From NCBI RefSeq assembly GCF_011682235.2, contig NZ_CP076718.1:186001-250000 (forward strand): DNA of 64,000 nt, written 5' to 3'. This document shows, in pieces, positions 1 through 64,000 of the stretch. Numbering within the stretch: position 1 is the stretch's first letter; each line of letters opens with the position of its first letter. The notes beneath the pieces are model-generated. The model made no database searches, was not told where the DNA came from, and saw nothing but the letters and a program-made list of their open reading frames with translations. Made by a program: the position numbers and the translations under genes. Source of the stretch: Rhodocaloribacter litoris. GTDB taxonomy: Bacteria > Bacteroidota > Rhodothermia > Rhodothermales > ISCAR-4553.

Positions 1-258
1 CGGACGCCGCGCAACCGGGCGCTCTGGCAGCAGTATCAGGCCCTCGCCCGGGAACTGGGCTGCACGCTCGAAGAAGCCACGGCCGGCGGCGGGTCCGACG
101 GCAACTTCACGAGCCGCTTCACCGCCACGCTCGACGGCCTCGGTGCCGTCGGCGACGGTGCCCACGCCCGCCACGAACACATCGACGTGGACCGCACATT
201 GACGCGCTGTGCCCTCCTGGCCCGCCTCCTCGTCGAGCCTCCGGCCGGCGCCCGTTGA
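1..258 (+). CDS. M20-family metallopeptidase, C-terminal fragment
   Basis: The frame is open from the first base and ends at a TGA, giving the last 85 residues of a protein whose start lies outside the window. The segment GGGSDGNFTS followed by DGLGAVGDGAHARHEHID is the C-terminal signature of M20 (glutamate carboxypeptidase/ArgE-like) zinc peptidases; the conserved His near residue 68 is a dimetal ligand in that family. These enzymes cleave a C-terminal or acylated amino acid from small peptides. Which substrate this one uses cannot be told from the fragment. Its stop codon TGA lies inside the first GTTGAACG repeat unit. Confidence 0.8.
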   Translation, partial: RTPRNRALWQQYQALARELGCTLEEATAGGGSDGNFTSRFTATLDGLGAVGDGAHARHEHIDVDRTLTRCALLARLLVEPPAGAR

Positions 259-298
259 ACGTTTGTGCGTTGCACGTTGAACGTTGAACGTGATGCGT
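255..298. repeat. GTTGAACG-type tandem intergenic repeat
   Basis: Imperfect tandem copies of the roughly 10-base unit cGTTGAACGt (variants GTTTGTGC, GTTGCACG) begin on the stop codon of the M20 gene. The same unit recurs at 346-380, 1790-1830, 28352-28491, 30478-30502 and 31570-31602, always between genes. Confidence 0.8.
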
Positions 299-345
299 TT
301 GAGAACGTAGGACGCGGCTCCGTCCTTCCGCTCGCCTCGACAAAA

Positions 346-380
346 CGTGGAACATAGAACGTGGAACGTTCAACGTGAAA
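346..380. repeat. GTTGAACG-type repeat, second cluster
   Basis: Variant units such as GTGGAACATAGAACGTGG and AACGTTCAACGTGAAAC stand directly before the DUF2461 gene. A GTG at 375 that could extend that gene lies inside this repeat, which is a reason to prefer the ATG at 393. Confidence 0.65.
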
Positions 381-392
381 CCCGAACCCTCT

Positions 393-1097
393 ATGGACTT
401 CCCTCCGTTTCCCGGCTTCCGAGAAGAAGCCTTCGCCTTTCTGCGGGATCTCAAGGCCAACAACCTGCGCGACTGGTTCAAGCCGCGCAAGGAGATCTAC
501 GAGGACGAGGTCGTCTGGCCGCTGCGGTGCCTTCTGCTGGACGCTGCCCGCGAGGCGGCCGGGCAGGGCCTGCCGTTGCGGGCCGACCCCCGCCGCTCGA
601 TCTTTCGCATCTACCGCGACACCCGCTTCTCGAAGAACAAGGATCCGTACAAGACCCACGCGGGCGGCGTCCTCTCGCGCACGGGCGACCACCGCTCCCC
701 CGGCGTGGTCTACGTGCACGTGGAGCCCGGCGCCTCCTTCCTCGGAGCCGGCTTCTGGCGTCCGGACGCCGCGCTGCTCCGCGCCTGGCGTCACCATATG
801 ACCACCGCCCCCGAGGCCTTCCTCGACCTTGCCGCCGACCTCGAAGCCCGGGGTCTGCCCCTCGACAACGGCGTCGAGATGCTCCGGCGGATGCCGCGCG
901 GGTTCGAAGCCCATGCCGATACGGCCCTGGCCCCGTACCTCCGGCGTAAGTCGTTCGTCGTCACCCGCCCCGTGGACGAGGCGGCGCTGGCAACACCGGA
1001 CTTCACCGCCACGCTGGTCGCCTTCATGGAAGCCACCCTGCCCCTGCTCGCCTTCGGGTGGGCCGCCGAAACGCACCGGCCCCGCGACCGCCGTTGA
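393..1097 (+). CDS. DUF2461 / TIGR02453 family protein
   Basis: This 234-residue protein matches the DUF2461 family end to end: an N-terminal FPGF..FLRDLKANN..WF block, the central FRIYRDTRFSKNKDPYKTH block (about residues 75-93) and a C-terminal VTRPVDEAAL segment. The family is widespread in bacteria and fungi, cytoplasmic, and has no established biochemical function. The ATG at 393 is taken as start; an in-frame GTG at 375 lies within repeat DNA. It is followed 95 bases later by peptide deformylase on the same strand, so the two may be cotranscribed, but no functional link is known. Confidence 0.85.
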   Translation: MDFPPFPGFREEAFAFLRDLKANNLRDWFKPRKEIYEDEVVWPLRCLLLDAAREAAGQGLPLRADPRRSIFRIYRDTRFSKNKDPYKTHAGGVLSRTGDHRSPGVVYVHVEPGASFLGAGFWRPDAALLRAWRHHMTTAPEAFLDLAADLEARGLPLDNGVEMLRRMPRGFEAHADTALAPYLRRKSFVVTRPVDEAALATPDFTATLVAFMEATLPLLAFGWAAETHRPRDRR

Positions 1098-1192
1098 AGC
1101 CCCGGCGAAACCGGAAGCCGCGCGCCCCGCCCGCCGAACTCTTACCCGCCGTCGCCGTTTACCGGGCAGAAGTTCGCCATCCCCTTCGCCCC

Positions 1193-1777
1193 ATGATTCT
1201 CCCGATCTACACCTACGGCCAGCCGATCCTGCGTGAGCAGACGGAAGACGTGACCGAGAACTCCGAGGCGCTGCAGCAGCTCATCGACGACATGATCGAG
1301 ACGATGCACAACGCCGCCGGCATCGGGCTGGCGGCCCCGCAGGTGGGCCGCCGCGAGCGCCTCTTCGTGGCCGACCTCTCCGCCCTGGCCGACGACCTGG
1401 CCGAACAGGGCGAGACCGTCCCGGACGGGCCGCAGGTGTTCATCAACCCGGAGATCCTCGAGGAAACGGAAGAGGAGACCGACTTCGAGGAGGGCTGCCT
1501 CTCCATCCCCGACCTGCGCGAGGTCGTCTGGCGACCGAAGGGCATCCGCCTGCGGTTCCTCGACCGGAACTTCCGGCCCCGTGAGATGCAGGTCGACGGC
1601 ATGCTCGCCCGGGTCATCCAGCACGAGTACGACCACCTCGAGGGGATCCTCTTCATCGACCACATCAGCCCGTTCCGGCGGCGCCTGCTCCGGCGACGCC
1701 TCCAGGAAATGGCCCGCGGCCAGGTCGAAGCCGACTACCCCATCCTCCCTCCGAACGGATCCGGCGACGCACGCTGA
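1193..1777 (+). CDS. def: peptide deformylase
   Basis: The 194-residue product carries all three deformylase motifs: motif I GIGLAAPQ (about residue 43), motif II EGCLS with the metal-binding Cys (about residue 100), and motif III QHEYDHLEG with the two metal His and the catalytic Glu (about residue 140). It removes the formyl group from the N-terminal methionine of new proteins in the cytoplasm, using Fe2+ or another divalent metal. The ATG at 1193 gives the family-typical start MILPIYTYGQPILR; the frame is open further upstream but that sequence is Arg/Pro-rich and has no homology character. The C-terminal extension after the last helix is short. Confidence 0.97.
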   Translation: MILPIYTYGQPILREQTEDVTENSEALQQLIDDMIETMHNAAGIGLAAPQVGRRERLFVADLSALADDLAEQGETVPDGPQVFINPEILEETEEETDFEEGCLSIPDLREVVWRPKGIRLRFLDRNFRPREMQVDGMLARVIQHEYDHLEGILFIDHISPFRRRLLRRRLQEMARGQVEADYPILPPNGSGDAR

Positions 1778-1789
1778 CCGGGTAACGGT

Positions 1790-1830
1790 CGACGTTACAC
1801 GTTGAACGTTATACGTTGAACGTTGAACGC
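1790..1830. repeat. GTTGAACG-type repeat, third cluster
   Basis: Four near-perfect units (ACGTTACACGTTGAACGTTATACGTTGAACGTTGAACGC read in pieces) sit between def and the small membrane protein gene. The last unit contributes the TTG of a candidate promoter. Confidence 0.8.
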
Positions 1831-1854
1831 ATTCCGGCGTGCGGCGTATCTTTC
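1823..1854 (+). promoter_or_regulatory. candidate Bacteroidota-type promoter
   Basis: TTG at 1823-1825 and TATCTTTC at 1847-1854 are separated by 21 bases, close to the Bacteroidota pattern TTG-(19-21)-TAnnTTTG (7 of 8 at the downstream element). It would start transcription about 20 bases before the ATG at 1883. The upstream element is part of the repeat cluster. Confidence 0.4.
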
Positions 1855-1882
1855 GGGCACCCTTTCGCTTCGCAGAACCCCC

Positions 1883-2248
1883 ATGCGTGGTTTTCGTCGA
1901 CACGGCGCCGTCTACTTGCTCGCCCTCTTCATGGCGGGGGCGGTGGTGGCGCCCGTGTTGCACCACGTGGGCCATGCCCTGCACGAGGCGTCCGTGCGGG
2001 CGGCCATCGCACGGCAGCTGGACCACGTCCACACGGACGACGAGGTGTTCACGGTCGCGCTGCCGGAGGCGCTCTACGGGCACCCGACCTGCGTCTTCTG
2101 CACCCACCCGGTGCCGGCGCTGCTCGCCCCCGGCCCCGCGCCGTTCCTGCTCCCCGCCGCCGCCCCCCGGCTCCTCATCGCCTCCGCCCGGCCCGACGTC
2201 CGGCCCGGCGCCGCCCCCTCCATCCGCGCCCCGCCCTTCTCGGCCTGA
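1883..2248 (+). CDS. small His-rich membrane or exported protein upstream of TonB receptor
   Basis: The 121-residue product starts with MRGFRRHG followed by one hydrophobic segment (about residues 9-27), then HHVGHALHEASVR, a second His-containing stretch QLDHVHTDDE, and a CVFCTH motif (about residue 74) before a Pro/Ala-rich tail. I do not recognise a named family; the layout resembles small membrane proteins that precede metal-related TonB receptors in Bacteroidota. The clustered His and the CxxC suggest metal binding in the periplasm, which is inference. The ATG at 1883 is preferred over 1823 because it places the hydrophobic segment near the N terminus. The TonB receptor gene follows 73 bases downstream, probably in one transcript. 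Confidence 0.65.
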   Translation: MRGFRRHGAVYLLALFMAGAVVAPVLHHVGHALHEASVRAAIARQLDHVHTDDEVFTVALPEALYGHPTCVFCTHPVPALLAPGPAPFLLPAAAPRLLIASARPDVRPGAAPSIRAPPFSA

Positions 2249-2321
2249 CCCCCGCGCCCGCCTCCGTGGCGGTGCCCTGCCCTACCCGTTCAGGCTTTCA
2301 TTCACGAGAAGGGAGAACACC

Positions 2322-4628
2322 ATGCTTCGCCTCCTTGTATCCTTCGCCGTATCCCTGCTTTTCCTGGCCCTGCCCGCCCGCGCCCAGACCCTCGAAGGGC
2401 GCGTCACCGACGCCGAGACCGGCGCCCCCCTGGCCGGAGCCAACGTCTTCGTCCCCGCCCTGCAGACCGGCACGGCCACCAACGAGGACGGCCGCTACCG
2501 GCTCGACCTGGGCCGGACCGGCACCTACCGCATCCTCTTTCGCTTTCTCGGCTTCCAGTCCGAGACCTACACCGTCACCCTGGCCGATGGCGTCACCCGG
2601 CTCGACGTGGCCCTGTACCCGACGGCCATCGAGACGGCGCCGATCACCGTGACCGCCAAGGCACAGGCCTCCGATATCCTCTCGACGCCCCAGGCCGTTT
2701 CCGTCGTGGAGGGGGCCGAGCTGGCGCGGCTGCGCGGGACCTCGGCCTTCGACGCCCTGGAGGCCACCGCCGGCGTGCGCCTGCTGCGCACGGGCCCCGG
2801 CCTCGCCAAGCCCATGGTGCGCGGGCTGACGTCGCAGCGGGTGGTCGTCGTGCAGAACGGCATCCGCCAGGAGGGCCAGCAGTGGGGCGACGAGCACGCG
2901 CCCGAGCTGGACGCCTTCGACGTCGAGCGACTGGAGGTGGTCAAGGGGCCGGCGAGCCTGCTCTACGGCTCCGACGCCCTGGGCGGGGTGGTGCACGCGG
3001 CCAGCGGCGACCTGTTCGCAGTTCGCCGGCCGCTCGAAGGCACGGTGGGGCTGCAGGCGATGAGCAATACACAACAGGGCGCGGGTCACGCCCGCCTCGG
3101 CGGCCGGCAGGGGTCCTATGCCTACGAGGGCACGCTCACGCTGCGCCGCGCGGGCAACTATGAGACGCCGGACGGGGTCGTGCCCAACACCGGCCTCAAA
3201 GAGACCAGCGCCGCCCTCCGGCTGGGCCGCACCCTGCCCACCGGCCACCTCGTCGCCGAATACCAGCGCTTCGACGCCAAGCTGGGGCTCTTCGAAGCCG
3301 AAGAGCATGAGGGCGAAGCGCATGAGGGCGAAGAAGAGCATCTGGCAGAAGCCGGACGGTACGACATCAACCTGCCCTACCAGTCCGTCGAGCACGACCG
3401 GGTGCGCCTGGCCCTCGAACACCGCTTCGACCTGCACCGCTTCGAGTTCGATGCCGCCTGGCAGCAGAACCGGCGGAAGGAGTTCGAGGAGCACCATGAC
3501 CACGAAGAAGCCGGCGGCAAAACACGCAGCATCCTCACTGGAGAAGCCGACGAACCCGCGCTGTTCCTCCGCCTGAACACCGTCACGGCCGACGCCCGCT
3601 TCCACCACCGGCCCATCGGGCGGATGTACGGCACCTTCGGCGTGAGCGGGTTCTTCCAGAAAAACGAGACGCTCGCCGAGGAGACCCTCATCCCCGGCGC
3701 CATCACGTGGGACGCCGCCGCGTACGTGACGGAGGAATGGCTGCTCGACCGGCTGACCGTCAGCGCCGGCCTGCGCTACGACCACCGGCGCCTGGAGGTG
3801 GAGGACAACGCCGACCTGGGCGTGACGGCGCAAACGCGCACCTACGATGCCCTCTCCGGCGCCGTGGGGCTGGCCTGGCAGCCGGCCACCGGCCTCTCGC
3901 TGGCCTTCAACGCGGGACGGGCCTGGCGAGCCCCCGCCCTCATCGAGCTCTTCGGCAACGGCGTCCACGAGGGCACCATCCGCTTCGAGCGCGGCCGCGC
4001 CGACCTGGACGTGGAGCAGAGCCTCAGCCTCGACGCCACCGTGCGCTGGCTCACCCGCCACCTCTACGTCGAGGCCACGGGCTACCTCAACCACATCGAC
4101 GGCTACATCTTCCCCCGCCGCACCGACGCCGTCGATCCCGAGTCCGGCTACTTCATCTACCAGTACGACCAGGCCGACGCCCGCCTCTGGGGGCTGGAAC
4201 TCCGGGCCGACCTGCACCCGCACCCGCTCGACTTCCTCCACCTCCACCTCTCGGGCGACCTGGCCCGGGCCCGCAACCTCGACACGGACACCTGGCTGCC
4301 GTTCACGCCGCCGGCCCGGGTGCGCATCGAGGCCGCGCTGGAACAGGAGGCGGCCGGCCCCTTCCACGACGTCGAGCTGCGCCTGGGACCGGTGCTGGTG
4401 GCCCGCCAGGACCGCGTGGATGTGAATGAACTGCCCACGGACGGCTACACCGTCTGGAACCTGTCGCTCGGCGCTGTTGCCGAGGCAGGCGGCGTCACCC
4501 TCCGTCCCCTCCTGGCCGTCGACAACCTGTTCGACACCGCCTACCTCGACCACCTGAGCCGCTACCGCCCCTTCGGCGTCCTGGCGCCCGGCCGCAACGT
4601 GCGCTTCCAGCTCGGCGTATCGTTCTGA
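2322..4628 (+). CDS. TonB-dependent outer-membrane receptor, likely metal-related
   Basis: The 768-residue protein has a signal peptide (MLRLLVSFAVSLLFLALPARAQ), a carboxypeptidase-regulatory-like beta domain (about residues 22-105), a plug domain with RGLTSQRVVVVQNGIR and EVVKGPASLLYGSDALGG, and a C-terminal beta-barrel ending in ...VRFQLGVSF with a terminal aromatic residue. It would take up a substrate across the outer membrane using TonB energy. Two loops are rich in Glu/Asp and His (about residues 322-346 and 388-402, the latter containing EEHHDHEE), as in zinc and copper receptors such as ZnuD. Metal as substrate is inference from those loops and the His-rich upstream protein. A GGGAGAA ribosome site stands 5 bases before the ATG. 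Confidence 0.9.
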   Translation: MLRLLVSFAVSLLFLALPARAQTLEGRVTDAETGAPLAGANVFVPALQTGTATNEDGRYRLDLGRTGTYRILFRFLGFQSETYTVTLADGVTRLDVALYPTAIETAPITVTAKAQASDILSTPQAVSVVEGAELARLRGTSAFDALEATAGVRLLRTGPGLAKPMVRGLTSQRVVVVQNGIRQEGQQWGDEHAPELDAFDVERLEVVKGPASLLYGSDALGGVVHAASGDLFAVRRPLEGTVGLQAMSNTQQGAGHARLGGRQGSYAYEGTLTLRRAGNYETPDGVVPNTGLKETSAALRLGRTLPTGHLVAEYQRFDAKLGLFEAEEHEGEAHEGEEEHLAEAGRYDINLPYQSVEHDRVRLALEHRFDLHRFEFDAAWQQNRRKEFEEHHDHEEAGGKTRSILTGEADEPALFLRLNTVTADARFHHRPIGRMYGTFGVSGFFQKNETLAEETLIPGAITWDAAAYVTEEWLLDRLTVSAGLRYDHRRLEVEDNADLGVTAQTRTYDALSGAVGLAWQPATGLSLAFNAGRAWRAPALIELFGNGVHEGTIRFERGRADLDVEQSLSLDATVRWLTRHLYVEATGYLNHIDGYIFPRRTDAVDPESGYFIYQYDQADARLWGLELRADLHPHPLDFLHLHLSGDLARARNLDTDTWLPFTPPARVRIEAALEQEAAGPFHDVELRLGPVLVARQDRVDVNELPTDGYTVWNLSLGAVAEAGGVTLRPLLAVDNLFDTAYLDHLSRYRPFGVLAPGRNVRFQLGVSF

Positions 4629-4637
4629 CGTGCGACC

Positions 4638-4683
4638 AAAAACGGGGCGCTCCGGTGGCTTTCGCCGGGGCGCCCCGCTTTTT
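4638..4683 (+). terminator. rho-independent terminator after TonB receptor
   Basis: The stem CGGGGCGC-TCCGG (4643-4655) pairs with CCGGGG-CGCCCCG (4665-4677) and is followed by CTTTTT. It lies 10-50 bases after the receptor stop codon. Confidence 0.85.
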
Positions 4684-4884
4684 ATCGTCCTTCAGCCACG
4701 AAGGCACGAAGACACAACGTGGTCGTCAGCCATGCACCTTTGCCGGCGCCGTCATGGCACACGGGTGGTCAGGGGTTTCATGACGGATCGGAACGGATCT
4801 GTTTCGCGCAGACAAGCCGCTAATGAGGCGAGCAACACGAAAAAACGTGCAGTATGAAACCCGAAACGTGCAACCGTTTCGCCC

Positions 4885-5676
4885 TTATCCGGCCTGCTCC
4901 TTGAACCGGTAGCCGATGCCCTTGACCGTCTCGATGTAGGCGCTGCCGAGGCGGGCGCGGATCTTCCGGACGTGCACGTCCACCGTGCGCACCATCAGAT
5001 CGCTGTTCTCCCACAGGCGTGCCAGCAGTTCCTCCCGTGAGAAGACCCGGCCGGGGTGCGCGGCCAGAAAGTAGAGCAGTTCGAACTGCTGGCGAGGCAA
5101 ATGCATCGTGATGCGCCGGTCCCCCTGTTTGCGGTAGACGGTGTACCGGCTCCGGTCGATGATCAGATCCTCGACCTCGACGACGTCGGGCGCCCCCGTG
5201 AAGCGGGCGATGCTGCGGAGCAGGGCGCGTATCTGCCCGGCGAGCACGGCCGGAGAGACGGACCGCGCGAGCACCAGGTCGGCCCCGGCGTCGAGGGCGC
5301 GCAGGCGGTCCTGCTCACGGCCCGGCTCCACCAGGAGCACGAGGAGCAGCGTGCCCCGGCGGTCGTCCGCGCGCAGGCGGCGGCACAGGTCGAGGCCACC
5401 GGAACGCGGCGCCCCGGCATCGAGGACGACCAGGTCCGGGGCCGTCGCGGCGAGGAGATCCACCGCCTCTGCACCGTTGCGGGCCACCGTAACGGCAAAG
5501 CCCGCCCGTGCGAGGGCATCGCCGTACCGGGCCGCCTCCTCCAGCGCTTCGCCGACGAGCAGCACAGCCGGGACCTGAGCGGAACGTGACGCGCGGGTAC
5601 GCATGCGCAGGGCCGGGCGCACCGGCTCGCCGTGCGCCGGCGGAGCTGCGGGCAACGCGACAGGGAGCGTAGACAT
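4885..5676 (-). CDS. OmpR/PhoB-type regulator with atypical receiver
   Basis: The 263-residue protein has an N-terminal receiver-like domain (about residues 35-155) and a C-terminal winged helix with FSREELLARLW, RTVDVHVRKIR and ETVKGIGYRF, as in PhoB/OmpR. In the receiver the phospho-acceptor Asp is present in LVVLDAGAP, but the usual acidic pair is replaced (LLVGEA), the Thr/Ser position reads LVE and the conserved Lys before the last strand is missing (LARSVSP). It may therefore act without normal phosphorylation; that is inference. It lies 78 bases downstream of the secreted-protein gene and is probably the last gene of the TonB-receptor operon. The ATG at 5676 is chosen over a GTG at 5730. 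Confidence 0.85.
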   Translation of the reverse strand: MSTLPVALPAAPPAHGEPVRPALRMRTRASRSAQVPAVLLVGEALEEAARYGDALARAGFAVTVARNGAEAVDLLAATAPDLVVLDAGAPRSGGLDLCRRLRADDRRGTLLLVLLVEPGREQDRLRALDAGADLVLARSVSPAVLAGQIRALLRSIARFTGAPDVVEVEDLIIDRSRYTVYRKQGDRRITMHLPRQQFELLYFLAAHPGRVFSREELLARLWENSDLMVRTVDVHVRKIRARLGSAYIETVKGIGYRFKEQAG

Positions 5677-5754
5677 GATCCGTGATCCTCGATCGTTCCT
5701 GCCTGTTTCCGCGCGTCTCCACCGGCGCACGGACGCACCGGCATCACCGTCGGG

Positions 5755-7413
5755 TTACTTGACGAGCATCATCGTCCGGCTGAGGACACCGGCCTCGGTC
5801 TGCAGGCGGTACAGGTACAGGCCCGAAGAAAGGCCGGTGGCGTCGAACGTGGCGCGGAAGACGCCGGCGGGCTGCAGGCCCTCGGCCAGCACCGCCACCT
5901 CGCGTCCGAGCACGTCATAGACGGCCAGGCGGACAGCCTGCGGGCGGTCGAGCCGGAATTCGATGGTCGTCTGCGGGTTGAACGGGTTGGGGTAGTTCTG
6001 TTCGAGCGTCACCCGGCGCGGGACCTCAACGCCCGGCACCGCCTCGATGGCCGTCGACGTGAAGCCGGCCTCGGACACATGCGTCCAGCCCTCGAGCCAG
6101 TTTTCTTCGCCAAAGGCCCCGATATAGTCGGTCTGCACGAAGAAGCCGTCGTTCGGGACGGGGAAGGTGCCGCGTGTCCAGGCCGGGCTGCCCGGTGCCG
6201 GCCGCGGGTCGAGGCCCCCGTCCCGGCTCCGGCTGATCCCCCGCAACTGCGGATCCTCCACGAAGTTGTCCGCCGCACTCAGCGCCGCCTGCACGAAGTC
6301 CTGCTCGAAGACGCCCCCCGTGCCCGGCAGCGCCGATCCGTTGATGTCTCCGAAACCAAACCACAGGTTGTTCCGAAACTCCAGATCCCCCGCCTCCAAC
6401 CGCGCGCGGCTGTCTTCGCCGCTGGCGAGGTCCTCGATGTTGATCCCCGTACCCGCAAAATCCGTGAAGATCGAGTTGTAGTACTTCCCGCCGGCGTTGT
6501 CGCGCAGCTTCACCGCGCGGTCGTTGCTCGTGTTCAGCGACGACGCCCCCGAGCCGATGTAGGTCGCGTTGTAGATCACCGGGATCGCGTAGGGCTGCCC
6601 CGTCTCCGGGTCCGTGCCCCCGTCGTGCTCGCCGCCCGAGCCCCCGTCTTCCTCACCCTGGATCAGAAACCAGAACTGGCCCCGGCCCCGGAACCCCTCG
6701 TCGTAGTCGAACCCGTCGTCGCCGCAGAAGGCCGCCACCAGGTAGCGCGTGTCCACGGTCCCCCCGAACCACTCGAAGCCGTCGTCCTGGTTGGCGAAGA
6801 CCTCGACGTACTCGATCGTCGTGCCCCGGCCCACGGCCCCCATCGTCAGCCCGTTGATCTCGTTGTCCGTCCCGAAGATATCGCCCCCGTGCCGGATCGA
6901 GACGTAGCGCAAGACGCCCGAGTCGTCCTCGTCGTCGCTGCCCCCGTAGAAGTTGCGCGGGTCCTCCGGCGGCAGCCCCTCGATGGCGTTCTCCCCACCG
7001 CCGACGTTGATCGTGGCCCGGCCCAGGATCAGCACCCCGCCCCAGAGGCCCTTGTCCTCCGGCGTCAGGTCGTCCGGCACCGTCACGTCGTCGTCCTCGG
7101 CCGTGAAGATGATCGGTGCCTCGGCCGTGCCCTCGGCGAAGAGCTTGCCCCCGCGCGCCACGATCAGCGCCGAGGCCTGGTCCCCCGTCGTCGGGTCGGC
7201 CTTGCCCTTGATGACCGTACCCGCCTCGATCGTGAGCGTCTCGCCGTCCTCGACGTAAACGTACCCGTCGAGCAGGTAGGTCTTGTCCGACGTCCAGAGC
7301 ACATTCCCCACGATGTCCGCATCCGTCACCGTGACGACCTGTTGCGCCCGGGCGGGCAGGATCGTGAGCGCCAGCAGCAGGGCCGGCATCAGATTGTACC
7401 GCAACGTGTTCAT
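5755..7413 (-). CDS. secreted protein with C-terminal Por/T9SS-type sorting domain
   Basis: The 552-residue product has a signal peptide (MNTLRYNLMPALLLALTILPARAQ), then a repetitive beta-rich body beginning VLLDG-type YVYVEDGETLTIEAGTVIKG and containing many Asp/Glu/Gly turns (about residues 130-330), and a C-terminal 80-residue sorting domain starting LEQNYPNPFNPQTTIEFRL and ending SRTMMLVK. The body resembles parallel beta-helix-like surface proteins that are often encoded beside large TonB receptors in Bacteroidota; their biochemical role is not established. The domain with the sorting tail directs export to the cell surface in organisms with type IX secretion. GGAAAG stands 7 bases before the ATG. 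It follows the 963-residue receptor gene on the same strand. Confidence 0.85.
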   Translation of the reverse strand: MNTLRYNLMPALLLALTILPARAQQVVTVTDADIVGNVLWTSDKTYLLDGYVYVEDGETLTIEAGTVIKGKADPTTGDQASALIVARGGKLFAEGTAEAPIIFTAEDDDVTVPDDLTPEDKGLWGGVLILGRATINVGGGENAIEGLPPEDPRNFYGGSDDEDDSGVLRYVSIRHGGDIFGTDNEINGLTMGAVGRGTTIEYVEVFANQDDGFEWFGGTVDTRYLVAAFCGDDGFDYDEGFRGRGQFWFLIQGEEDGGSGGEHDGGTDPETGQPYAIPVIYNATYIGSGASSLNTSNDRAVKLRDNAGGKYYNSIFTDFAGTGINIEDLASGEDSRARLEAGDLEFRNNLWFGFGDINGSALPGTGGVFEQDFVQAALSAADNFVEDPQLRGISRSRDGGLDPRPAPGSPAWTRGTFPVPNDGFFVQTDYIGAFGEENWLEGWTHVSEAGFTSTAIEAVPGVEVPRRVTLEQNYPNPFNPQTTIEFRLDRPQAVRLAVYDVLGREVAVLAEGLQPAGVFRATFDATGLSSGLYLYRLQTEAGVLSRTMMLVK

Positions 7414-7551
7414 GATTATCTTTCCGATTACGTGAAAGGGACAGGGTGTGTGGATCGACGCGCTCGCCGTCCGCCACCGAAAGGGCAGTACGGTGCCCGG
7501 CCCGCCAGCCGGGAGCGGCCTCGATACCACCGCGTTGTTCCGGTTTGCCTT

Positions 7552-7586
7552 CGGGCGCGTCCCCGCCAGGATGCGCCCGATTTTTT
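7552..7586. other. intercistronic inverted repeat with T run on plus strand
   Basis: CGGGCGCGTCC (7552-7562) pairs with GGATGCGCCCG (7569-7579, one G-T pair) and is followed on the plus strand by six T. The flanking genes are both on the minus strand, where no T run follows, so it is not a terminator for them. It could stabilise the receptor mRNA 3' end or stop antisense transcription. Confidence 0.5.
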
Positions 7587-7636
7587 GTTCAGAGGTACGC
7601 GTGGGATGTCGTGCGCTGACGCCCCACGCCGTGTGT

Positions 7637-10528
7637 TCAGAGGTTGTAGGTAAGGGACAGCTTGTACGTGACCCCGAGCCGGTAGCGCCGCGCCTCGAAC
7701 CGCCGGCCGTTGTATTCCTGCCCTTCGACGTAGTCGTCGTCGAGCAGGTTGGCGACGGCGAACCGGGCGTCGACGTTGCCGACGAGCCGCTGCTTCACGA
7801 CCAGGTTGAGGTCGTTGCGGCCGAACTCGAAAATGTTGGGCGTGCCGCCGATGCTCACGCGCGAGAGGCGCTTGCCGAAGCGGTTGAAGGACACGGACAC
7901 CGACGTGCCCCGTTCGAGGTGGTCGTAGGCGAGAGTCAGGTTGAAGACGTAGGGGGACTGCCCCTGGAACGGCCGCGTCGTGCCGATGTCGAAGCCCTCG
8001 GCGAACGCGAGTTCGCGCTCGGGCACGTCCGTCTCGGAGTGGATCAGCGCCAGGTTGGTGCTGACGGTCATGCGCCGGACGACGGGCAGCGCCACGAAGT
8101 CGAGCAGCTTGCGCACCTCGAACTCGACGCCCGCCACCCGGGCCCGCGGGACGTTCTGGTACGTCTCCTGGTCGTTGTTCGAGATGACGACGCGCTCGAT
8201 GGGGTGCTTGAAGTACTTGTAGAAGCCGCTGACGGCGAGCACCTCGCCGGGCCGCATGAACCACTCCCAGCGCACGTCATAGTTGTTGATGAGGGTACGC
8301 TGGAGGTCCGGGTTGCCGGCCGTCTGCCGCCCGCCGGCGAAGTCGAAAGCCGAGAACGGGGCCTTCTCCCGGAAGGTGGGCCGGGCCAGCGTGCGCGTGG
8401 CCGAGAAGCGGAGGTTCATGTTGTCCTGCAGCGCATAGACCACGTTGAGCGAGGGCAACACGTCGCGGTCGTCGAGCAGCCCCGGCGCCTTCGTCGAGTC
8501 CCGGCTGACGATCTCGAACGCGGCGGCTTCGTAGCGGGCCCCGCCGATGAGGCGCAGCCGCCGCGTCACCGTCAGCTCGGCCATGGCATAGGCGGCCGTC
8601 ACCTCCTGCGTCCCGTCGTAGTTGTTCGCGGCGATGCTGCCGTCGCGGATGGTGTTGCCGAAGACGAACCGCCCGTTGTTCTCCTCCAGGATGCCGATGT
8701 TATCCGGGCCGAAGTAGGCGTTGACGTCCCCGTTGAACACGCGAAAGGGGACGCTCCCTTCCACGTAGTCGAACTTACGCTCGCGGAAGGTGCGGTCTTT
8801 CTTCAGGTACGCCCCGCCCGTTTTGAGCTTGACCGGTGCGGCCAGGCCCAGGTCCACCGGCAGCTCCACGTTGAGTTGCACCTCACGGTTCTCCTCTTCG
8901 AGATCCCGGAAGAGGCGCGTTGGCGGCGTGGCGTTCGACGAGCCGAGCACCAGGTCGTAGACGCGGAACGTGGTGTCCTCGCGTACGACGTCGACGAACT
9001 GGTCGAAGAAGAAGCGCAGGTCCGGCTCTTCCTGCCGGGTGCCGGCGACGGAGGCCATCCAGTCGATGCGCACGGGCCGGAGGAAGTGCTCGCCGCGCAG
9101 CTGGCCGGAACGCACGCCGCGCTCGGTGTAGCGCAGCACGTACGTCTCGAAGCGGACCGTCTCGGGCGAGTTCTTCGGGAAGGGCCCGACGGCATAGCGG
9201 GCCTCGTGGTCGCTCACCTGCGACCGGTACAGGTTGACGCCCACCTGGTGATGCGGGTGCAGCTTGTAGGTCAGGTTCGCCAGCACCCCCCAGTTGACCG
9301 ACTCGGTGCCCTGCCGGTCGGCCAGGTCGTAGTCGACGAACAGTTCCTCGGCGTTGGGGTCGGTAAGGACGAACTGGGCCACGCGGCCGCCCTCGTAAGC
9401 CTTGAAGCCCCGGCTGTATGTGGCGCTGGCCACCACGCCGAGCGCCCGCCCGAAGACCGGCATCTGGGTGCCCAGCGAGGCCGCATAGCTCAGGTCCAGG
9501 CCGGAGCGGCGCGGAATGGGCACCATGACCGGGTTGAAGGCGCGGGTGAGCTGGTCGAGCTGCGCCGCCAGGGCCGGGTCGCGCCGGGCCTGCGTGGGCC
9601 GCGGGATCGCGAGGCCGGGCGATTGCAACAGTGACGGCAGGGCTCGGAGGCCGTCGTCAAAGCCGAGCCAGTCGGTGTCGCTCCGGGGTCCGGAGAGAAA
9701 ATCGTCCTTGAGCGAAGCCCGCGTGCTGTAGCCGGTCGTCGTGGTGAGTTGCAGGCCGAAGCGCTCGGGGAAGTCTTTCGTGCGGAGGTTGACGTTGCCG
9801 CCGGTGAAGTTACCGGGCTGGTCCGGCGTGAAGGTCTTCGTGGCGACGATGTTGTCGAGCAGGTTGGCCGGGAAGAGGTCGAACTGGGCGGCATTGCGGT
9901 CGGGGTCGGCGCTGGGGAGGGTGGCGCCGTTGAGTTGGGCGTTGCCGTAGCGCCCGCCCAGGCCGCGCACGTAGACGTACTTGCCGCCCACCACAGAGGC
10001 ACCGGTGACGCGGCTCATGGCCTCGGCGGCGTCCCCCGCGCCGGCCTGCGCCATGGCCCGGGCGCTGATGGCATCGCTGACGGCGATGGCTTTCGCGCGG
10101 TCCTTGAGCAGCACGGCGTCGTTGTTACGCAGGGCGCGGGCCTCCACCACCACCTCGCCCCCGACCTCCACGGCCTCCTCGACGAGGCTCATATCCACAC
10201 GGATCACCGCACCCGCCTTCACCTCCACGCCCCCGACGCGTGCATCCCGGAAGCCCAGATACGAAAACACCAGGGTGTACGTCCCCGGTGCCACCCGCTC
10301 GATGGTATAGCGCCCATCGAGGTCGGTCGTAGCGCCGGTGGTGGTGCCGTCGAGCACCACGTTGGCCCCGATGAGCGTCTCGCCCGTGCCGGCATCGACC
10401 ACCACCCCGGTGATCTTGCCGGTTTGCTGTGCCCGTGCGGGCATCACACCCGGCAGCAGGCCCAGAAGCAGCACCCCCAGGCTCCACACCACGCCGGACC
10501 CGTTCCGTCGTACCATCGAATCTATCAT
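7637..10528 (-). CDS. large TonB-dependent outer-membrane receptor
   Basis: The 963-residue product has a signal peptide ending near PARAQQ (residue 35), a carboxypeptidase-regulatory-like domain (about 36-125, GVVVDAGTGETLIGANV), a plug with VYVRGLGGRYGNAQLNG and LLDNIVATKTFTPDQPGNF (about 130-250) and a long beta-barrel ending in YKLSLTYNL. This is the large receptor subtype often found beside a sorting-tail secreted protein in Bacteroidota. The ligand cannot be read from sequence; the upstream Pho-box-like array suggests phosphate or a phosphorylated compound (inference). Both an ATG at 10528 and one at 10516 are possible starts; neither has a strong ribosome site. Confidence 0.9.
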   Translation of the reverse strand: MIDSMVRRNGSGVVWSLGVLLLGLLPGVMPARAQQTGKITGVVVDAGTGETLIGANVVLDGTTTGATTDLDGRYTIERVAPGTYTLVFSYLGFRDARVGGVEVKAGAVIRVDMSLVEEAVEVGGEVVVEARALRNNDAVLLKDRAKAIAVSDAISARAMAQAGAGDAAEAMSRVTGASVVGGKYVYVRGLGGRYGNAQLNGATLPSADPDRNAAQFDLFPANLLDNIVATKTFTPDQPGNFTGGNVNLRTKDFPERFGLQLTTTTGYSTRASLKDDFLSGPRSDTDWLGFDDGLRALPSLLQSPGLAIPRPTQARRDPALAAQLDQLTRAFNPVMVPIPRRSGLDLSYAASLGTQMPVFGRALGVVASATYSRGFKAYEGGRVAQFVLTDPNAEELFVDYDLADRQGTESVNWGVLANLTYKLHPHHQVGVNLYRSQVSDHEARYAVGPFPKNSPETVRFETYVLRYTERGVRSGQLRGEHFLRPVRIDWMASVAGTRQEEPDLRFFFDQFVDVVREDTTFRVYDLVLGSSNATPPTRLFRDLEEENREVQLNVELPVDLGLAAPVKLKTGGAYLKKDRTFRERKFDYVEGSVPFRVFNGDVNAYFGPDNIGILEENNGRFVFGNTIRDGSIAANNYDGTQEVTAAYAMAELTVTRRLRLIGGARYEAAAFEIVSRDSTKAPGLLDDRDVLPSLNVVYALQDNMNLRFSATRTLARPTFREKAPFSAFDFAGGRQTAGNPDLQRTLINNYDVRWEWFMRPGEVLAVSGFYKYFKHPIERVVISNNDQETYQNVPRARVAGVEFEVRKLLDFVALPVVRRMTVSTNLALIHSETDVPERELAFAEGFDIGTTRPFQGQSPYVFNLTLAYDHLERGTSVSVSFNRFGKRLSRVSIGGTPNIFEFGRNDLNLVVKQRLVGNVDARFAVANLLDDDYVEGQEYNGRRFEARRYRLGVTYKLSLTYNL

Positions 10529-10598
10529 CAGGTTGGTTCGTCTGCGATGCCGCCGGCCGCGATGAGGCCCGGCAGCGAGCGCAAACTATTCCCCTGAT

Positions 10599-10635
10599 GT
10601 TAACCCGGCGTTACGAGCACGTTATCGCTGGTTTA
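10599..10635 (-). promoter_or_regulatory. Pho-box-like array: four boxes at exact 11-bp spacing
   Basis: On the plus strand GTTA occurs at 10599, 10610 and 10621, and TTTA at 10632, each 11 bases apart. Read on the coding (minus) strand this is a series of NTAAC boxes of 7 bases separated by 4-base spacers, the layout of PhoB-type operators and close to the YTTAAC cyanobacterial Pho box. The array ends about 70 bases before the receptor start; AATAGT just downstream could serve as a -10 element. An OmpR/PhoB-type regulator is the third gene downstream. Confidence 0.55.
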
Positions 10636-10898
10636 ATTCCCGGCCTGCTCTTCCCGCGTCGGTGCTTCCGTCGGGGAGAGGCCGGTCACCCGGCACTGCA
10701 ACGGCTCATGTGCCCCCCTTCGTAGCAGGACTCCGGCCTCAAGACGGCGGGGGACGCCGTGTTCCGAAGTGCCTTCGTGCCGGGACCGTGTCTTGCCTTC
10801 TACCCGCCACGAAGCCTTTCCCGTCCCCCCCGACACACTGGCCATGTGTGTTCATGTTTGCGTCCGCACTGAAAAGCGGTCCTTCGGCCTTCACGGGG
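10636..10898. other. intergenic stretch with no recognised gene
   Basis: Between the operator array and the end of the M24 peptidase gene both strands lack a convincing reading frame. I see no terminator with a T run and no known RNA structure here. Confidence 0.5.
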
Positions 10899-11966
10899 TC
10901 AGAGCACGATGAGCTCCTTCGGTGCGGTGGTCAGGTTCTCGCAGCCGCCGTCGTGCAGGACGACGATGTCCTCGATGCGCACGCCGAAACGACCGGGCAG
11001 GTAGATGCCCGGCTCGATGGTCACGGCCGCACCGGCCGGAAGCGCCTCCTCCGAACGAAACGAAACGGCGGGCCATTCGTGGGTTTGCAGGCCGATACCG
11101 TGACCGAGGCTGTGGGGAAAGTATTCCGCATAGCCGGCCGCCGCGATGACGTCCCGGGCGGCTGCATCCAGTTCCCGCGCGATGATGCCGGCCCGGGCCG
11201 CCGCCAGGGCCTGACGCTGTGCGGCGCGCACGACGTCGTAGACCCGCCGCGCCTCCTCGCCCGGCTCGCCGACGGCCACCGTCCGCGTCAGATCCGAGGC
11301 ATACCCGTCCACGACGCCCCCGAAGTCGAGCACGACGAGGTCGCCCGTTTCGATCTTCCGATGCGTCGGACGGGCATGGGGCAGGGCGCCGTTCGGCCCG
11401 GCGGCCACGATGGGCTCGAAGGCCATCCGCTCGGCCCCATGCCGGAGATGACGATAGACGATCTCCGCCGCCACCTCGCGTTCGGTCATCCCCGGGCGCA
11501 GCAGGTCGAGCAACTCGGAAAAGACGGCTTCCGTGAGGCGCTGGGCCCGGCGGATGCACGCGACCTCTTCCGGCGCTTTCTCCGCCACCAGCCGCACCAG
11601 CAGTTGCTCCACCGGGTGCCAGGCAACGTCCGGAAAAAGCGCCCGGAGCCGTGCCTGCCCGGCCAGCGTGACGTGTTCGGCCTGCAGGAGCACCTTTTCT
11701 CCCGCCTCGAACAGCCCGGCTTCGGCCGCATAGCCCAGGAGATCGTAGCCCGGCGCGTGCACCGCGGCGTCCCGCACCTCGCGCTCCGCCTGCACGCGGT
11801 AGCGCCCGTCGGTGATCAGATGCGCCGCTCCGGGCCGAACGATGAGCACCCCGTTCGAGCCGGTGAAGCCGCACGCCCACCGCACGTCGGGCAGGGACGT
11901 GATCAGCGCCGCGCCGGCCTCCTGCCGGGCACACAGGGCACGGATCCGGTCAAGACGGGTGGGCAT
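10899..11966 (-). CDS. M24 family metallopeptidase, Xaa-Pro dipeptidase/aminopeptidase-like
   Basis: The 355-residue protein has the creatinase-like N domain (about 1-125) and the pita-bread catalytic domain. All five metal ligands are visible: Asp in VVLDFGG, Asp in ASDLTRT, His in SLGHGIGL, Glu in IEPGIYLPG and Glu in RIEDIVV. This marks an active dimetal Xaa-Pro peptidase and excludes creatinase, which lacks the metal site. It would hydrolyse X-Pro peptide bonds in the cytoplasm. It is the last gene of a minus-strand set PfkB kinase - creatininase-like - M24 with gaps of 79-86 bases, so cotranscription is likely although a shared pathway is not evident. Confidence 0.93.
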   Translation of the reverse strand: MPTRLDRIRALCARQEAGAALITSLPDVRWACGFTGSNGVLIVRPGAAHLITDGRYRVQAEREVRDAAVHAPGYDLLGYAAEAGLFEAGEKVLLQAEHVTLAGQARLRALFPDVAWHPVEQLLVRLVAEKAPEEVACIRRAQRLTEAVFSELLDLLRPGMTEREVAAEIVYRHLRHGAERMAFEPIVAAGPNGALPHARPTHRKIETGDLVVLDFGGVVDGYASDLTRTVAVGEPGEEARRVYDVVRAAQRQALAAARAGIIARELDAAARDVIAAAGYAEYFPHSLGHGIGLQTHEWPAVSFRSEEALPAGAAVTIEPGIYLPGRFGVRIEDIVVLHDGGCENLTTAPKELIVL

Positions 11967-12045
11967 GGTTTGGGGTTGAGGGAGAGCTTACGAGCGACGA
12001 AGTGACGCGGCCCGGAAGGCAGCACGGTGCTCATCCGCCGGGCGG

Positions 12046-12822
12046 TCATCCACCCGGCTCGTCCTCGTACAGGTCGGCGGGGTCGGCGGCGGCCAGGTCG
12101 ATGAGGAAGCCGGCGATCCGGTCGGCGACGGCTGCCACGTATCGCCGGCCCTTCTCGGCCGTCGCCCGGGACGGATCGCCGACGCCGGTGTCCACGGTGG
12201 CCCGGCTCCACTGGCGCGGGGTCCATGCCCACCCTTCCCGCAGCGCCCGCACGCGGAACGGCCGCGACGCCCCCGAACCGGCCTCGGCGAGGGGTCGCAC
12301 GAGGGACGGCGCCACGTGCAGCATCACGCTCGTCTCCATCTCCCCGGCGTGATCTCCCGGCTCGTCGAAGAAGCCGGCAGGGTCGACCACCGCGTACCAG
12401 TTCAACGTGCAGAGAAAAACGCCGGGAAACTGCGGCTGGAGCTCGCGGATCATCTGACGGAAGTCGTTTCCTCCATGCCCGTTCATGACCACGAGCTTCG
12501 GTATGCCCTGGCGGGCGAGGGCGTCGACGACGTCGCGGAGGACGGCGGCCTGCGTGCTCGGGTTCATGTTGATGTCCAGCCGGATGTCAAGCTGGCCGGT
12601 GTTGACGCCGAACGGGATGGTCGGCAGCACGACGACCCGGGCTCCGGCCTCCCAGGCCCGGCGGGCCGCCTCGGCGGCAATGTGATCACACTGGATCGTA
12701 TCCGTTGCGTAGGGCAGGTGATAGTTGTGTGCCTCGGTGGCTCCCCAGGGCAAGACCGCCACCTCGTACGGGGTCTCCCGTACCGTGCGCCAGTTCGTTT
12801 CGGCCAGGATGTAAGGTCGCAT
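12046..12822 (-). CDS. creatininase family protein
   Basis: The 258-residue product has the creatininase-fold metal site: WGATEAHNYHLPYATD (Glu, His and Asp, about residues 26-41), the NGHGGND loop (about residue 117) and a Glu in DHAGEMETS (about residue 170). Members hydrolyse cyclic or open-chain amides, including creatinine and formamidopyrimidines, or act in mycofactocin and F420-related pathways; the substrate of this one is unknown. The change of the usual HGPH to HNYH within the first motif is a subfamily feature rather than loss of ligands. The ATG at 12822 gives the natural start MRPYILAETNW. It lies between a PfkB kinase and an M24 peptidase on the same strand. Confidence 0.88.
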   Translation of the reverse strand: MRPYILAETNWRTVRETPYEVAVLPWGATEAHNYHLPYATDTIQCDHIAAEAARRAWEAGARVVVLPTIPFGVNTGQLDIRLDINMNPSTQAAVLRDVVDALARQGIPKLVVMNGHGGNDFRQMIRELQPQFPGVFLCTLNWYAVVDPAGFFDEPGDHAGEMETSVMLHVAPSLVRPLAEAGSGASRPFRVRALREGWAWTPRQWSRATVDTGVGDPSRATAEKGRRYVAAVADRIAGFLIDLAAADPADLYEDEPGG

Positions 12823-12908
12823 AGAGATCAGTAGGGGTGTGCGTCTCGGCATACAGGTGTGCCCCCCGCCGCGTACACGCCGAGAACCGGGGCAGGCTGC
12901 CCGGGCGA

Positions 12909-13778
12909 TCACGGCACACGGGGCACGTCGCAGCGGAGGAGGGCTCCGGGAATATACTGCCCGGCCACGTGCCGTGCCGCGATGTGGGCGGCATGGGCGG
13001 CGGCCTCCTCCACCGCCTGGCCGTCGCGGAGGCGGGCCGTGAGGTAGGCCGCGAAGAAGACGTCGCCGGCCCCGGTGGGGTCGGCCGGACCGTGCACCGG
13101 CACGCCGGCGTAGGGCGTGACCTGCCCGGCCCGCTCGAACACCCGTCCCCCCTGCCGGCCCCCGGTGACGACGAGCTCCCGCAGATCGAACCGCTGCATG
13201 AGGGCCGGCACGTCGAGGCCGAACGCATCCAGGACCGTTGCGAGCTCGACGGCATCCGCCTTCACGTAGTCGGCACCGGCCAGCGCTGCCGCGATTCGCG
13301 GATCGACCTGCCGCTCGACGCGGCCCTTCCGGACGCGGCGCGTGTAGCCCTGCACGTCGAGGCTCTTCGGTGCCTTCGCCGCGGCAACGAGGTGCAGCAG
13401 GTCCGCGGCCAGGTCGTCCGGATGCAGGGGACCGAGGTGGATGAGTTCGACCCCGTCGAGGGCGGCGCGGGCGCAGGCCGCCGTCACGGGCGCAGCCGCC
13501 GCCGGCATCTCCTGCCGGCGGTCGTCCCCCAGCACGTGGTTCACGAAGCGGGTCGTACGGGGCGACGGGCCGAAAAACACCCGGATGCCGGCGCGTTCCA
13601 GCCCCCCGAAGAAGCCCCGATCCGCCGGTGCGATGCGGGCCACCACCCGCACGTCGAGGCCGTGCAGGCGAAACGTGTGGCCGGCATACGTCACCACCCC
13701 GCCGGGCCGGACGGTGGCATGCCCGGCCTGCTCCACCCGGTCGATGGTCGCCGATCCGATGACGACGACGTGCTGCAT
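12909..13778 (-). CDS. PfkB family carbohydrate/nucleoside kinase
   Basis: The 289-residue protein shows the PfkB fold with an N-terminal MQHVVVIGSATIDRV strand, a GGVVTYAG substrate loop near residue 26 and the C-terminal signature DPTGAGDVFFAAYL (about residue 235), where the Asp is the catalytic base and GAGD forms the anion hole. It transfers phosphate from ATP to a sugar or nucleoside; the short N-terminal substrate region is closer to archaeal-type nucleoside kinases than to ribokinase, but this is a weak impression. It starts 124 bases from the divergent glycosyltransferase and is the first gene of the run leading to the creatininase-like and M24 genes. Confidence 0.88.
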   Translation of the reverse strand: MQHVVVIGSATIDRVEQAGHATVRPGGVVTYAGHTFRLHGLDVRVVARIAPADRGFFGGLERAGIRVFFGPSPRTTRFVNHVLGDDRRQEMPAAAAPVTAACARAALDGVELIHLGPLHPDDLAADLLHLVAAAKAPKSLDVQGYTRRVRKGRVERQVDPRIAAALAGADYVKADAVELATVLDAFGLDVPALMQRFDLRELVVTGGRQGGRVFERAGQVTPYAGVPVHGPADPTGAGDVFFAAYLTARLRDGQAVEEAAAHAAHIAARHVAGQYIPGALLRCDVPRVP

Positions 13779-13902
13779 GAGAAACGGGAAGATCCGAGGA
13801 ACGATGGCCCGCGACGTGCGCAGGACGACGGCAAAATACGGCGATGGAACTTCAGCGTCACACGCGGCTTCTCCGAGCGGTATCTCATCCCCAGCGCCGC
13901 CG

Positions 13903-14982
13903 ATGGTTGTCCTGATCGCCGTCCTCCACACCGTGCTCTTTGCCGTCCTGCTCGCCAACCTGGCTCACCTTCGACGGCATCGTACGGTACGTCTCGGACG
14001 CGTCACGCGTCCGACTCCCGGCGCCCGGCCGCGCGTCTCGGTCATCATTCCGGCACGAAACGAGGAGGCCAACCTGCGCCGCCTGCTGCCGTCGCTCCTC
14101 TCCCAGCGCTACCCTGCCTTCGAGGTGATCGTGTACGACGATGCTTCGGACGACGGCACGCCCGGGGTGCTCCGCTCCTTCGCCGGCGACGAGCGCCTGA
14201 CCCTGCTCCGGGGCGAAGGCCCACCGCCCGGCTGGGTGGGCAAAGTGTACGCGCTCGAACAGGCCGCCCGGCACGCCCGGGGGGACCGGCTCCTCTTCCT
14301 CGATGCCGATGCCGAGCTGACCGACCCCGAAGCCCTGGAACGGCTCGTCGCCCGGTATGAGGCCCTCCCCGGAGACGCCGTGCTCACGGGCCTGACCCAC
14401 CTCCGGGGCGGCGGGGCCCTTCTGGTGAGCCTCGTGCCCAACGCCATCCTGGCCGGTCTCCCCTGGCCGCTCGCCCGCAGGCTGCGCCGGCCCGTGCTCG
14501 GTGCCGTCAACGGGCAGTGCTGGATGATCGACACCGCCACCTACCGGCGCCTCGAACCCCACCGGCACGTCCGGGCCGAGGTGCTCGAAGACGTGATGAT
14601 CGGGCGCTACCTCCTGGCCCACGGCCGCGTGCCCACCCTGGTGGATGTGCAGGACGAGGTGCGGGTGTACATGTACGCCGGCCTGGCCGAAGCCTGGCGG
14701 GGGTTCCGCAAGAACGCCTACCTGATCATGGGCGGTACCCCCTTCCGGTTTCTCGCCACCTTCACCGCGTTCGTCCTCGCCTACGTCGCCGCGCCGTTCG
14801 TCTCCCCGTGGTTCCTGCTCTCGGTCTACCTGCTCAAGCGGATCACCGACCGGCAGACCGGATTCCCGCCGTGGGTCTCCCTGCTCGCCCCCCTCTCCTT
14901 CACCCTGGGCGCCCTCCTGCAGGCCGACTCTTTCGCCAGCCATCTGATGGGACGGGTCACGTGGAAAGGACGAAACGTCTGA
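13903..14982 (+). CDS. family 2 glycosyltransferase (CrtQ/CruC/HpnB-like)
   Basis: The 359-residue protein has an N-terminal membrane segment (MVVLIAVLHTVLFAVLLANL), a GT2 catalytic domain with VSVIIPARNEEANL, YDDASDDGT and FLDADAELTD (the DxD-type metal site), and two or three C-terminal hydrophobic segments followed by VTWKGRNV. This architecture, including the terminal V-WKGR, is shared with the carotenoid glycosyltransferase CrtQ and hopanoid-associated HpnB. With a carotenoid operon 5 kb away, a role in glycosylating a carotenoid is plausible but is inference. The ATG at 13903 places the membrane segment at the N terminus. Confidence 0.85.
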   Translation: MVVLIAVLHTVLFAVLLANLAHLRRHRTVRLGRVTRPTPGARPRVSVIIPARNEEANLRRLLPSLLSQRYPAFEVIVYDDASDDGTPGVLRSFAGDERLTLLRGEGPPPGWVGKVYALEQAARHARGDRLLFLDADAELTDPEALERLVARYEALPGDAVLTGLTHLRGGGALLVSLVPNAILAGLPWPLARRLRRPVLGAVNGQCWMIDTATYRRLEPHRHVRAEVLEDVMIGRYLLAHGRVPTLVDVQDEVRVYMYAGLAEAWRGFRKNAYLIMGGTPFRFLATFTAFVLAYVAAPFVSPWFLLSVYLLKRITDRQTGFPPWVSLLAPLSFTLGALLQADSFASHLMGRVTWKGRNV

Positions 14983-15205
14983 CCCCTTTTTTCTGAGAAG
15001 CACGAAACGTATTATAGCGGGGGTCCCTCGCCGGTCGAGGGCGCCCCGGGGAACCAGACCACAGCGGACGTGCGATGCGCCCGGGCAGTGCATGCACGCC
15101 GGGCTTCCATCCATCGCTTCGCCCGCCGCACCGGGCGTCCCGGATTCCCCCGAACATCGAAGCCGGCTCTCCGGCCTCCGTGCCCCCGTTCGCCCTTCGA
15201 AGCCG

Positions 15206-15481
15206 ATGCGTATCTCCCTGATCCTTTCGCTCTTCATGGCGGTCTTTGCTCTCACGAATCCCGACCCCGTGACGATCGACTTCGGCTTCTTCGAAACCAC
15301 GGGCCCCACAGCCCTCGTCATCCTCGTCACGTTCGTCCTGGGCATCGTGGTAGGCGTCCTGTTCATGCTGCCGGGCCGGATCAAACAGGCCCGGAGGCTG
15401 GCCCGGCAGGCCCGGGAACGCGAGAGCGCCGCGCAGGACACCGGCCCGACCTACACCCCGCCGGCACCGCCCCTTCCCTGA
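15206..15481 (+). CDS. LapA-domain (DUF1049) membrane protein
   Basis: The 91-residue protein has two transmembrane segments (about 2-14 and 30-50) with the DPVTIDFGFF loop and the LGIVVGVLFMLPGRIKQARR border typical of the LapA/DUF1049 domain, then a short charged, Pro-rich tail. Proteobacterial LapA works with LapB in lipopolysaccharide assembly control; single-domain versions in other phyla have no proven role. It stands 13 bases before the LD-carboxypeptidase gene, so the two are probably cotranscribed. The frame is open upstream, but the ATG at 15206 gives the family length. Confidence 0.85.
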   Translation: MRISLILSLFMAVFALTNPDPVTIDFGFFETTGPTALVILVTFVLGIVVGVLFMLPGRIKQARRLARQARERESAAQDTGPTYTPPAPPLP

Positions 15482-15494
15482 TTCCCGACGGCCC

Positions 15495-16448
15495 ATGTAT
15501 AGTTCCTTCCCGGGGATCGGCGCCCTGCACCCCGGCGACCGCGTCGCCGTCATAGCCCCGGGCAGCCCTCCACAGGACGCAACCGCGCTCTCTGCCGGGC
15601 TCCAACGTCTGGAATCGGCCGGGTTGTTCGTGGAAGTCGCTCCCAACGTGCAGGCGCGGTACGGATACCTGGCCGGCACGGACGCCACCCGCCTGGACGC
15701 CCTGAACGCCTACCTCCGGCGCTCCGACGTGAAGGCGCTTTTCTGCGTGCGCGGGGGCTACGGCGCCCTGCGCCTGCTCCCGGGGCTCGACTACGAAGCC
15801 GCCCGGCGCCATCCGAAGCTGCTCGTCGGCTACAGCGACGTCACCGCCCTTCACCTGGCCCTCCACCACCGGGCCGGATGGCGCGGCCTCTCGGGCCCGA
15901 TGGTGGCCGTCGACTGGGGCATCCTCGACCCCGACAGCGAGCGCCTCTTCTTCGAACTGGCGACCGGCGCCCGGCCCGACCCGCTCCTCGGCCCGGGCGG
16001 CGAAGCGCTCGAACCCGTCCGCCCCGGCACGGCCGAAGGCATCCTCCTCGGCGGCAACCTGTCCGTGCTCACCCGGCTCGTGGGCACCCCGTACCTGCCC
16101 CCGCTCGACGGTGCGATCCTCTTCCTCGAAGACGTCGGCGAAGCCCCCTACCGCCTCGACGGACTCCTGGCCCACCTCCGCCTCGCCGGCCTGCTCGATC
16201 GTCTCGGAGGCGTCGTCCTGGGCGGCTTCACCGAGTGCACCCCTCCTCCGGATCGACCCTCCCTCTCCCTCGAACAGGTCTTCGACGACTACTTCGGGAA
16301 AGCTCCTTACCCGGTGGCCCGTGGCCTCGTCTACGGGCACTTCCCTGTCAAAAGCACCGTGCCCGTCGGCGTACGGGCCCGCCTGACGGTCACCGCCACC
16401 TCGGCCACGCTCTCGGTGCTCGAACCGGTGGTCGAAGCGTCCCCCTGA
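15495..16448 (+). CDS. LD-carboxypeptidase (peptidase S66)
   Basis: The 317-residue product has the S66 catalytic set: nucleophile Ser in VGYSDVTALH (about residue 118), Glu in FLEDVGEAPYR (about 213) and His in VYGHFPVKS (about 281), plus the conserved RGGYGALRLLPGLDY segment. Such enzymes remove the terminal D-Ala from murein tetrapeptides during cell-wall recycling in the cytoplasm; related MccF proteins cleave microcin-type conjugates. Nothing here points to immunity, so recycling is preferred. It is preceded closely by the LapA-like gene. Confidence 0.92.
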   Translation: MYSSFPGIGALHPGDRVAVIAPGSPPQDATALSAGLQRLESAGLFVEVAPNVQARYGYLAGTDATRLDALNAYLRRSDVKALFCVRGGYGALRLLPGLDYEAARRHPKLLVGYSDVTALHLALHHRAGWRGLSGPMVAVDWGILDPDSERLFFELATGARPDPLLGPGGEALEPVRPGTAEGILLGGNLSVLTRLVGTPYLPPLDGAILFLEDVGEAPYRLDGLLAHLRLAGLLDRLGGVVLGGFTECTPPPDRPSLSLEQVFDDYFGKAPYPVARGLVYGHFPVKSTVPVGVRARLTVTATSATLSVLEPVVEASP

Positions 16449-16453
16449 GCGGT

Positions 16454-16729
16454 TCAGCAGGAAAGAATCACCGGCCGGCCATACCCGTCGAGGCGGCTGC
16501 GGCTCATCTTCTCCGCCAGCTCCTCGGCGGTGTAGGCCACGATGACACGCGAGAGGCCGAGCCGGGTGGCGCTGAACACCTGCCGGTGGTGCGCCGGGCC
16601 GGCGACACAGACCCACGGCTTCCAGCCGGGAGGCACCGGCGCGTCGGGATGCCTGCTTTCAAAGCGCTCCGCCGCCCGCAGCACGGTCGCCCGCTGCTCC
16701 GTCGTCCAGTCTCCGGCGAAATGAACCAT
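16454..16729 (-). CDS. hypothetical 91-residue protein
   Basis: I do not recognise a family. The product MVHFAGDWTTEQRATVLRAAERFESRHPDAPVPP... is soluble, with one amphipathic helix at the N terminus and the segment WVCVAGPAHHRQVFSATRLG in the middle; no signal peptide or membrane segment is seen. A longer form could begin at a GTG at 16807 but its extra residues look non-coding. It converges on the LD-carboxypeptidase gene with only 5 bases between stop codons. There is no clear ribosome site, so the start is uncertain. Confidence 0.55.
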   Translation of the reverse strand: MVHFAGDWTTEQRATVLRAAERFESRHPDAPVPPGWKPWVCVAGPAHHRQVFSATRLGLSRVIVAYTAEELAEKMSRSRLDGYGRPVILSC

Positions 16730-16897
16730 CGTGCGAAGAAAGTTGCCCCGGGTGATCAAGATGGGCCTGAACGGAATGCCCCGGGGCCATGCACCGCCGG
16801 GTGCCACCTTGCATAAAACACCGGGATCGCCCCCGCCTAACCTCCTTCACGACATATTCACAAAAAGAATCCCTTTGCGTTCTTCACACCCTTTTTT

Positions 16898-16926
16898 TTG
16901 ATGGTTGGACGGTCCTGTCCTAACAT
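16898..16926 (+). promoter_or_regulatory. candidate promoter for purN
   Basis: TTGATG (16898-16903) and TAACAT (16921-16926) are separated by 17 bases within an AT-rich stretch with a run of eight T. It lies about 40 bases before the purN start. Confidence 0.45.
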
Positions 16927-16964
16927 GCGGCACGTTGTGCTCATCGTTGCGAGATCCGCTTTCC

Positions 16965-17600
16965 ATGTCCACCTCCGAACGCATCCGCCTGGCCGTCTTC
17001 GCCTCGGGCGGTGGTAGCAACTTCGAAGCCATCGCCGGAGCCGTCGCGCGCGGTGCGCTTCCGCTCGACCTGGCGCTCTGCCTGAGCAACCGGCCGGACG
17101 CCGGTGTGCTCGAACGCGCCGTGCACCACGGCGTCCCGACTGCCGTCCTGAGCCCCTCCGACCACCCCAACCCGGACACCTACGTGCAGGCCCTGCTCGA
17201 CGTCCTCGCCGCGCACCGGGTGAACTTCATCGCGCTGGCGGGCTACATGCGCCTCGTCCCCGCGCCGGTCGTGCAGGCGTTTCGCCACCGGATCCTCAAC
17301 ATTCACCCGGCATTATTGCCGGCCTTCGGCGGCAAAGGGATGTACGGCCGGCGGGTGCACGAAGCCGTCCTGGCCTACGGTGTCCGCTGGACCGGCGCCA
17401 CGGTGCACCTGGTTGACGAGCAGTACGACACCGGCCCCATCGTCCTGCAGGAACCCGTGCCCGTCCGGCAGGATGACACGCCCGAGACGCTCGCCGCCCG
17501 TGTCCTCCAGGTGGAGCACCGCCTCTACCCGCTTGCCCTGAAGCTCTTCGCCGAGGGCCGCGTTTCGGTCGAGGGACGGCGTGTGCTCATCCGGGGATGA
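16965..17600 (+). CDS. purN: phosphoribosylglycinamide formyltransferase (PurN)
   Basis: The 211-residue protein matches PurN: the substrate-binding ASGGGSNFEAI loop (about residues 13-23), catalytic Asn and His in LNIHPALLPAFGGKGMYG (about 109-127), the conserved Val-His-Glu and the catalytic Asp in EQYDTGPIVLQE (about 148). It transfers the formyl group of 10-formyltetrahydrofolate to GAR, the third step of purine synthesis, in the cytoplasm. The ATG at 16965 is chosen over upstream codons because it leaves the usual short MSTSERIRLAVFASGGG lead. No other pur gene is adjacent. Confidence 0.97.
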   Translation: MSTSERIRLAVFASGGGSNFEAIAGAVARGALPLDLALCLSNRPDAGVLERAVHHGVPTAVLSPSDHPNPDTYVQALLDVLAAHRVNFIALAGYMRLVPAPVVQAFRHRILNIHPALLPAFGGKGMYGRRVHEAVLAYGVRWTGATVHLVDEQYDTGPIVLQEPVPVRQDDTPETLAARVLQVEHRLYPLALKLFAEGRVSVEGRRVLIRG

Positions 17601-17681
17601 TCGGTGTCACGTCTCGCGTTCCGGGTTTCGGCGGTTCGCCGGTCCGGGACGCGGTGCCGTCGCCCCGGGCCGGGAGAACGG

Positions 17682-17712
17682 TTTGCGTTTCGAAGCGAAG
17701 GTTTTACCTTAC
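17682..17712 (+). promoter_or_regulatory. candidate promoter for CoA ligase gene
   Basis: TTTG at 17682-17685 and TACCTTAC at 17705-17712 are 19 bases apart, a partial match to the Bacteroidota TTTG / TAnnTTTG pattern (6 of 8 downstream). It lies about 35 bases before the ATG at 17748. Confidence 0.35.
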
Positions 17713-17747
17713 GCCTGCGCCTTTTCACGATCATCCGAACACCGACC

Positions 17748-19718
<1,971 letters not shown>

Positions 19719-19727
19719 CGCCTGCCC

Positions 19728-21296
19728 CTATGCTTCCTGGAGCGCCGGCGCGGCGAAACGGGTGCCGGTGGTTCCGTCGCCGGTCGCGTGGCCCAGCCCC
19801 AGGTCGCGTCGGATGCTGTACTCGGTGGCCTCGGCGGAGAGAAGCACACCCGGCACCCCGGCGCCCGGATGCGTCCCCGCCCCGACGAAGTACAGGTTGG
19901 GGATGTCCTCGCTCCGGTTGTGCGGGCGGAAGTAGGCCGTCTGGCTGAGCTTCGGCTCCAGCCCGAAGGCATTGCCCAGGTGTGCGTTGAGTTCGTGCTT
20001 GAAGTCTTCCGGCGTGAAGATGCGCATCACTTCGGTGTGCGCCCGCAGCCCCTCCAGGCCCCACGCCTCGAGGAAGTCCAGCACGCGGTCGGCAAACGGT
20101 CCGGCCTCCTGCCGCCAGTCGATGCCCGAGGCGAGGTTGGCCACCGGCACGAGCACGTACAGGCTCTCTCCCCCCTCGGGCGCCATCGAGGGATCGGTCT
20201 TCGTCGGCGCATGCAGGTACATGCTGAAGTCGTCCGGCAGCACCTTGCGGTCGAAGATGTCGCGCAGGAGTTCTTTGTACCGCTTCGTGAGGATGAGCGT
20301 ATGGTGCTCCAGCTGCGGGTACTTTTTCCGCACGCCGAGGTAGAGCAGGAAGCAGCTCATCGTATAGTCCATCTTCTCCACCCGCCGGTCCGTCCACTTC
20401 CTCCGGTGCTCCGGCGCGATGAGATGGCGGTAGGTGTGCGCCACGTCGGCGTTGCTGACCACCAGGTCGGCCGGGAAGAAGGTGCCGCCGGCCACGACGC
20501 CCGTCGCGCGCCCGCCCTCGACGCGGATCTCCGACACCTCCGTGCCGGTGTGCACCACGCCGCCCTGCTCACGGAACAGCCGCTCGAACGCCTTCACCAC
20601 CTCGTACATCCCGCCCTTCGTAAACCACACCCCCTGCTCCCGCTCCAGGTACGGAATCATGATGTAGACCGACGGCGAACGGAACGGGTTGCCCCCGATG
20701 AACAGCGGGTGGAAGCTGAAGAGGAAGTGGTGGCGGAAGTCTTTGAAATACCGCCGCGCGAACGTCGCCACGGGCAGGAACGCCTTCAGTTTGATGGCCC
20801 GCGGCGCAAAATCGAGCATCGAGCGCACCGTGTCGAACGGGCGGGCGCCGAGCCGGTCGGTGATGACGGCCTCGTAGACGGGCCGCACCGCCTCCATGAA
20901 GGCGTCGTATCGCTCGGCGTCCTCTTCGTTGAACCGGCACATCTGCGCCTTCATCCGCTCCGGGTCGCCCGTATAGTCGATCCACGTGCCGTCGTGGAAG
21001 AACACGCGGTAATACGGGTCGAGGGGGATCAGGTCGAGGTAGTCGGCGCGGGAGCGGCCGGCGGCCCGGAAAACGTCCTCGATGATGTCGGGCGCCGTGA
21101 TCAGGCTCGGCCCCATGTCGAAGACGTAGCCCTTCTCGATGAACTGATAGGCCCGGCCGCCCACCTGAGGGCGCTTTTCGAGCAGGGTGACCTGCATCCC
21201 GAGGGCCTGCAGGCGGTTGGCGACGGCCAGCCCGCCGAAGCCACTGCCAATGACGACGACGCGGCGAGGGGTGGCGGTTTGCGTGGTAGGGTTCAT
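19728..21296 (-). CDS. crtI: phytoene desaturase (CrtI family)
   Basis: The 522-residue protein has the dinucleotide motif VVVIGSGFGGLAVANRL (about 13-29), the CrtI signature around LEKRPQVGGRAY, and the C-terminal FVGAGTHPGAGVPGVLLSAEA (about 475) that closes the FAD site. CrtI enzymes introduce double bonds into phytoene to give lycopene or neurosporene, at the membrane. The gene starts 4 bases after the stop of the CruF-CrtB fusion gene, so translation is likely coupled, and the set is headed by carH. The desaturation number cannot be decided from sequence. Confidence 0.94.
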   Translation of the reverse strand: MNPTTQTATPRRVVVIGSGFGGLAVANRLQALGMQVTLLEKRPQVGGRAYQFIEKGYVFDMGPSLITAPDIIEDVFRAAGRSRADYLDLIPLDPYYRVFFHDGTWIDYTGDPERMKAQMCRFNEEDAERYDAFMEAVRPVYEAVITDRLGARPFDTVRSMLDFAPRAIKLKAFLPVATFARRYFKDFRHHFLFSFHPLFIGGNPFRSPSVYIMIPYLEREQGVWFTKGGMYEVVKAFERLFREQGGVVHTGTEVSEIRVEGGRATGVVAGGTFFPADLVVSNADVAHTYRHLIAPEHRRKWTDRRVEKMDYTMSCFLLYLGVRKKYPQLEHHTLILTKRYKELLRDIFDRKVLPDDFSMYLHAPTKTDPSMAPEGGESLYVLVPVANLASGIDWRQEAGPFADRVLDFLEAWGLEGLRAHTEVMRIFTPEDFKHELNAHLGNAFGLEPKLSQTAYFRPHNRSEDIPNLYFVGAGTHPGAGVPGVLLSAEATEYSIRRDLGLGHATGDGTTGTRFAAPALQEA

Positions 21297-21300
21297 GGTG

Positions 21301-23820
21301 TCAGAGGGTGGTTTCGTCGATGTCGGGGCGAAGGGCGGCGAGGGCCTGCTGGGTCGCAGCCGGCAGCCGGCCGGTATCGAGCAGGAAGGTGATCATGAGG
21401 CGGTAGAGGGTGGGCGGATAGGCGTCGCGGGCCGCCGGTAGCAGCCGGCCCAGCGCAGCGATGTCCTGTGACACCGTCTCCGAGCGGCCGAACAGGCCGG
21501 GCAGGTAATAGCAACTCAGGAGCCGGAGGAAGCGGATCTCGGCGTCGTCGGGATGTTCCTCGACGAGGGCATCGAGCACGGGAAGGCCGCGTTGCACGTG
21601 CCGGTACTTGTCGAACGGCCAGAAGGCGTGTTTGGCCTTCATGACCTCGAAGGCGGCTCCGTACGCACGTACGACCGGCTCCGCGTCCGCCCCCTGCGTG
21701 GCGATCAGCGCCTCGGCCCGATCGATGTAGTCTTCTTCGTCGGCCGAGGCCAGGTAGTAGTCCCGGAGCGTATCCACCACAGGGCGATGGGTCATGGCGG
21801 TCCTCGGATGGGGTCGGCTGGTCAGCAGCGTTTCCGGTGGTACGGGCTCGGCCGGGTGGTCCACCACCGGCTGGGCGGCCAGGGTCGACGGCCCCAGGAG
21901 CAGCAGGACGAGCAGGTGAAGCGGCCGGAAGCGGCCGGACGAGCCGCCCGGGGTGGGGGCCTCCTCGCCCAGGGCGGGCGAGAACGACGACGGGCCCGAG
22001 CAGGCTTTCGGGTGGTGCCGCTGATGCCACCGCCTCCGGGCCAGACGGAACAGTGCGCGGGCGGCCAGCCCGCATTTTTCCGCCGTCGTGGTGCGCGCCC
22101 GCTGTGTGAGGTTGTCGTAGCCGTTGGCGCGGATGCGGCGGTGGATGCCGCGGTACACGTCGGCCGCCACGGCCACGGCGCGGCCGAAGCCGCCGGGCAG
22201 GTGCGGGATGGCTTCCCAGGCACGGGCATACCGGGCGTCGGCTTCGGCCATGAGCGCGTCCACGAGCTTCCGGTAGGCCGGCGTCACGCGGCCCTGTGCC
22301 TGCATCCGACGGAGGTCGTCCACCGAAAGGCCGTGTGCGGCCAGGCACTCGGCGGGGAGGTAGACCCGCCCGGTGCGCAGGTCCTCCCCCACGTCGCGCA
22401 GAATGTTGGTCAGTTGCAGCGCCTGCCCCAGGGCGATGGCCCGCTCCAGCCGCCACACATCGCGCACGCCGAGCAGGTGGCAGATCCACAGACCGACGAC
22501 CGAGGCGACCCGGTAGCCATACGTCCAGAGTTCGTCCATCGTCCGCAGGCGCACCGGCCCCAGGTCGGAGGCCACGCCATCGATAAGGGTCTGTATGACG
22601 TCGAACGGTACGCGGAACCGCGCCGAGTCGTGCATGAGCGCATCGAGCCAGCCGATGCCGGTGGGCGTGCCCTCGTAGGCGCCCCGCACGAGGGTCTGCC
22701 AGGTCGTGAGGCGGGCGCGCAGATCCCCCTCACAGCGTCCCTCCGGCACGTCCACGAGGTCGTCCGTGAACCGGCAGAACGCATACACACGCGTCACACG
22801 CTTCCGGTCGGGCGGGTCGAACCAGCGCGCCGCGAAGGAGAACGAGCGCGAGTTGTCGGCAAAGAACGCGTCGATGTCGACGGGCACGCACCGGGCAATC
22901 TCCTGCACGAGGGCCTGCGTTGCCGGGTCGGGCGTGCGGGCGTCCGGGGTCGGCTCCTCGGCGCCCGGGCGGGTGGCACGCCCCCGGACGCGCCAGGCGA
23001 CCAGGCCCAGCCCCGCTCCCACGGCGGCCGCCGTGTATCCGACCGCATCCCAGAGCCCGTTTGCGATCACCATGCCCAGCGGCATGGCGAGCACGAGCAG
23101 GTAGTAGACCGTCAGCCACCGGCGCGAGAGACGATCCGCCCAGTCCCCGGCGCCGAGCGCCTCGAACAGGCCCATCAGCGCCAGGCCCGTCACGAACCAC
23201 CCCAGCAGGTTGACGAGCGGCATGCCGTAGTACGGCCCGGCCTCGCCCCACACCCAGTACGTCGTCAGGTAGCTCATCGCCGGGTCGAGGGCCAGGTCCC
23301 AGGCCGTGAGGAGGAACGCCCCGAGCAGGAGCCGCCCGGCCAGGCGGCCGGGGTACGCCGCACGGGCCAGCACGTAGGCCGGCAGTGCCATCGTGAACCA
23401 GCTCAGCGGGATCAGCCAGGGCACCCGCCCGAACCACTTCGGCCCCAGCAGGTCGGTGTACCCGTACGGCCCGAACGGCACCCCGTACCCCGTGCCGATG
23501 AACTCGCTCAGGAAACTGACCGCATACACGGCGGCGAACACGCCCAGCCACCGGACGCCTGCCATCCGCCCGAGGTACCACCCCAGCACGAAGCCGGTGA
23601 GCCAGACATGCGTCTGGGCGAAGAACCGGAACGCGACGCCATAGAACGCGACGAGCGAAGGCGCGAACTCGCCGATCCGGGCCAGGTTGGCCGGGCCATG
23701 CGGCGGCAGCGTGAAGAGCACGTACCCGGCCAGGGCCACGAACGTGTACCCCCCCAGCAGAATCAGAGGCCAGCGGCGCATGTTCGGGGAAGCAGCAAGG
23801 GGAGATCGGAGAGGGCGCAT
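21301..23820 (-). CDS. fused carotenoid hydratase (CruF) - phytoene synthase (CrtB) with extra C-terminal domain
   Basis: The single open frame encodes 839 residues in three parts. Residues about 14-285 have seven or more hydrophobic segments with FLSEFIGTGYGVPFGPY and WDLALDPAMSY, as in the CruF 1',2'-hydratase family. Residues about 315-620 are phytoene synthase, with Asp-rich motifs FTDDLVD and NILRDVGEDLRTGRVYLP. A linker with a signal-like segment (LHLLVLLLLGPSTLAAQP) leads to about 160 helical residues containing PDDAEIRFLRLLSCYYLPGLFG. CruF-CrtB fusions are known from Rhodothermus; the third part is not usual. A strong GAGGA site precedes an in-frame ATG at 21795, so the last part may also be made alone. 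Starts at 23820 or 23781 are both possible. Confidence 0.88.
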   Translation of the reverse strand: MRPLRSPLAASPNMRRWPLILLGGYTFVALAGYVLFTLPPHGPANLARIGEFAPSLVAFYGVAFRFFAQTHVWLTGFVLGWYLGRMAGVRWLGVFAAVYAVSFLSEFIGTGYGVPFGPYGYTDLLGPKWFGRVPWLIPLSWFTMALPAYVLARAAYPGRLAGRLLLGAFLLTAWDLALDPAMSYLTTYWVWGEAGPYYGMPLVNLLGWFVTGLALMGLFEALGAGDWADRLSRRWLTVYYLLVLAMPLGMVIANGLWDAVGYTAAAVGAGLGLVAWRVRGRATRPGAEEPTPDARTPDPATQALVQEIARCVPVDIDAFFADNSRSFSFAARWFDPPDRKRVTRVYAFCRFTDDLVDVPEGRCEGDLRARLTTWQTLVRGAYEGTPTGIGWLDALMHDSARFRVPFDVIQTLIDGVASDLGPVRLRTMDELWTYGYRVASVVGLWICHLLGVRDVWRLERAIALGQALQLTNILRDVGEDLRTGRVYLPAECLAAHGLSVDDLRRMQAQGRVTPAYRKLVDALMAEADARYARAWEAIPHLPGGFGRAVAVAADVYRGIHRRIRANGYDNLTQRARTTTAEKCGLAARALFRLARRRWHQRHHPKACSGPSSFSPALGEEAPTPGGSSGRFRPLHLLVLLLLGPSTLAAQPVVDHPAEPVPPETLLTSRPHPRTAMTHRPVVDTLRDYYLASADEEDYIDRAEALIATQGADAEPVVRAYGAAFEVMKAKHAFWPFDKYRHVQRGLPVLDALVEEHPDDAEIRFLRLLSCYYLPGLFGRSETVSQDIAALGRLLPAARDAYPPTLYRLMITFLLDTGRLPAATQQALAALRPDIDETTL

Positions 23821-23840
23821 GCGAGGGCTTTCGGGGGAAT

Positions 23841-24761
23841 TCAAACGTGGACGAGCTGATCGAGCCAGTCCGAGAACGCCAGCATCGAATCGAAGGCGCG
23901 TACTTCGGGGAAGGGGGTCTCGGGAAGCTCCGGGGACAGGCCGCCGAGCAGGCGTCCGCCCAGCACAAGCCGGCAGGGATGGGAGGGCTCGTACAGGCGC
24001 GCCAGGGTGCGGACGTGCGCCAGGGCCTCGGCCGGGCCGTGCGGCGGGGTCATGGCGATGGCGATGAGCGAGGCCTCATGCCGTACCTGCTGGATCACGA
24101 AGTCCTCGACGGGTACGTTGGCGCCCAGGTAGATCACCTTCCACCCGCGCTCGCCCAGGAGGAAGCGGGCCATGAGCGCCCCCATCTCGTGGTCGTCGCC
24201 CGGCGCGCAGCCCACGATGGCCGTCCCGGCAGCCTCGTTCGTGGTCTGCCCCGGCGCTCGACGTACCCGGCGGGAGATGTAGGCCATGAGCAGGGCATCC
24301 CGCAGGGCCTGCGTCATGCGGTGCTCGTCGCCCACCGTGAGCACGCCGTCCGCCCACGAAGCGCCAACGCGGTGCATGACGGGCCCCAGGAGCTCATCGA
24401 ACACCTGCTCCGGCGCAAAGCCCATCTCCAGAAGAAAGAGCAACAGCCGCTCTGGCCGCTCGCGCTCGGAGAGTTCGAGCCAGCCGTACAGCAGCCCTAC
24501 GAGCCGACCGAACCCTTCCCCCCGGCGAGCCGCTTCGATGCCTTCCCACACGGCGGCCTCGTCGGGTGCGAAGTCGAGCAGGGCACAGGGCTGGTTTTCG
24601 GTTCGGGCAAACCGAAGGAGTTCGTGGAGGCGGATGCGCCGGTGCCCCCCTTCCGTCTGTTCGCATGCGAGCAACCCCGCGTTGCACCAGCGCTTCACCG
24701 AGGAGGCATGGATGCCGAGCAGTTCGGCGGCCTGGCGTGTCGTCAGAAGAAAATCGCCCAT
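23841..24761 (-). CDS. carH: CarH-type MerR/B12 light-responsive regulator
   Basis: The 306-residue protein has a MerR-type winged helix at the N terminus (TTRQAAELLGIHASSVKRWCNAGLL, residues about 7-31 in part), a helix bundle and a cobalamin-binding Rossmann domain. The photosensory motif W-x9-E-H is present at W136, E146, H147, and the B12 motif DxHxxG at D189-H191 with H191 as expected lower ligand. In Thermus CarH the residue after the Trp is His (second ligand after light); here it is Ala. CarH represses carotenoid genes in the dark as a tetramer with adenosylcobalamin and releases DNA on illumination. It heads the operon with crtB and crtI, 20 bases from the next start. AGGTGGG precedes the ATG. 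Confidence 0.92.
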   Translation of the reverse strand: MGDFLLTTRQAAELLGIHASSVKRWCNAGLLACEQTEGGHRRIRLHELLRFARTENQPCALLDFAPDEAAVWEGIEAARRGEGFGRLVGLLYGWLELSERERPERLLLFLLEMGFAPEQVFDELLGPVMHRVGASWADGVLTVGDEHRMTQALRDALLMAYISRRVRRAPGQTTNEAAGTAIVGCAPGDDHEMGALMARFLLGERGWKVIYLGANVPVEDFVIQQVRHEASLIAIAMTPPHGPAEALAHVRTLARLYEPSHPCRLVLGGRLLGGLSPELPETPFPEVRAFDSMLAFSDWLDQLVHV

Positions 24762-24810
24762 TTTTCCCACCTGGACTTTTTGACTTTCTAGCTATGCGAT
24801 GAAACCCCCT

Positions 24811-24830
24811 TCCGATACGTTCATATCGGA
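24811..24830. promoter_or_regulatory. palindrome in the carH / SDR divergent promoter region
   Basis: TCCGATA (24811-24817) and TATCGGA (24824-24830) form a perfect inverted repeat with a 6-base spacer, in the 114-base gap between divergent carH and the SDR gene. Two GACTTT copies spaced 8 bases apart lie nearer carH (24774-24787). Either could be the CarH operator; autoregulation of divergent light-induced genes is usual for this family. Confidence 0.45.
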
Positions 24831-24875
24831 CCCCCGTCCATACTTGCCATCACCGAACGTGTTTCATTTTCCGCC

Positions 24876-25622
24876 ATGACTCCTTCCTCCTCCCTGGTCT
24901 ATCTCCTTCTCGGCGCTACCGGCGGCATCGGCACGGCGCTGGCCGAGCGCCTCGCCGGAGACGGCGCCCGTCTGGCCCTGGCGGCTCGCTCCCGTGACCG
25001 GCTCGACGCACTGGCCCGGCGCACCGGCGGCCTCGTCCTCCCCACCGACGCCACCGCGTACGAACAGGTCGAGGCGTGCGTACAGGCGACGCTCGACCAC
25101 CACGGCCGCCTCGACGGGATCGTCAACCTCGTCGGCTCGATCCTGCTCAAGCCGGCTCACCTGACCTCACTCGACGAATGGCGCCGCACGCTGGCGCTCA
25201 ACCTGGATACGGCGTTCTTCACCGTCAAAGCGGCGGCCCGCCCCCTGATGAAGCAGGGCGGCAGCATCGTGCTGATGGCCTCGGCCGTGGCGCTGACCGG
25301 CCTGCACAACCACGAGGCCATCGCAGCGGCGAAGGGCGGCGTGGTGGCGCTGGCCCGCTCGGCGGCGGCCACCTATGCCCGTCGCAGCGTGCGCGTCAAC
25401 GTGGTGGCGCCGGGGCTGGTACGCACGCCGCTGACGGAGCGGCTGACGGCCAACGAAGCGTCGGAGAAAGCCTCGCTGGCGATGCACGCCCTGGGCCGCC
25501 TCGGCGAGCCGGAGGACGTGGCCGAGATGATCGCCTTTCTACTGGACGACCGGCGGAGCGGCTGGATCACCGGCCAGGTCTTCGGCGTCGATGGAGGACT
25601 CGCCCGCGTACGCCCCGCCTGA
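24876..25622 (+). CDS. SDR-family protein with replaced catalytic Tyr
   Basis: The 248-residue protein has the classical SDR cofactor motif LGATGGIGTAL (about 12-22), NLVGS in place of the NNAG strand, and the C-terminal VDGG. The active-site region reads MASAVALTG...NHEAIAAAKGG: the Lys is present, but the position of the Tyr in YxxxK is Ile. The same NHEAIAAAK form is found in a subfamily encoded in light-induced clusters of several bacteria. Reduction by the standard mechanism is therefore doubtful. It is divergent from carH and lies 5 bases before the SDR-DUF2867 gene, so it is probably light-regulated with it (inference). Confidence 0.85.
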   Translation: MTPSSSLVYLLLGATGGIGTALAERLAGDGARLALAARSRDRLDALARRTGGLVLPTDATAYEQVEACVQATLDHHGRLDGIVNLVGSILLKPAHLTSLDEWRRTLALNLDTAFFTVKAAARPLMKQGGSIVLMASAVALTGLHNHEAIAAAKGGVVALARSAAATYARRSVRVNVVAPGLVRTPLTERLTANEASEKASLAMHALGRLGEPEDVAEMIAFLLDDRRSGWITGQVFGVDGGLARVRPA

Positions 25623-25627
25623 CCGCC

Positions 25628-27112
25628 ATGAACGCTCCCCGTCGCATCATCGTCACCGGCGCCACCGGCTATGTGGGTGGCCGCCTGGCTCCCCTCCTGC
25701 TGGAAGACGGCCACACCGTCCGCTGCATGGTCCGCGATCCGGATCGCCTGGCCGGCCGTCCCTGGGCCGACCGCGTCGAGATCGTCCGCGGCGACGTGCT
25801 CGACCCCGACACGCTGCCCGAGGCGCTCGAAGGCATCGACACCGCGTATTATCTCATCCACTCGCTCCACGCGGGGGAGGCGTCGTTTGCCGAGCGGGAC
25901 CGGCAGGGCGCCCGTAACTTCGGCGCGGCGGCCCGGGCGGCCGGCGTGCGCCATATCATCTACCTGGGCGGCATCGCACCGCGCACGGACCGTCCCTCCC
26001 CCCATCTGCAAAGCCGCCTGGAGACGGGCGACTGCCTGCGCGAGAGCGGCGTCACGGTGACGGAGCTGCGGGCCGGCGTCATCATCGGCTCGGGTAGCCT
26101 CTCCTTCGAGCTGATCCGCTACCTGACCGAGCGCGTGCCCGTGATGATCTGCCCGCGCTGGGTGACCACGCGCACCCAGCCCATCGCCATCCGCAACGTC
26201 CTCGACTACCTCCGGGCCACGCCGGCCAACGACGCCGCCCACGGACGGATCATCGACATCGGCAGCCCGGACGTGCTCACGTACGAGGACATGTTCCGGC
26301 TGTACGCGAAGGTGCGGGGGCTGCGCCGCCTGATCGTCAAGGTGCCGGTCCTAACGCCCCGCCTCTCGTCGTACTGGATCGGCCTCGTGACACCCCTCCC
26401 CGCGCATGTCGGCCGCCTCCTCATCGACGGCCTGAAGAACGAGGTCGTCTGCCACGACGACACGGCCCGGCGGCTGTACGACGTCGAGCCGATGGGCGTG
26501 GAAGAGGCCATGCGCCGGGCGCTGGACCGCTCGCAGAGCCACGCCGTCGAGACGACCTGGTTCGGCGCCTTCTCGGCGAGTGGGAAGGGCGGGGAGCCGC
26601 CCGGGCTGGCGCAGGTCGAGGGGATGATCGTCGAGCGCCGGGTGGCCCGCACGACGGCCCGGCCCGAGGCCGTCTTCGACGTAATCCGCCGCCTCGGCGG
26701 GGACACGGGCTGGCTCTATGCCAACGCGCTGTGGAAGCTCCGGGGGCTGCTCGACGCGCTCGTGGGCGGCGTCGGCTTCCGGCGGGGCCGCCGCCATCCG
26801 GTGGAACTGCACGTGGGCGAGGCGGTGGACTTCTGGCGGGTCGAGGCCGTGGAGCCGGGCCGGCTGCTGCGCCTGCGGGCCGAGATGCGGGTGCCCGGGC
26901 GCGCCTGGCTTCAGTTCGAGGTGTGTCCGGAAGGAACGGGCAGCCGCGTCGAGCAGACCGCCTTCTTCGAACCGCACGGGCTGAGCGGTTTGCTGTACTG
27001 GTATGTCCTCTATCCGGCCCACCGGATCATCTTCCGGGGCATGATCCGCGCCCTGGTACGCCGCGCCGAGGCGAACGCCACCACACCCCGTACCGCCGAA
27101 GCGGAAGCCTAA
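25628..27112 (+). CDS. NAD(P)-binding SDR fused to DUF2867
   Basis: The 494-residue protein joins an extended SDR domain (residues about 1-300; VTGATGYVGGRLAPLLLEDG at the start, GDVLDPDTL following) to a DUF2867 lipid-binding-like domain (about 335-480; FRRGRRHPVELHVGEAVDFW, then QTAFFEPHGLSGLLYWY). This fusion is a regular member of bacterial light-inducible gene clusters together with photolyases, SDRs and CarH/LitR regulators. The reaction is unknown. The end of the protein is Arg/Ala-rich. The gene begins 5 bases after the preceding stop, and both are downstream of the carH divergent promoter. Confidence 0.88.
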   Translation: MNAPRRIIVTGATGYVGGRLAPLLLEDGHTVRCMVRDPDRLAGRPWADRVEIVRGDVLDPDTLPEALEGIDTAYYLIHSLHAGEASFAERDRQGARNFGAAARAAGVRHIIYLGGIAPRTDRPSPHLQSRLETGDCLRESGVTVTELRAGVIIGSGSLSFELIRYLTERVPVMICPRWVTTRTQPIAIRNVLDYLRATPANDAAHGRIIDIGSPDVLTYEDMFRLYAKVRGLRRLIVKVPVLTPRLSSYWIGLVTPLPAHVGRLLIDGLKNEVVCHDDTARRLYDVEPMGVEEAMRRALDRSQSHAVETTWFGAFSASGKGGEPPGLAQVEGMIVERRVARTTARPEAVFDVIRRLGGDTGWLYANALWKLRGLLDALVGGVGFRRGRRHPVELHVGEAVDFWRVEAVEPGRLLRLRAEMRVPGRAWLQFEVCPEGTGSRVEQTAFFEPHGLSGLLYWYVLYPAHRIIFRGMIRALVRRAEANATTPRTAEAEA

Positions 27113-27221
27113 CCGCCGGTAACGGAACCTTTCCCCCACCCGACGTAGGCACAGGCAACCGCCGGCGCGTTTCTTGCGGCCTCGCGCCGGTATCGTCTCC
27201 CCTCATCCATCCCTCCGCCCG

Positions 27222-28355
27222 ATGCGACTCCTCCTCGGCCTCACCCTCCTGGGCGCCACGCTCCTCCTGGCCGTGCCCGCCCACGCGCAGATCCCCACCG
27301 CCACGCTCACCGGCACCGTCGTCGACTCGACCTCCGGCGCTCCCCTGCCCGGCGCCAACGTGTTCATCGCTGGCTCCATGATCGGGACGACCACCGACGG
27401 CGAGGGCCGCTACCGGCTCGAGCGTGTCCCCCTCGGCGCCCACCGCCTCTATGTCTCCATGGTCGGCTTCGAGCCCCGTTTCCGCGACCTCAACCTGCGC
27501 GAGGCCCGCATCTACCCGATCGACTTCGCCCTGCCCGAAGCGATCATCGAGCTCGACGAGGTGACCGTGGAAGCCAAAGGCGACAAGAACTGGAAACGCC
27601 GGCTCGAACGCTTCACGAAGCTCTTCATCGGCGAGACGCCCAACGCCGCCGAGACGAAGATCGTCAACCCGGAGGTGCTCGACTTCCGCGAGACGCTGGG
27701 CCATCTGGAGGCCTATGCGGCCGAGCCGCTCATCATCGAGAACCGCGCCCTCGGCTACCGCATCCACTATTTCCTGAAGGAGTTCGTCGGCGAGCCGACG
27801 CGCACCCGCTACGACGGCGAGCCGCTCTTCGAGGAGATGACGCCGCGCGACGCCGAGGAAGCCGCGCGGTGGGAGCAGAAGCGGCGGGAGGCGTTCATGG
27901 GCTCGTTCCGCCACTTCATGCTGGCCCTGCTGGCCGGGCGCACCGAGAAGCAGGGCTTCCAGGTCTACAGCCGCCCCACCATGGGCGAGCAGCAGCGCGC
28001 CGTCCCGGCCGGCGGCGGCAGCCTCCTGCGCGGCCGCGAGCGTTTCCCCGTCGACCCCGCCACCCTCCTCAAACCCGGCGAGATCCCGTCGGAGAAGATC
28101 CTGGACTTCCAGGGGTTTCTCGAGATCATCTTCATGGGCGAGAAGGAGGACCCGGCCTACCTCGAATGGTCCCGCCAGCCGGGCCTGGGCCGCAAGCCGG
28201 GCTTTCAGACCTCCTGGATCAACCTGGAGCGCGGCCCGGTGGTGGTCGACTACAAGGGCGACGTCGTCGATCCGTACGGTGTCACGTTCTACGGCTACTG
28301 GGCCTTCGAGCGCGTGGCCGACGAAGTCCCCAAGGAATACCGCCCGGGCCGTTGA
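27222..28355 (+). CDS. exported protein with carboxypeptidase-regulatory-like domain (paralogue A)
   Basis: The 377-residue product has a signal peptide (MRLLLGLTLLGATLLLAVPAHAQ), a carboxypeptidase-regulatory-like beta domain (about 26-112, with GTVVDSTSGAPLPGANVFIA) and a specific C-terminal region containing FIGETPNAAETKIVNPEVL, IENRALGYRIHYFLKEF and ERVADEVPKEYRP. The C-terminal region is not a family I can name; in Bacteroidota such proteins are periplasmic or outer-membrane-associated. A close paralogue is 1 kb downstream (29335-30432) across the opposite-strand phosphopantetheinyl transferase gene. Its stop TGA lies in a GTTGAACG repeat unit. Confidence 0.82.
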   Translation: MRLLLGLTLLGATLLLAVPAHAQIPTATLTGTVVDSTSGAPLPGANVFIAGSMIGTTTDGEGRYRLERVPLGAHRLYVSMVGFEPRFRDLNLREARIYPIDFALPEAIIELDEVTVEAKGDKNWKRRLERFTKLFIGETPNAAETKIVNPEVLDFRETLGHLEAYAAEPLIIENRALGYRIHYFLKEFVGEPTRTRYDGEPLFEEMTPRDAEEAARWEQKRREAFMGSFRHFMLALLAGRTEKQGFQVYSRPTMGEQQRAVPAGGGSLLRGRERFPVDPATLLKPGEIPSEKILDFQGFLEIIFMGEKEDPAYLEWSRQPGLGRKPGFQTSWINLERGPVVVDYKGDVVDPYGVTFYGYWAFERVADEVPKEYRPGR

Positions 28356-28491
28356 ACGTTGCACGTTGAACGCTGCACGTTGAACGTTCTTGACCCGTCC
28401 TCCACGTGCAACGATCAACCGGGAACGGGCAACGTGCAACCGGGAACGCGCAACGATAAACCTGGAACGTGCAACGATCAACCGGGAACGC
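28352..28491. repeat. dense intergenic repeat block, two repeat types
   Basis: The first half (28352-28388) consists of GTTGAACG / GTTGCACG units. The second half (28402-28490) consists of GCAACGATCAACCGGGAACG-type units with variants, repeated about four times. It fills the whole gap between the two convergent stop codons of paralogue A and the PPTase gene. Confidence 0.85.
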
Positions 28492-29226
28492 CTACGTCTT
28501 CCACGCGAAGCAGCGGAGCGTGAGGCCGTGGCCTTCGACGGCCAGGGCGGCGGCGTAGCCGGGGCCGGGGTCGAGGGCGTGCAGGGACCAGCGGGCCGCG
28601 TCGGGCGGGTTCCAGGCCGTCGAGAGGAGCGCCGGCGGGGCTCCCGGCGCCAGCGACACGCAGAAGCGGTCGAGCCCCAGCGCCAGGCCCTGCCCGGTGG
28701 CCTTCATGTACGCCTCCTTGCGCGTCCAGGCGTTGAAGAAGCCCGCCACCCGCTCCCCGGGCGGCAGGGCGCGGAAGGCAGCCACCTCCTCCGGCGCGAA
28801 AAACCGTGCGGCGATGTCCTCGGCGGCGCGGCGGGGGTCGCACCGCTCGACGTCCACACCCACCTCGCGCCCGCACGCCACGGCAACGAGGGCCAGCTCG
28901 TGCGAATGCGAGACGTTGAAGCGCAGCGGCGTCCCATCCGGCGCGGCCAGCGCAGGCTTGCCCCGGGGACCGTAGTTGAAGCGTAGCACGGCCGGGTCAC
29001 ACCCCAGGTAGCGGCCCAGCAGGTGCCGCAGCACCCCGCGCGCCGTGACGAACCGGTGGCGATGCACGTCATAGACGAACCGGTCCGCCCGCGCCCGCTC
29101 GTCCGGCGACAGCACCCGGGCCAGCGCCGGAGGCGGCACCCCGGCCAGCGACACACGCCAGACGTGCACCTCGCCCGGGTCGAGGCCCACGTCCGCGGGT
29201 GGGATCTGCCAGGCGGTCTCGGACAT
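28492..29226 (-). CDS. Sfp-type 4'-phosphopantetheinyl transferase
   Basis: The 244-residue protein shows the two-half Sfp fold: GPRGKPAL (about residue 85), the Mg-binding GVDVERCDPRR (about 123-133) and WTRKEAYMKATGQGL (about 163-177) with its catalytic Glu and Lys. It moves the phosphopantetheine arm of CoA onto a carrier protein, activating fatty-acid, polyketide or peptide synthases. No synthase gene is present nearby. The length is typical of the Sfp/Gsp group. It is placed between two paralogous exported-protein genes on the opposite strand. The ATG at 29226 is chosen over longer forms because the family motif begins there. Confidence 0.93.
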   Translation of the reverse strand: MSETAWQIPPADVGLDPGEVHVWRVSLAGVPPPALARVLSPDERARADRFVYDVHRHRFVTARGVLRHLLGRYLGCDPAVLRFNYGPRGKPALAAPDGTPLRFNVSHSHELALVAVACGREVGVDVERCDPRRAAEDIAARFFAPEEVAAFRALPPGERVAGFFNAWTRKEAYMKATGQGLALGLDRFCVSLAPGAPPALLSTAWNPPDAARWSLHALDPGPGYAAALAVEGHGLTLRCFAWKT

Positions 29227-29334
29227 ATGCAGGGAAGGTTCGTCTTGCGAAGCGCTGCGGCGAGAATCATGTACTCGAAAAGACGCCATGCGTTCGCCGT
29301 CCTCTCTCGCGCCCCCGCGCCGTCCCGGCACGTC

Positions 29335-30432
29335 ATGCCGTTCCGTGCCCTCCTGCCGGCCCTGTCCCTGTGCCTGGCGGTCGCGTACCGCGTGCCGGCC
29401 CAGCCGGCGCCGGCCGTGTTCACCGGCACCGTCGTTGACGCCGAGACGGGTGTGCCGCTACCGGGCGCCCACGTCTTCATCGCCGGCTCCATGATCGGCA
29501 CCACCACCGACAACGAAGGCCGCTACCGGCTCGAGCGCGTTCCCCCCGGTGCCCACCGGCTCTACGTCTCCATGGTCGGTTTCGAGCCCGCCTTCGCAGA
29601 CACGCTGGTGACGGCCAGGCAAACCCTCACGTTCGATGCCCGCCTCGTGCCTGCCGTCATCGAGCTGGGTGAGATCCGGGTGGAAGCCCGGGCCGACAAA
29701 AAATGGCAGAAACGGCTGAAACAGTTCATCCGGCAGTTCATCGGCGAGACGCCCAACGCCGCCGAGACGGAGATCCTCAACCCCGAGGTGCTCGACTTCG
29801 ACGGCAACTGGTGGGGCAAGCTCGAAGCCCGGGCCGCTGCCCCCCTTCTGATCGAGAACCGGGCCCTGGGCTACCGCATCCGCTATTTCCTGAAGGAGTT
29901 CGTCTCCACCGGCGTCACGATCAAGTACGACGGCGAGCCGCTTTTCGAGGAGATGCCCCCCCGCGACGCCGCCGAAGCCGAGCGATGGCGCGAAAACCGT
30001 CGCCGGGCCTTTTTCGGCTCGTTCCGCCACTTCATGCTGGCCGCCCTGGGCGACAGCACCCGCACGGCCGGCTTTGTCACCTACCGCCTCCCTTCCCTCG
30101 ACAGCCCGGAACGCCACCGCCTGCGCTTTCCCGTCACCATGTCGGACGTGCTCAAGGACGGCCCCACGGAGGAAACCCGCACCCTGAAGTTCTTCGGCTA
30201 CATCGAAGTGCATTATCTCGGGGAAGAAGAGGAGGAAGCCTTCCTCCGGTGGGAGCGCAGCTATTACCGGCGCACACCCGGGCCGCAGCGCTCGTGGATC
30301 CGCCTCACCGACGGCCCCACCGCCGTCGATCCCACGGGCACCATCGTCGATCCCTACGGCGTGACCGTCTACGGCTACTTCGCCTTCGAGCGCGTGGCCG
30401 ACGAACTGCCCAAAGAGTACCGGCCCGACTGA
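29335..30432 (+). CDS. exported protein with carboxypeptidase-regulatory-like domain (paralogue B)
   Basis: The 365-residue product repeats the layout of paralogue A: signal peptide ending near VPAQPAP, the regulatory-like domain with GTVVDAETGVPLPGAHVFIA, then FIGETPNAAETEILNPEVL, LIENRALGYRIRYFLKEF and ERVADELPKEYRPD. The identity between the two is high at both ends and lower around residues 100-115 and 250-300. The function is unknown. It starts 108 bases from the divergent PPTase start. The longer reading upstream of 29335 is not protein-like. Confidence 0.82.
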   Translation: MPFRALLPALSLCLAVAYRVPAQPAPAVFTGTVVDAETGVPLPGAHVFIAGSMIGTTTDNEGRYRLERVPPGAHRLYVSMVGFEPAFADTLVTARQTLTFDARLVPAVIELGEIRVEARADKKWQKRLKQFIRQFIGETPNAAETEILNPEVLDFDGNWWGKLEARAAAPLLIENRALGYRIRYFLKEFVSTGVTIKYDGEPLFEEMPPRDAAEAERWRENRRRAFFGSFRHFMLAALGDSTRTAGFVTYRLPSLDSPERHRLRFPVTMSDVLKDGPTEETRTLKFFGYIEVHYLGEEEEEAFLRWERSYYRRTPGPQRSWIRLTDGPTAVDPTGTIVDPYGVTVYGYFAFERVADELPKEYRPD

Positions 30433-30477
30433 GCGCAGCGATTTGAAATCCGGGAGCACTTTCGTATCGTGAAGAAG

Positions 30478-30502
30478 GGTTGCACGTTGGCGCGTTGAAC
30501 GC
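30478..30502. repeat. GTTGAACG-type repeat, short cluster
   Basis: GTTGCACGTTGGCGCGTTGAACG stands between paralogue B and the methyltransferase gene, with two and a half units. Confidence 0.65.
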
Positions 30503-30552
30503 TTTGACCCAACGTGACCCCCGGAACCTGGAACGAAGCATCCGCCCGCGCC

Positions 30553-31569
30553 ATGGAAACGCCCGTCGCCGAACGCCTCCCGCTGGAAACGACCGGCCTC
30601 AGACCCACCTATCGTTTCGACCTCCGCACCGGCCCGCCGGACGTCTTCGTCGACGCCTCCGAGACGGACTGGCGCCACCTCACCTGGAAGGACGTCGGAC
30701 GGCCCTACCTCGTCGAGAACTACTCGAAGCGCCGGCGCGCGTGGGAGCAGGAGCAGGGCCGCGAGATGCCGGTGCCCGTGCAATGGAAGTTCTTCAACAA
30801 GCACTTCCACCAGCTCTTCATGACCGACCTCGACGAGGCGCCCGCCGAAGCGCGCCAGCGGCTGCAACGCCATCTGGCCGGCCTGAACCTGCACGGGGCC
30901 GCCGAGGTGCTCAAGGAACTCGCCCGGATGAAGATCTGGAACAAGGTCCACCGGGTGGAGGACGCCGTCTGGGATCCGCGCGGCAAGCGGGCCCTCTTCG
31001 AAGGCCTCGACGTCAAACGACCCCGCATCCTGTTCCTCGGTGCCGCCGAGGGCTACGAGGCCATGCAGCTCCTGGCCCTCTACCCCGGCGGCCATGCCGT
31101 CCTCGTCGACTACGACGACTTCTGCCGCACGGACCGCTACGGCCACTTCCCCGAAGCCTATCCGTTCCTCGGTCGAAACCCGGCCACCGGCCAGTGGGAC
31201 GTCTACCACAAGGAGGACTTCCACATCGACTACGTGGTCGAAGACATCCGTAACCTGAAGTACGGCAGGGAGTTCGACATCGTCCTCTCGGTCGGCCTGA
31301 TCGAGCACTTCCCGGACGAGCACAAGCCGCTGGTGTTCGACTTCCACCGGCGTTTCCTCAAGCCGGGCGGCTATGCCATCATGACCACCCCCCGCCGCCA
31401 GCTCCGCTCCCGCCTGTTCTACCTGGCCATGGGCGAGCTCATGAATTTCGGCTACCGGGAGTTGATGGACGTGCGCCAGATGGGCCTCTATGCCTATGAG
31501 AACGGCTTCGAGATCCTCCGGGCCGGGCACATCAAGGCCCACAACGGCATCATCGCCCGGGCACGATGA
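30553..31569 (+). CDS. class I SAM-dependent methyltransferase
   Basis: The 338-residue protein has an N-terminal helical region of about 160 residues (WKDVGRPYLVENYSKRR, VQWKFFNKHFHQLF) followed by a Rossmann methyltransferase core: motif I is RILFLGAAEGYEAM (about 163-176), motif II AVLVDYDD, and motif IV around DIVLSVGLIEHFPD (about 250). The N-terminal region is not recognised. The substrate is unknown. The ATG at 30553 is preferred to a GTG at 30514 that lies next to repeat DNA. The neighbours give no pathway. Confidence 0.8.
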   Translation: METPVAERLPLETTGLRPTYRFDLRTGPPDVFVDASETDWRHLTWKDVGRPYLVENYSKRRRAWEQEQGREMPVPVQWKFFNKHFHQLFMTDLDEAPAEARQRLQRHLAGLNLHGAAEVLKELARMKIWNKVHRVEDAVWDPRGKRALFEGLDVKRPRILFLGAAEGYEAMQLLALYPGGHAVLVDYDDFCRTDRYGHFPEAYPFLGRNPATGQWDVYHKEDFHIDYVVEDIRNLKYGREFDIVLSVGLIEHFPDEHKPLVFDFHRRFLKPGGYAIMTTPRRQLRSRLFYLAMGELMNFGYRELMDVRQMGLYAYENGFEILRAGHIKAHNGIIARAR

Positions 31570-31602
31570 GCATTGAACGTTGAGCGTTGAGCGTTCAACG
31601 CA
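31570..31602. repeat. GTTGAACG-type repeat next to stop codon
   Basis: ATTGAACGTTGAGCGTTGAGCGTTCAACG begins two bases after the methyltransferase stop and ends just before the convergent GWxTD gene stop. Confidence 0.75.
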
Positions 31603-31607
31603 TCGCC

Positions 31608-33035
31608 TCACAGGGCTTCGCCCCGGCGCCAGCGCCGGACGAGGTCGATCCAGGCCTGGTGGTAGGACGGGTCGCGCAGGAGCACATAGTTGACGAAGCG
31701 CCCGTCGCTGCCGTAGACGCGCACGCGCTCGAACGTGTAGGTGTGCTCGTCCGGCAGGCCGTAGCCGTAATACCAGACCTCGGCGTCGAAGCGTCGGTCC
31801 ACATAGGCGGGCGGGCCGAGCAGGATGAAGACCATGCCGCGGTCCGTCTTCCACCCTTCCTTGAACGTGGTGTAGCGCAGGTTGGCCTCCTCGACGCGGC
31901 CATAGTAGCGGGCGAGGACGTCGGCGGCACGGCGGCGATCCGGCATGAGGCGCCCCCAGAAGGCGTCGAAGCGGCGTCGCCGTTCCGCCGGGTCGCCGGC
32001 CCCGGCCAGCGCCTCCATCTCGTCCGGGTAGGCGATGTAGGTGAGGGCGGCCACCATGGCTTCGAGGGTGGTGATGCGGGGAAAGTCCGGCGGGCGCACG
32101 ACCAGATCCCGGACGCGGCGCAGAGCGTTCCGGCCCGCCGCCGGGGTGTCCGGCCGCGCTTCGACCTCGACCCGGTAGAGGCCGGGTTCGAGCGGCGGGA
32201 GCGAGAAGAGTACTTCCAGGCCCGAGGCCGGCGGTTGGACGCGCCGGCGGGTGACCTGCAGCGTGTCGGCCTCGTCGTAGCGCACGCCCTGGTAGGCCAG
32301 CGCCCCGCGCATGACCGGCAGCGCATAGGGCGGCGCAGCGACCGACGTGTCGGCCCGCAGCCGGAGCAACCGCATTGCCAGTGCCACCGCACCGGGCGCC
32401 TCCTCCCCGGGGCCGTAGAGCAGCACGCGGGCACGCAGCGAGTCGAAGCCGGCCGGCGTGTGCGGCGCCACCAGCGGCTCGAACGGCAAGGCCCCCCATC
32501 GCGCCAGCAGGAGCACGTCCGACAGCACGAGGGCGGCGGGGTCGGGACCGAAGACCGTCACGTGGCGGCGCCGGGTTGCGACCTCGCCCGTGGCCGGGTC
32601 GGCGAGGCGGGCCTCCACCTCGTAGTCGCCGGGGTCGAGCGGGATGCGCAGCCGGCGATGCACCCGCCGGAACGAGCCGGCCTGCGCCCGCGTCGCGGCC
32701 CGAACGGTGTCGGTCGTCGCCTCCCGCACCACCATCCGCTCCCCTTCGTCCCACACCCGCACGACGGCCTCGAACGCGGCCACATAGCCCGTATCCGCCG
32801 CCGCAAAGACGAGCGAGGCGTACGGCACCCCCAGATACACCTCGATGCCCGGCCTGTCGTCCTCGAGCGAGGCGATGACCTCCAGGTCGAAGTCGGGGAA
32901 GCCGGGCCGGTAGGCCATCTCCGCCTCGGCCGTGACGAAGCGCCCGGCCCCGGTGCACCCCGTGGCGCCCCCCGCCACCACGAGCCAGGCCACACCGAGC
33001 CACAGCCCTCCTTTCGCTTCGCACAATGAACGCAT
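31608..33035 (-). CDS. GWxTD-domain lipoprotein
   Basis: The roughly 475-residue product has a lipoprotein signal (LWLGVAWLVVAGGATGC, lipidation on that Cys) and a C-terminal GWxTD domain with FKEGWKTDRGMVFILLGPP (about residue 400). The middle is beta-rich, with DPATGEV and EPGLYRVEVEARP segments resembling bacterial surface beta-sandwich domains. GWxTD proteins are common in Bacteroidota and Acidobacteria; their function has not been shown. ATG codons at 33035 and 33041 are equally possible starts. It is followed by a DUF2784 gene upstream on the same strand. Confidence 0.82.
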   Translation of the reverse strand: MRSLCEAKGGLWLGVAWLVVAGGATGCTGAGRFVTAEAEMAYRPGFPDFDLEVIASLEDDRPGIEVYLGVPYASLVFAAADTGYVAAFEAVVRVWDEGERMVVREATTDTVRAATRAQAGSFRRVHRRLRIPLDPGDYEVEARLADPATGEVATRRRHVTVFGPDPAALVLSDVLLLARWGALPFEPLVAPHTPAGFDSLRARVLLYGPGEEAPGAVALAMRLLRLRADTSVAAPPYALPVMRGALAYQGVRYDEADTLQVTRRRVQPPASGLEVLFSLPPLEPGLYRVEVEARPDTPAAGRNALRRVRDLVVRPPDFPRITTLEAMVAALTYIAYPDEMEALAGAGDPAERRRRFDAFWGRLMPDRRRAADVLARYYGRVEEANLRYTTFKEGWKTDRGMVFILLGPPAYVDRRFDAEVWYYGYGLPDEHTYTFERVRVYGSDGRFVNYVLLRDPSYHQAWIDLVRRWRRGEAL

Positions 33036-33118
33036 GAGCATGTGCACGCCGCGCCGTTCACAGGTTGGAGGAAGGGGGGCCGGGCGTGTGAACGCATCAC
33101 CGACAACCACCCCGGCAT

Positions 33119-33520
33119 TCAGTCTTCAAGTTCAATCTCAGCTTCCCGTCCGGCCCGCCTCCCGCGCCGGCGCAGAAAGACCAGCCCGTAGACGACCGCG
33201 TTGAAGCCGAGCACGAGCAACCCGAGCACGACCTGCACCTCGCGCGTGAGCCCCTGGGGATACAGCACCGGCAACACGTACTCCTCGACGAACCCGCCGG
33301 CATAGCCGGCCTCCCCGCCCTTCCGGCGGAGCGTGTTCTCCAGCGGGGTCAGGGGACAGACCCATCCGGCCAGTTCCACCCAGGCCCCCCAGAGCGCCGC
33401 CGGCACGTGAACCCACACCAGCCGGAACCGCCAGAGCACCAGCAATCCGCCCAGCACCACGAAGAGCACGAAGGCGAAATGCACAACCACCACCACGTCG
33501 GCCAGCAGACGGTAAAGCAT
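33119..33520 (-). CDS. DUF2784 membrane protein
   Basis: The 133-residue protein has four hydrophobic segments and the DUF2784 landmarks MLYRLLADVVVVVHFAFVLF, a WVCPLTPLEN segment (about residue 57) and GGFVEEYVLPVLYP (about 75). The family is an inner-membrane protein of unknown function. The ATG at 33520 gives the family start; the frame is open far upstream but those residues are not membrane-like. It may share a transcript with the GWxTD gene, separated by 84 bases. Confidence 0.88.
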   Translation of the reverse strand: MLYRLLADVVVVVHFAFVLFVVLGGLLVLWRFRLVWVHVPAALWGAWVELAGWVCPLTPLENTLRRKGGEAGYAGGFVEEYVLPVLYPQGLTREVQVVLGLLVLGFNAVVYGLVFLRRRGRRAGREAEIELED

Positions 33521-33746
33521 CGTACGGGTTGCCAGAATTCCGGGGAATTCGTTGAACGCGCACGCCGTGCCCTTCGTTCGGGCCGGAGCGAGATACGGGC
33601 GTGTGAACGTTTGGAAGTGGGGAGGACACGTCCCCCGTTTCATGCCCTTTCTACGTGATGGGCGGATCGCTCGTAGTGCGTGGCACGTACTGCGTAGTCC
33701 ACAAAGATGCTGCCCCCAGGCCCAGGTCATCCTTCACCGGCCACCC

Positions 33747-34418
33747 TCACCCGGGCCGAAGTGCGACACCCTGCCGGAGGACGGCGAGCGCCTCCGGTCC
33801 GTAGTTGAAGAGCAGGTCCACCGCCGACACGTCCGGCTCGAAGCCGCTGAAGTTCTGCCGGTAGGGCGGCGTCTCGTAGCGCAGCACCTGTGCCGACGGC
33901 GCCAGCGGGACGTCGTGCGCGGCGGCTTCTTCCGGAACGAGGAGCCGGTCCGCACCCGTCGCGGCCAGCACCTTCGTGAGCGTATCCGGCGCCCCGGCCA
34001 GGCCGGAGGCCCGCAGGAGCGGGGTCCTGATGCCCAGCAGCCGCGCCACGAGTGCCACCGTCGCGCAGGTCAGGTCCGCCAGGTGCGTCCACGTTCCGGC
34101 GAAGAGGGATTCGAAGTCGGGTTCGTAGTATTCGAAAAACGGCGTGGAGCGGTAGTTGTACATGAAGGCGCGGCGGTGCTTGCCCATCCAGTCGCGGCGT
34201 GGCTCGATCTCGACGGCGCGGATGGGGCGCCCGTGCTGCCCGCCCCGCAGGGGGATGGAAACCCACTGCCGGCCCTGCGGCGTGCGCAGCCGTGCCCGGT
34301 TCTGGTACGACTGCCGGCTGTACTGAAACGTGTCGGCCAGTACGAACCGCTCGGCCGCATCCATCAACGCGAAATACGCCAGGCGCGGAAAATACTCGGG
34401 CGGTCGGACGGCGATCAT
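33747..34418 (-). CDS. WbqC-like family protein
   Basis: The 223-residue product begins with EYFPRLAYFALMDAAERFVLADTFQYSRQSYQNR and has WVSIPLRGG, both diagnostic of the WbqC family. Members are encoded in O-antigen and other surface-polysaccharide loci and are thought to act in sugar-nucleotide or glycan modification; no reaction is proven. There is no glycan cluster immediately here, although the polysaccharide-deacetylase-like gene lies 6 kb away. The start ATG at 34418 is 75 bases from the insertion site of the IS element. Confidence 0.88.
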   Translation of the reverse strand: MIAVRPPEYFPRLAYFALMDAAERFVLADTFQYSRQSYQNRARLRTPQGRQWVSIPLRGGQHGRPIRAVEIEPRRDWMGKHRRAFMYNYRSTPFFEYYEPDFESLFAGTWTHLADLTCATVALVARLLGIRTPLLRASGLAGAPDTLTKVLAATGADRLLVPEEAAAHDVPLAPSAQVLRYETPPYRQNFSGFEPDVSAVDLLFNYGPEALAVLRQGVALRPG

Positions 34419-34492
34419 GCCAAGAGAGATGGTTCAAATGGGGCCGACACCAGCGGATGCAAGGTAACACAGTAGCGAAATTACGTAACCGT

Positions 34493-34502
34493 TAGGAAAC
34501 GA
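34493..34502. repeat. target-site duplication, left copy
   Basis: TAGGAAACGA here is repeated exactly at 35721-35730 on the other side of the IS element, the 10-base duplication expected for ISAs1-type insertion. Confidence 0.85.
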
Positions 34503-35720
34503 AAGGGCCACCTCATCTTCGTAAGTGTTTGTTCGTAGATTGGTTGAGTCTTTCTGCACTCAACCCGGCTCCGAACTATGGCTCCGCTCCTTGCCTACTT
34601 CCAAGATCTCGAAGATCCTCGATGGGATCGCTTTAAACTCCACCCATTCAATGACATCCTCTTCATTACCATCTGCGCCGCCATCTGTGGGGCCGATGGA
34701 TGGAAAGACATCGAAGCCTTCGCCCACGCCAAAGAAGACTGGCTCCGAGGCTACCTCGAATTGCCCCATGGCCTGCCCTCAGACGACACGTTCCGACGCG
34801 TCATCTCGCGCATCAACCCGGAGGCCTTCGAGACCTGTTTCCGGCACTGGGTCGCCTCGGTAGTCGAAGGGACCACCGGTGAACTCATCTGCATCGATGG
34901 CAAAACCCTGCGGGGATCCTATGACGCCCAGGACGAGAAAGCCGCCCTTTGCATGGTCAGTGCCTGGGCCTCGGCCAACGGGCTGATCATGGCCCAGGAG
35001 CGGGTCGATCAGAAGTCAAACGAGATCACGGCCATCCCAGCCTTGCTCTCGGCCCTGGAACTGAGCGGGTGTCTCGTAACGATCGATGCGATGGGGACGC
35101 AGCGGGAGATTGCCCGGCAGATCACCGATCAAGGGGGGCAGTACGTCCTGGCCCTCAAGAGCAATCATCCGACGCTCTACGAGGACGTGCGCACGTTCTT
35201 CGAGGAGGCGCAAGCGACGCAATTCCAGGGTATTGCCCACGACTATGCGGCGCGTACACGCCGCGTCGAACACACCGATGGCGGTCACGGGCGCATCGAA
35301 GTGCGCCGGTGCTGGGCCGTCGGGGATGTGGCGTGGCTGCGGCACCAGGATCGCTGGGCAGGTCTACGGACGTTGGTGCTGGTGGAGTCCCGTCGTATCG
35401 TGGGCACAGAAGAGCGTCTCGATCGCCGTTACTACATCGCCAGTGCGCCCGCCGATGCCGCGTCTCTGTTAGCGGCGGTACGTGGCCACTGGGGCATAGA
35501 GAACCGCGTGCACTGGGTCTTGGATGTGAGTTTTGGCGAGGACGGCAGTCGGATACGGAAGGATCACGGGGCGGCGAACATGTCGTTGCTGCGTCGATTG
35601 ACGCTGAATCTGATCCGTCGTGAGCCGAGCAAGGGCAGTCTCAAGGGCAAGCGCAAGCGAGCCGGTTGGGACAACCGCTTTCTTGAGAAGATCCTCACCG
35701 GTTAAGATGAGGTGGCCCTG
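34503..35720 (+). mobile_element. ISAs1-family insertion sequence, complete
   Basis: The 1218-base element carries one transposase and ends in 16-base perfect inverted repeats AGGGCCACCTCATCTT (34504-34519) and its complement (35704-35719). With the flanking 10-base duplication it looks intact and recently inserted. The right end is only 18 bases upstream of the promoter of the protease gene. Confidence 0.92.
34578..35705 (+). CDS. ISAs1-family transposase
   Basis: The 375-residue protein is complete: N-terminal LEDPRWDRFKLHPFNDILFITICA, the catalytic Asp in ICIDGKTLRGSYD (about residue 110), the Asp of VTIDAMGTQREIA (about 167), and a C-terminal HWGIENRVHWVLDVSFGEDGSRIR with the third acidic residue. 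These form the DDE-type active site of the ISAs1 group. It moves the element by cut-and-paste or copy. No stop or frameshift breaks it. Base composition is somewhat lower in GC than the surrounding chromosome. Confidence 0.95.
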   Translation: MAPLLAYFQDLEDPRWDRFKLHPFNDILFITICAAICGADGWKDIEAFAHAKEDWLRGYLELPHGLPSDDTFRRVISRINPEAFETCFRHWVASVVEGTTGELICIDGKTLRGSYDAQDEKAALCMVSAWASANGLIMAQERVDQKSNEITAIPALLSALELSGCLVTIDAMGTQREIARQITDQGGQYVLALKSNHPTLYEDVRTFFEEAQATQFQGIAHDYAARTRRVEHTDGGHGRIEVRRCWAVGDVAWLRHQDRWAGLRTLVLVESRRIVGTEERLDRRYYIASAPADAASLLAAVRGHWGIENRVHWVLDVSFGEDGSRIRKDHGAANMSLLRRLTLNLIRREPSKGSLKGKRKRAGWDNRFLEKILTG

Positions 35721-35730
35721 TAGGAAACGA
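35721..35730. repeat. target-site duplication, right copy
   Basis: TAGGAAACGA matches 34493-34502 exactly. Confidence 0.85.
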
Positions 35731-35738
35731 TTTTCCCC

Positions 35739-35768
35739 TTGCCTGGCCAAAAAATTTGTTTATCTTTG
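35739..35768 (+). promoter_or_regulatory. Bacteroidota-type promoter of protease gene
   Basis: TATCTTTG (35761-35768) matches TAnnTTTG exactly, with TTG at 35739-35741 and a 19-base spacer. It is 19 bases inside the right edge of the IS insertion and about 105 bases before the ATG. Confidence 0.6.
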
Positions 35769-35874
35769 TTTTGCAGCGGATTCAGAGATTGGGCCAATCT
35801 TACACGCGACCTACCCCGCTTCAGCGCAGAGGATTGTTTTTTCATTCAATTCATCCTCTGCAGAAGGTATACCG

Positions 35875-38481
35875 ATGAAGTACTTCATTCTGACCGCTGC
35901 TCAATGGCGCCTTCATCGTCTGGTCCTTTCCTTATGGCTCCTTTATCCCGCTACGGCGATCCACGCACAAATTCCCTCCACCCAGGAAGATAGTGTAAAC
36001 AAAGTCGCTCGTTATCTTGTTTTCAACGATAAAGAGATAGCTGCGCGTGTTGACGAAGCTACCGGCACTCCTTCCTGGGTCATCAGTTTGGATTCGATCG
36101 ACTTCAACCTGGGAGTTCCCGAAGTTCTGATCACTCCGGAGGCTGTCGTGCGGAAAACGCGCGCTTTCCTGCAGGCACATCAAACTTTACTCAAGGTCGA
36201 TCCGGACAGGCTCTCGGAACCGACAATCTCGACGGATGGGCGGTTCTGGTTCATCACCTACAGCCAGGAATATAAGGGCTTGCCGGTGATCGGTTCACAG
36301 ATCGGGCTCACAATCACCCGGGAAGGACGTCTCTTTGCACTGGGTGTTCAGGCCTATCCGGATCTTGCGTTGAACACCACCCCCTCGCTCGGGGCATCGA
36401 GTGCGGCCCAATTGGCCCGAAATCACGCCGGACTTGACCGGGACGGCGAACTGAATAAGCAGCAACTCGTAATTCTGGCCGGACCGGCTCAGGGACGTTA
36501 CGAGTACAAGCTTGCCTGGAAACTCGTGTTGGAAGACTTCACACGCGCAACACCGGTAAGCAAGTCGTTCCTCGTGGATGCACACCAGGGTACAGTATTG
36601 CGCGAGCGTGATAACTTTTTGCACGTCGAACCCAGCTTTAATACCCACAGTCCAACAGTGAGCATGGTCTCCTCCGTGCCCGATGACAGTCCCCTGGATT
36701 CCGACAAACACACCCTTTTGGTTCCACCGTTTGCCCTGCCGCTGAAGACCGGAATACTCGAAAATGGAGACGGCCGGAGCTCCGGCAGCGTAGCAGGAAC
36801 GGTTACGCTCAATTACTACGATACCCCGGACGACATTTACACTCCGCTCATTCGTCGCTACAACCGGCCTTTCAAAGGAGCCAAGGTACAGATAAAAAAC
36901 AATGCGACCGGTGCAACCCGGACCACCTACGCCGATACGAACGGCTTTTACGCTTTCTCCGGTCTTGACAGTGGCTCCCACACGGTGACGTTTTTCATCG
37001 AAAACGACCAAGCCCGCATCAACAGCGGTGTGTCTACTTCCAAAAAAGAGAAAAGCTTTACCATCAACGTAAGCGGTGCCGTTCAGCTGAATTATGATTG
37101 GGGATGGGGAGACGATGGGGACGTAGACCAGTCCACCACAGCCATGGGACTCAACGCCGTCCACCAGATAAAGGTGCAGCATGAATACGTACGGAACACG
37201 CTCGGATACACGGGGATGGATGGGCTTCCCGTTCGACAGGTGTATGTATATCAAACTATACCGAAGAATGAAAACGGAGGATCGACGCGGCCTTGGTGGC
37301 AAGAAATTTATCTCCGACGACACTATGCACTGTCGAGCGAGGTGGCACACCATGAATACATGCACAATATAATCTATGAACTCTATAATGGAAACATGAT
37401 CTCTTGGCTTTTTTCCGGCGGAGATCCGGACTATGATGCGGAAGAAGCGGCGGCGATGGACGAGGGGTTTGCCGACTATTTCACCTGTTCTCGTACCGGA
37501 AATGCCACATACGGAGGTCCTGTGGATCTGGCCAACGATCCTTCCTTTCCTCCGGGTGAAGGGGTAGTCGTGCGGTTTCTCTGGAACGACTGTACCATGA
37601 ATGATTTCGATGGCGAATGGCCATGCGGAGGAAGCCCGCACAGCCGGGGACGGATCATCAGTGGAGCCGTCTGGCGTGTCCGAACCGATATCGGATCTGC
37701 CGCCGACGAATTGGCCTTCCTAGCCCTGCAGATTGCCCCACAACCACAGAGCTTCAGTAGCTTCGGTGAACGCATGTATGTTGCCGACGACATGCTCAAC
37801 GGCGGAGCAAACCGCGCTGTGATTGAGCAACGCTTTGTTGAGCGGCTCATCCTGCCGCCACTGGCTCCCTCGTCACTCTTTGCCTTAAGTGGTTCAGGAG
37901 GCGATGTGCACCTCTCCTGGAACGATCGCTCTTCGCTGGAAAACGGCTACGACGTGCAACGCCGTCTCAACGGCGGCACCTGGAGCGCAGTAGCCAGCCT
38001 GGCAGCTGACGCGACAAGCTTCACGGACCAGCACATTTTCTGCCGTACTGGTTCAAATGATTATGAGTACCGAATCCGAGTTTACAAAGATGCCCTCGAA
38101 GATTTCTCTCCGATCCGGTACTATAACCCGTGTGGTCCACAAGCCAGCGTAGCCGTTTCCGGGCAAACCCTCGATGCGGACATCCACCAGGCGGATCCCG
38201 TAACGCCCGACGTGCCAGTCGCCACGCTTCTGGAAGGTGCTTATCCCAACCCCTTCAGCCCGTATACGACCATCCGGTACACCCTGGCCTCGGCGACCCA
38301 CGTACATCTTGCCGTCTACGACATGCTGGGCCGGGAAGTGGCCTTGCTGGTCAATCGACGCCAGAAACCAGGTCAATATGAAGCCTTCTTTAAGGCGGAG
38401 AACCTGCCCAGTGGGCCGTATTTATACCGGCTCGTGACGAAAGACCAGCAATTCTCGGGCACGATGCTGTTCGTGAAGTAG
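35875..38481 (+). CDS. secreted gluzincin metalloprotease with FTP domain and sorting tail
   Basis: The 868-residue protein has an N-terminal signal region ending near ATAIHAQ, an FTP/propeptide-like domain (about 60-230), a carboxypeptidase-like beta domain (about 300-390), a catalytic domain with HHEYMHNIIYEL (HExxH, about residue 497) and downstream AAAMDEGFADYF providing the third Glu ligand (about 530), a fibronectin-like segment (about 665-755) and a C-terminal sorting domain starting YPNPFSPYTTIRYTL and ending GTMLFVK. It is a zinc protease of the thermolysin/fungalysin type exported to the surface. The gene is clearly lower in GC than its neighbours, suggesting recent acquisition. The next gene follows by 17 bases. 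Confidence 0.88.
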   Translation: MKYFILTAAQWRLHRLVLSLWLLYPATAIHAQIPSTQEDSVNKVARYLVFNDKEIAARVDEATGTPSWVISLDSIDFNLGVPEVLITPEAVVRKTRAFLQAHQTLLKVDPDRLSEPTISTDGRFWFITYSQEYKGLPVIGSQIGLTITREGRLFALGVQAYPDLALNTTPSLGASSAAQLARNHAGLDRDGELNKQQLVILAGPAQGRYEYKLAWKLVLEDFTRATPVSKSFLVDAHQGTVLRERDNFLHVEPSFNTHSPTVSMVSSVPDDSPLDSDKHTLLVPPFALPLKTGILENGDGRSSGSVAGTVTLNYYDTPDDIYTPLIRRYNRPFKGAKVQIKNNATGATRTTYADTNGFYAFSGLDSGSHTVTFFIENDQARINSGVSTSKKEKSFTINVSGAVQLNYDWGWGDDGDVDQSTTAMGLNAVHQIKVQHEYVRNTLGYTGMDGLPVRQVYVYQTIPKNENGGSTRPWWQEIYLRRHYALSSEVAHHEYMHNIIYELYNGNMISWLFSGGDPDYDAEEAAAMDEGFADYFTCSRTGNATYGGPVDLANDPSFPPGEGVVVRFLWNDCTMNDFDGEWPCGGSPHSRGRIISGAVWRVRTDIGSAADELAFLALQIAPQPQSFSSFGERMYVADDMLNGGANRAVIEQRFVERLILPPLAPSSLFALSGSGGDVHLSWNDRSSLENGYDVQRRLNGGTWSAVASLAADATSFTDQHIFCRTGSNDYEYRIRVYKDALEDFSPIRYYNPCGPQASVAVSGQTLDADIHQADPVTPDVPVATLLEGAYPNPFSPYTTIRYTLASATHVHLAVYDMLGREVALLVNRRQKPGQYEAFFKAENLPSGPYLYRLVTKDQQFSGTMLFVK

Positions 38482-38498
38482 GATGGAGGTAAAAGGTT

Positions 38499-40253
38499 AT
38501 GAAACGATTCCTGCCAGCACTCACGATCGTGCTCGTGCTCGGGCCGGGGTTTTGTCCCGGTCAGGTCACCAAGGCACAGAACACACCGGAATGGCTTCAT
38601 CAAGCCTGGGCGATCGACCAGGACGGCTTCGGCGGAGTTGTTCGTCCCTACGGCATCTCTGCTGCTCTACCGGGCGTCGCGTACGTGGCCGGCGGCATCA
38701 ACGCGATCTCGTATTTCGACACGTTTACACTCTCCCCGGATAGCTCCGGCAGCTTCATCGCCGGCTATGACCCGACCGGAAACCTTCAATGGGCCAGGAC
38801 CGGGACAACTTTTCCTGACCGTCCGTGCGCGTTCCACGTTGCAGCCGGAACCGATGGCGCCATCTACACCAGTGAAGGATATCACTTTGCCTTCGACACA
38901 AACATGTGGACCGAAGGGGGCGTCGTGCTAAGCAAATACGCCAGCGACGGCACCCTGCTGTGGTCTCACCCCATGGGCGACTCGACCCAGGTGACGAATC
39001 CCAACATAGCCCCCGTCTACCTCAAAGGCCTGGGCATCGACCAGGAAGACAACCTCTACGCTGCCGGCGAATTCCGCGGCTCGCTCGTACTCGGGACCGA
39101 TACCCTCACCAGCACCGACATCGACGTCCTGCTGCTAAGCTTCGACGCCGACGGCAACCTGCGCTGGTACGAACACCTCGAGGGCTCCGGCTTCGACGCC
39201 ATGGCCGGCATCTTTCCCTGGCCCAGAGGCATCTTCGCCGTCAGCCCTTCCGGCAATGTCTACCTCGGTGGCTTCTTTACGGCGGGCACCGTCTTCAACG
39301 CCGGTCGCCCGGGTGCCTACACCATGGAAACGGGCAGCTGGGCCGTGGCCGGCTACGATGCCACCGGTACGCTCCGCTGGGTCCGCACCCGGCAGGACTT
39401 GCAGGTCGAGGGGAACGTCGGGCTCTTGCGCGCCGCCGTCGATCCGGCGGAGAACCTGTTCCTGGCCTGGTTCATGCGCGACGTGGGCGGCACGACGACG
39501 GCCCTGGTGGGCGACTCGCTCCTGCAGGATCCAGGCTTCGGCGGGGCCTTCCTGACAAAGTACGATCCCGAGGGCAACCTGGACTGGGTACAACAGTTCC
39601 GTGGCGACGGCAACGAGTTCATCTGGGCGCTCGAGACCGACACCGAAGGCCGCGTCTACGTCGGGGGCAGCTTCGACGCCCTGCACCTCGAACTCGACAC
39701 AACTACCCTTTCGAAGCAAGAGCTGCAGGCGGATGAGCTAGACGGCTTCGTGGCCGGCTATGACCCGGCGGGTCACCTGATCTGGACCCTGCACGTGCCC
39801 GGCGAGGAAACGCAACGGGTCTATGCCCTTGCCACCGACCCGGTGGGCAACCTGTACGTGACCGGCGAGTTCGAAGGGACTCTTCGCCTGGGCACCGAAG
39901 TGCGCGAAGCCAGGGGCCGTTTCGACTTTTTCGTGGCAAAGTACACTAAATCGACGGTGCTCGAGGCGGAAACAGCACACCCGGTCTCCGAAACTATGAG
40001 GCTGGAGCCGAACCACCCGAACCCGTTCACCTCCTCCACCTCGTTACACTTCACGTTGCCGGCGGCCTCAAGCGTCACCCTGCGCATTTACGACGTGCTG
40101 GGCCGGGAGGTGGCCACGCTCCTTGACGGCTTCCTCCCCGCCGGGCACCACGAGGTATCCTTCACGGCAGAACGCTTACCGGGAGGTGTTTACTTCTACC
40201 GGCTAGAGACACCCGCCGGCCGGCAAACGCGGGGTATGGTTCTCCGGCGCTGA
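38499..40253 (+). CDS. secreted beta-propeller protein with sorting tail
   Basis: The 584-residue product has a signal peptide (MKRFLPALTIVLVLGPGFCPG region) and a repeated blade motif, AGYDPTGNLQWAR, LSKYASDGTLLWSH, LSFDADGNLRWYE, AGYDATGTLRWVR, TKYDPEGNLDWVQ, AGYDPAGHLIWT, about every 60-75 residues, as in SBBP-type beta-propellers. The end is a sorting domain LEPNHPNPFTSSTSLHFTL...GMVLRR. No catalytic residues are evident; a binding role at the surface is likely. GGAGGT precedes the ATG. It is cotranscribed with the protease gene. Confidence 0.85.
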   Translation: MKRFLPALTIVLVLGPGFCPGQVTKAQNTPEWLHQAWAIDQDGFGGVVRPYGISAALPGVAYVAGGINAISYFDTFTLSPDSSGSFIAGYDPTGNLQWARTGTTFPDRPCAFHVAAGTDGAIYTSEGYHFAFDTNMWTEGGVVLSKYASDGTLLWSHPMGDSTQVTNPNIAPVYLKGLGIDQEDNLYAAGEFRGSLVLGTDTLTSTDIDVLLLSFDADGNLRWYEHLEGSGFDAMAGIFPWPRGIFAVSPSGNVYLGGFFTAGTVFNAGRPGAYTMETGSWAVAGYDATGTLRWVRTRQDLQVEGNVGLLRAAVDPAENLFLAWFMRDVGGTTTALVGDSLLQDPGFGGAFLTKYDPEGNLDWVQQFRGDGNEFIWALETDTEGRVYVGGSFDALHLELDTTTLSKQELQADELDGFVAGYDPAGHLIWTLHVPGEETQRVYALATDPVGNLYVTGEFEGTLRLGTEVREARGRFDFFVAKYTKSTVLEAETAHPVSETMRLEPNHPNPFTSSTSLHFTLPAASSVTLRIYDVLGREVATLLDGFLPAGHHEVSFTAERLPGGVYFYRLETPAGRQTRGMVLRR

Positions 40254-40315
40254 AGCCAGACGCCGTCCCCCCGCTGCACCTGAACGCTTGACGCGTTCAA
40301 GACGAGGTGCTTCCT

Positions 40316-41773
40316 TCACGCACAGAAAGCAGCCAGGGCGTCGCGGAGGGAGGCTATGTACGCGCCCTGTGTGGCGGCCTCATCGAGCGTGGCGGTGAAG
40401 TGGTCCCCCCAGCCGGGGAAGTCGAGTTCGTCCCAGAGGGTGTTGTGCCACAGCCCGACGGCCACCCCGCCGAAGCGGCGGCACGTCGCCAGGAGGTCAT
40501 GCGTGACGGCCAGCGCCTGCTCCCCGTCGAGGCCCCGCCGGTTGAACAGGACCGACTCCATGAACGCCAGCGGCATCTCCCACAGGTCGAGCGGGCGGTC
40601 GGCCGCGACGTCGTAGAGCTGGAACGGCAGGCAGGTGCCGTGACGAAAGCCCTCGTGGCCGGCAAACCCGAGCGTCGAGTCGATCCGGAAGCCGGCGGCC
40701 GCCAGCAGACGGGGCGTCACGACCGGGTCGAAGCGCAGGTAGTGCGTGCGCACGGAGACGGGCGGCGCGGCGGTGAGACGCGCCAGCCGGTCGTACTCTT
40801 CCCGCAGGTAGCCCGGATGGTCGAAGGCGTGATAGCTCGGGTGCAGGCCCACCTCGAAGCCGCCTGCTTCCAGCGCCTGCACCCGTGCCCGGACGTAGGC
40901 GCCGTCCCAGTCGTAGGGCACGTCGTGCGGGCCGTGAGCGCCCGTCTTGAGGAAGAACGTCGCCGTGCCGCCGCGCCGGGCCGTCTCGGCGGGCATCCGC
41001 TCGAAGGCCCGGCGGAAGACGTCACCCGGGCGAACGAGGTCGGCCAGGAAACGGCCGAAACGACGCAGGCGGGTGCCGGGCGATTCGTGCCGGCGGTTCA
41101 GGGCCAGGTGATGGACGACCTCGCGCCAGACCATCCCCGGCCGCCACTTGCGCAGGTAGTCGACGTCGTGCGTGGGGCAGAAGGCCCAGGCGTGCCCGGC
41201 CCAGCGGCGCGGGTGCACCGGCACACCGGCAGCGAGCAGCCGTTCGGCCAGCGCTTCGCGGTAGGCGTCGACGGGCGGGCGGATCGTGGTGCCCAGCCGG
41301 CGCTGGAGCGAGGCCTCCCACGGAAAGCGGCCGTGGCGGTCGCAGGTACGGACGGTGTGCTCCTGCCAGCCCGAGAGCCAGAAGAACGCCGAGGCGATGA
41401 GGTCGTGCCCGGCCACACGCTCCCCGCCGAAAAGCACGGGCCAGCGGTCATGCGCGTCCCGGCCCTCCATCCACCGCACCTCGCCGGCGTGATACGGCAC
41501 CCGGGCCTCGAAAAAAGCCACGGTGGCCTCCCGCAGCGGCAACGCCACCACGCGCTCCGGCAGGCCCTCCGGTCCCGGGCCGTAGTACAGCCCCGGCTCC
41601 GGCAACACCGACCGGCCCACGCGCTCCGGGGCCAGTCCCAGCGGCAACAGCAGCATCCGCAGCGCATACCACGCCTTCGCCTCGAAACGCGGCGGCACCT
41701 CCAGGCAACAGGGCAGTACCGCTTTCGGACGGACCGCTCCGGGCAAAGGGACGGCTTCCTCGGCGTTCCTCAT
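40316..41773 (-). CDS. polysaccharide-deacetylase-like protein
   Basis: The 485-residue product has an N-terminal region of about 200 residues unlike known domains, then a NodB-like deacetylase region: CPTHDVDYLRKW (about 202-213; Asp-Val-Asp metal/base motif), GLHPSYHAFDHPG (about 345) with the metal His, and RTHYLRFD (about 375). Similar proteins are encoded in O-antigen and exopolysaccharide loci of Bacteroidota. It may deacetylate a surface glycan, but some residues of the canonical NodB set differ and activity is not assured. It is transcribed away from the HD gene. Confidence 0.75.
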   Translation of the reverse strand: MRNAEEAVPLPGAVRPKAVLPCCLEVPPRFEAKAWYALRMLLLPLGLAPERVGRSVLPEPGLYYGPGPEGLPERVVALPLREATVAFFEARVPYHAGEVRWMEGRDAHDRWPVLFGGERVAGHDLIASAFFWLSGWQEHTVRTCDRHGRFPWEASLQRRLGTTIRPPVDAYREALAERLLAAGVPVHPRRWAGHAWAFCPTHDVDYLRKWRPGMVWREVVHHLALNRRHESPGTRLRRFGRFLADLVRPGDVFRRAFERMPAETARRGGTATFFLKTGAHGPHDVPYDWDGAYVRARVQALEAGGFEVGLHPSYHAFDHPGYLREEYDRLARLTAAPPVSVRTHYLRFDPVVTPRLLAAAGFRIDSTLGFAGHEGFRHGTCLPFQLYDVAADRPLDLWEMPLAFMESVLFNRRGLDGEQALAVTHDLLATCRRFGGVAVGLWHNTLWDELDFPGWGDHFTATLDEAATQGAYIASLRDALAAFCA

Positions 41774-41857
41774 GGCGTGCTTGGCCGGGCATTGCGTACA
41801 TTGGGGCGTCCAGAGCATACGAACCGGCTCCCGCAATCCGAAATCCGCACGCGACAA

Positions 41858-43135
41858 TTGAAGATATTTTCCGATCCGGTACACGGCTTCATCTCCGTAC
41901 CGCGCGGGCTGATCCTCGACCTGATCCAGACCCCCGAAGTGCAACGGCTGCGCCGGATCCGGCAGCTCGGCGTGGGCTACCTGGTCTTCCCCGGCGCCGA
42001 GCATACCCGCTTCGGCCACGCCCTCGGCGCCATGGCCCTGATGCAGGACGCCCTGGCGACCCTCCAGGACAAGGGCACCCCCATCACGCCCGAAGAACAC
42101 ACCGCGGCCCTGGCCGCCGCCCTGCTGCACGACCTGGGCCACGGCCCCTTCTCCCACACCCTCGAGAACGAACTCATCGCCGGCTTTCATCACGAGAAGA
42201 TGAGCCGGGTGATGCTGGCCCACCTGAACGAACGCTTCGACGGCGCCCTCGACCGCACCATCGCCCTCTTCGACGATACCTACGAACGTCCCTTCTTCCA
42301 CCAGCTCATCGCCAGCCAGCTCGACATGGACCGGCTCGACTACCTCCGCCGAGACTCTTTCTACACCGGCGTCGTCGAAGGCAAGGTGGGCGTCGACCGG
42401 ATCATCAAGACGATGCGCGTGCACCCGCCCGAGGGCGGGCCCGGGTCGCGGATCGTCATCGAGGCCAAGGGGACGTATGCCGTCGAGAACTTCCTCATCG
42501 CACGGCGGCTGATGTACTGGCAGGTCTACCTGCACAAGACCGTCCTGGCCGGGGATCACTTGCTGCGGGCCATCCTGCGGCGCGTCCGCCACCACCTCCA
42601 GAACGGCACCGGCGATGTGGCCCGCGGCACCGCCCCGGCCTTCCTGTTCTTCCTCCGGAACCACCTCACCGCCGACGACCTGGCCCGGGACGACGTGCGC
42701 ACCGCCTACACCGCCCTCGACGACACCGACATCCTCTTCAGCCTGAAGCAGTGGCGGCACCACACAGACCCCGTCCTGGCCGACCTGTGCCGCCGCTTCG
42801 TCGACCGCGACTTCTTCCGCGTCACCTTCCTCGACGCCCCGCCTTCGGAGGCGCAACAGGCCCGCTGGCGCGACGCCATCGCCGCCTGGCTCGTCCGTTC
42901 GGGCCGGTCCACCGCGGCCGGCGCTCCCGAAGACGCCGCCTTCTACCTCGCCACCGACACCTCGCGGCACTACGCCTACGACGAGGGTGAGGCCGAATCC
43001 ATCCGCGTGCTCGACCGGCACGGCACCGTCCGCGAACTCTCCCGCACAACCGACACCGCCGCCGTCTCCGCCCTGACCCGGTACGAAGAAAAGCCCTACG
43101 TCTGCTATCCCAAAGAGGTGACACTCACGCCATGA
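41858..43135 (+). CDS. HD-domain phosphohydrolase (dNTPase/SAMHD1-like), TTG start
   Basis: The 425-residue protein starts with KIFSDPVHGFISVP and has HTRFGHALGAM (about residue 50), LLHDLGHGPFSHTLE (about 88-101) and DMDRLDYLRRDSFYTG (about 155), the His-Asp metal-site motifs of the YwfO/SAMHD1 group. Members remove triphosphate from dNTPs or act on other nucleotides. The only start that fits the family is TTG at 41858, just before the DPVHGF block. The ATGA at 43132-43135 overlaps the stop with the start of the next gene, so the two are translationally coupled. Confidence 0.9.
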   Translation: MKIFSDPVHGFISVPRGLILDLIQTPEVQRLRRIRQLGVGYLVFPGAEHTRFGHALGAMALMQDALATLQDKGTPITPEEHTAALAAALLHDLGHGPFSHTLENELIAGFHHEKMSRVMLAHLNERFDGALDRTIALFDDTYERPFFHQLIASQLDMDRLDYLRRDSFYTGVVEGKVGVDRIIKTMRVHPPEGGPGSRIVIEAKGTYAVENFLIARRLMYWQVYLHKTVLAGDHLLRAILRRVRHHLQNGTGDVARGTAPAFLFFLRNHLTADDLARDDVRTAYTALDDTDILFSLKQWRHHTDPVLADLCRRFVDRDFFRVTFLDAPPSEAQQARWRDAIAAWLVRSGRSTAAGAPEDAAFYLATDTSRHYAYDEGEAESIRVLDRHGTVRELSRTTDTAAVSALTRYEEKPYVCYPKEVTLTP

Positions 43136-44169
43136 GAACCGCCTTCGCCCACAACCCCGGCCACGAAGCCCATGCCGAGGAAGGTCACCCCGAGCGCCCG
43201 GCCCGGCTCGACGCCATCCTGTCGCTCCTGCGGGACGACCCGCTGTGGGACCGCCTGCACCGGGCCGAGCCCGTCGCGGCCGACCCGGACACGGCGCGGC
43301 TCGTGCACACGGACGACTATCTCCGGCGACTGGAGACGGCGGTGTCGCAGGGCGGCCGCCTGGATCCGGACACGTACGTCACGCCCGAGAGCCTCGACGT
43401 CGCCCTCCGGGCGCTCGGGGCCGTGCTCGGCGTCACGCGGGCCGTCATCGAAGGCGAGGCGGACAACGGCTTCGCGGCCGTCCGGCCTCCCGGCCACCAC
43501 GCCCGGCCCGGCGCCGCCATGGGCTTCTGCCTGCTCGCCAACGTGGCCCTCGCCGTTCGCTGGGCCCGGGCCGAGTTCGGCGCCGAGCGCTTCGTCGTCC
43601 TCGACTTCGACGTGCACCACGGCAACGGCACCCAGGAGGTCTTCTACGAGGACCCGAACGTGCTCTTCATCAGCACGCACCAGTACCCGTTCTATCCCGG
43701 CACCGGCGCGGCGGACGAGACGGGCGACGGGCGCGGGCGCGGCGCCACGATCAACCTGCCCTTCCCCGCCGGCACGGGCGACGATGCCTTCCGCACGGCC
43801 TTTCGGCGCATCCTCACGCCCCGCGTGCTGCGGTTCCGCCCCGAGATGATCTTCGTCTCCGCCGGCTACGACGCACACTGGCGCGACCCCATCGGAGGGC
43901 TCCACCTGAGCGTGACCGGCTTCGCCGACCTGGTGCGCCATACCCTCGAATGGGCCGACGCCTGCTGCGACGGGCGGCTCGTGGCTGTGCTCGAAGGCGG
44001 GTACGACACGGAAGTGCTCGCGCACAGCGTCCGCGCCACACTGGCCCGCCTCGAAGATCCGGACGCCGAGACCGAGGACCCCTTCGGCCCGGCCCCCTTC
44101 CCCGAGGCCGACGTGGACCGCCTCCTCGACGACCTGGCGGGCTTCCACGCCGTCACCCGCGCCGGTTGA
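43132..44169 (+). CDS. histone deacetylase-family (AcuC-like) amidohydrolase
   Basis: The 345-residue protein has the arginase/deacetylase fold: RPPGHHARPGAAMGFCLLAN (about 118-137; tandem catalytic His), DFDVHHGNGTQ (about 159-169; zinc Asp and His) and FVSAGYDAHWRDP (about 242-254; third zinc Asp). The final Gly-Gly-Tyr loop is LEGGYDTE (about 287). It would remove acetyl groups from proteins, polyamines or acetoin-derived compounds. The 4-base overlap with the HD gene suggests a joint function, not known. Confidence 0.92.
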   Translation: MRTAFAHNPGHEAHAEEGHPERPARLDAILSLLRDDPLWDRLHRAEPVAADPDTARLVHTDDYLRRLETAVSQGGRLDPDTYVTPESLDVALRALGAVLGVTRAVIEGEADNGFAAVRPPGHHARPGAAMGFCLLANVALAVRWARAEFGAERFVVLDFDVHHGNGTQEVFYEDPNVLFISTHQYPFYPGTGAADETGDGRGRGATINLPFPAGTGDDAFRTAFRRILTPRVLRFRPEMIFVSAGYDAHWRDPIGGLHLSVTGFADLVRHTLEWADACCDGRLVAVLEGGYDTEVLAHSVRATLARLEDPDAETEDPFGPAPFPEADVDRLLDDLAGFHAVTRAG

Positions 44170-44230
44170 GCTGCAACCTGCCGTCGCCCCGGGCCGTTGG
44201 AAAACACACCGCTGCTTTCCACGGTCCCCT

Positions 44231-44929
44231 ATGCGTAGCCTCCTCCTGCTGCTCCTGTTCGTCCCGGCCGCCGGGCCTCCCCCCGGCTTCGAGCCGGGCT
44301 TCCGGTTCGTCCGTATCCGGTACCAGACCGTTCCCTACGCCCGCGCCGCCACCTGGGCCTATGATTACCCCACGGCCGAGTTGAACCTCTACGAGGCCAT
44401 CCGCCGCACCACCCGGATCACCCTCGAAGGCCCCCCGCTGGTGCTCACGCTCGACGACCCCCGGATCTTCGACTACCCCGTCCTCTACCTCTGCGAACCC
44501 GGCTACTGGCAGACCAACGACGCCGAGGTGGAAAACCTGCGCAAATACTTCGCCCGCGGCGGCTTCATGATCATCGACGACTTCCACGACTGGCCGGGTC
44601 GCCCCCGTCACGAATGGAATAATTTTTACCGGAACATCAAACAGGTCTTTCCGGACCATGAGCCGGTCGAGCTCGCCCCGGATCATCCCATCTGGCGGAT
44701 CTACTTCGACATCGATCCGGTGGAGGCCGCCTCCACCAAACCCGGCTTCCACCGCTACCAGGACCGGTACTATGCCATCTTCGACGACGACGGGCGGATG
44801 CTGTGTGTGATCTGCTACAACCAGGACATCGGCGACGGCTGGGAATGGCCGGATCGCAACCAGGAAGACGCCTCGACGGTCAGCTTTCAGATGGCGATCA
44901 ACTTTATCATGTATGCGCTGACCCACTGA
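44231..44929 (+). CDS. DUF4159 exported protein
   Basis: The 232-residue product has a short signal peptide (MRSLLLLLLFVPAAG) and the DUF4159 core: RFVRIRYQTV, YPTAELNLYEAIRRTT, FDYPVLYLCEPGYWQTN, LRKYFARGGFMIIDDF (about 103-118). The family is common in Bacteroidota and Planctomycetes, in operons with MoxR/VWA genes elsewhere; here none is adjacent. It lies downstream of the HDAC-like gene by 61 bases. Its stop overlaps by 23 bases the end of a convergent minus-strand gene. Confidence 0.85.
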   Translation: MRSLLLLLLFVPAAGPPPGFEPGFRFVRIRYQTVPYARAATWAYDYPTAELNLYEAIRRTTRITLEGPPLVLTLDDPRIFDYPVLYLCEPGYWQTNDAEVENLRKYFARGGFMIIDDFHDWPGRPRHEWNNFYRNIKQVFPDHEPVELAPDHPIWRIYFDIDPVEAASTKPGFHRYQDRYYAIFDDDGRMLCVICYNQDIGDGWEWPDRNQEDASTVSFQMAINFIMYALTH

Positions 44930-45347
44930 CGGCCGGCACCGGCACGCGGGCCGTGTGCAGCAGGTTCTCCCGAACCGGCGGGCCACAGCGGAAACGGAAA
45001 CGTCCCTGCTGGGCGGAAAGCGGCGTCAGATCGACCTGCAGCCGGACTGCAGCAGCTCCGGAGGCATCCCGGCGCACCTTGATCGCTGCCGCCAGACCGC
45101 ACTGGTGGGCCCGGTAAAAGACCGCCCGGCAGATCGCCCGAAGATCATGCCCCGCCTCGAAGGCCTGCCGGGCCGCCTCCTGCAACGCCCGGTCGACTCC
45201 CGGCGTCACCGGTGCATCCACCTGCACGACGGGAAGACTGCCGGGCCGGCAGGCCAGCACATCACCCCGGTCCGCGTGCCGCGGTCGCGAACGGTACTTC
45301 GGTCCGCGGGTCCTCGGGACGCCCGCCACCACCAGCTCATACTTCAT
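44907..45347 (-). CDS. hypothetical 146-residue protein
   Basis: I do not recognise a family. The protein begins MKYELVVAGVPRTRGPKYRS and is soluble, with a mixed alpha-beta pattern: one amphipathic helix DRALQEAARQAFEAGHDLRA and beta-type segments AAAIKVRRD and VRLQVDLTPL. A strong GAGGAGAT site 6 bases before the ATG supports it as a real gene. It ends 23 bases inside the convergent DUF4159 gene. No signal peptide is seen. Confidence 0.6.
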   Translation of the reverse strand: MKYELVVAGVPRTRGPKYRSRPRHADRGDVLACRPGSLPVVQVDAPVTPGVDRALQEAARQAFEAGHDLRAICRAVFYRAHQCGLAAAIKVRRDASGAAAVRLQVDLTPLSAQQGRFRFRCGPPVRENLLHTARVPVPAVSGSAHT

Positions 45348-45530
45348 GGCCGATCTCCTCGTGTGGAAATGCGCTTTGCTTCGATATCGGCCTGCAAACG
45401 GCTGTGCTTAAACCATCCCGACCTCTTCTCGGAGGTGGTGCCGGTCCGTTCAATTTCCTGTGAAACAGCCTGTGTAGTCCCCTTTTGACCGGCATGACGT
45501 GATCCTCCGGCGATCCCGTGCGTACAGGGG

Positions 45531-45560
45531 TTGACACGCGCGGGAACGAAGTGATATATT
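45531..45560 (+). promoter_or_regulatory. promoter of tRNA-Val
   Basis: TTGACA (45531-45536) and TATATT (45555-45560) are 18 bases apart; TATATTTC also fits TAnnTTTG in 7 of 8. It lies 20 bases before the tRNA. Confidence 0.7.
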
Positions 45561-45579
45561 TCGCGTCCCTCAGAAAAAC

Positions 45580-45653
45580 GGGTCCTTAGCTCAGCTGGTT
45601 AGAGCGCTACGTTGACATCGTAGAGGTCGGTGGTTCGAATCCACTAGGACCCA
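45580..45653 (+). tRNA. tRNA-Val (anticodon GAC)
   Basis: The 74-base sequence folds into a cloverleaf: acceptor GGGTCCT/AGGACCC, anticodon arm CTACG-TTGACAT-CGTAG with anticodon GAC, and T arm with GGTTCGAATCC. The 3' CCA is not encoded. Confidence 0.95.
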
Positions 45654-45738
45654 CAGAGATTTGCCACAAGCACCTGGAAACGCCGCACTTATAGAAATAC
45701 AGGTGCGACAAAAACCCGGTTTTTTTCCGGTCGATTGT

Positions 45739-45772
45739 AAGGGTCGCCTCGCCTGTAGCGAAGGCGGCCCTT
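45739..45772. other. hairpin between tRNA-Val and lipoprotein gene
   Basis: AAGGGTCGCCT (45739-45749) pairs with AGGCGGCCCTT (45762-45772) with one G-T pair. No T run follows in either direction, so an intrinsic terminator is not certain; it lies 26 bases after the minus-strand lipoprotein stop. Confidence 0.45.
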
Positions 45773-45797
45773 CCGGTTATGTGCGGCGAGCCCCGGC

Positions 45798-46502
45798 CTA
45801 CGATTCCCCGGGCAAGTGTGCCCGCAGGTCTTCCAGTAGCAGCAAGGCTGTCGCCACGGCAGCAAACAGGTCGCGCCCTTCCATGGCGGTCTCCGGTAGC
45901 CAGACCGCTCCCTCGCTTATCACCTCCACCGCGGCCACCGGGCGCCCGGCCCGGACGATCTCATAGCCCGTCGTGGTACCGGCGGGCAGCCCACCCTTCA
46001 GCGCGCTCGTGCCATAGATGCCCAGTTCCGTACCGCCGCTTACGAGGCTTCCTTCCAGGGGACGCGCGTATTCCCCGGCCAGAGCCAGCGTCCAGCGGGC
46101 AGCCTCCCGGTCAATCGCATCCAGGGTACAGGCCAGTTCGGAACGGTCGGCAAAGACCACGTCGACGACCTCCGCATCGACCATGCCCCGGCGCAGCAGT
46201 ACCTCGCAGGCAACGTGCCAGTGGTCCGCGGCGCCTTTGCGAAGGGTGAAGCTATAGTGCTGCTTCCGCCGGTTCAACTCCAGTGCGTTCACGACCAGAT
46301 CTCCCCCGCGAACCCACGAGCGGTCGATGTCGCGCGCCTCGTAAGATCCAAAACGCAGGTGTTCCTTTATCTTCCAGCCCTGCCGGCCCTGCACGGGAAG
46401 GCGCCCGGCCGTAGACAGCGCCTCGGGAACGGGCATATGGGCCGCCTGGCAGCCGACCAGGAACACGACGAGGCTCAGCGCCATCGTCCAGGTCTGTTTC
46501 AT
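45798..46502 (-). CDS. hypothetical lipoprotein
   Basis: The 234-residue protein has a lipoprotein signal (MKQTWTMALSLVVFLVGC, lipidation on the Cys) followed by a beta-rich body with YSFTLRKGAADHWHVACEVLLRR and ending with one helix (FAAVATALLLLEDLRAHL). No family recognised. It begins 7 bases after the stop of the secreted sorting-tail gene, so the two are very probably one operon. It is likely anchored in the outer or inner membrane. Confidence 0.75.
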   Translation of the reverse strand: MKQTWTMALSLVVFLVGCQAAHMPVPEALSTAGRLPVQGRQGWKIKEHLRFGSYEARDIDRSWVRGGDLVVNALELNRRKQHYSFTLRKGAADHWHVACEVLLRRGMVDAEVVDVVFADRSELACTLDAIDREAARWTLALAGEYARPLEGSLVSGGTELGIYGTSALKGGLPAGTTTGYEIVRAGRPVAAVEVISEGAVWLPETAMEGRDLFAAVATALLLLEDLRAHLPGES

Positions 46503-46509
46503 CGTGCGT

Positions 46510-48891
46510 TCATCTGACAAGTGACATCTTTCCCCGCGCCACCTGCACCGTGTCCCCGCGCTGCATGACGAGGCGATAGAGATAGCTGCCGGAGGGCAGT
46601 GCCGCGGCATCGACCTGCACACGGTGCGAGGGACCTGCCGCCAGCAGGCCCGCCGGCACGGTGAGCACCCGCTGTCCGAGCAGGTTGAAGACCTCGACCG
46701 TTACCTCGGCGGCGGCCGGCAGGTCAAACACGACGGTGGTCGCCGGATAGAAGGGGTTCGGATAGTTGCCGTGGAGTACGAAGCGGCGAGGTAGGTCCGC
46801 CAAAGGCTCATCCGCCGTGATCGTGCCCCGCACGAGTGTGAGCGTCACCGCCTCGCCATAGCTGAAGCGGGCACCGTCCGACGTGACCGCACGATGGTAG
46901 AATGCAACCGGGGTGTGCAACGGGGGTGTATGACCGCTCCAGGCCGCCTCAAACACCGCCGCAAGGCCGGCTACCGTGAGCGGAAGGTTCAGGCTGTCCA
47001 CGCCCAGTTCGACGGTGGTCGTCGTGGAGGGACCGAAGGCCGGGTCCCGCGAAGCCTGCCAGAGGTAAACCACGCGGTGGCCGTCCGGATCATCCGCCGG
47101 TGCCAGGGAGATCGTGGCAAGAGGCGTGTCCGGATCCACCGGATCACCGGCCTCCGTACCGCCGATGAGGATCGTGTTCCCGCCGGGGGGCGTCAGGATC
47201 CGGGACGTGCCGGGAGCACGGTTGGGGTGGGACAGGAGCTGTCCACGAACCTCTCCGTCCGGCCGCAGCGTCTGCACCGCAAGGTAGAGCAGTCCATCGA
47301 GCAGATCCTGTACCTGGCCCTCCGTAAGCGTGAGGGTTCGGTTGAACCCCATGTCCGTTCCGGGATCCCCGGAAAAGTTGAGGAGGAGATTCTTAACGTG
47401 TTCACCCGGAAGGCCGGGCACGCCACGATAGAGATCGACCTGGCTCCATGGCGCACGCAGGCCAGAGAAGAAACCGGCCAGGCGCAGCCGGTCCTTTTCC
47501 AGCGTAGCCAGCATGCTGCCGCGCGCGAGGAGCAGCCCTTGCCAGCGCTCCGAGAGCTCCGTCCCGGCGAGCACAGGAGCCACGACCGGCAGCACCTGCA
47601 CCGGCCCGCCGAGGCGAACGGACGGCTCGATCGTGCTGAGATGAAGGTAGAACCGCCCCGCGTGCAGGGCCTGTATCTGTGCTTCGGTGAGCGCAACGGT
47701 GGCCTCCACACCTCCGCTGTGGGCCGCCGGCGCCGGCACGGCCAGCGCCAGGTTCTGGATGAGGGTCCCCCCCTGCTCCGGGATACCCTCGTACAGGTCG
47801 ATCCGGGCCCAGGGATGGCGTAGTGCAGAGAAGAAGACGACGAGATGGAGGGCGTGGCCGCTCAGCGTGGCCGATGCCCCTCCTTTGAGGACAGGCTGAC
47901 CCTGCTCCTCCTCCACGAACGAAGCCTGAAAGAGGGGCGTCGTGCTGCTCAGGTCATAGTACCAGAGCCCATCGCCCCGCCCCACCCACAACCGGTCCGG
48001 GCGACCGAGCAATGTGAGCAAGGAGGCGGGGATCTGGTTCCGGAGCACCCAGGTGGCGCCGTGGTCGTCGGAGGAATAGAGGGCATAGCCCTGGTGCTGG
48101 ACTCCGGCATACAGGCGCGCGCCGCAGGCGGCCAGCGCCAGCACGTCGGCCCCCTGCGGAAAAGCCCCCTGCAGGTGCACCCAGCCGTCTCCACGCAGGG
48201 AGCTCCGATAGATCCCGTCGGAGGTGCCGGCCAGCAGAAAGGAGCCGGACGGCAGCAGGGTGTATGCGATGGCATGCGGCTGCGGGCCCAGCGGGATGCT
48301 CGTCCAGGTGCCTGCACCGGACGACCGTACCCACACTTGCCCGCTTCCCCCCGCGCCGGCCACGAGCGCGCGCCCACTCGTGGCGAGGGTGCGTACCGAG
48401 GATGCGCCCAGCCCCTGGCTGAAGTCCTGCCAGACGGCCGGTTGTTGCAGGTTGAGCACGTAAACGCCGGCATCGGTACCGGCGTAGAGGCTGTCACCGC
48501 GCACCGCAAGGGACAAGACGCGCCGGGCCAGTCCTGTGAGCCCACTCCCCGGGCTCGACCACGAGGCCCCGCCATCGGAACTGACGAAAACACCGCTACC
48601 CAGGGTTCCGGCAAAGAGGTTCGTTTCATGGGCGAGCAGCGCATACACGCCGTGATCCTGCGCGTCCACCGGCAGGCTGGCAGCCGCCTCCCAGCTCTCT
48701 CCGCCGTCGAGGCTGGTGTAGACCCGGCTGAAGGTGGCGGCGTAGAGCCGATCCGTACCGGCAGCGAGGGCGACGATCTCTGCGGCAGGTAGTGCCTCTA
48801 CCCGCCTGGCCTCCTGAGCCAGAGCACCCGCACCGCCAGACAGCACCAGAAAGCCCGGAAGGACAAGTCGTAACATATTGATGTTTTCCAT
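46510..48891 (-). CDS. secreted propeller/CHRD-like protein with sorting tail
   Basis: The 793-residue product has a signal peptide (MLRLVLPGFLVLSGGAGALAQ) and a propeller-like N-terminal half with BNR-type repeats (VYTSLDGGESW, VFVSSDGGASW, LYSSDDHGATW). Two degenerate CHRD-like domains follow (about residues 375-480, 490-600), with LLYLAVQTLRPDGEVRGQL matching the CHRD core, then a sorting domain from YPNPFYPATTVVFDL to GKMSLVR. The N-terminal half resembles glycoside-hydrolase-like or Vps10-like surface propellers; no catalytic residues are evident. ATG at 48891 or 48876 could be the start. It is followed by the lipoprotein gene. Confidence 0.8.
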   Translation of the reverse strand: MENINMLRLVLPGFLVLSGGAGALAQEARRVEALPAAEIVALAAGTDRLYAATFSRVYTSLDGGESWEAAASLPVDAQDHGVYALLAHETNLFAGTLGSGVFVSSDGGASWSSPGSGLTGLARRVLSLAVRGDSLYAGTDAGVYVLNLQQPAVWQDFSQGLGASSVRTLATSGRALVAGAGGSGQVWVRSSGAGTWTSIPLGPQPHAIAYTLLPSGSFLLAGTSDGIYRSSLRGDGWVHLQGAFPQGADVLALAACGARLYAGVQHQGYALYSSDDHGATWVLRNQIPASLLTLLGRPDRLWVGRGDGLWYYDLSSTTPLFQASFVEEEQGQPVLKGGASATLSGHALHLVVFFSALRHPWARIDLYEGIPEQGGTLIQNLALAVPAPAAHSGGVEATVALTEAQIQALHAGRFYLHLSTIEPSVRLGGPVQVLPVVAPVLAGTELSERWQGLLLARGSMLATLEKDRLRLAGFFSGLRAPWSQVDLYRGVPGLPGEHVKNLLLNFSGDPGTDMGFNRTLTLTEGQVQDLLDGLLYLAVQTLRPDGEVRGQLLSHPNRAPGTSRILTPPGGNTILIGGTEAGDPVDPDTPLATISLAPADDPDGHRVVYLWQASRDPAFGPSTTTTVELGVDSLNLPLTVAGLAAVFEAAWSGHTPPLHTPVAFYHRAVTSDGARFSYGEAVTLTLVRGTITADEPLADLPRRFVLHGNYPNPFYPATTVVFDLPAAAEVTVEVFNLLGQRVLTVPAGLLAAGPSHRVQVDAAALPSGSYLYRLVMQRGDTVQVARGKMSLVR

Positions 48892-48970
48892 TGAGTTGCG
48901 ACGTGACGGATGAGCAAGACATGGCGTCCCCGTCCCGTGATGGCCACGCAGGGCTGAACACGCCGGAGAA

Positions 48971-49555
48971 CTACGGCCTCTGCGTGGCAGTGCCGGGGGA
49001 AGTCCCGACCGGAAGCCGTTCCATCTGCTGCGGCGTGAAGTCGAAGTAGGGCGTGGCGGGCTTCTCGCCCGGGGCAACGGCCGCGGGCATGGGTTCCCCC
49101 CTGGGTCCGAGCGCATGGATGAAGCGGTAGATGGCGCGGGCGTCGGCCTCGGAGAGCGCGTTCACGTTCATCCACGGCATCGGCGGCCGCTCTTTTCGCG
49201 TGCGAAGGACCTGGACGAAAGCGTCCTCGGAGAGTGACTGCACGATCAGCCGGAGATTCGACGGATACGTCGTGCCCCATGGCCCGCGCCACCCGATGGG
49301 GGAGCCGACGAGCCAGTCGGCCTCGGGCACCTGCCCGCCCTCCTCCCAGCCGGGCGTGTGGCAGTCATTGCACGCACCGACCGTGACAAGGTAGCGACCC
49401 GCCGAGACCGGATCGGCCGCGAGGACGCGGGGCATGCTTCCCTCCGAGACGCCGGCGCGCCCCCGATCGCAACCGGCCGAGGCGAGCGCGACGCCACCGG
49501 CTAGGAGAAAAGCTGCAATCCGCCATGGTGCCATGCATCGAAGAGTCGTTTTCAT
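48971..49555 (-). CDS. c-type cytochrome lipoprotein, monohaem
   Basis: The 194-residue protein has a lipoprotein-like signal (AAFLLAGGVALASAGC), a haem-binding CNDCH motif (about residue 62) and a Met-rich segment PPMPWMNV (about 125) giving the likely axial Met. It belongs to class I cytochrome c. It would transfer electrons in the periplasm; the partner cannot be named from this window. It is transcribed in the same direction as, and upstream of, the secreted propeller gene. Confidence 0.88.
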   Translation of the reverse strand: MKTTLRCMAPWRIAAFLLAGGVALASAGCDRGRAGVSEGSMPRVLAADPVSAGRYLVTVGACNDCHTPGWEEGGQVPEADWLVGSPIGWRGPWGTTYPSNLRLIVQSLSEDAFVQVLRTRKERPPMPWMNVNALSEADARAIYRFIHALGPRGEPMPAAVAPGEKPATPYFDFTPQQMERLPVGTSPGTATQRP

Positions 49556-50098
49556 GGTCAGGACACCCCGGGGTCCAGCATGCTGGCAGTATCTCTTTGA
49601 GGCGCGCCGCAGTCCCGGGGTGCGTCCCGGCAGGACAAGTCACCCCGGGGTGCAGGCACGGTGCCTTCTGGCACATGGTAGGCGCCCCGGCAGGTTATCG
49701 CGCAGGGAACGCCCCGAAGCCGGACCCATGATAGGACGGCAACCCGTTCGTCCACATGGGACGATCTTCCTATTTTTGACGTCGCCCGGCGCCGGTACCG
49801 CCCGGGCCGTTCCTTTCCCCATAGAATCCTTGAAGCCGGCGGGCTTCCCTTGCTCGCCAACCTCACCGAAAAACGTGAATTCGTCTGGCCGAGCCGCGCA
49901 CCTATTGGCAAAACCAGGGAGCGAACGTACACTCAGGCCATTGTCCCGGCAGGACGCAGTGTACCCCTCACTGGCGAGTGCAGCCTATTTCCTCCGCGAG
50001 GTTCACATACGTGCCGGCCTCCCACCGGCCAGCTCCGGAGAACGAGCGCTTCATGCAGTACCTGCCTGTGGCACCACGCTTCTTGCAGGTACACTGCC
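49556..50098. other. 543-base intergenic region with short palindromic and repeated motifs
   Basis: No convincing gene is seen. The palindrome ACCCCGGGGT occurs twice (near 49566 and 49642) with a partial CCCGGGGT at 49615, and CCCGGCAGG occurs three times (near 49626, 49689, 49952). These may be regulator sites for the cytochrome c and LuxR genes on either side. Confidence 0.5.
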
Positions 50099-51212
50099 AT
50101 GAGCTTGATGATCTCGGGTGCCGACCTGGCCCGTCTGGAGCGGGCCTCCCATGCGCTGCTCAGCCCCCTTGCGGTTCCCAGTGTGGAGGCCTGGCGTCAT
50201 GAGGCGATGCGCGTCGTGTGCGAGGCCCTCGGCGCACAAACCGGCGCCTTCACGATGCCGGGGCATGCCCGGGTGGTGCAGGTCTATAATCTCGACGAGC
50301 ACGTCGCGCAGGCTGCAGACCGCTACCTCAGCGCCACGTGGTCAGAACGGGGACGCTCGCCCGATCCGATCCTGGACAGGTTCTACCGCCTCCTCGTGCG
50401 GCAGCAGGTCGAGGTGTGGGACATGCATGTGGCGGATCACCTCCTGGGCGGCACCGGTGCGGCCTGGAATAACCGGTTCTGCCGCGAGGTGCTAAGGCCA
50501 AACGGCCTGGACGACACCCACGCCCTGTTCGTGCCGTTGTGCCGGGGCAGCACGACTCTCGCCGTTCACAACTTCTACCGCCGTGTGGAGCCCGGCCAGA
50601 AGCTCCCGCTCCTCCGCATGTTGCTTCCCGCCTTCAAGGCCGGCCTCGACACGCTCGCCAGGCTCGACGCCCAGCGCACCGCCCTCGACGTGCTGACGGA
50701 ACCGCTCATCATCTTCAGCGTGGATGGCCGGGAACTGCACCGCAACCCCGCGCTCGTGTTCCTGCTCGTCTCCGATCCCGAGCAAGAGCACCTGCTCGGT
50801 GCGTTGTGCCGGATGGCCCGCCGGTTGTGTGAACTGGGCTTCGGGCGGAGGTCCCGCGGCGAAGACCCCTTCGCCCTCGCACAGCAGCCGGTCAGAACCC
50901 GTAAGACGCGGTACCGCCTGCGGGGGACGCTCCTGGCAGCCAGCCCCTTCGGACAGGACGGCGCCGTCATGATCTCCGTTACGGCCGAGACCGCCCCGGT
51001 GCTGCCCTCCGTCGATACCCTGCGCGAGCGGTTCGGGCTGACGAAACGGGAGGCCGAGGTCGCCCTCCTGCTGGCCGAAGGCCTCTCCAACGACGCCCTT
51101 GCCGGGCGCCTCTCCATCAGCCCCCACACGGCACCACACCGAACAGATTTTCGCCAAGCTGGGACTGAACTCGCGGAGCGCCCTCACCCTCAGACTCCTT
51201 CAGCTCCCCTGA
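50099..51212 (+). pseudogene. LuxR-type regulator disrupted by a frameshift
   Basis: The N-terminal 340 residues form a GAF-like sensor part and the start of a LuxR helix-turn-helix (LTKREAEVALLLAEGLSNDALAGRLSISPHT). After the ACG at 51128-51130 the frame breaks within the recognition helix; continuing in another frame gives HHTEQIFAKLGLNSRSALTL and a TGA at 51210. Compared with the family, about 5 bases are missing at 51131. The original reading frame runs on through the tRNA-Arg gene, an unlikely product. This is either a recent pseudogene or a sequencing error. The start ATG at 50099 has GCAGGT upstream. Confidence 0.8.
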
Positions 51213-51247
51213 ACCCGGTGTGCGTCGCTCCCGTACCCCTGCAAGCA

Positions 51248-51290
51248 AAGACGCCCCGGAACCACGACTCTGGCGGGTTCCGGGGCGTCG
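51248..51290 (-). terminator. rho-independent terminator of tRNA-Arg
   Basis: A perfect 14-base inverted repeat (51250-51263 and 51276-51289, arms GACGCCCCGGAACC and complement) is followed on the minus strand by TTTGCTT. It lies 8 bases after the tRNA 3' end. Confidence 0.85.
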
Positions 51291-51297
51291 TTCGAAG

Positions 51298-51372
<75 letters not shown>

Positions 51373-51523
51373 AGACAGCGGTTTCAACGCACAGCGCGTG
51401 CGGGAGGTCCCAAAATAGGCGTGTGGCCGGCACGGGTGCAAGTGAAGAATCGTTGCAAAGTATCCTTCGCCCGGACGGCCTATCTTGGAGGGTTGCAGGC
51501 TGCGGTTGAACCTCTTTCCGAGG

Positions 51524-52585
51524 ATGGACTACGACACGATCATCGTGGGAGGCGGGCTGGCGGGTGCGGCGGCGGCGCTCCACCTGAGCCGGACCGAGCG
51601 GGTGCTCCTGGTGGAGGCGGAACGGCCGGCCGCGGGGGCCTCTGGCGCGGCAGCCGGGCTGGTCAACCCGCTCATGGGCCGGCGGGCCCGGCGCCCCTGG
51701 CAGGCTGAGCAGGCCCTCGAAGCCCTGCATGCCACCCTGGCGCTGGCCGGCGCCGCCGGGCTGTTTCGTCCCGGCCTGCTGCGCCCGGCAACCGACCCCG
51801 ACCAGGCCGCCTGCTTCCGGGAGGCCGCACGGGCCCATCCCCATCTGGGATCGTGGTGCACGCCGGCCGAGGTGCGCGCCCTGTTCCCGCCGGTGCAGGC
51901 ACCGCACGGCGCCCTGTACGTCCACGCCGGCGGGGCTGTGCCGGTACCCGCCTTCGTCGAGGCCATGCTGGCCGCGGCGCAGCGGCGTGGCACCGTCGTC
52001 CGGACCGGCACCCGGCTCACCGGCTGGCGCGAGACGGCCCGGTACGTCGAAGCCATCCTCGAACACGACAGCGACCGGACGCGCTGCCGCACCGGGCGGC
52101 TCCTCCTGGCCCCCGGTGCCGACTACACCCGCTTCCCGGCCCTGGCGGGACTGCCGCTGCACGGCGTCAAGGGACAGACGGTGCGGGTGAGGCTCCCCGG
52201 CCACGGCGACCTCGGCGCCCTGCCTTCGCTCTCCGGCAACGGGTACGTGGTCGTCGAGTCCGACACCCTCGTCGTCGGCAGCTCCTACGAACACCGGTTC
52301 CTCGACCGCCGGCCCTCGGACGAAACGTCCCGCCGGCTCCTGGCCCGGGCCGTCCGGATGCTGCCCCTCCTCCGACAGGCCCAACCCGTCTCGGCGACGG
52401 CGGGCGTGCGCGTGACCGTGCCCGGCCGCCGGCTCCCGCTCCTCGGCCCCCTCCCCGCTCACCCGCGGCTGTGGGTCTTCACCGGCCTCGGATCGAAGGG
52501 GTTGCTGATGGCGCCCTGGATCGCCCGCCACCTTGCCGGACCGGAAGCGATTCCGGCCGAGCTTCGCGTCCCGGAAAACCTGTGA
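51524..52585 (+). CDS. FAD-dependent amino-acid oxidase-like oxidoreductase
   Basis: The 353-residue protein has the N-terminal dinucleotide fold MDYDTIIVGGGLAGAAAALHL (about 1-21) and the DAO-family layout, with GVKGQTVRVRL (about 208), GNGYVVVESDTLVVGSSYE and the C-terminal VFTGLGSKGLLMAPWIA (about 327). It lacks clear subfamily features, and could oxidise an amine, amino acid or act in tRNA modification (MnmC-like C-terminal domain). The length fits the DAO family. The start ATG at 51524 is supported by CGAGG a few bases before. It stands alone on this strand after the tRNA. Confidence 0.82.
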   Translation: MDYDTIIVGGGLAGAAAALHLSRTERVLLVEAERPAAGASGAAAGLVNPLMGRRARRPWQAEQALEALHATLALAGAAGLFRPGLLRPATDPDQAACFREAARAHPHLGSWCTPAEVRALFPPVQAPHGALYVHAGGAVPVPAFVEAMLAAAQRRGTVVRTGTRLTGWRETARYVEAILEHDSDRTRCRTGRLLLAPGADYTRFPALAGLPLHGVKGQTVRVRLPGHGDLGALPSLSGNGYVVVESDTLVVGSSYEHRFLDRRPSDETSRRLLARAVRMLPLLRQAQPVSATAGVRVTVPGRRLPLLGPLPAHPRLWVFTGLGSKGLLMAPWIARHLAGPEAIPAELRVPENL

Positions 52586-52652
52586 GCGACCGGGAAGCAA
52601 AATTCAAAATCCCTCTTTTTACCATGGAAAAGCGCTTCCGGATTGTTTAATT

Positions 52653-52684
52653 TTGACGAACGGGGTGAGGATGGGATACTTTTT
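52653..52684 (+). promoter_or_regulatory. candidate promoter for aldolase gene
   Basis: TTGACG (52653-52658) lies 16 bases before GATACT (52675-52680), and TACTTTTT (52677-52684) is 7 of 8 to TAnnTTTG with the same TTG. The leader to the ATG is about 135 bases. Confidence 0.45.
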
Positions 52685-52822
52685 TTATACCTTGTTCGGT
52701 GCGCCCTCGCCGTCTTCCCCTACGGTGCATGCCTCCGACGGACGGCGGTGCCCCGGCATGCCCGCCCCGCGACGGCGCTCGCCATCCCCTTCCGCACTCA
52801 TCGACTCCGGAGGTATAGAACC

Positions 52823-53902
52823 ATGGCAGAAGTCACCACATCCTACATCGCCGACATCCTCGGCGACGAGGCGAGCTACCTGCTCGACCACAAGTGCACC
52901 ACGATCCCCAAGGAACAGCTGCACCTGCCCGGCCCGGACTTCATCGACCGTGTCTGGCTCGGCTCCGACCGCTCGCCGCAGGTCCTGCGGTCGCTCCAGA
53001 CGCTTTTCAACCACGGCCGGCTCGCCGGCACCGGCTACCTCTCGATCCTGCCCGTCGACCAGGGCATCGAACACGCGGCCGGCGCCTCCTTCGCCAAGAA
53101 CCCCATCTACTTCGACCCGGAGAACATCGTCCGGCTCGCCATCGAGGGCGGTTGCAACGCCGTCGCCTCGACGTACGGGGTGCTCGGTGCCGTCGCCCGC
53201 AAGTATGCCCACAAAATCCCCTTCATCCTCAAGTTCAACCACAATGAGCTGCTGACCTACCCGAACACGTATGACCAGATCATGTTCGCACGGGTGGAGG
53301 AGGCATGGAACATGGGATGCGTGGCCGTCGGCGCCACGATCTATTTCGGCTCGCCGGAATCGAACCGGCAGATCCAGGAGGTCTCCGAGGCGTTCGCGCA
53401 CGCGCACGAACTCGGCATGGCGACGATCCTCTGGTGCTACCTGCGCAACAACGCCTTCAAGGTCAACGGCGTCAACCATGAAACGAGCGCCGACCTGACG
53501 GGCCAGGCCAACCACCTCGGCGCCACCATCGAGGCCGACATCCTCAAGCAGAAACAGCCCACCCAGAACGGCGGCTACAAGGCCCTCAACACGGGCAGCT
53601 CCAGCTACGGCAAGCTCGACGAGCGCATCTACACCGAGCTCACGACCGACCACCCCATCGACCTGACCCGCTATCAGGTGGCTAACGGCTACATGGGCCG
53701 GGTGGGGCTGATCAACTCGGGCGGCGCCTCGGGCAAGAACGACCTGCAACAGGCCGTCAAGACGGCGGTCATCAACAAGCGGGCCGGCGGCATGGGGCTG
53801 ATCTCGGGCCGCAAAGCCTTCCAGCGCCCCATGAAGGAAGGCGTCGAGATCCTCCACGCCATCCAGGACGTCTACCTGAACAAAGAGGTCACCATCGCCT
53901 GA
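52823..53902 (+). CDS. fbaB: fructose-bisphosphate aldolase class I (DhnA/FbaB type)
   Basis: The 359-residue product has the DhnA-type aldolase core: [22 protein letters not shown] (about 75-96), [14 protein letters not shown] (about 135-148; Schiff-base Lys region), [15 protein letters not shown], and [12 protein letters not shown] (about 320) with the phosphate-binding Ser-Gly-Arg. It catalyses the reversible aldol cleavage of fructose 1,6-bisphosphate in glycolysis. GGAGGT stands 8 bases before the ATG. A terminator follows directly. It is transcribed alone. Confidence 0.93.
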
Positions 53903-53927
53903 GACGCAGCGCGGCTGTCCGGCCAAC

Positions 53928-53968
53928 AGCGGGGCGCAGGCCAACACCGGCAGGCGCCCCGCTTTTTT
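53928..53968 (+). terminator. rho-independent terminator after aldolase gene
   Basis: AGCGGGGCGC (53928-53937) pairs with GCGCCCCGCT (53954-53963), followed by six T. Confidence 0.9.
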
Positions 53969-54080
53969 GGAACCCGGCCGGACGCCCCCCGAACCTTCTC
54001 TCACCTCCCGGCATTCTACCAGACGGCGGCGCCCCGGCCCCGCCCCGTTTTCCCCTCACCCAAACCGGCCACACCGAGCG

Positions 54081-55871
54081 ATGCCCGACCACCTGCCTCC
54101 CGGCGACGCGACGCCCCCCGCCCCGGCCGCCGCACCGGCCGACCTGCTGGAAAAATACACGGCCCACTATCCGGAATGGGCGCGGGAGTTCGCCCGGAAG
54201 TACTTCACCAAAACCCTCACCCAGTTCATCCTCTACGGGAACGTCCGGGACCTCGTCCCGACGGTCGACACGCAGGGCCGCCGCACCTACGTGTCCCTGC
54301 GGCAATTTCTCAAGGACGAGCTTTTCGCCGCCCGGGACATCGTCCTGTTCTATGACCGTTCCAGCGGCATCCACTTCGCCGACAAGGCATCACAGCAGGA
54401 CTTCAACCGGGCGCTCTCGGGCTACGACACCATCTTCGGCACCGAGTACGCCCGGAAGCTCCCGAAAGACCCGGTGCGCGTCTTCTCGGTGCTCGAAAAC
54501 TACTTCCGCCTGCGCCTGGCCGACGGCAAACGCATCGCCTGCGTGATCGACTACGCGGAGACGATCGTGCCGATGGCCGAAGCCTCCATGTACTCGGCCG
54601 AAGACCGGAACGCGCTCGTCTTCCTCCAGAAATGGTCGCACGATGCCCTCTTCCTCGAAAGTGACTTCACGATCGTCCTCGTCACCGAGAACCTGACGCA
54701 ACTCAACCAGCAGCTCGTCCAGAGCCCGTACACCGCCGAGATCCAGATCCCTATTCCCGACGAGCCGGCCCGCCGGACGTTCGTCGAATGGTACGTGCAG
54801 GGGCGGGAAGAAGCCTTCAGGCAGCACTCGGAGGTCAGCCCCCGGGCGCTGGCCCAGCACACGGCCGGCCTCAACTTCATCCAGCTCCGCACCATCCTGG
54901 CCGACGTGCTCGAGAACCGGTCGGAGCTGACGTTCGACCTGCTCTCGCGGCTGAAGAAGGAATTCATTGAGGCCGAGGCGTACGGGATGCTCGAGTTCAT
55001 CGAGACGGACTGGAACCTGGACATGGTCGCCGGGCACGACGAGGCCAAGGCCCACCTGCGCCAGGCTGCCCGGGCGCTCAAGAACGGCCGTCCGGACGTG
55101 ATGCCGATGGGCTACCTGGTCTCCGGGCCCGTGGGCACCGGCAAGACGTTCATGATCACGTGCTTCGCCGGCGAGATCGGCATCCCGATGGTCAAGCTGA
55201 AAAACTTCCGCTCGATGTGGCAGGGGCAGACCGAGGGCAACCTGGAGAAGATCCTGACGTTGCTGGAGGCCATGACCCCCGTGGCCGTGATGATCGACGA
55301 GGCCGACGCAGCCCTCGGCGACCGGGACGTCGAGGGCGACTCGGGCGTCTCGAAGCGCGTCTTCGGGCAGATCGCCTCGTTCATGAGCAACCCCCGGCAC
55401 CGCGGGCGCATCATCTTCTTCCTGGTCACCGCCCGCCCGGACCTGATGCCCGTCGACCTGAAACGCCAGGGACGGGCCGAGGAACACCTGGCCCTCTTCT
55501 ACCCCTCCAACCGCGCGGCGCGCGAAGAACTGCTCCGCGTGATGATGCGCCGCACCGGCGTCGAACTGCCCATGGACCAGGTGCCCGAGACGCTGCTCAA
55601 CGGCGAACGCACCTTCAGCGGGGCCGACATGGAAGCCCTGCTGACCCGCGCCAAGTTTCGCGCCGCCGCCGGCGACGGCCGGGTCACCCGCGAAATCCTG
55701 CAGGAAACGGTCGACGATTTCATCCCGCCGACCTACCCGCTCGAAGTGGAGCTGCAAAACCTGGTGGCCGTCCTCGAATGCACCAGCCGCGCCCTGCTGC
55801 CGGAGGCCTTCCGGGACATGGACCGGGAGGCCATCGTGCAGCGCATCGAAGCGATCAAACGGCTGATTTGA
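54081..55871 (+). CDS. AAA+ ATPase with N-terminal degenerate AAA-like domain
   Basis: The 596-residue protein has a C-terminal AAA+ domain with Walker A SGPVGTGKTFM (about 350), Walker B VAVMIDEADAALGD (about 402) and sensor-type VTARPDLMP (about 452). The first 300 residues carry an AAA-like pattern without a P-loop (ACVIDYAETIVP, FTIVLVTENLTQL), reminiscent of Ycf46-like two-part ATPases. It is probably a cytoplasmic remodelling ATPase; the target is unknown. It is transcribed after a terminator and followed by one, so it stands alone as a transcription unit. Confidence 0.85.
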   Translation: MPDHLPPGDATPPAPAAAPADLLEKYTAHYPEWAREFARKYFTKTLTQFILYGNVRDLVPTVDTQGRRTYVSLRQFLKDELFAARDIVLFYDRSSGIHFADKASQQDFNRALSGYDTIFGTEYARKLPKDPVRVFSVLENYFRLRLADGKRIACVIDYAETIVPMAEASMYSAEDRNALVFLQKWSHDALFLESDFTIVLVTENLTQLNQQLVQSPYTAEIQIPIPDEPARRTFVEWYVQGREEAFRQHSEVSPRALAQHTAGLNFIQLRTILADVLENRSELTFDLLSRLKKEFIEAEAYGMLEFIETDWNLDMVAGHDEAKAHLRQAARALKNGRPDVMPMGYLVSGPVGTGKTFMITCFAGEIGIPMVKLKNFRSMWQGQTEGNLEKILTLLEAMTPVAVMIDEADAALGDRDVEGDSGVSKRVFGQIASFMSNPRHRGRIIFFLVTARPDLMPVDLKRQGRAEEHLALFYPSNRAAREELLRVMMRRTGVELPMDQVPETLLNGERTFSGADMEALLTRAKFRAAAGDGRVTREILQETVDDFIPPTYPLEVELQNLVAVLECTSRALLPEAFRDMDREAIVQRIEAIKRLI

Positions 55872-55909
55872 GCCTCCCGCGGACCGGCACCGCACAAAAC
55901 AGCAAGGCA

Positions 55910-55948
55910 AAAAGGGCGGAATCTCCTCTATCGGAAACCCGCCCTTTT
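55910..55948 (+). terminator. rho-independent terminator after AAA+ ATPase
   Basis: AAAAGGGCGG (55910-55919) pairs with CCGCCCTTTT (55939-55948), with A and T runs on either side, so it may work in both directions. Confidence 0.85.
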
Positions 55949-55989
55949 ATGCTTCGAACAAAGCCGGATGATGCGTTCGGCATCGCAGG

Positions 55990-56217
55990 TCACGACCCGC
56001 TTCCACCGCCACCTTTGTTGCGTTTCCGCGCCGCGGCCTCACTGGCCGCCAGCAGCTTCAGATAAAGATCATAACTGATCAGAACAGCGTAAGGCTCGTT
56101 GTTCTTCTGGATCAGAATACCACGATCAATTGTCTTGGCATGCTCGACGAGATCGGAGGTCTTGGAGCGCAACTCGGTGATGGTCGCGACCGCCTCGATT
56201 CCTTTGGTGCTGTACAT
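55990..56217 (-). CDS. Phd/YefM-type antitoxin, no adjacent toxin
   Basis: The 75-residue product MYSTKGIEAVATITELRSKTSDLVEHAKTIDRG..., with ILIQKNNEPYAVLISYDLYLKLL, matches the Phd/YefM antitoxin fold: N-terminal DNA-binding part and a strand-turn segment. The C-terminal toxin-binding tail ends in a Gly/Ser-rich tract. Normally a RelE or Doc toxin gene follows; here the next sequence downstream is the terminator of the opposite-strand AAA+ gene. It is either an orphan or has lost its partner. Confidence 0.85.
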   Translation of the reverse strand: MYSTKGIEAVATITELRSKTSDLVEHAKTIDRGILIQKNNEPYAVLISYDLYLKLLAASEAAARKRNKGGGGSGS

Positions 56218-56548
56218 GTGCGTATGGGGTTAGGGTTGTTATGGGGATACGCCTTACGGCCTGAAGGGTTGTACCCTGTCGAAATCTACACAACTAAGCG
56301 CTCACAATCCAATATGTTTCTGCCTTCTCCTTCAACCGCACATTTTTTTGGTATCGGCGACAACGAAATCAACATTTTCTCCAACATATTGACACAATCT
56401 TCTCGGAGGAGGCGTGATGATCTTCGTGCGGGTATCCTTCGCAAGAATCGCATGGAATCGCGCATGAGATGGTTCATGTACGATCCTGTGGCCGGTTGTC
56501 GCACGACGGAAAATTTCAGGCGCCGGAGCGCTGGCACAGGTCTGCGCG
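56218..56548. other. AT-richer intergenic region
   Basis: No gene with family similarity or good ribosome site is seen in this stretch, which is less GC-rich than its surroundings and includes TATTGACACAATC. A minus-strand 83-codon frame at 56286-56537 has no supporting feature. Confidence 0.5.
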
Positions 56549-58408
56549 ATGTCGTATGTTCGGGCCCCTGTCGTACCCGAGCAGTATGAGGTTATGGAGC
56601 GCGAGACGAGCACGACCCCTTCCCCCCCGAACAGCCCTTCCCTCTCCGACAACCCGTCCACCCTGCCCGGCATCTCGCTCCGGAACGGTTTCCGCTTCCG
56701 GCGCGGGCAGCAGGCCTTCCTCGAAAAGCTCGCCGCCGCCTTCGCGCGGGGCGAGATGAACCACCTGGGCGTCTTCGTGCCCGGCTACGGCAAGACGATC
56801 ACCGCCCTGGCCTCGTTCGTGGTGGCGCACGCCCTGGACATCGCCCGCAAGCTCGTCGTGTTCGTCCCCCGCGGCAACCTCCGCGACCAGTACGCCGACG
56901 GCGAGGCCCTCGGCCGCCTCTTCCGCAACCTCGGCGCCCCACCCTTCACCTTCTGCGTGGCCGACTCCGAGCGCGTCTTCCTCAAGAACCTGAAGACGCA
57001 GATCATCATCACCACGTACCAGTACGCCAGCGGGCGCGGGGGGCACAAAGCCCTGAAGCAGTACTGCGCCTCGGCCCCCTGCATGTTCGTCTTCGACGAA
57101 GTACACCACCTGGCCGAGGACGGCCTCTGGGCCGAGAAGATCGCGGCGTTCCCACACGTGTGCAGCGTGGCCCTCTCGGGCACGCCCATGCGGTCGGACA
57201 ACAAGACCCTCTTCGGCGTCCCCATGGCCCCGGGCGACGACGAGCACGAGTACTACGTGGCCCTCCACGAGGTCACCATGCGCGACGCCCACGAGGAGGG
57301 CGGCATCCTCAAGCGCGTCCGCGCCCACGTGGTGGACTACCGGCTGAAGATGGTGCGCGGCGACACGGGCGAGGAGGTGGAGCTGTCCCTCTCGGGCATG
57401 CGCGAGCTCGGGCAGTCCAGCCGCGAGATCGACACGTACCTGGCCCGGCGTAAGCTGCGCTTCCACGAGGTGTACCTGGAGTCGCTTCTCAAACCCGCCT
57501 TCGACGTCTTCGCCGAGAAGCGCCGGCGGCTGCGCGAGGTGCTCACCCGTACGGGGCGGGCCGCCCGCGGGCCGTTCCGCAACCACCAGATGCTCATCAT
57601 CGCCATGAGCAACCGGCACGCCGCCGCCATCCTCGACTTCGTCCGCGCCCGCTTCCCGCAGTACGCCGCCGACCGCATCGGACAGGACCTCCCCGCCGCC
57701 ACCTGCCAGGCCCGCCTCGACGACTACCGCGAAGGCCGCCTCGACGTGATGGTGCAGGTGGACATGATCGGCGAGGGCACGGACATCAAACCCATCAGCG
57801 TCATCGTCAAGGCCGACCTCGTGCGCGCCGTCTCGAAGACGCTCCAGCAGGTCTTCCGCGGGATGCGCTACTTCGACGGGTTCGACGAGGAGGCCAACGT
57901 GTGCGACATCTTCGCCGCGGACGACTCGGAGGTGGTCTCGGTGCTCGAATGGATCACATCGGAGGAGCAACTGGGCGTGCGGCGACGGCGCGAGCGGGAG
58001 GCCCGCGAGGCCCCGCCGGCCCGCGAGGCCTTGGAGACGAGCCGGTGGGAGCTGAAGCACGTTGAACACCAGCGCATCAAGTCGCACAGCCTGGAGCTGT
58101 TCCCCGGCTCGGGGGAGCGGAGCGCCCTGTACCTGCGCGAGCTGCACGCCGCCCCGCCCCGCCGCGAGGCCGCCTCGCACGCCGTGGACGTACAGGCCCG
58201 CGAGAAGGCCCTCCGCAAGGCCTGTGCGGACCTCGCCGCCGAGCTACACCACGTCCTCACCGCCGCCGGCCGCCCGGTGCCCATCCGCGCCATCCACGCC
58301 CGCGCCAAGCAGCACCTCCACCGCGGCCAGGGCGACCTCAGCCTGGACGAACTGGAGAAGAAACGCCGCTGGCTCGAACGCTGCCTGCGCGCCCGGCGGC
58401 TGCTCTGA
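56549..58408 (+). CDS. superfamily 2 DEAD/DEAH-type helicase
   Basis: The 619-residue protein has SF2 motifs: Q-like FRFRRGQQAFLEKL, motif I VFVPGYGKTITAL (about residue 76), motif II FDEVHHLAED (about 184), motif III ALSGTPMRSD (about 208) and motif VI QVFRGMRYFDG (about 433). The C-terminal 130 residues are Arg/Ala-rich and helical, without a known domain. It might be a restriction-type or repair helicase; the family cannot be fixed. An ATG at 56594 is an alternative start. The gene is followed by a 114-base tandem repeat. Confidence 0.82.
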   Translation: MSYVRAPVVPEQYEVMERETSTTPSPPNSPSLSDNPSTLPGISLRNGFRFRRGQQAFLEKLAAAFARGEMNHLGVFVPGYGKTITALASFVVAHALDIARKLVVFVPRGNLRDQYADGEALGRLFRNLGAPPFTFCVADSERVFLKNLKTQIIITTYQYASGRGGHKALKQYCASAPCMFVFDEVHHLAEDGLWAEKIAAFPHVCSVALSGTPMRSDNKTLFGVPMAPGDDEHEYYVALHEVTMRDAHEEGGILKRVRAHVVDYRLKMVRGDTGEEVELSLSGMRELGQSSREIDTYLARRKLRFHEVYLESLLKPAFDVFAEKRRRLREVLTRTGRAARGPFRNHQMLIIAMSNRHAAAILDFVRARFPQYAADRIGQDLPAATCQARLDDYREGRLDVMVQVDMIGEGTDIKPISVIVKADLVRAVSKTLQQVFRGMRYFDGFDEEANVCDIFAADDSEVVSVLEWITSEEQLGVRRRREREAREAPPAREALETSRWELKHVEHQRIKSHSLELFPGSGERSALYLRELHAAPPRREAASHAVDVQAREKALRKACADLAAELHHVLTAAGRPVPIRAIHARAKQHLHRGQGDLSLDELEKKRRWLERCLRARRLL

Positions 58409-58431
58409 CCTGTCCCCCCGAACGCACGCCC

Positions 58432-58690
58432 TCATCCCACGCGGGCGAAGCCGTCACGGAGCGGCCCACACCCGACCACGTAGCCGCGGGCTTCAGCCTG
58501 GGACGGCCGAGAGGCCAAAATCGCCGGGCACGACGCCACACCGCCTCACCCCACGCGGGCGAAGCCGTCACGGAGCGGCCCACACCCGACCACGTAGCCG
58601 CGGGCTTCAGCCCGGGACGGCCGAGGGGCCAAAATCGCCGGGCACGATGCCACACCGCCTCACCCCACGCGGGCGAAGCCGTCACGGAGC
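58432..58690. repeat. 114-bp tandem repeat copying the recG 3' end, with REP-like hairpin
   Basis: Two full copies (58432-58545, 58546-58659) are followed by a partial third that is the last codons and stop of recG (from 58660). The first 28 bases of each copy match the recG terminus; the rest holds GTAGCCGCGGGCTTCAGCC, with a hairpin CGGGCT-TC-AGCCCG in the second copy, a REP-like palindrome. Confidence 0.85.
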
Positions 58691-60759
58691 GGGGCGTAAT
58701 GGGCCTCGTAGTGCGCGCGGATGTCCGCGTGCGCGGGGTCGCGCAGGTGGGGGTCGCGGCGGACGAGCTCGAAGGCGGCCTCACGGGCCTGCATCAGGAG
58801 CTCCTGGTCCTGCGTGATGTCGGCGATCTTCAGGTCAGGCAAACCGCTCTGGCGCGTGCCGAAGAAGTCGCCTGCGCCGCGCAGCTTCAGGTCCATCTCG
58901 CTGATGGCGAAGCCGTCGTCGGTCTGCACCATGGCGTTGAGGCGGGCTTCGGCCTCGGCGGAGCGTTTGTAGTCGGCCATGAGGATGCAGTAGCTCTGCT
59001 CGCCGCCGCGCCCGACGCGGCCGCGCAGCTGGTGGAGCTGGCTCAGCCCGAAGCGCTCGGCGTGCTCGATAACCATCACCGTGGCGTTGGGTACGTCCAC
59101 GCCTACCTCGATGACGGTCGTGGCCACCAGGATGTCCGTCTCGCCGCGCTTGAAGCGCTCCATGGCCTCGTCCTTCTCGTAGGGCAACATGCGCCCGTGG
59201 ATGAGGTCCACCTTGTAGGGCCGGAACTCGGCCTTCAGCTTCTCATAGCCCGACTCGGCGTCCTTCAGGTCCAGCTTCTCGCTCTCCTCCACCAGCGGGT
59301 AGACGACGTAGCACTGCCGCCCCTCGCGGAGCTGCCGGCGGATGAAATCATACACCTCGCCCCGGCGTTTCTCCGAGCGGAGCCAGGTCTGGATGGGCTT
59401 ACGGCCGGCGGGGCGCTCCTTGATGAGCGTCACGTCGAGGTCGCCGTAGAGGGTCATGGCGAGCGAGCGCGGGATGGGGGTGGCGGTCATGAGCAGCATG
59501 TGGGGCCGCTCGCCCTTGCGGAACAGCTCGGCCCGCTGCATCACCCCGAAGCGGTGCTGCTCGTCCACGATGGCCATGCCCAGATTGTGGAAGGCGACGC
59601 CCTCCTGGATGACGGCGTGCGTGCCCACGGCGATGTGGGCGCGGCCCTCGGCCAGGTCCGCCAGGATCTCCTCGCGCAGGGCCTTGCGCTGCCCGCCGAT
59701 GAGCAGCCGCACCTCCACACCCAGCGGGTCGAGGTACTTGCGGAGGTTGGCATAGTGCTGCTCGGCCAGGATCTCCGTCGGGGCCATGAAAGCGCTCTGG
59801 TAGCCGTTGTCGAGGGCGTGCAGCATCGCGGCGATGGCCACCACGGTCTTGCCGCTGCCCACGTCCCCCTGAACGAGGCGGTTCATCTGGAGCCCGCTCT
59901 GCGTGTCGGCCACGATCTGGCGTACGGCCTCTTTCTGCGCGTTGGTCAACTCGAACGGCAGCACCTCGTGAAGGAACCGGTGCACGAACGCACCCGGCGG
60001 GCCAAAGCGCAGTCCGGCCACCTCCTCGCGCGACTGCCGTGTCAGCGCCAGCATGAGCTGGATGTAGAAGAGTTCTTCGAACTTGAGCCGGGTGCGGGCG
60101 CGGGCCAGCTCGCCCTGGCTCTTCGGGAAATGGATGGCCCGCAGCGCCACGCGCCCGTCGATCAGGTCGTAGGCCTCGCGCAGCCAGGCGGGGAACGGGT
60201 CGCGCAGCTTCAGCCCGTGCTCCTTGAACAGGCCGTAGATGACGCGGCGGAAGGTGCGGCTCGTCAGGCCGGCCTTCTGGAAGGCGGCCCCGCCCGGGTA
60301 GAGGGCGATGATACGACCCGTGGCGAGCGCCGGCCCCTCCTCGTCGAGCTTGTCGAAGTCGGGGTGGGTCATCGAGAAGCGGCTGCCGTAGCGTTGCGGC
60401 TTGCCGTGAAAAGCCACCCGGTCGCCGGGCTTGAACACCTTGCTCACCCAGCCGATGCCCTGGAACCAGACGCAGGTGAGGCGCCCGCCGCTCTCGTCCT
60501 CCACGATCAGTTCGTACCGCTTGCGGTTCTTGCCCGGCACCAGGCCGGCAGCCCGCACCGTGCCCACGACCGTCACCGGCGCCCCGCTGTCGTCGAGGCG
60601 ACGGATGGGGACGACGGTGGAGCGGTCGAGGTAGCGGCGGGGGTAGAAATGCAGCAGGTCGTGGAAGGTATGCAGACCGGCCTTCTCGAGCACGGCGGCG
60701 CGGCGCGGCCCCACCCCCTTCAGGAACTGCAGCGAAGTCTGGAATACGTCGTCATCCAT
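58660..60759 (-). CDS. recG: ATP-dependent DNA helicase RecG
   Basis: The 699-residue protein has the RecG order: wedge OB-fold domain at the N terminus (LKGVGPRRAAVLEKAG, VVGTVRAAG), then helicase motif I QGDVGSGKTVVA (about 300), motif II DEQHRFGV (about 398), TATPIPRSLAMTL (about 427), and the RecG-specific C-terminal HQLRGRVGRGGEQSYC and LRGAGDFFGTRQSG. It remodels stalled replication forks and branched DNA. The ATG at 60759 is preferred. Its final codons are copied twice in the adjacent tandem repeat. Confidence 0.96.
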   Translation of the reverse strand: MDDDVFQTSLQFLKGVGPRRAAVLEKAGLHTFHDLLHFYPRRYLDRSTVVPIRRLDDSGAPVTVVGTVRAAGLVPGKNRKRYELIVEDESGGRLTCVWFQGIGWVSKVFKPGDRVAFHGKPQRYGSRFSMTHPDFDKLDEEGPALATGRIIALYPGGAAFQKAGLTSRTFRRVIYGLFKEHGLKLRDPFPAWLREAYDLIDGRVALRAIHFPKSQGELARARTRLKFEELFYIQLMLALTRQSREEVAGLRFGPPGAFVHRFLHEVLPFELTNAQKEAVRQIVADTQSGLQMNRLVQGDVGSGKTVVAIAAMLHALDNGYQSAFMAPTEILAEQHYANLRKYLDPLGVEVRLLIGGQRKALREEILADLAEGRAHIAVGTHAVIQEGVAFHNLGMAIVDEQHRFGVMQRAELFRKGERPHMLLMTATPIPRSLAMTLYGDLDVTLIKERPAGRKPIQTWLRSEKRRGEVYDFIRRQLREGRQCYVVYPLVEESEKLDLKDAESGYEKLKAEFRPYKVDLIHGRMLPYEKDEAMERFKRGETDILVATTVIEVGVDVPNATVMVIEHAERFGLSQLHQLRGRVGRGGEQSYCILMADYKRSAEAEARLNAMVQTDDGFAISEMDLKLRGAGDFFGTRQSGLPDLKIADITQDQELLMQAREAAFELVRRDPHLRDPAHADIRAHYEAHYAPLRDGFARVG

Positions 60760-60977
60760 GCCAGAACCGATCGATCGAACGCACGGGGCCAATATAATAC
60801 GAACGCGGCCCGCCACCATGCCCCGATCAGAAAACGTACCGCCGGGCTTAACTGCACCCGCTCCCCGCCGATACCCACGCCGGATGCCCTACCCCTGGCC
60901 GAAATAGACCTGCCGACATCCAGCTTCCCTTTCAAGACCTTCCCCCCATCCAGCACCGATTGACCAGAACTTCACCC

Positions 60978-61469
60978 ATGCCTCGCCAACCACGAAAAAA
61001 GAAAAAACCCATGATCCTGATCGTGGAGGATAACCCCTTCACGCATCGCCTTTTCCAGTACATGCTGGACAAGGACTACCATCTCCGGATGGTTTCCGAC
61101 GAGGAGACGGCGCTCATCATGGCCCGACGCGCCCGGTACGACCTGGTGCTGATGGACATCCACCTGGGCACGGACCGCACGGGGCTCGACGCCATGCTTT
61201 CCATCCGGGATATCGAGGGGTATGAGGACATACCCGTGATCGCCGTGACGGCCTATGCCGAACACCTGGGCCGGGAGAAGCTGCTCGAACTGGGCTTCGA
61301 CGAGTACGTCCCCAAGCCGTTCACTCGCCGGACGCTCGTCAACGCCATCGAGCGCATGCTCGAAGCCCGAAAGAACCGGGATGGAACCCCCTCGCGCCAC
61401 GTGCGGCCGAGTGATACCATCATCGAATATTACCGCAATTACTGGAATTCGTGGCCGGAAGAGGCCTGA
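60978..61469 (+). CDS. single-domain response regulator
   Basis: The 163-residue protein consists of one receiver domain: acidic pair in LIVEDNPF, phospho-Asp in LVLMDIHLGTDRTG (about residue 60), Thr in IAVTAYA (about 92) and Lys in YVPKPFTRR (about 113); all canonical. The N terminus is very basic (MPRQPRKKKK) and there is a 30-residue C-terminal tail. No output domain is present, so it acts by protein contact, or passes phosphate in a relay. A terminator follows 25 bases after the stop. No histidine kinase is nearby. Confidence 0.93.
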   Translation: MPRQPRKKKKPMILIVEDNPFTHRLFQYMLDKDYHLRMVSDEETALIMARRARYDLVLMDIHLGTDRTGLDAMLSIRDIEGYEDIPVIAVTAYAEHLGREKLLELGFDEYVPKPFTRRTLVNAIERMLEARKNRDGTPSRHVRPSDTIIEYYRNYWNSWPEEA

Positions 61470-61493
61470 TCCTGACGGCCATCTGCTTGCCCG

Positions 61494-61525
61494 GGCCGCG
61501 CGACGTCGTTCGTGCGGCCTTTTTC
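61494..61525 (+). terminator. rho-independent terminator after response regulator
   Basis: GGCCGC (61494-61499) pairs with GCGGCC (61514-61519), extended inside by ACG/CGT, and is followed by six T. Confidence 0.8.
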
Positions 61526-61532
61526 GTTCCGT

Positions 61533-61697
61533 TCAGGCCGCCCGGCGCGGGTACGACGCACGGTCCTGCAGGGTGGCCCGCAGCAACTTGGGCGTGACGC
61601 CCAGACGCCAGGCCAGCTCGCGTAGCCGGCGCTCGGCCCGGGCCCATGCATGGGCCGTCCGCCGGGATTTCATTCGGATGGGTTGGCACTTCTCCAT
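61533..61697 (-). CDS. small basic protein, DUF3606-like
   Basis: The 54-residue product MEKCQPIRMKSRRTAHAWARAERRLRELAWRLGVTPKLLRATLQD... has a perfect GGAGG site 7 bases before the ATG. The LRELAWRLGVTPKLLRATLQ part resembles the DUF3606 pattern, small proteins of unknown function that pair helix-turn with an LG-V-P/S motif. It is probably cytoplasmic and nucleic-acid or protein binding (inference). It converges on the response-regulator terminator and lies between two plus-strand genes. Confidence 0.55.
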   Translation of the reverse strand: MEKCQPIRMKSRRTAHAWARAERRLRELAWRLGVTPKLLRATLQDRASYPRRAA

Positions 61698-61944
61698 GGC
61701 GCAGCCTCCAACACGTCGCTTCACACAACACCGGCACATCGCGCCGCCGCCCGTCGCGGTCCGTCGCGGAGCCATCGGCTCTCTGTTTTCGGACAAGTTT
61801 CATGCCGGAATGCACGGGCCGCCGGCACGCAACCGGAGACCTCCTCCGAAGCGCCTGCCACCCTTGTGCCGGCGGAAAAAAACACCTACCATCTCTACAG
61901 TACCCCCCATCTACAGCACCCCTCCCATCCAGCCCGACAGCCCC

Positions 61945-62856
61945 ATGCGCACCGCTGCTCTTCGCCTCCTTCCCCTCGCGATCCTGCTCGGCCTTGTCCC
62001 CCCGGTCGCTCTCGCCCAGCCGAATTTCGACGAGGTGCAGATTCAGACCATCCCCGTGGCCGAAGGCGTGTTCATGCTCGCCGGTCGGGGCGGCAACATC
62101 GGCCTGTCGGTCGGCGAGGACGGCGCCTTCCTGATCGACGACCAGTACGCCCCGCTGACGGACAAGATCAAGGCGGCCGTGGCGGCACAGACGGAGCAGC
62201 CCATCCGGTTCGTGGTCAACACCCACTGGCATGGTGACCACACCGGCGGCAACGAGAACATGGGGCAGGCCGGCGCGGTGATCGTGGCCCACGAGAACGT
62301 CCGGCGCCGCATGAGCACCGAGCAGTTCATCGAAGCCTTCAATTCGCGGACGCCTCCGGCCCCGCCGGCCGCCCTGCCCGTGGTCACCTTCACCGACGCC
62401 GTCACCTTCCACTGGAACGGCGACGAGATCCACGTCTTCCACGTCGACCCGGCCCACACCGATGGCGACGCCATCATCTTCTTCCGCCGCGCCAACGTGA
62501 TCCATATGGGGGACACCTACTTCAACGGCATGTACCCGTTCATCGACGTCTCCAGCGGGGGGACCCTCGCCGGCATGATCGCCGCCGTGGATCGGGTGCT
62601 GCCGATGACCCACGAGGACACGAAGATCATTCCCGGCCACGGACCGCTCTCGAACCGTGCCGAACTCATGGCCTACCGGGAGATGCTCGCGACCGTGCAC
62701 GCGCGGATGAAGGCCCTCATCGCCGACGGCAAGAGCCGGGACGAGGCCATCGCCGCCCGGCCTACCGCCGACCTGGATGCCACCTGGGGCCGCGGTTTCC
62801 TCCAGCCCGACGTGTGGGTCGGCATCGTCTACGACGCCGTGGCCGCCGAAGAGTAG
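61945..62856 (+). CDS. secreted metallo-beta-lactamase-fold hydrolase
   Basis: The 303-residue product has a signal peptide (MRTAALRLLPLAILLGLVPPVALAQ) and metal-site motifs THWHGDHTGGNEN (about 93), HTDGDAI (about 171) and PGHGPLSN (about 232), the pattern of periplasmic MBL-fold enzymes. Close relatives are annotated as quinoprotein relay or cyclase-related hydrolases; a true beta-lactamase is unlikely because the loop near residue 40 differs. The substrate is unknown. A stem-loop without T run follows at 62868-62897. Confidence 0.88.
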   Translation: MRTAALRLLPLAILLGLVPPVALAQPNFDEVQIQTIPVAEGVFMLAGRGGNIGLSVGEDGAFLIDDQYAPLTDKIKAAVAAQTEQPIRFVVNTHWHGDHTGGNENMGQAGAVIVAHENVRRRMSTEQFIEAFNSRTPPAPPAALPVVTFTDAVTFHWNGDEIHVFHVDPAHTDGDAIIFFRRANVIHMGDTYFNGMYPFIDVSSGGTLAGMIAAVDRVLPMTHEDTKIIPGHGPLSNRAELMAYREMLATVHARMKALIADGKSRDEAIAARPTADLDATWGRGFLQPDVWVGIVYDAVAAEE

Positions 62857-62867
62857 GCCCCACGAGC

Positions 62868-62897
62868 AGCGTCCCGGCTCGGATGAACCGGGACGCT
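62868..62897. other. inverted repeat after MBL gene
   Basis: AGCGTCCCGG (62868-62877) and CCGGGACGCT (62888-62897) form a 10-base perfect stem, without a T run. It may be a protein-dependent terminator or mRNA 3'-end stabiliser. Confidence 0.5.
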
Positions 62898-62971
62898 CCC
62901 CACGCGGGCACGTGACGCCCTGACCTCTCCCCCAGGACCTTGCGGAACGCCCGCACCCGCCGCGGGATGGG

Positions 62972-64000
62972 TTACCGGCCGCCCCCGACCTTCGCGAGCA
63001 CCTGCGAGACGGTGCAGCCGGCCGTGAACTCGTTCGCTTCAAACCGCGTGGCCAGCAGTCCTACCGCCGTCCCATCGGTAACGCGCACCGTGAGTTCATG
63101 CTCGCCGCTGCGCTTGGGCGAGCAGTACTCGAGCAGGTAATAACTGTTGGCCTCGTCCCGGATGAAGCCGGCGATCTCCTGGAAACGGGGCAGCAGGTCG
63201 TCGATACGGGAGGCGGCCACGAAGCCGTCCCGGCCGATCTCCGTCAGGGTGGCCTCATCGATCTCCCCCCCGAGGCCGATGGCATAGATCGACACGTCCG
63301 GCCTGGCACGCCGCACGGCCGTCATCGCCTCGGAGCGCGGTACCCGGCTGGCCTGGTCGGTACCGTCGGTGAAGAGCACGACCGTCCCGGCCGCGATGAT
63401 CTGCTCCCGCACGAGGACCTCCAGCCGTTGATCGATCTGATCGATGCCCTGCACGACGGCGCCGTAGAGGTTGGTCGAGTTGTCTTTCGGCAGGTCAGCT
63501 GTGATGTCTTCGATCCCGGCCAAGAGCAGATCCGGGTCGCTCGTCACCCCCACGAGCGGCACCAGCTCGGCCTGCCCATCGAACCACCAGATGCCCATCT
63601 CGATCTCGCCATAGCGGGGATCGTCGCGGGCAAACAGGGTCGCTTCGACGAAGCTCCGGGCCGCCGCCTTGAGCGGCTCCAGACTCTCGCTGGCGACGAT
63701 GCTCCCGCTCAGGTCCAGCAGGAGGGCCACGGTGAACCGGAACTGCCCCGCCTTCGGCACGATGCTCTGGCGGGACTCGAAGCGCGAGACGAGCTGCTCG
63801 TTCTCGAAGATGTCGAAGTTCGCCGGTTGCAGGCCCGGCACGGGCGCCCCGTCTTCCGTATCCACCTTGAACAGCAGGGACACGTTGGCGGGCGGCCGCG
63901 TCTGGTGCTCGATGAGGGCAACGTTGAGGGTCGCCGTCACGTCGCAGGTCTGAAAGATTTCGCAGCGGGCGGCCTCGTCGTTCGCATCGCAGCCGGCCAG
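62972..64000 (-). CDS. VWA-domain lipoprotein, N-terminal residues cut by window edge
   Basis: The frame is open to the window edge and begins LAGCDANDEAARCEIF there, i.e. inside a lipoprotein signal with the Cys of LAGC; only the first part of the signal lies outside. The body has a von Willebrand A domain with the MIDAS start ALLLDLSGSIVAS (DxSxS), DNSTNLYGAV (Thr) and TVVLFTDGTDQ (Asp). Such proteins bind metal-dependently to partner proteins in the periplasm. A second Cys pair, EYCSP and FTAGCTV, stands near the C terminus. The partner is not visible here. Confidence 0.88.
   Translation of the reverse strand: MAGCDANDEAARCEIFQTCDVTATLNVALIEHQTRPPANVSLLFKVDTEDGAPVPGLQPANFDIFENEQLVSRFESRQSIVPKAGQFRFTVALLLDLSGSIVASESLEPLKAAARSFVEATLFARDDPRYGEIEMGIWWFDGQAELVPLVGVTSDPDLLLAGIEDITADLPKDNSTNLYGAVVQGIDQIDQRLEVLVREQIIAAGTVVLFTDGTDQASRVPRSEAMTAVRRARPDVSIYAIGLGGEIDEATLTEIGRDGFVAASRIDDLLPRFQEIAGFIRDEANSYYLLEYCSPKRSGEHELTVRVTDGTAVGLLATRFEANEFTAGCTVSQVLAKVGGGR

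Follow-up and report, generated by a model that had tools for sequence, protein, structure and literature searches.

Three genes stand in a row on the minus strand of the window, by which is meant the whole 64-kb stretch of Rhodocaloribacter litoris DNA that was analysed. The first encodes a TonB-dependent receptor, the second a secreted partner, and the third a PhoB-like response regulator, the order that the original prediction had assigned to them. Their coordinates, and those of the promoter features that precede them, are collected in Table 1. The partner and regulator genes are separated by a gap of 79 nt, and the regulator may be transcribed together with the rest of the unit. Upstream of the receptor, the window carries an M24 peptidase gene (10899-11966). 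Most relatives instead have, at this place, a divergently oriented gene whose product is a transporter-like membrane protein (VFSASSQVIIISPILP).

Table 1. Positions in the window of the receptor unit and of the elements before it.
Feature	Position	Strand	Basis
Predicted Pho-box array, four 11-bp units ATTAAACCAGC GATAACGTGCT CGTAACGCCGG GTTAACATCAG	10594..10637	-	sequence; 11-bp period conserved in orthologues
Array cores: TAAA; TAAC, TAAC, TAAC	10635-10632; 10624-10621, 10613-10610, 10602-10599	-	
-7 promoter element TAGTTTG (consensus TAnnTTTG)	10588-10582	-	sequence; 14-nt spacing as in orthologous promoters
TonB-dependent receptor, first gene of unit	7637..10528	-	PF07715, PF13715, PF14905, PF00593
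Secreted partner with type IX sorting tail, probable right-handed beta-helix	5755..7419	-	PF18962/TIGR04183
PhoB-like response regulator, degenerate receiver	4885..5676	-	PF00072+PF00486

Read directly, the plus strand has GTTA at 10599, 10610 and 10621, and TTTA at 10632. Thus the four boxes at exact 11-bp spacing that had been predicted are all where they were placed, and the distance from the end of the array to the start of the receptor, given as about 70 bases, measures 71 nt (from 10599 to the ATG at 10528). What needed correction was the strand. The boxes belong on the minus strand, the strand of the genes, where their functional reading is TTAAACCAGCGATAACGTGCTCGTAACGCCGGGTTAAC, an array of the form TAAA-TAAC-TAAC-TAAC with an 11-bp period. 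On this strand, the fourth unit (GTTAACATCAG) is followed by GGGAA and then by TAGTTTG, a core promoter element absent from the original prediction. Counted from where the last TAAC core starts, this element begins 14 nt further on.

No second AT-rich array of period 11 is present in the 64-kb window when four 4-mers are required, three of them identical and with no more than one mismatch. Within the 4.5-Mb genome, GTTA repeated three times at 11-bp spacing occurs at one site (reversed control pattern, none), and TAAY repeated three times at that spacing at two sites (control, one); about 0.1 of the latter would be expected from base composition, by arithmetic that uses the GC content of the window (67.5%). 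Genome-wide statements here and below are based on pattern searches and on targeted stretches.

The receptor was matched by protein search in 40 of 40 relatives, most of which have a near full-length orthologue, and the partner gene adjoins it in most of them. Upstream of 30 orthologous receptors, 54 TAAY pairs, spread over 25 of the sequences, lie at a distance of 11 bp. The same 30 regions give a mean of 0.46 pairs in dinucleotide shuffles, 1.1 at other distances, and none in antisense. The pattern persists in a broader set of 74 named loci, which includes Roseithermus, Balneola, Gracilimonas, Melioribacter, Ignavibacteria, Calditrichota, KSB1, Zixibacteria and Gemmatimonadota. Here, 59 loci are positive for 11-bp pairs, and 129 pairs are found at distance 11, whereas no distance other than the multiples of 11 yields more than 16. 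(In Roseithermus, G008, the receptor was missed by a simple gene caller, and its upstream region was read from the protein match.) Pairs at 11 bp precede 84 of 117 receptors, but only 29 of 883 control genes from the same loci; those control genes show no excess at 11, with 19-28 pairs at distances of 10, 12 and 13. In lineages where the partner gene comes first, an array of at least three boxes precedes the partner in 8 of 10.

The genes conserved as neighbours of these receptor loci are plcP, a glycosyltransferase gene, pstSCAB and phoBR. In Rhodothermales, the receptor gene is commonly followed by those for partner, PlcP and glycosyltransferase in turn, and in receptor loci of other lineages pstSCAB or phoBR often lies alongside. 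One distant member of the phylum (L358) has phoR-phoB, then receptor, then partner. Arrays of five boxes (L131, G019:C30:175048-175095) and of three (L129, G003:C1:2940291) were also seen next to genes for predicted outer-membrane proteins without a Pfam match, whose relative in the window's genome (L064:14009-15019) is encoded close to pst.

The original prediction had looked to arrays before known phosphate genes, and the box is indeed found before phoB, pstS, plcP and an alkaline phosphatase gene. In the window's genome there are two boxes each at phoB and pstS, three at plcP-agt, and several at the alkaline phosphatase gene (PF00245), which is preceded by the period-11 run TAAC-TTAC-TAAC-TAAC-TGAT-TAAC. 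The site of this six-unit array is L247:2378-2500 (G000:C1:2313428 region), and the alkaline phosphatase there has a C-terminal sorting domain. The second genomic TAAY triple lies about 75 bp before genes for a calcineurin-type phosphoesterase (PF12850) and a glycosyltransferase (PF13528/PF04101). Judged by domain type, the two correspond to PlcP and the glycosyltransferase that partners it, and they appear to be plcP-agt-like lipid-remodelling genes. PlcP and its partner are described as remodelling membrane lipids under phosphorus stress (PMC4796936); in F. johnsoniae, Pi depletion induces both a PlcP (pf12850) and a glycosyltransferase (pf04101) (PMC8115612). Across relatives, the box precedes phoB in 21 of 30 cases, pstS in 12 of 24, and plcP in 9 of 24, so that some relatives are without an array before plcP or phoB.

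Two-box sites by themselves are weak evidence, since isolated pairs are no more frequent genome-wide (31) than in the reversed control (34). The pstS site has two clear boxes only, and a poor -7 element. Just upstream of pstS, an ATP-cone and AAA-type kinase-like gene (L064:7280-8778, G000:C1:3702478) has a TAAC pair of its own at 11 bp. Genes for an alanine symporter, a WecA-like protein, a DUF5916 protein and a WbqC-like protein were dropped as regulon members, their pair sites being at chance level. The WbqC-like gene (33747-34418) adjoins a transposase-like gene (34578-35705), with a single 11-bp TAAY pair, again at chance level, nearby.

An activator of the PhoB type, as the mechanism is known from E. 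coli, is expected to sit in the place of the -35 element. In Bacteroidota, the -7 consensus is TAnnTTTG (PMC7366714), scored here as TA followed by at least two of TTTG. In 18 of the 25 array-bearing receptor promoters, the -7 element follows the start of the last box by exactly 14 nt. Of 21 phoB promoters, 12 have it 25 nt beyond the last clear box, which is one repeat further. This fixed phase implies that the array occupies the -35 place. A scan of the downstream part for sigma-70-type promoters gave nothing useful.

The array therefore has what is expected of a Pho box: at least two direct repeats with an 11-nt period, a presence before known phosphate genes in the window's own genome, and a place next to the core promoter, in the -35 position, in a 14-nt or 25-nt phase to TAnnTTTG. 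Its core, TAAC/TAAT, is not the CTGTCAT of E. coli; cores differ between species (PMC4415409), so CTGTCAT does not define the class. What is directly observed is the array, how it is conserved, its position ahead of further phosphate genes, and the fixed promoter spacing; from these we infer a four-unit Pho box, a PhoB operator that would activate receptor and partner when phosphate is scarce. The probability of this reading is put at roughly 0.9. The comparison strongly supports the PhoB-type operator and the phosphate-responsive unit of the original prediction, with binding and induction themselves inferred.

The same prediction had the unit regulated by its own third gene, and this part has become doubtful. 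The protein encoded at 4885-5676 shares 46% identity with the intact PhoB of the genome, of which it is a paralogue. Its receiver keeps the phospho-Asp position only; the acidic pair, the Thr/Ser and the Lys needed for phosphorylation are gone, with VGE for VDDE, LVE for LTA and ARS for TKP. Against the PhoB equivalog cut-off of 296.2 bits, it scores 141.7 and the intact PhoB 228.9, and because the latter also falls below, the cut-off does not settle the matter here. No gene for a kinase was observed beside that of the regulator. A separate, intact PhoB-PhoR pair, with a box of its own, is encoded far from the window (about G000:C1:2145918-2147821), with PhoB itself at G000:C1:2147114-2147821. 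Most relatives have no regulator gene at this place in the unit. G002 (L231/L264) and L273 do have one there, with an intact acidic pair, and L273 keeps all of the receiver residues. Because the receiver is degenerate, no kinase gene adjoins, and the gene is missing from most relatives, the distant PhoB-PhoR pair, rather than this protein, is the most likely route of phosphate control.

The array might, of course, still be the operator of the local regulator, working without phosphorylation and autoregulating the unit, either by itself or while competing with PhoB. The regulator gene is, after all, the third in the unit, and the protein shares the recognition helix RTVDVHVRKIR, residue for residue, with the genome's PhoB. 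It could bind the boxes unphosphorylated. However, dozens of genomes conserve the array but lack a regulator gene at this place, and the same boxes precede genes across the window's genome. Thus, this regulator cannot be the original or the sole binder, and the explanation is an unlikely one. It is similarly improbable, if worth stating, that the degenerate paralogue is a phosphorylation-independent binder made only during the Pho response, which would tune or shut off the phosphate regulon from within.

Many regulators of the OmpR family bind tandem repeats of 10-11 bp, and the genome encodes several further members; the boxes might then serve one of these, in response to a different signal. 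However, the box-bearing set (phoB, pstS, alkaline phosphatase, plcP-agt and the receptor) is the phosphate regulon, and the motif moreover agrees with that of Riemerella PhoP. This makes the proposal very improbable. More remote again is chance periodicity. Isolated TAAY pairs do arise by chance, but the conservation, the spacing and the gene-set specificity, set against shuffles, other distances and the 883 control genes, leave this a negligible probability, and the same comparisons rule out alternative periods.

If the array is a PhoB operator, events at the promoter would run as follows. Under low phosphate, PhoR, encoded elsewhere in the genome, would phosphorylate PhoB. PhoB would then bind the 11-bp repeats head to tail (sense core [G/c]NTAA[C/T][A/G]), the repeats standing in for the -35 element. 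Bound in this way, it would recruit RNA polymerase to the -7 element, which lies 14 nt further downstream, and the receptor, its secreted partner and perhaps the third gene would be transcribed.

The receptor and its partner probably bind and import a phosphorus-containing substrate. A model of the partner (ten sequences, mean pLDDT 74) is mostly beta, and a fold search with it matched pectate lyases and T9SS tails, in each case weakly. The model is compatible with, though no proof of, a likeness to FII, the F. johnsoniae lipoprotein with a pectin-lyase fold.

No paper on direct-repeat Pho boxes in Bacteroidetes turned up in the library searched. The array would provide a precise and testable Pho operator for Rhodothermales, including its phase with the TAnnTTTG promoter, and on present evidence this operator would extend to much of Bacteroidota and to related phyla. 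The phosphate regulon of many uncultured and poorly studied lineages could then be read from sequence via the boxes. It would also place an uncharacterised receptor/beta-helix pair in the phosphate regulon, beside genes for phosphate transport and lipid remodelling, making the pair a candidate system for the uptake of organic phosphorus.

The PHO box as described elsewhere consists of tandem direct 11-nt repeats, with seven nucleotides better conserved and four less so; its core is CTGTCAT N4 for E. coli PhoB and GTTCACC in S. coelicolor (PMC4415409). The array in the window is like these in having 11-nt tandem direct repeats before phosphate genes, beside a core promoter. It is unlike them in its core (TAAC/TAAT-A), in its phasing to TAnnTTTG rather than to a sigma-70 -10 element, and in that arrays of its type have three to four or more units. 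Closer in phylogeny is PhoP of Riemerella anatipestifer, also in Bacteroidota, which by DAP-seq binds a TTTAACA motif, and whose gel shifts include the promoter of a TonB receptor (PMC9603813). Its site shares the core TTAACA with the array. In the passages that describe the motif, however, it is presented as ArcA-like, and these passages give no 11-bp operator, -7 phase or phosphate-gene set.

The closest parallel in gene content is the phoBR cluster of F. johnsoniae (PUSIV), where the receptor Fjoh_0545 is followed by the pectin-lyase-fold outer-membrane lipoprotein FII, Fjoh_0546 (PMC8115612). Upon Pi depletion, the two rise by log2 8.0 and 9.9, which places them among the strongly Pi-induced genes (PMC8115612). 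The two systems differ in that the partner in the window has a T9SS tail and is not a lipoprotein, phoB-phoR lies outside the cluster of the window, and the unit of the window includes a degenerate PhoB paralogue. Both are linked to phosphate regulation and lipid remodelling, with Pi induction measured for the F. johnsoniae genes only, and in both the receptor has plug, CarboxypepD_reg-like and OMP_b-brl_3 domains (PF07715, PF13715, PF14905).
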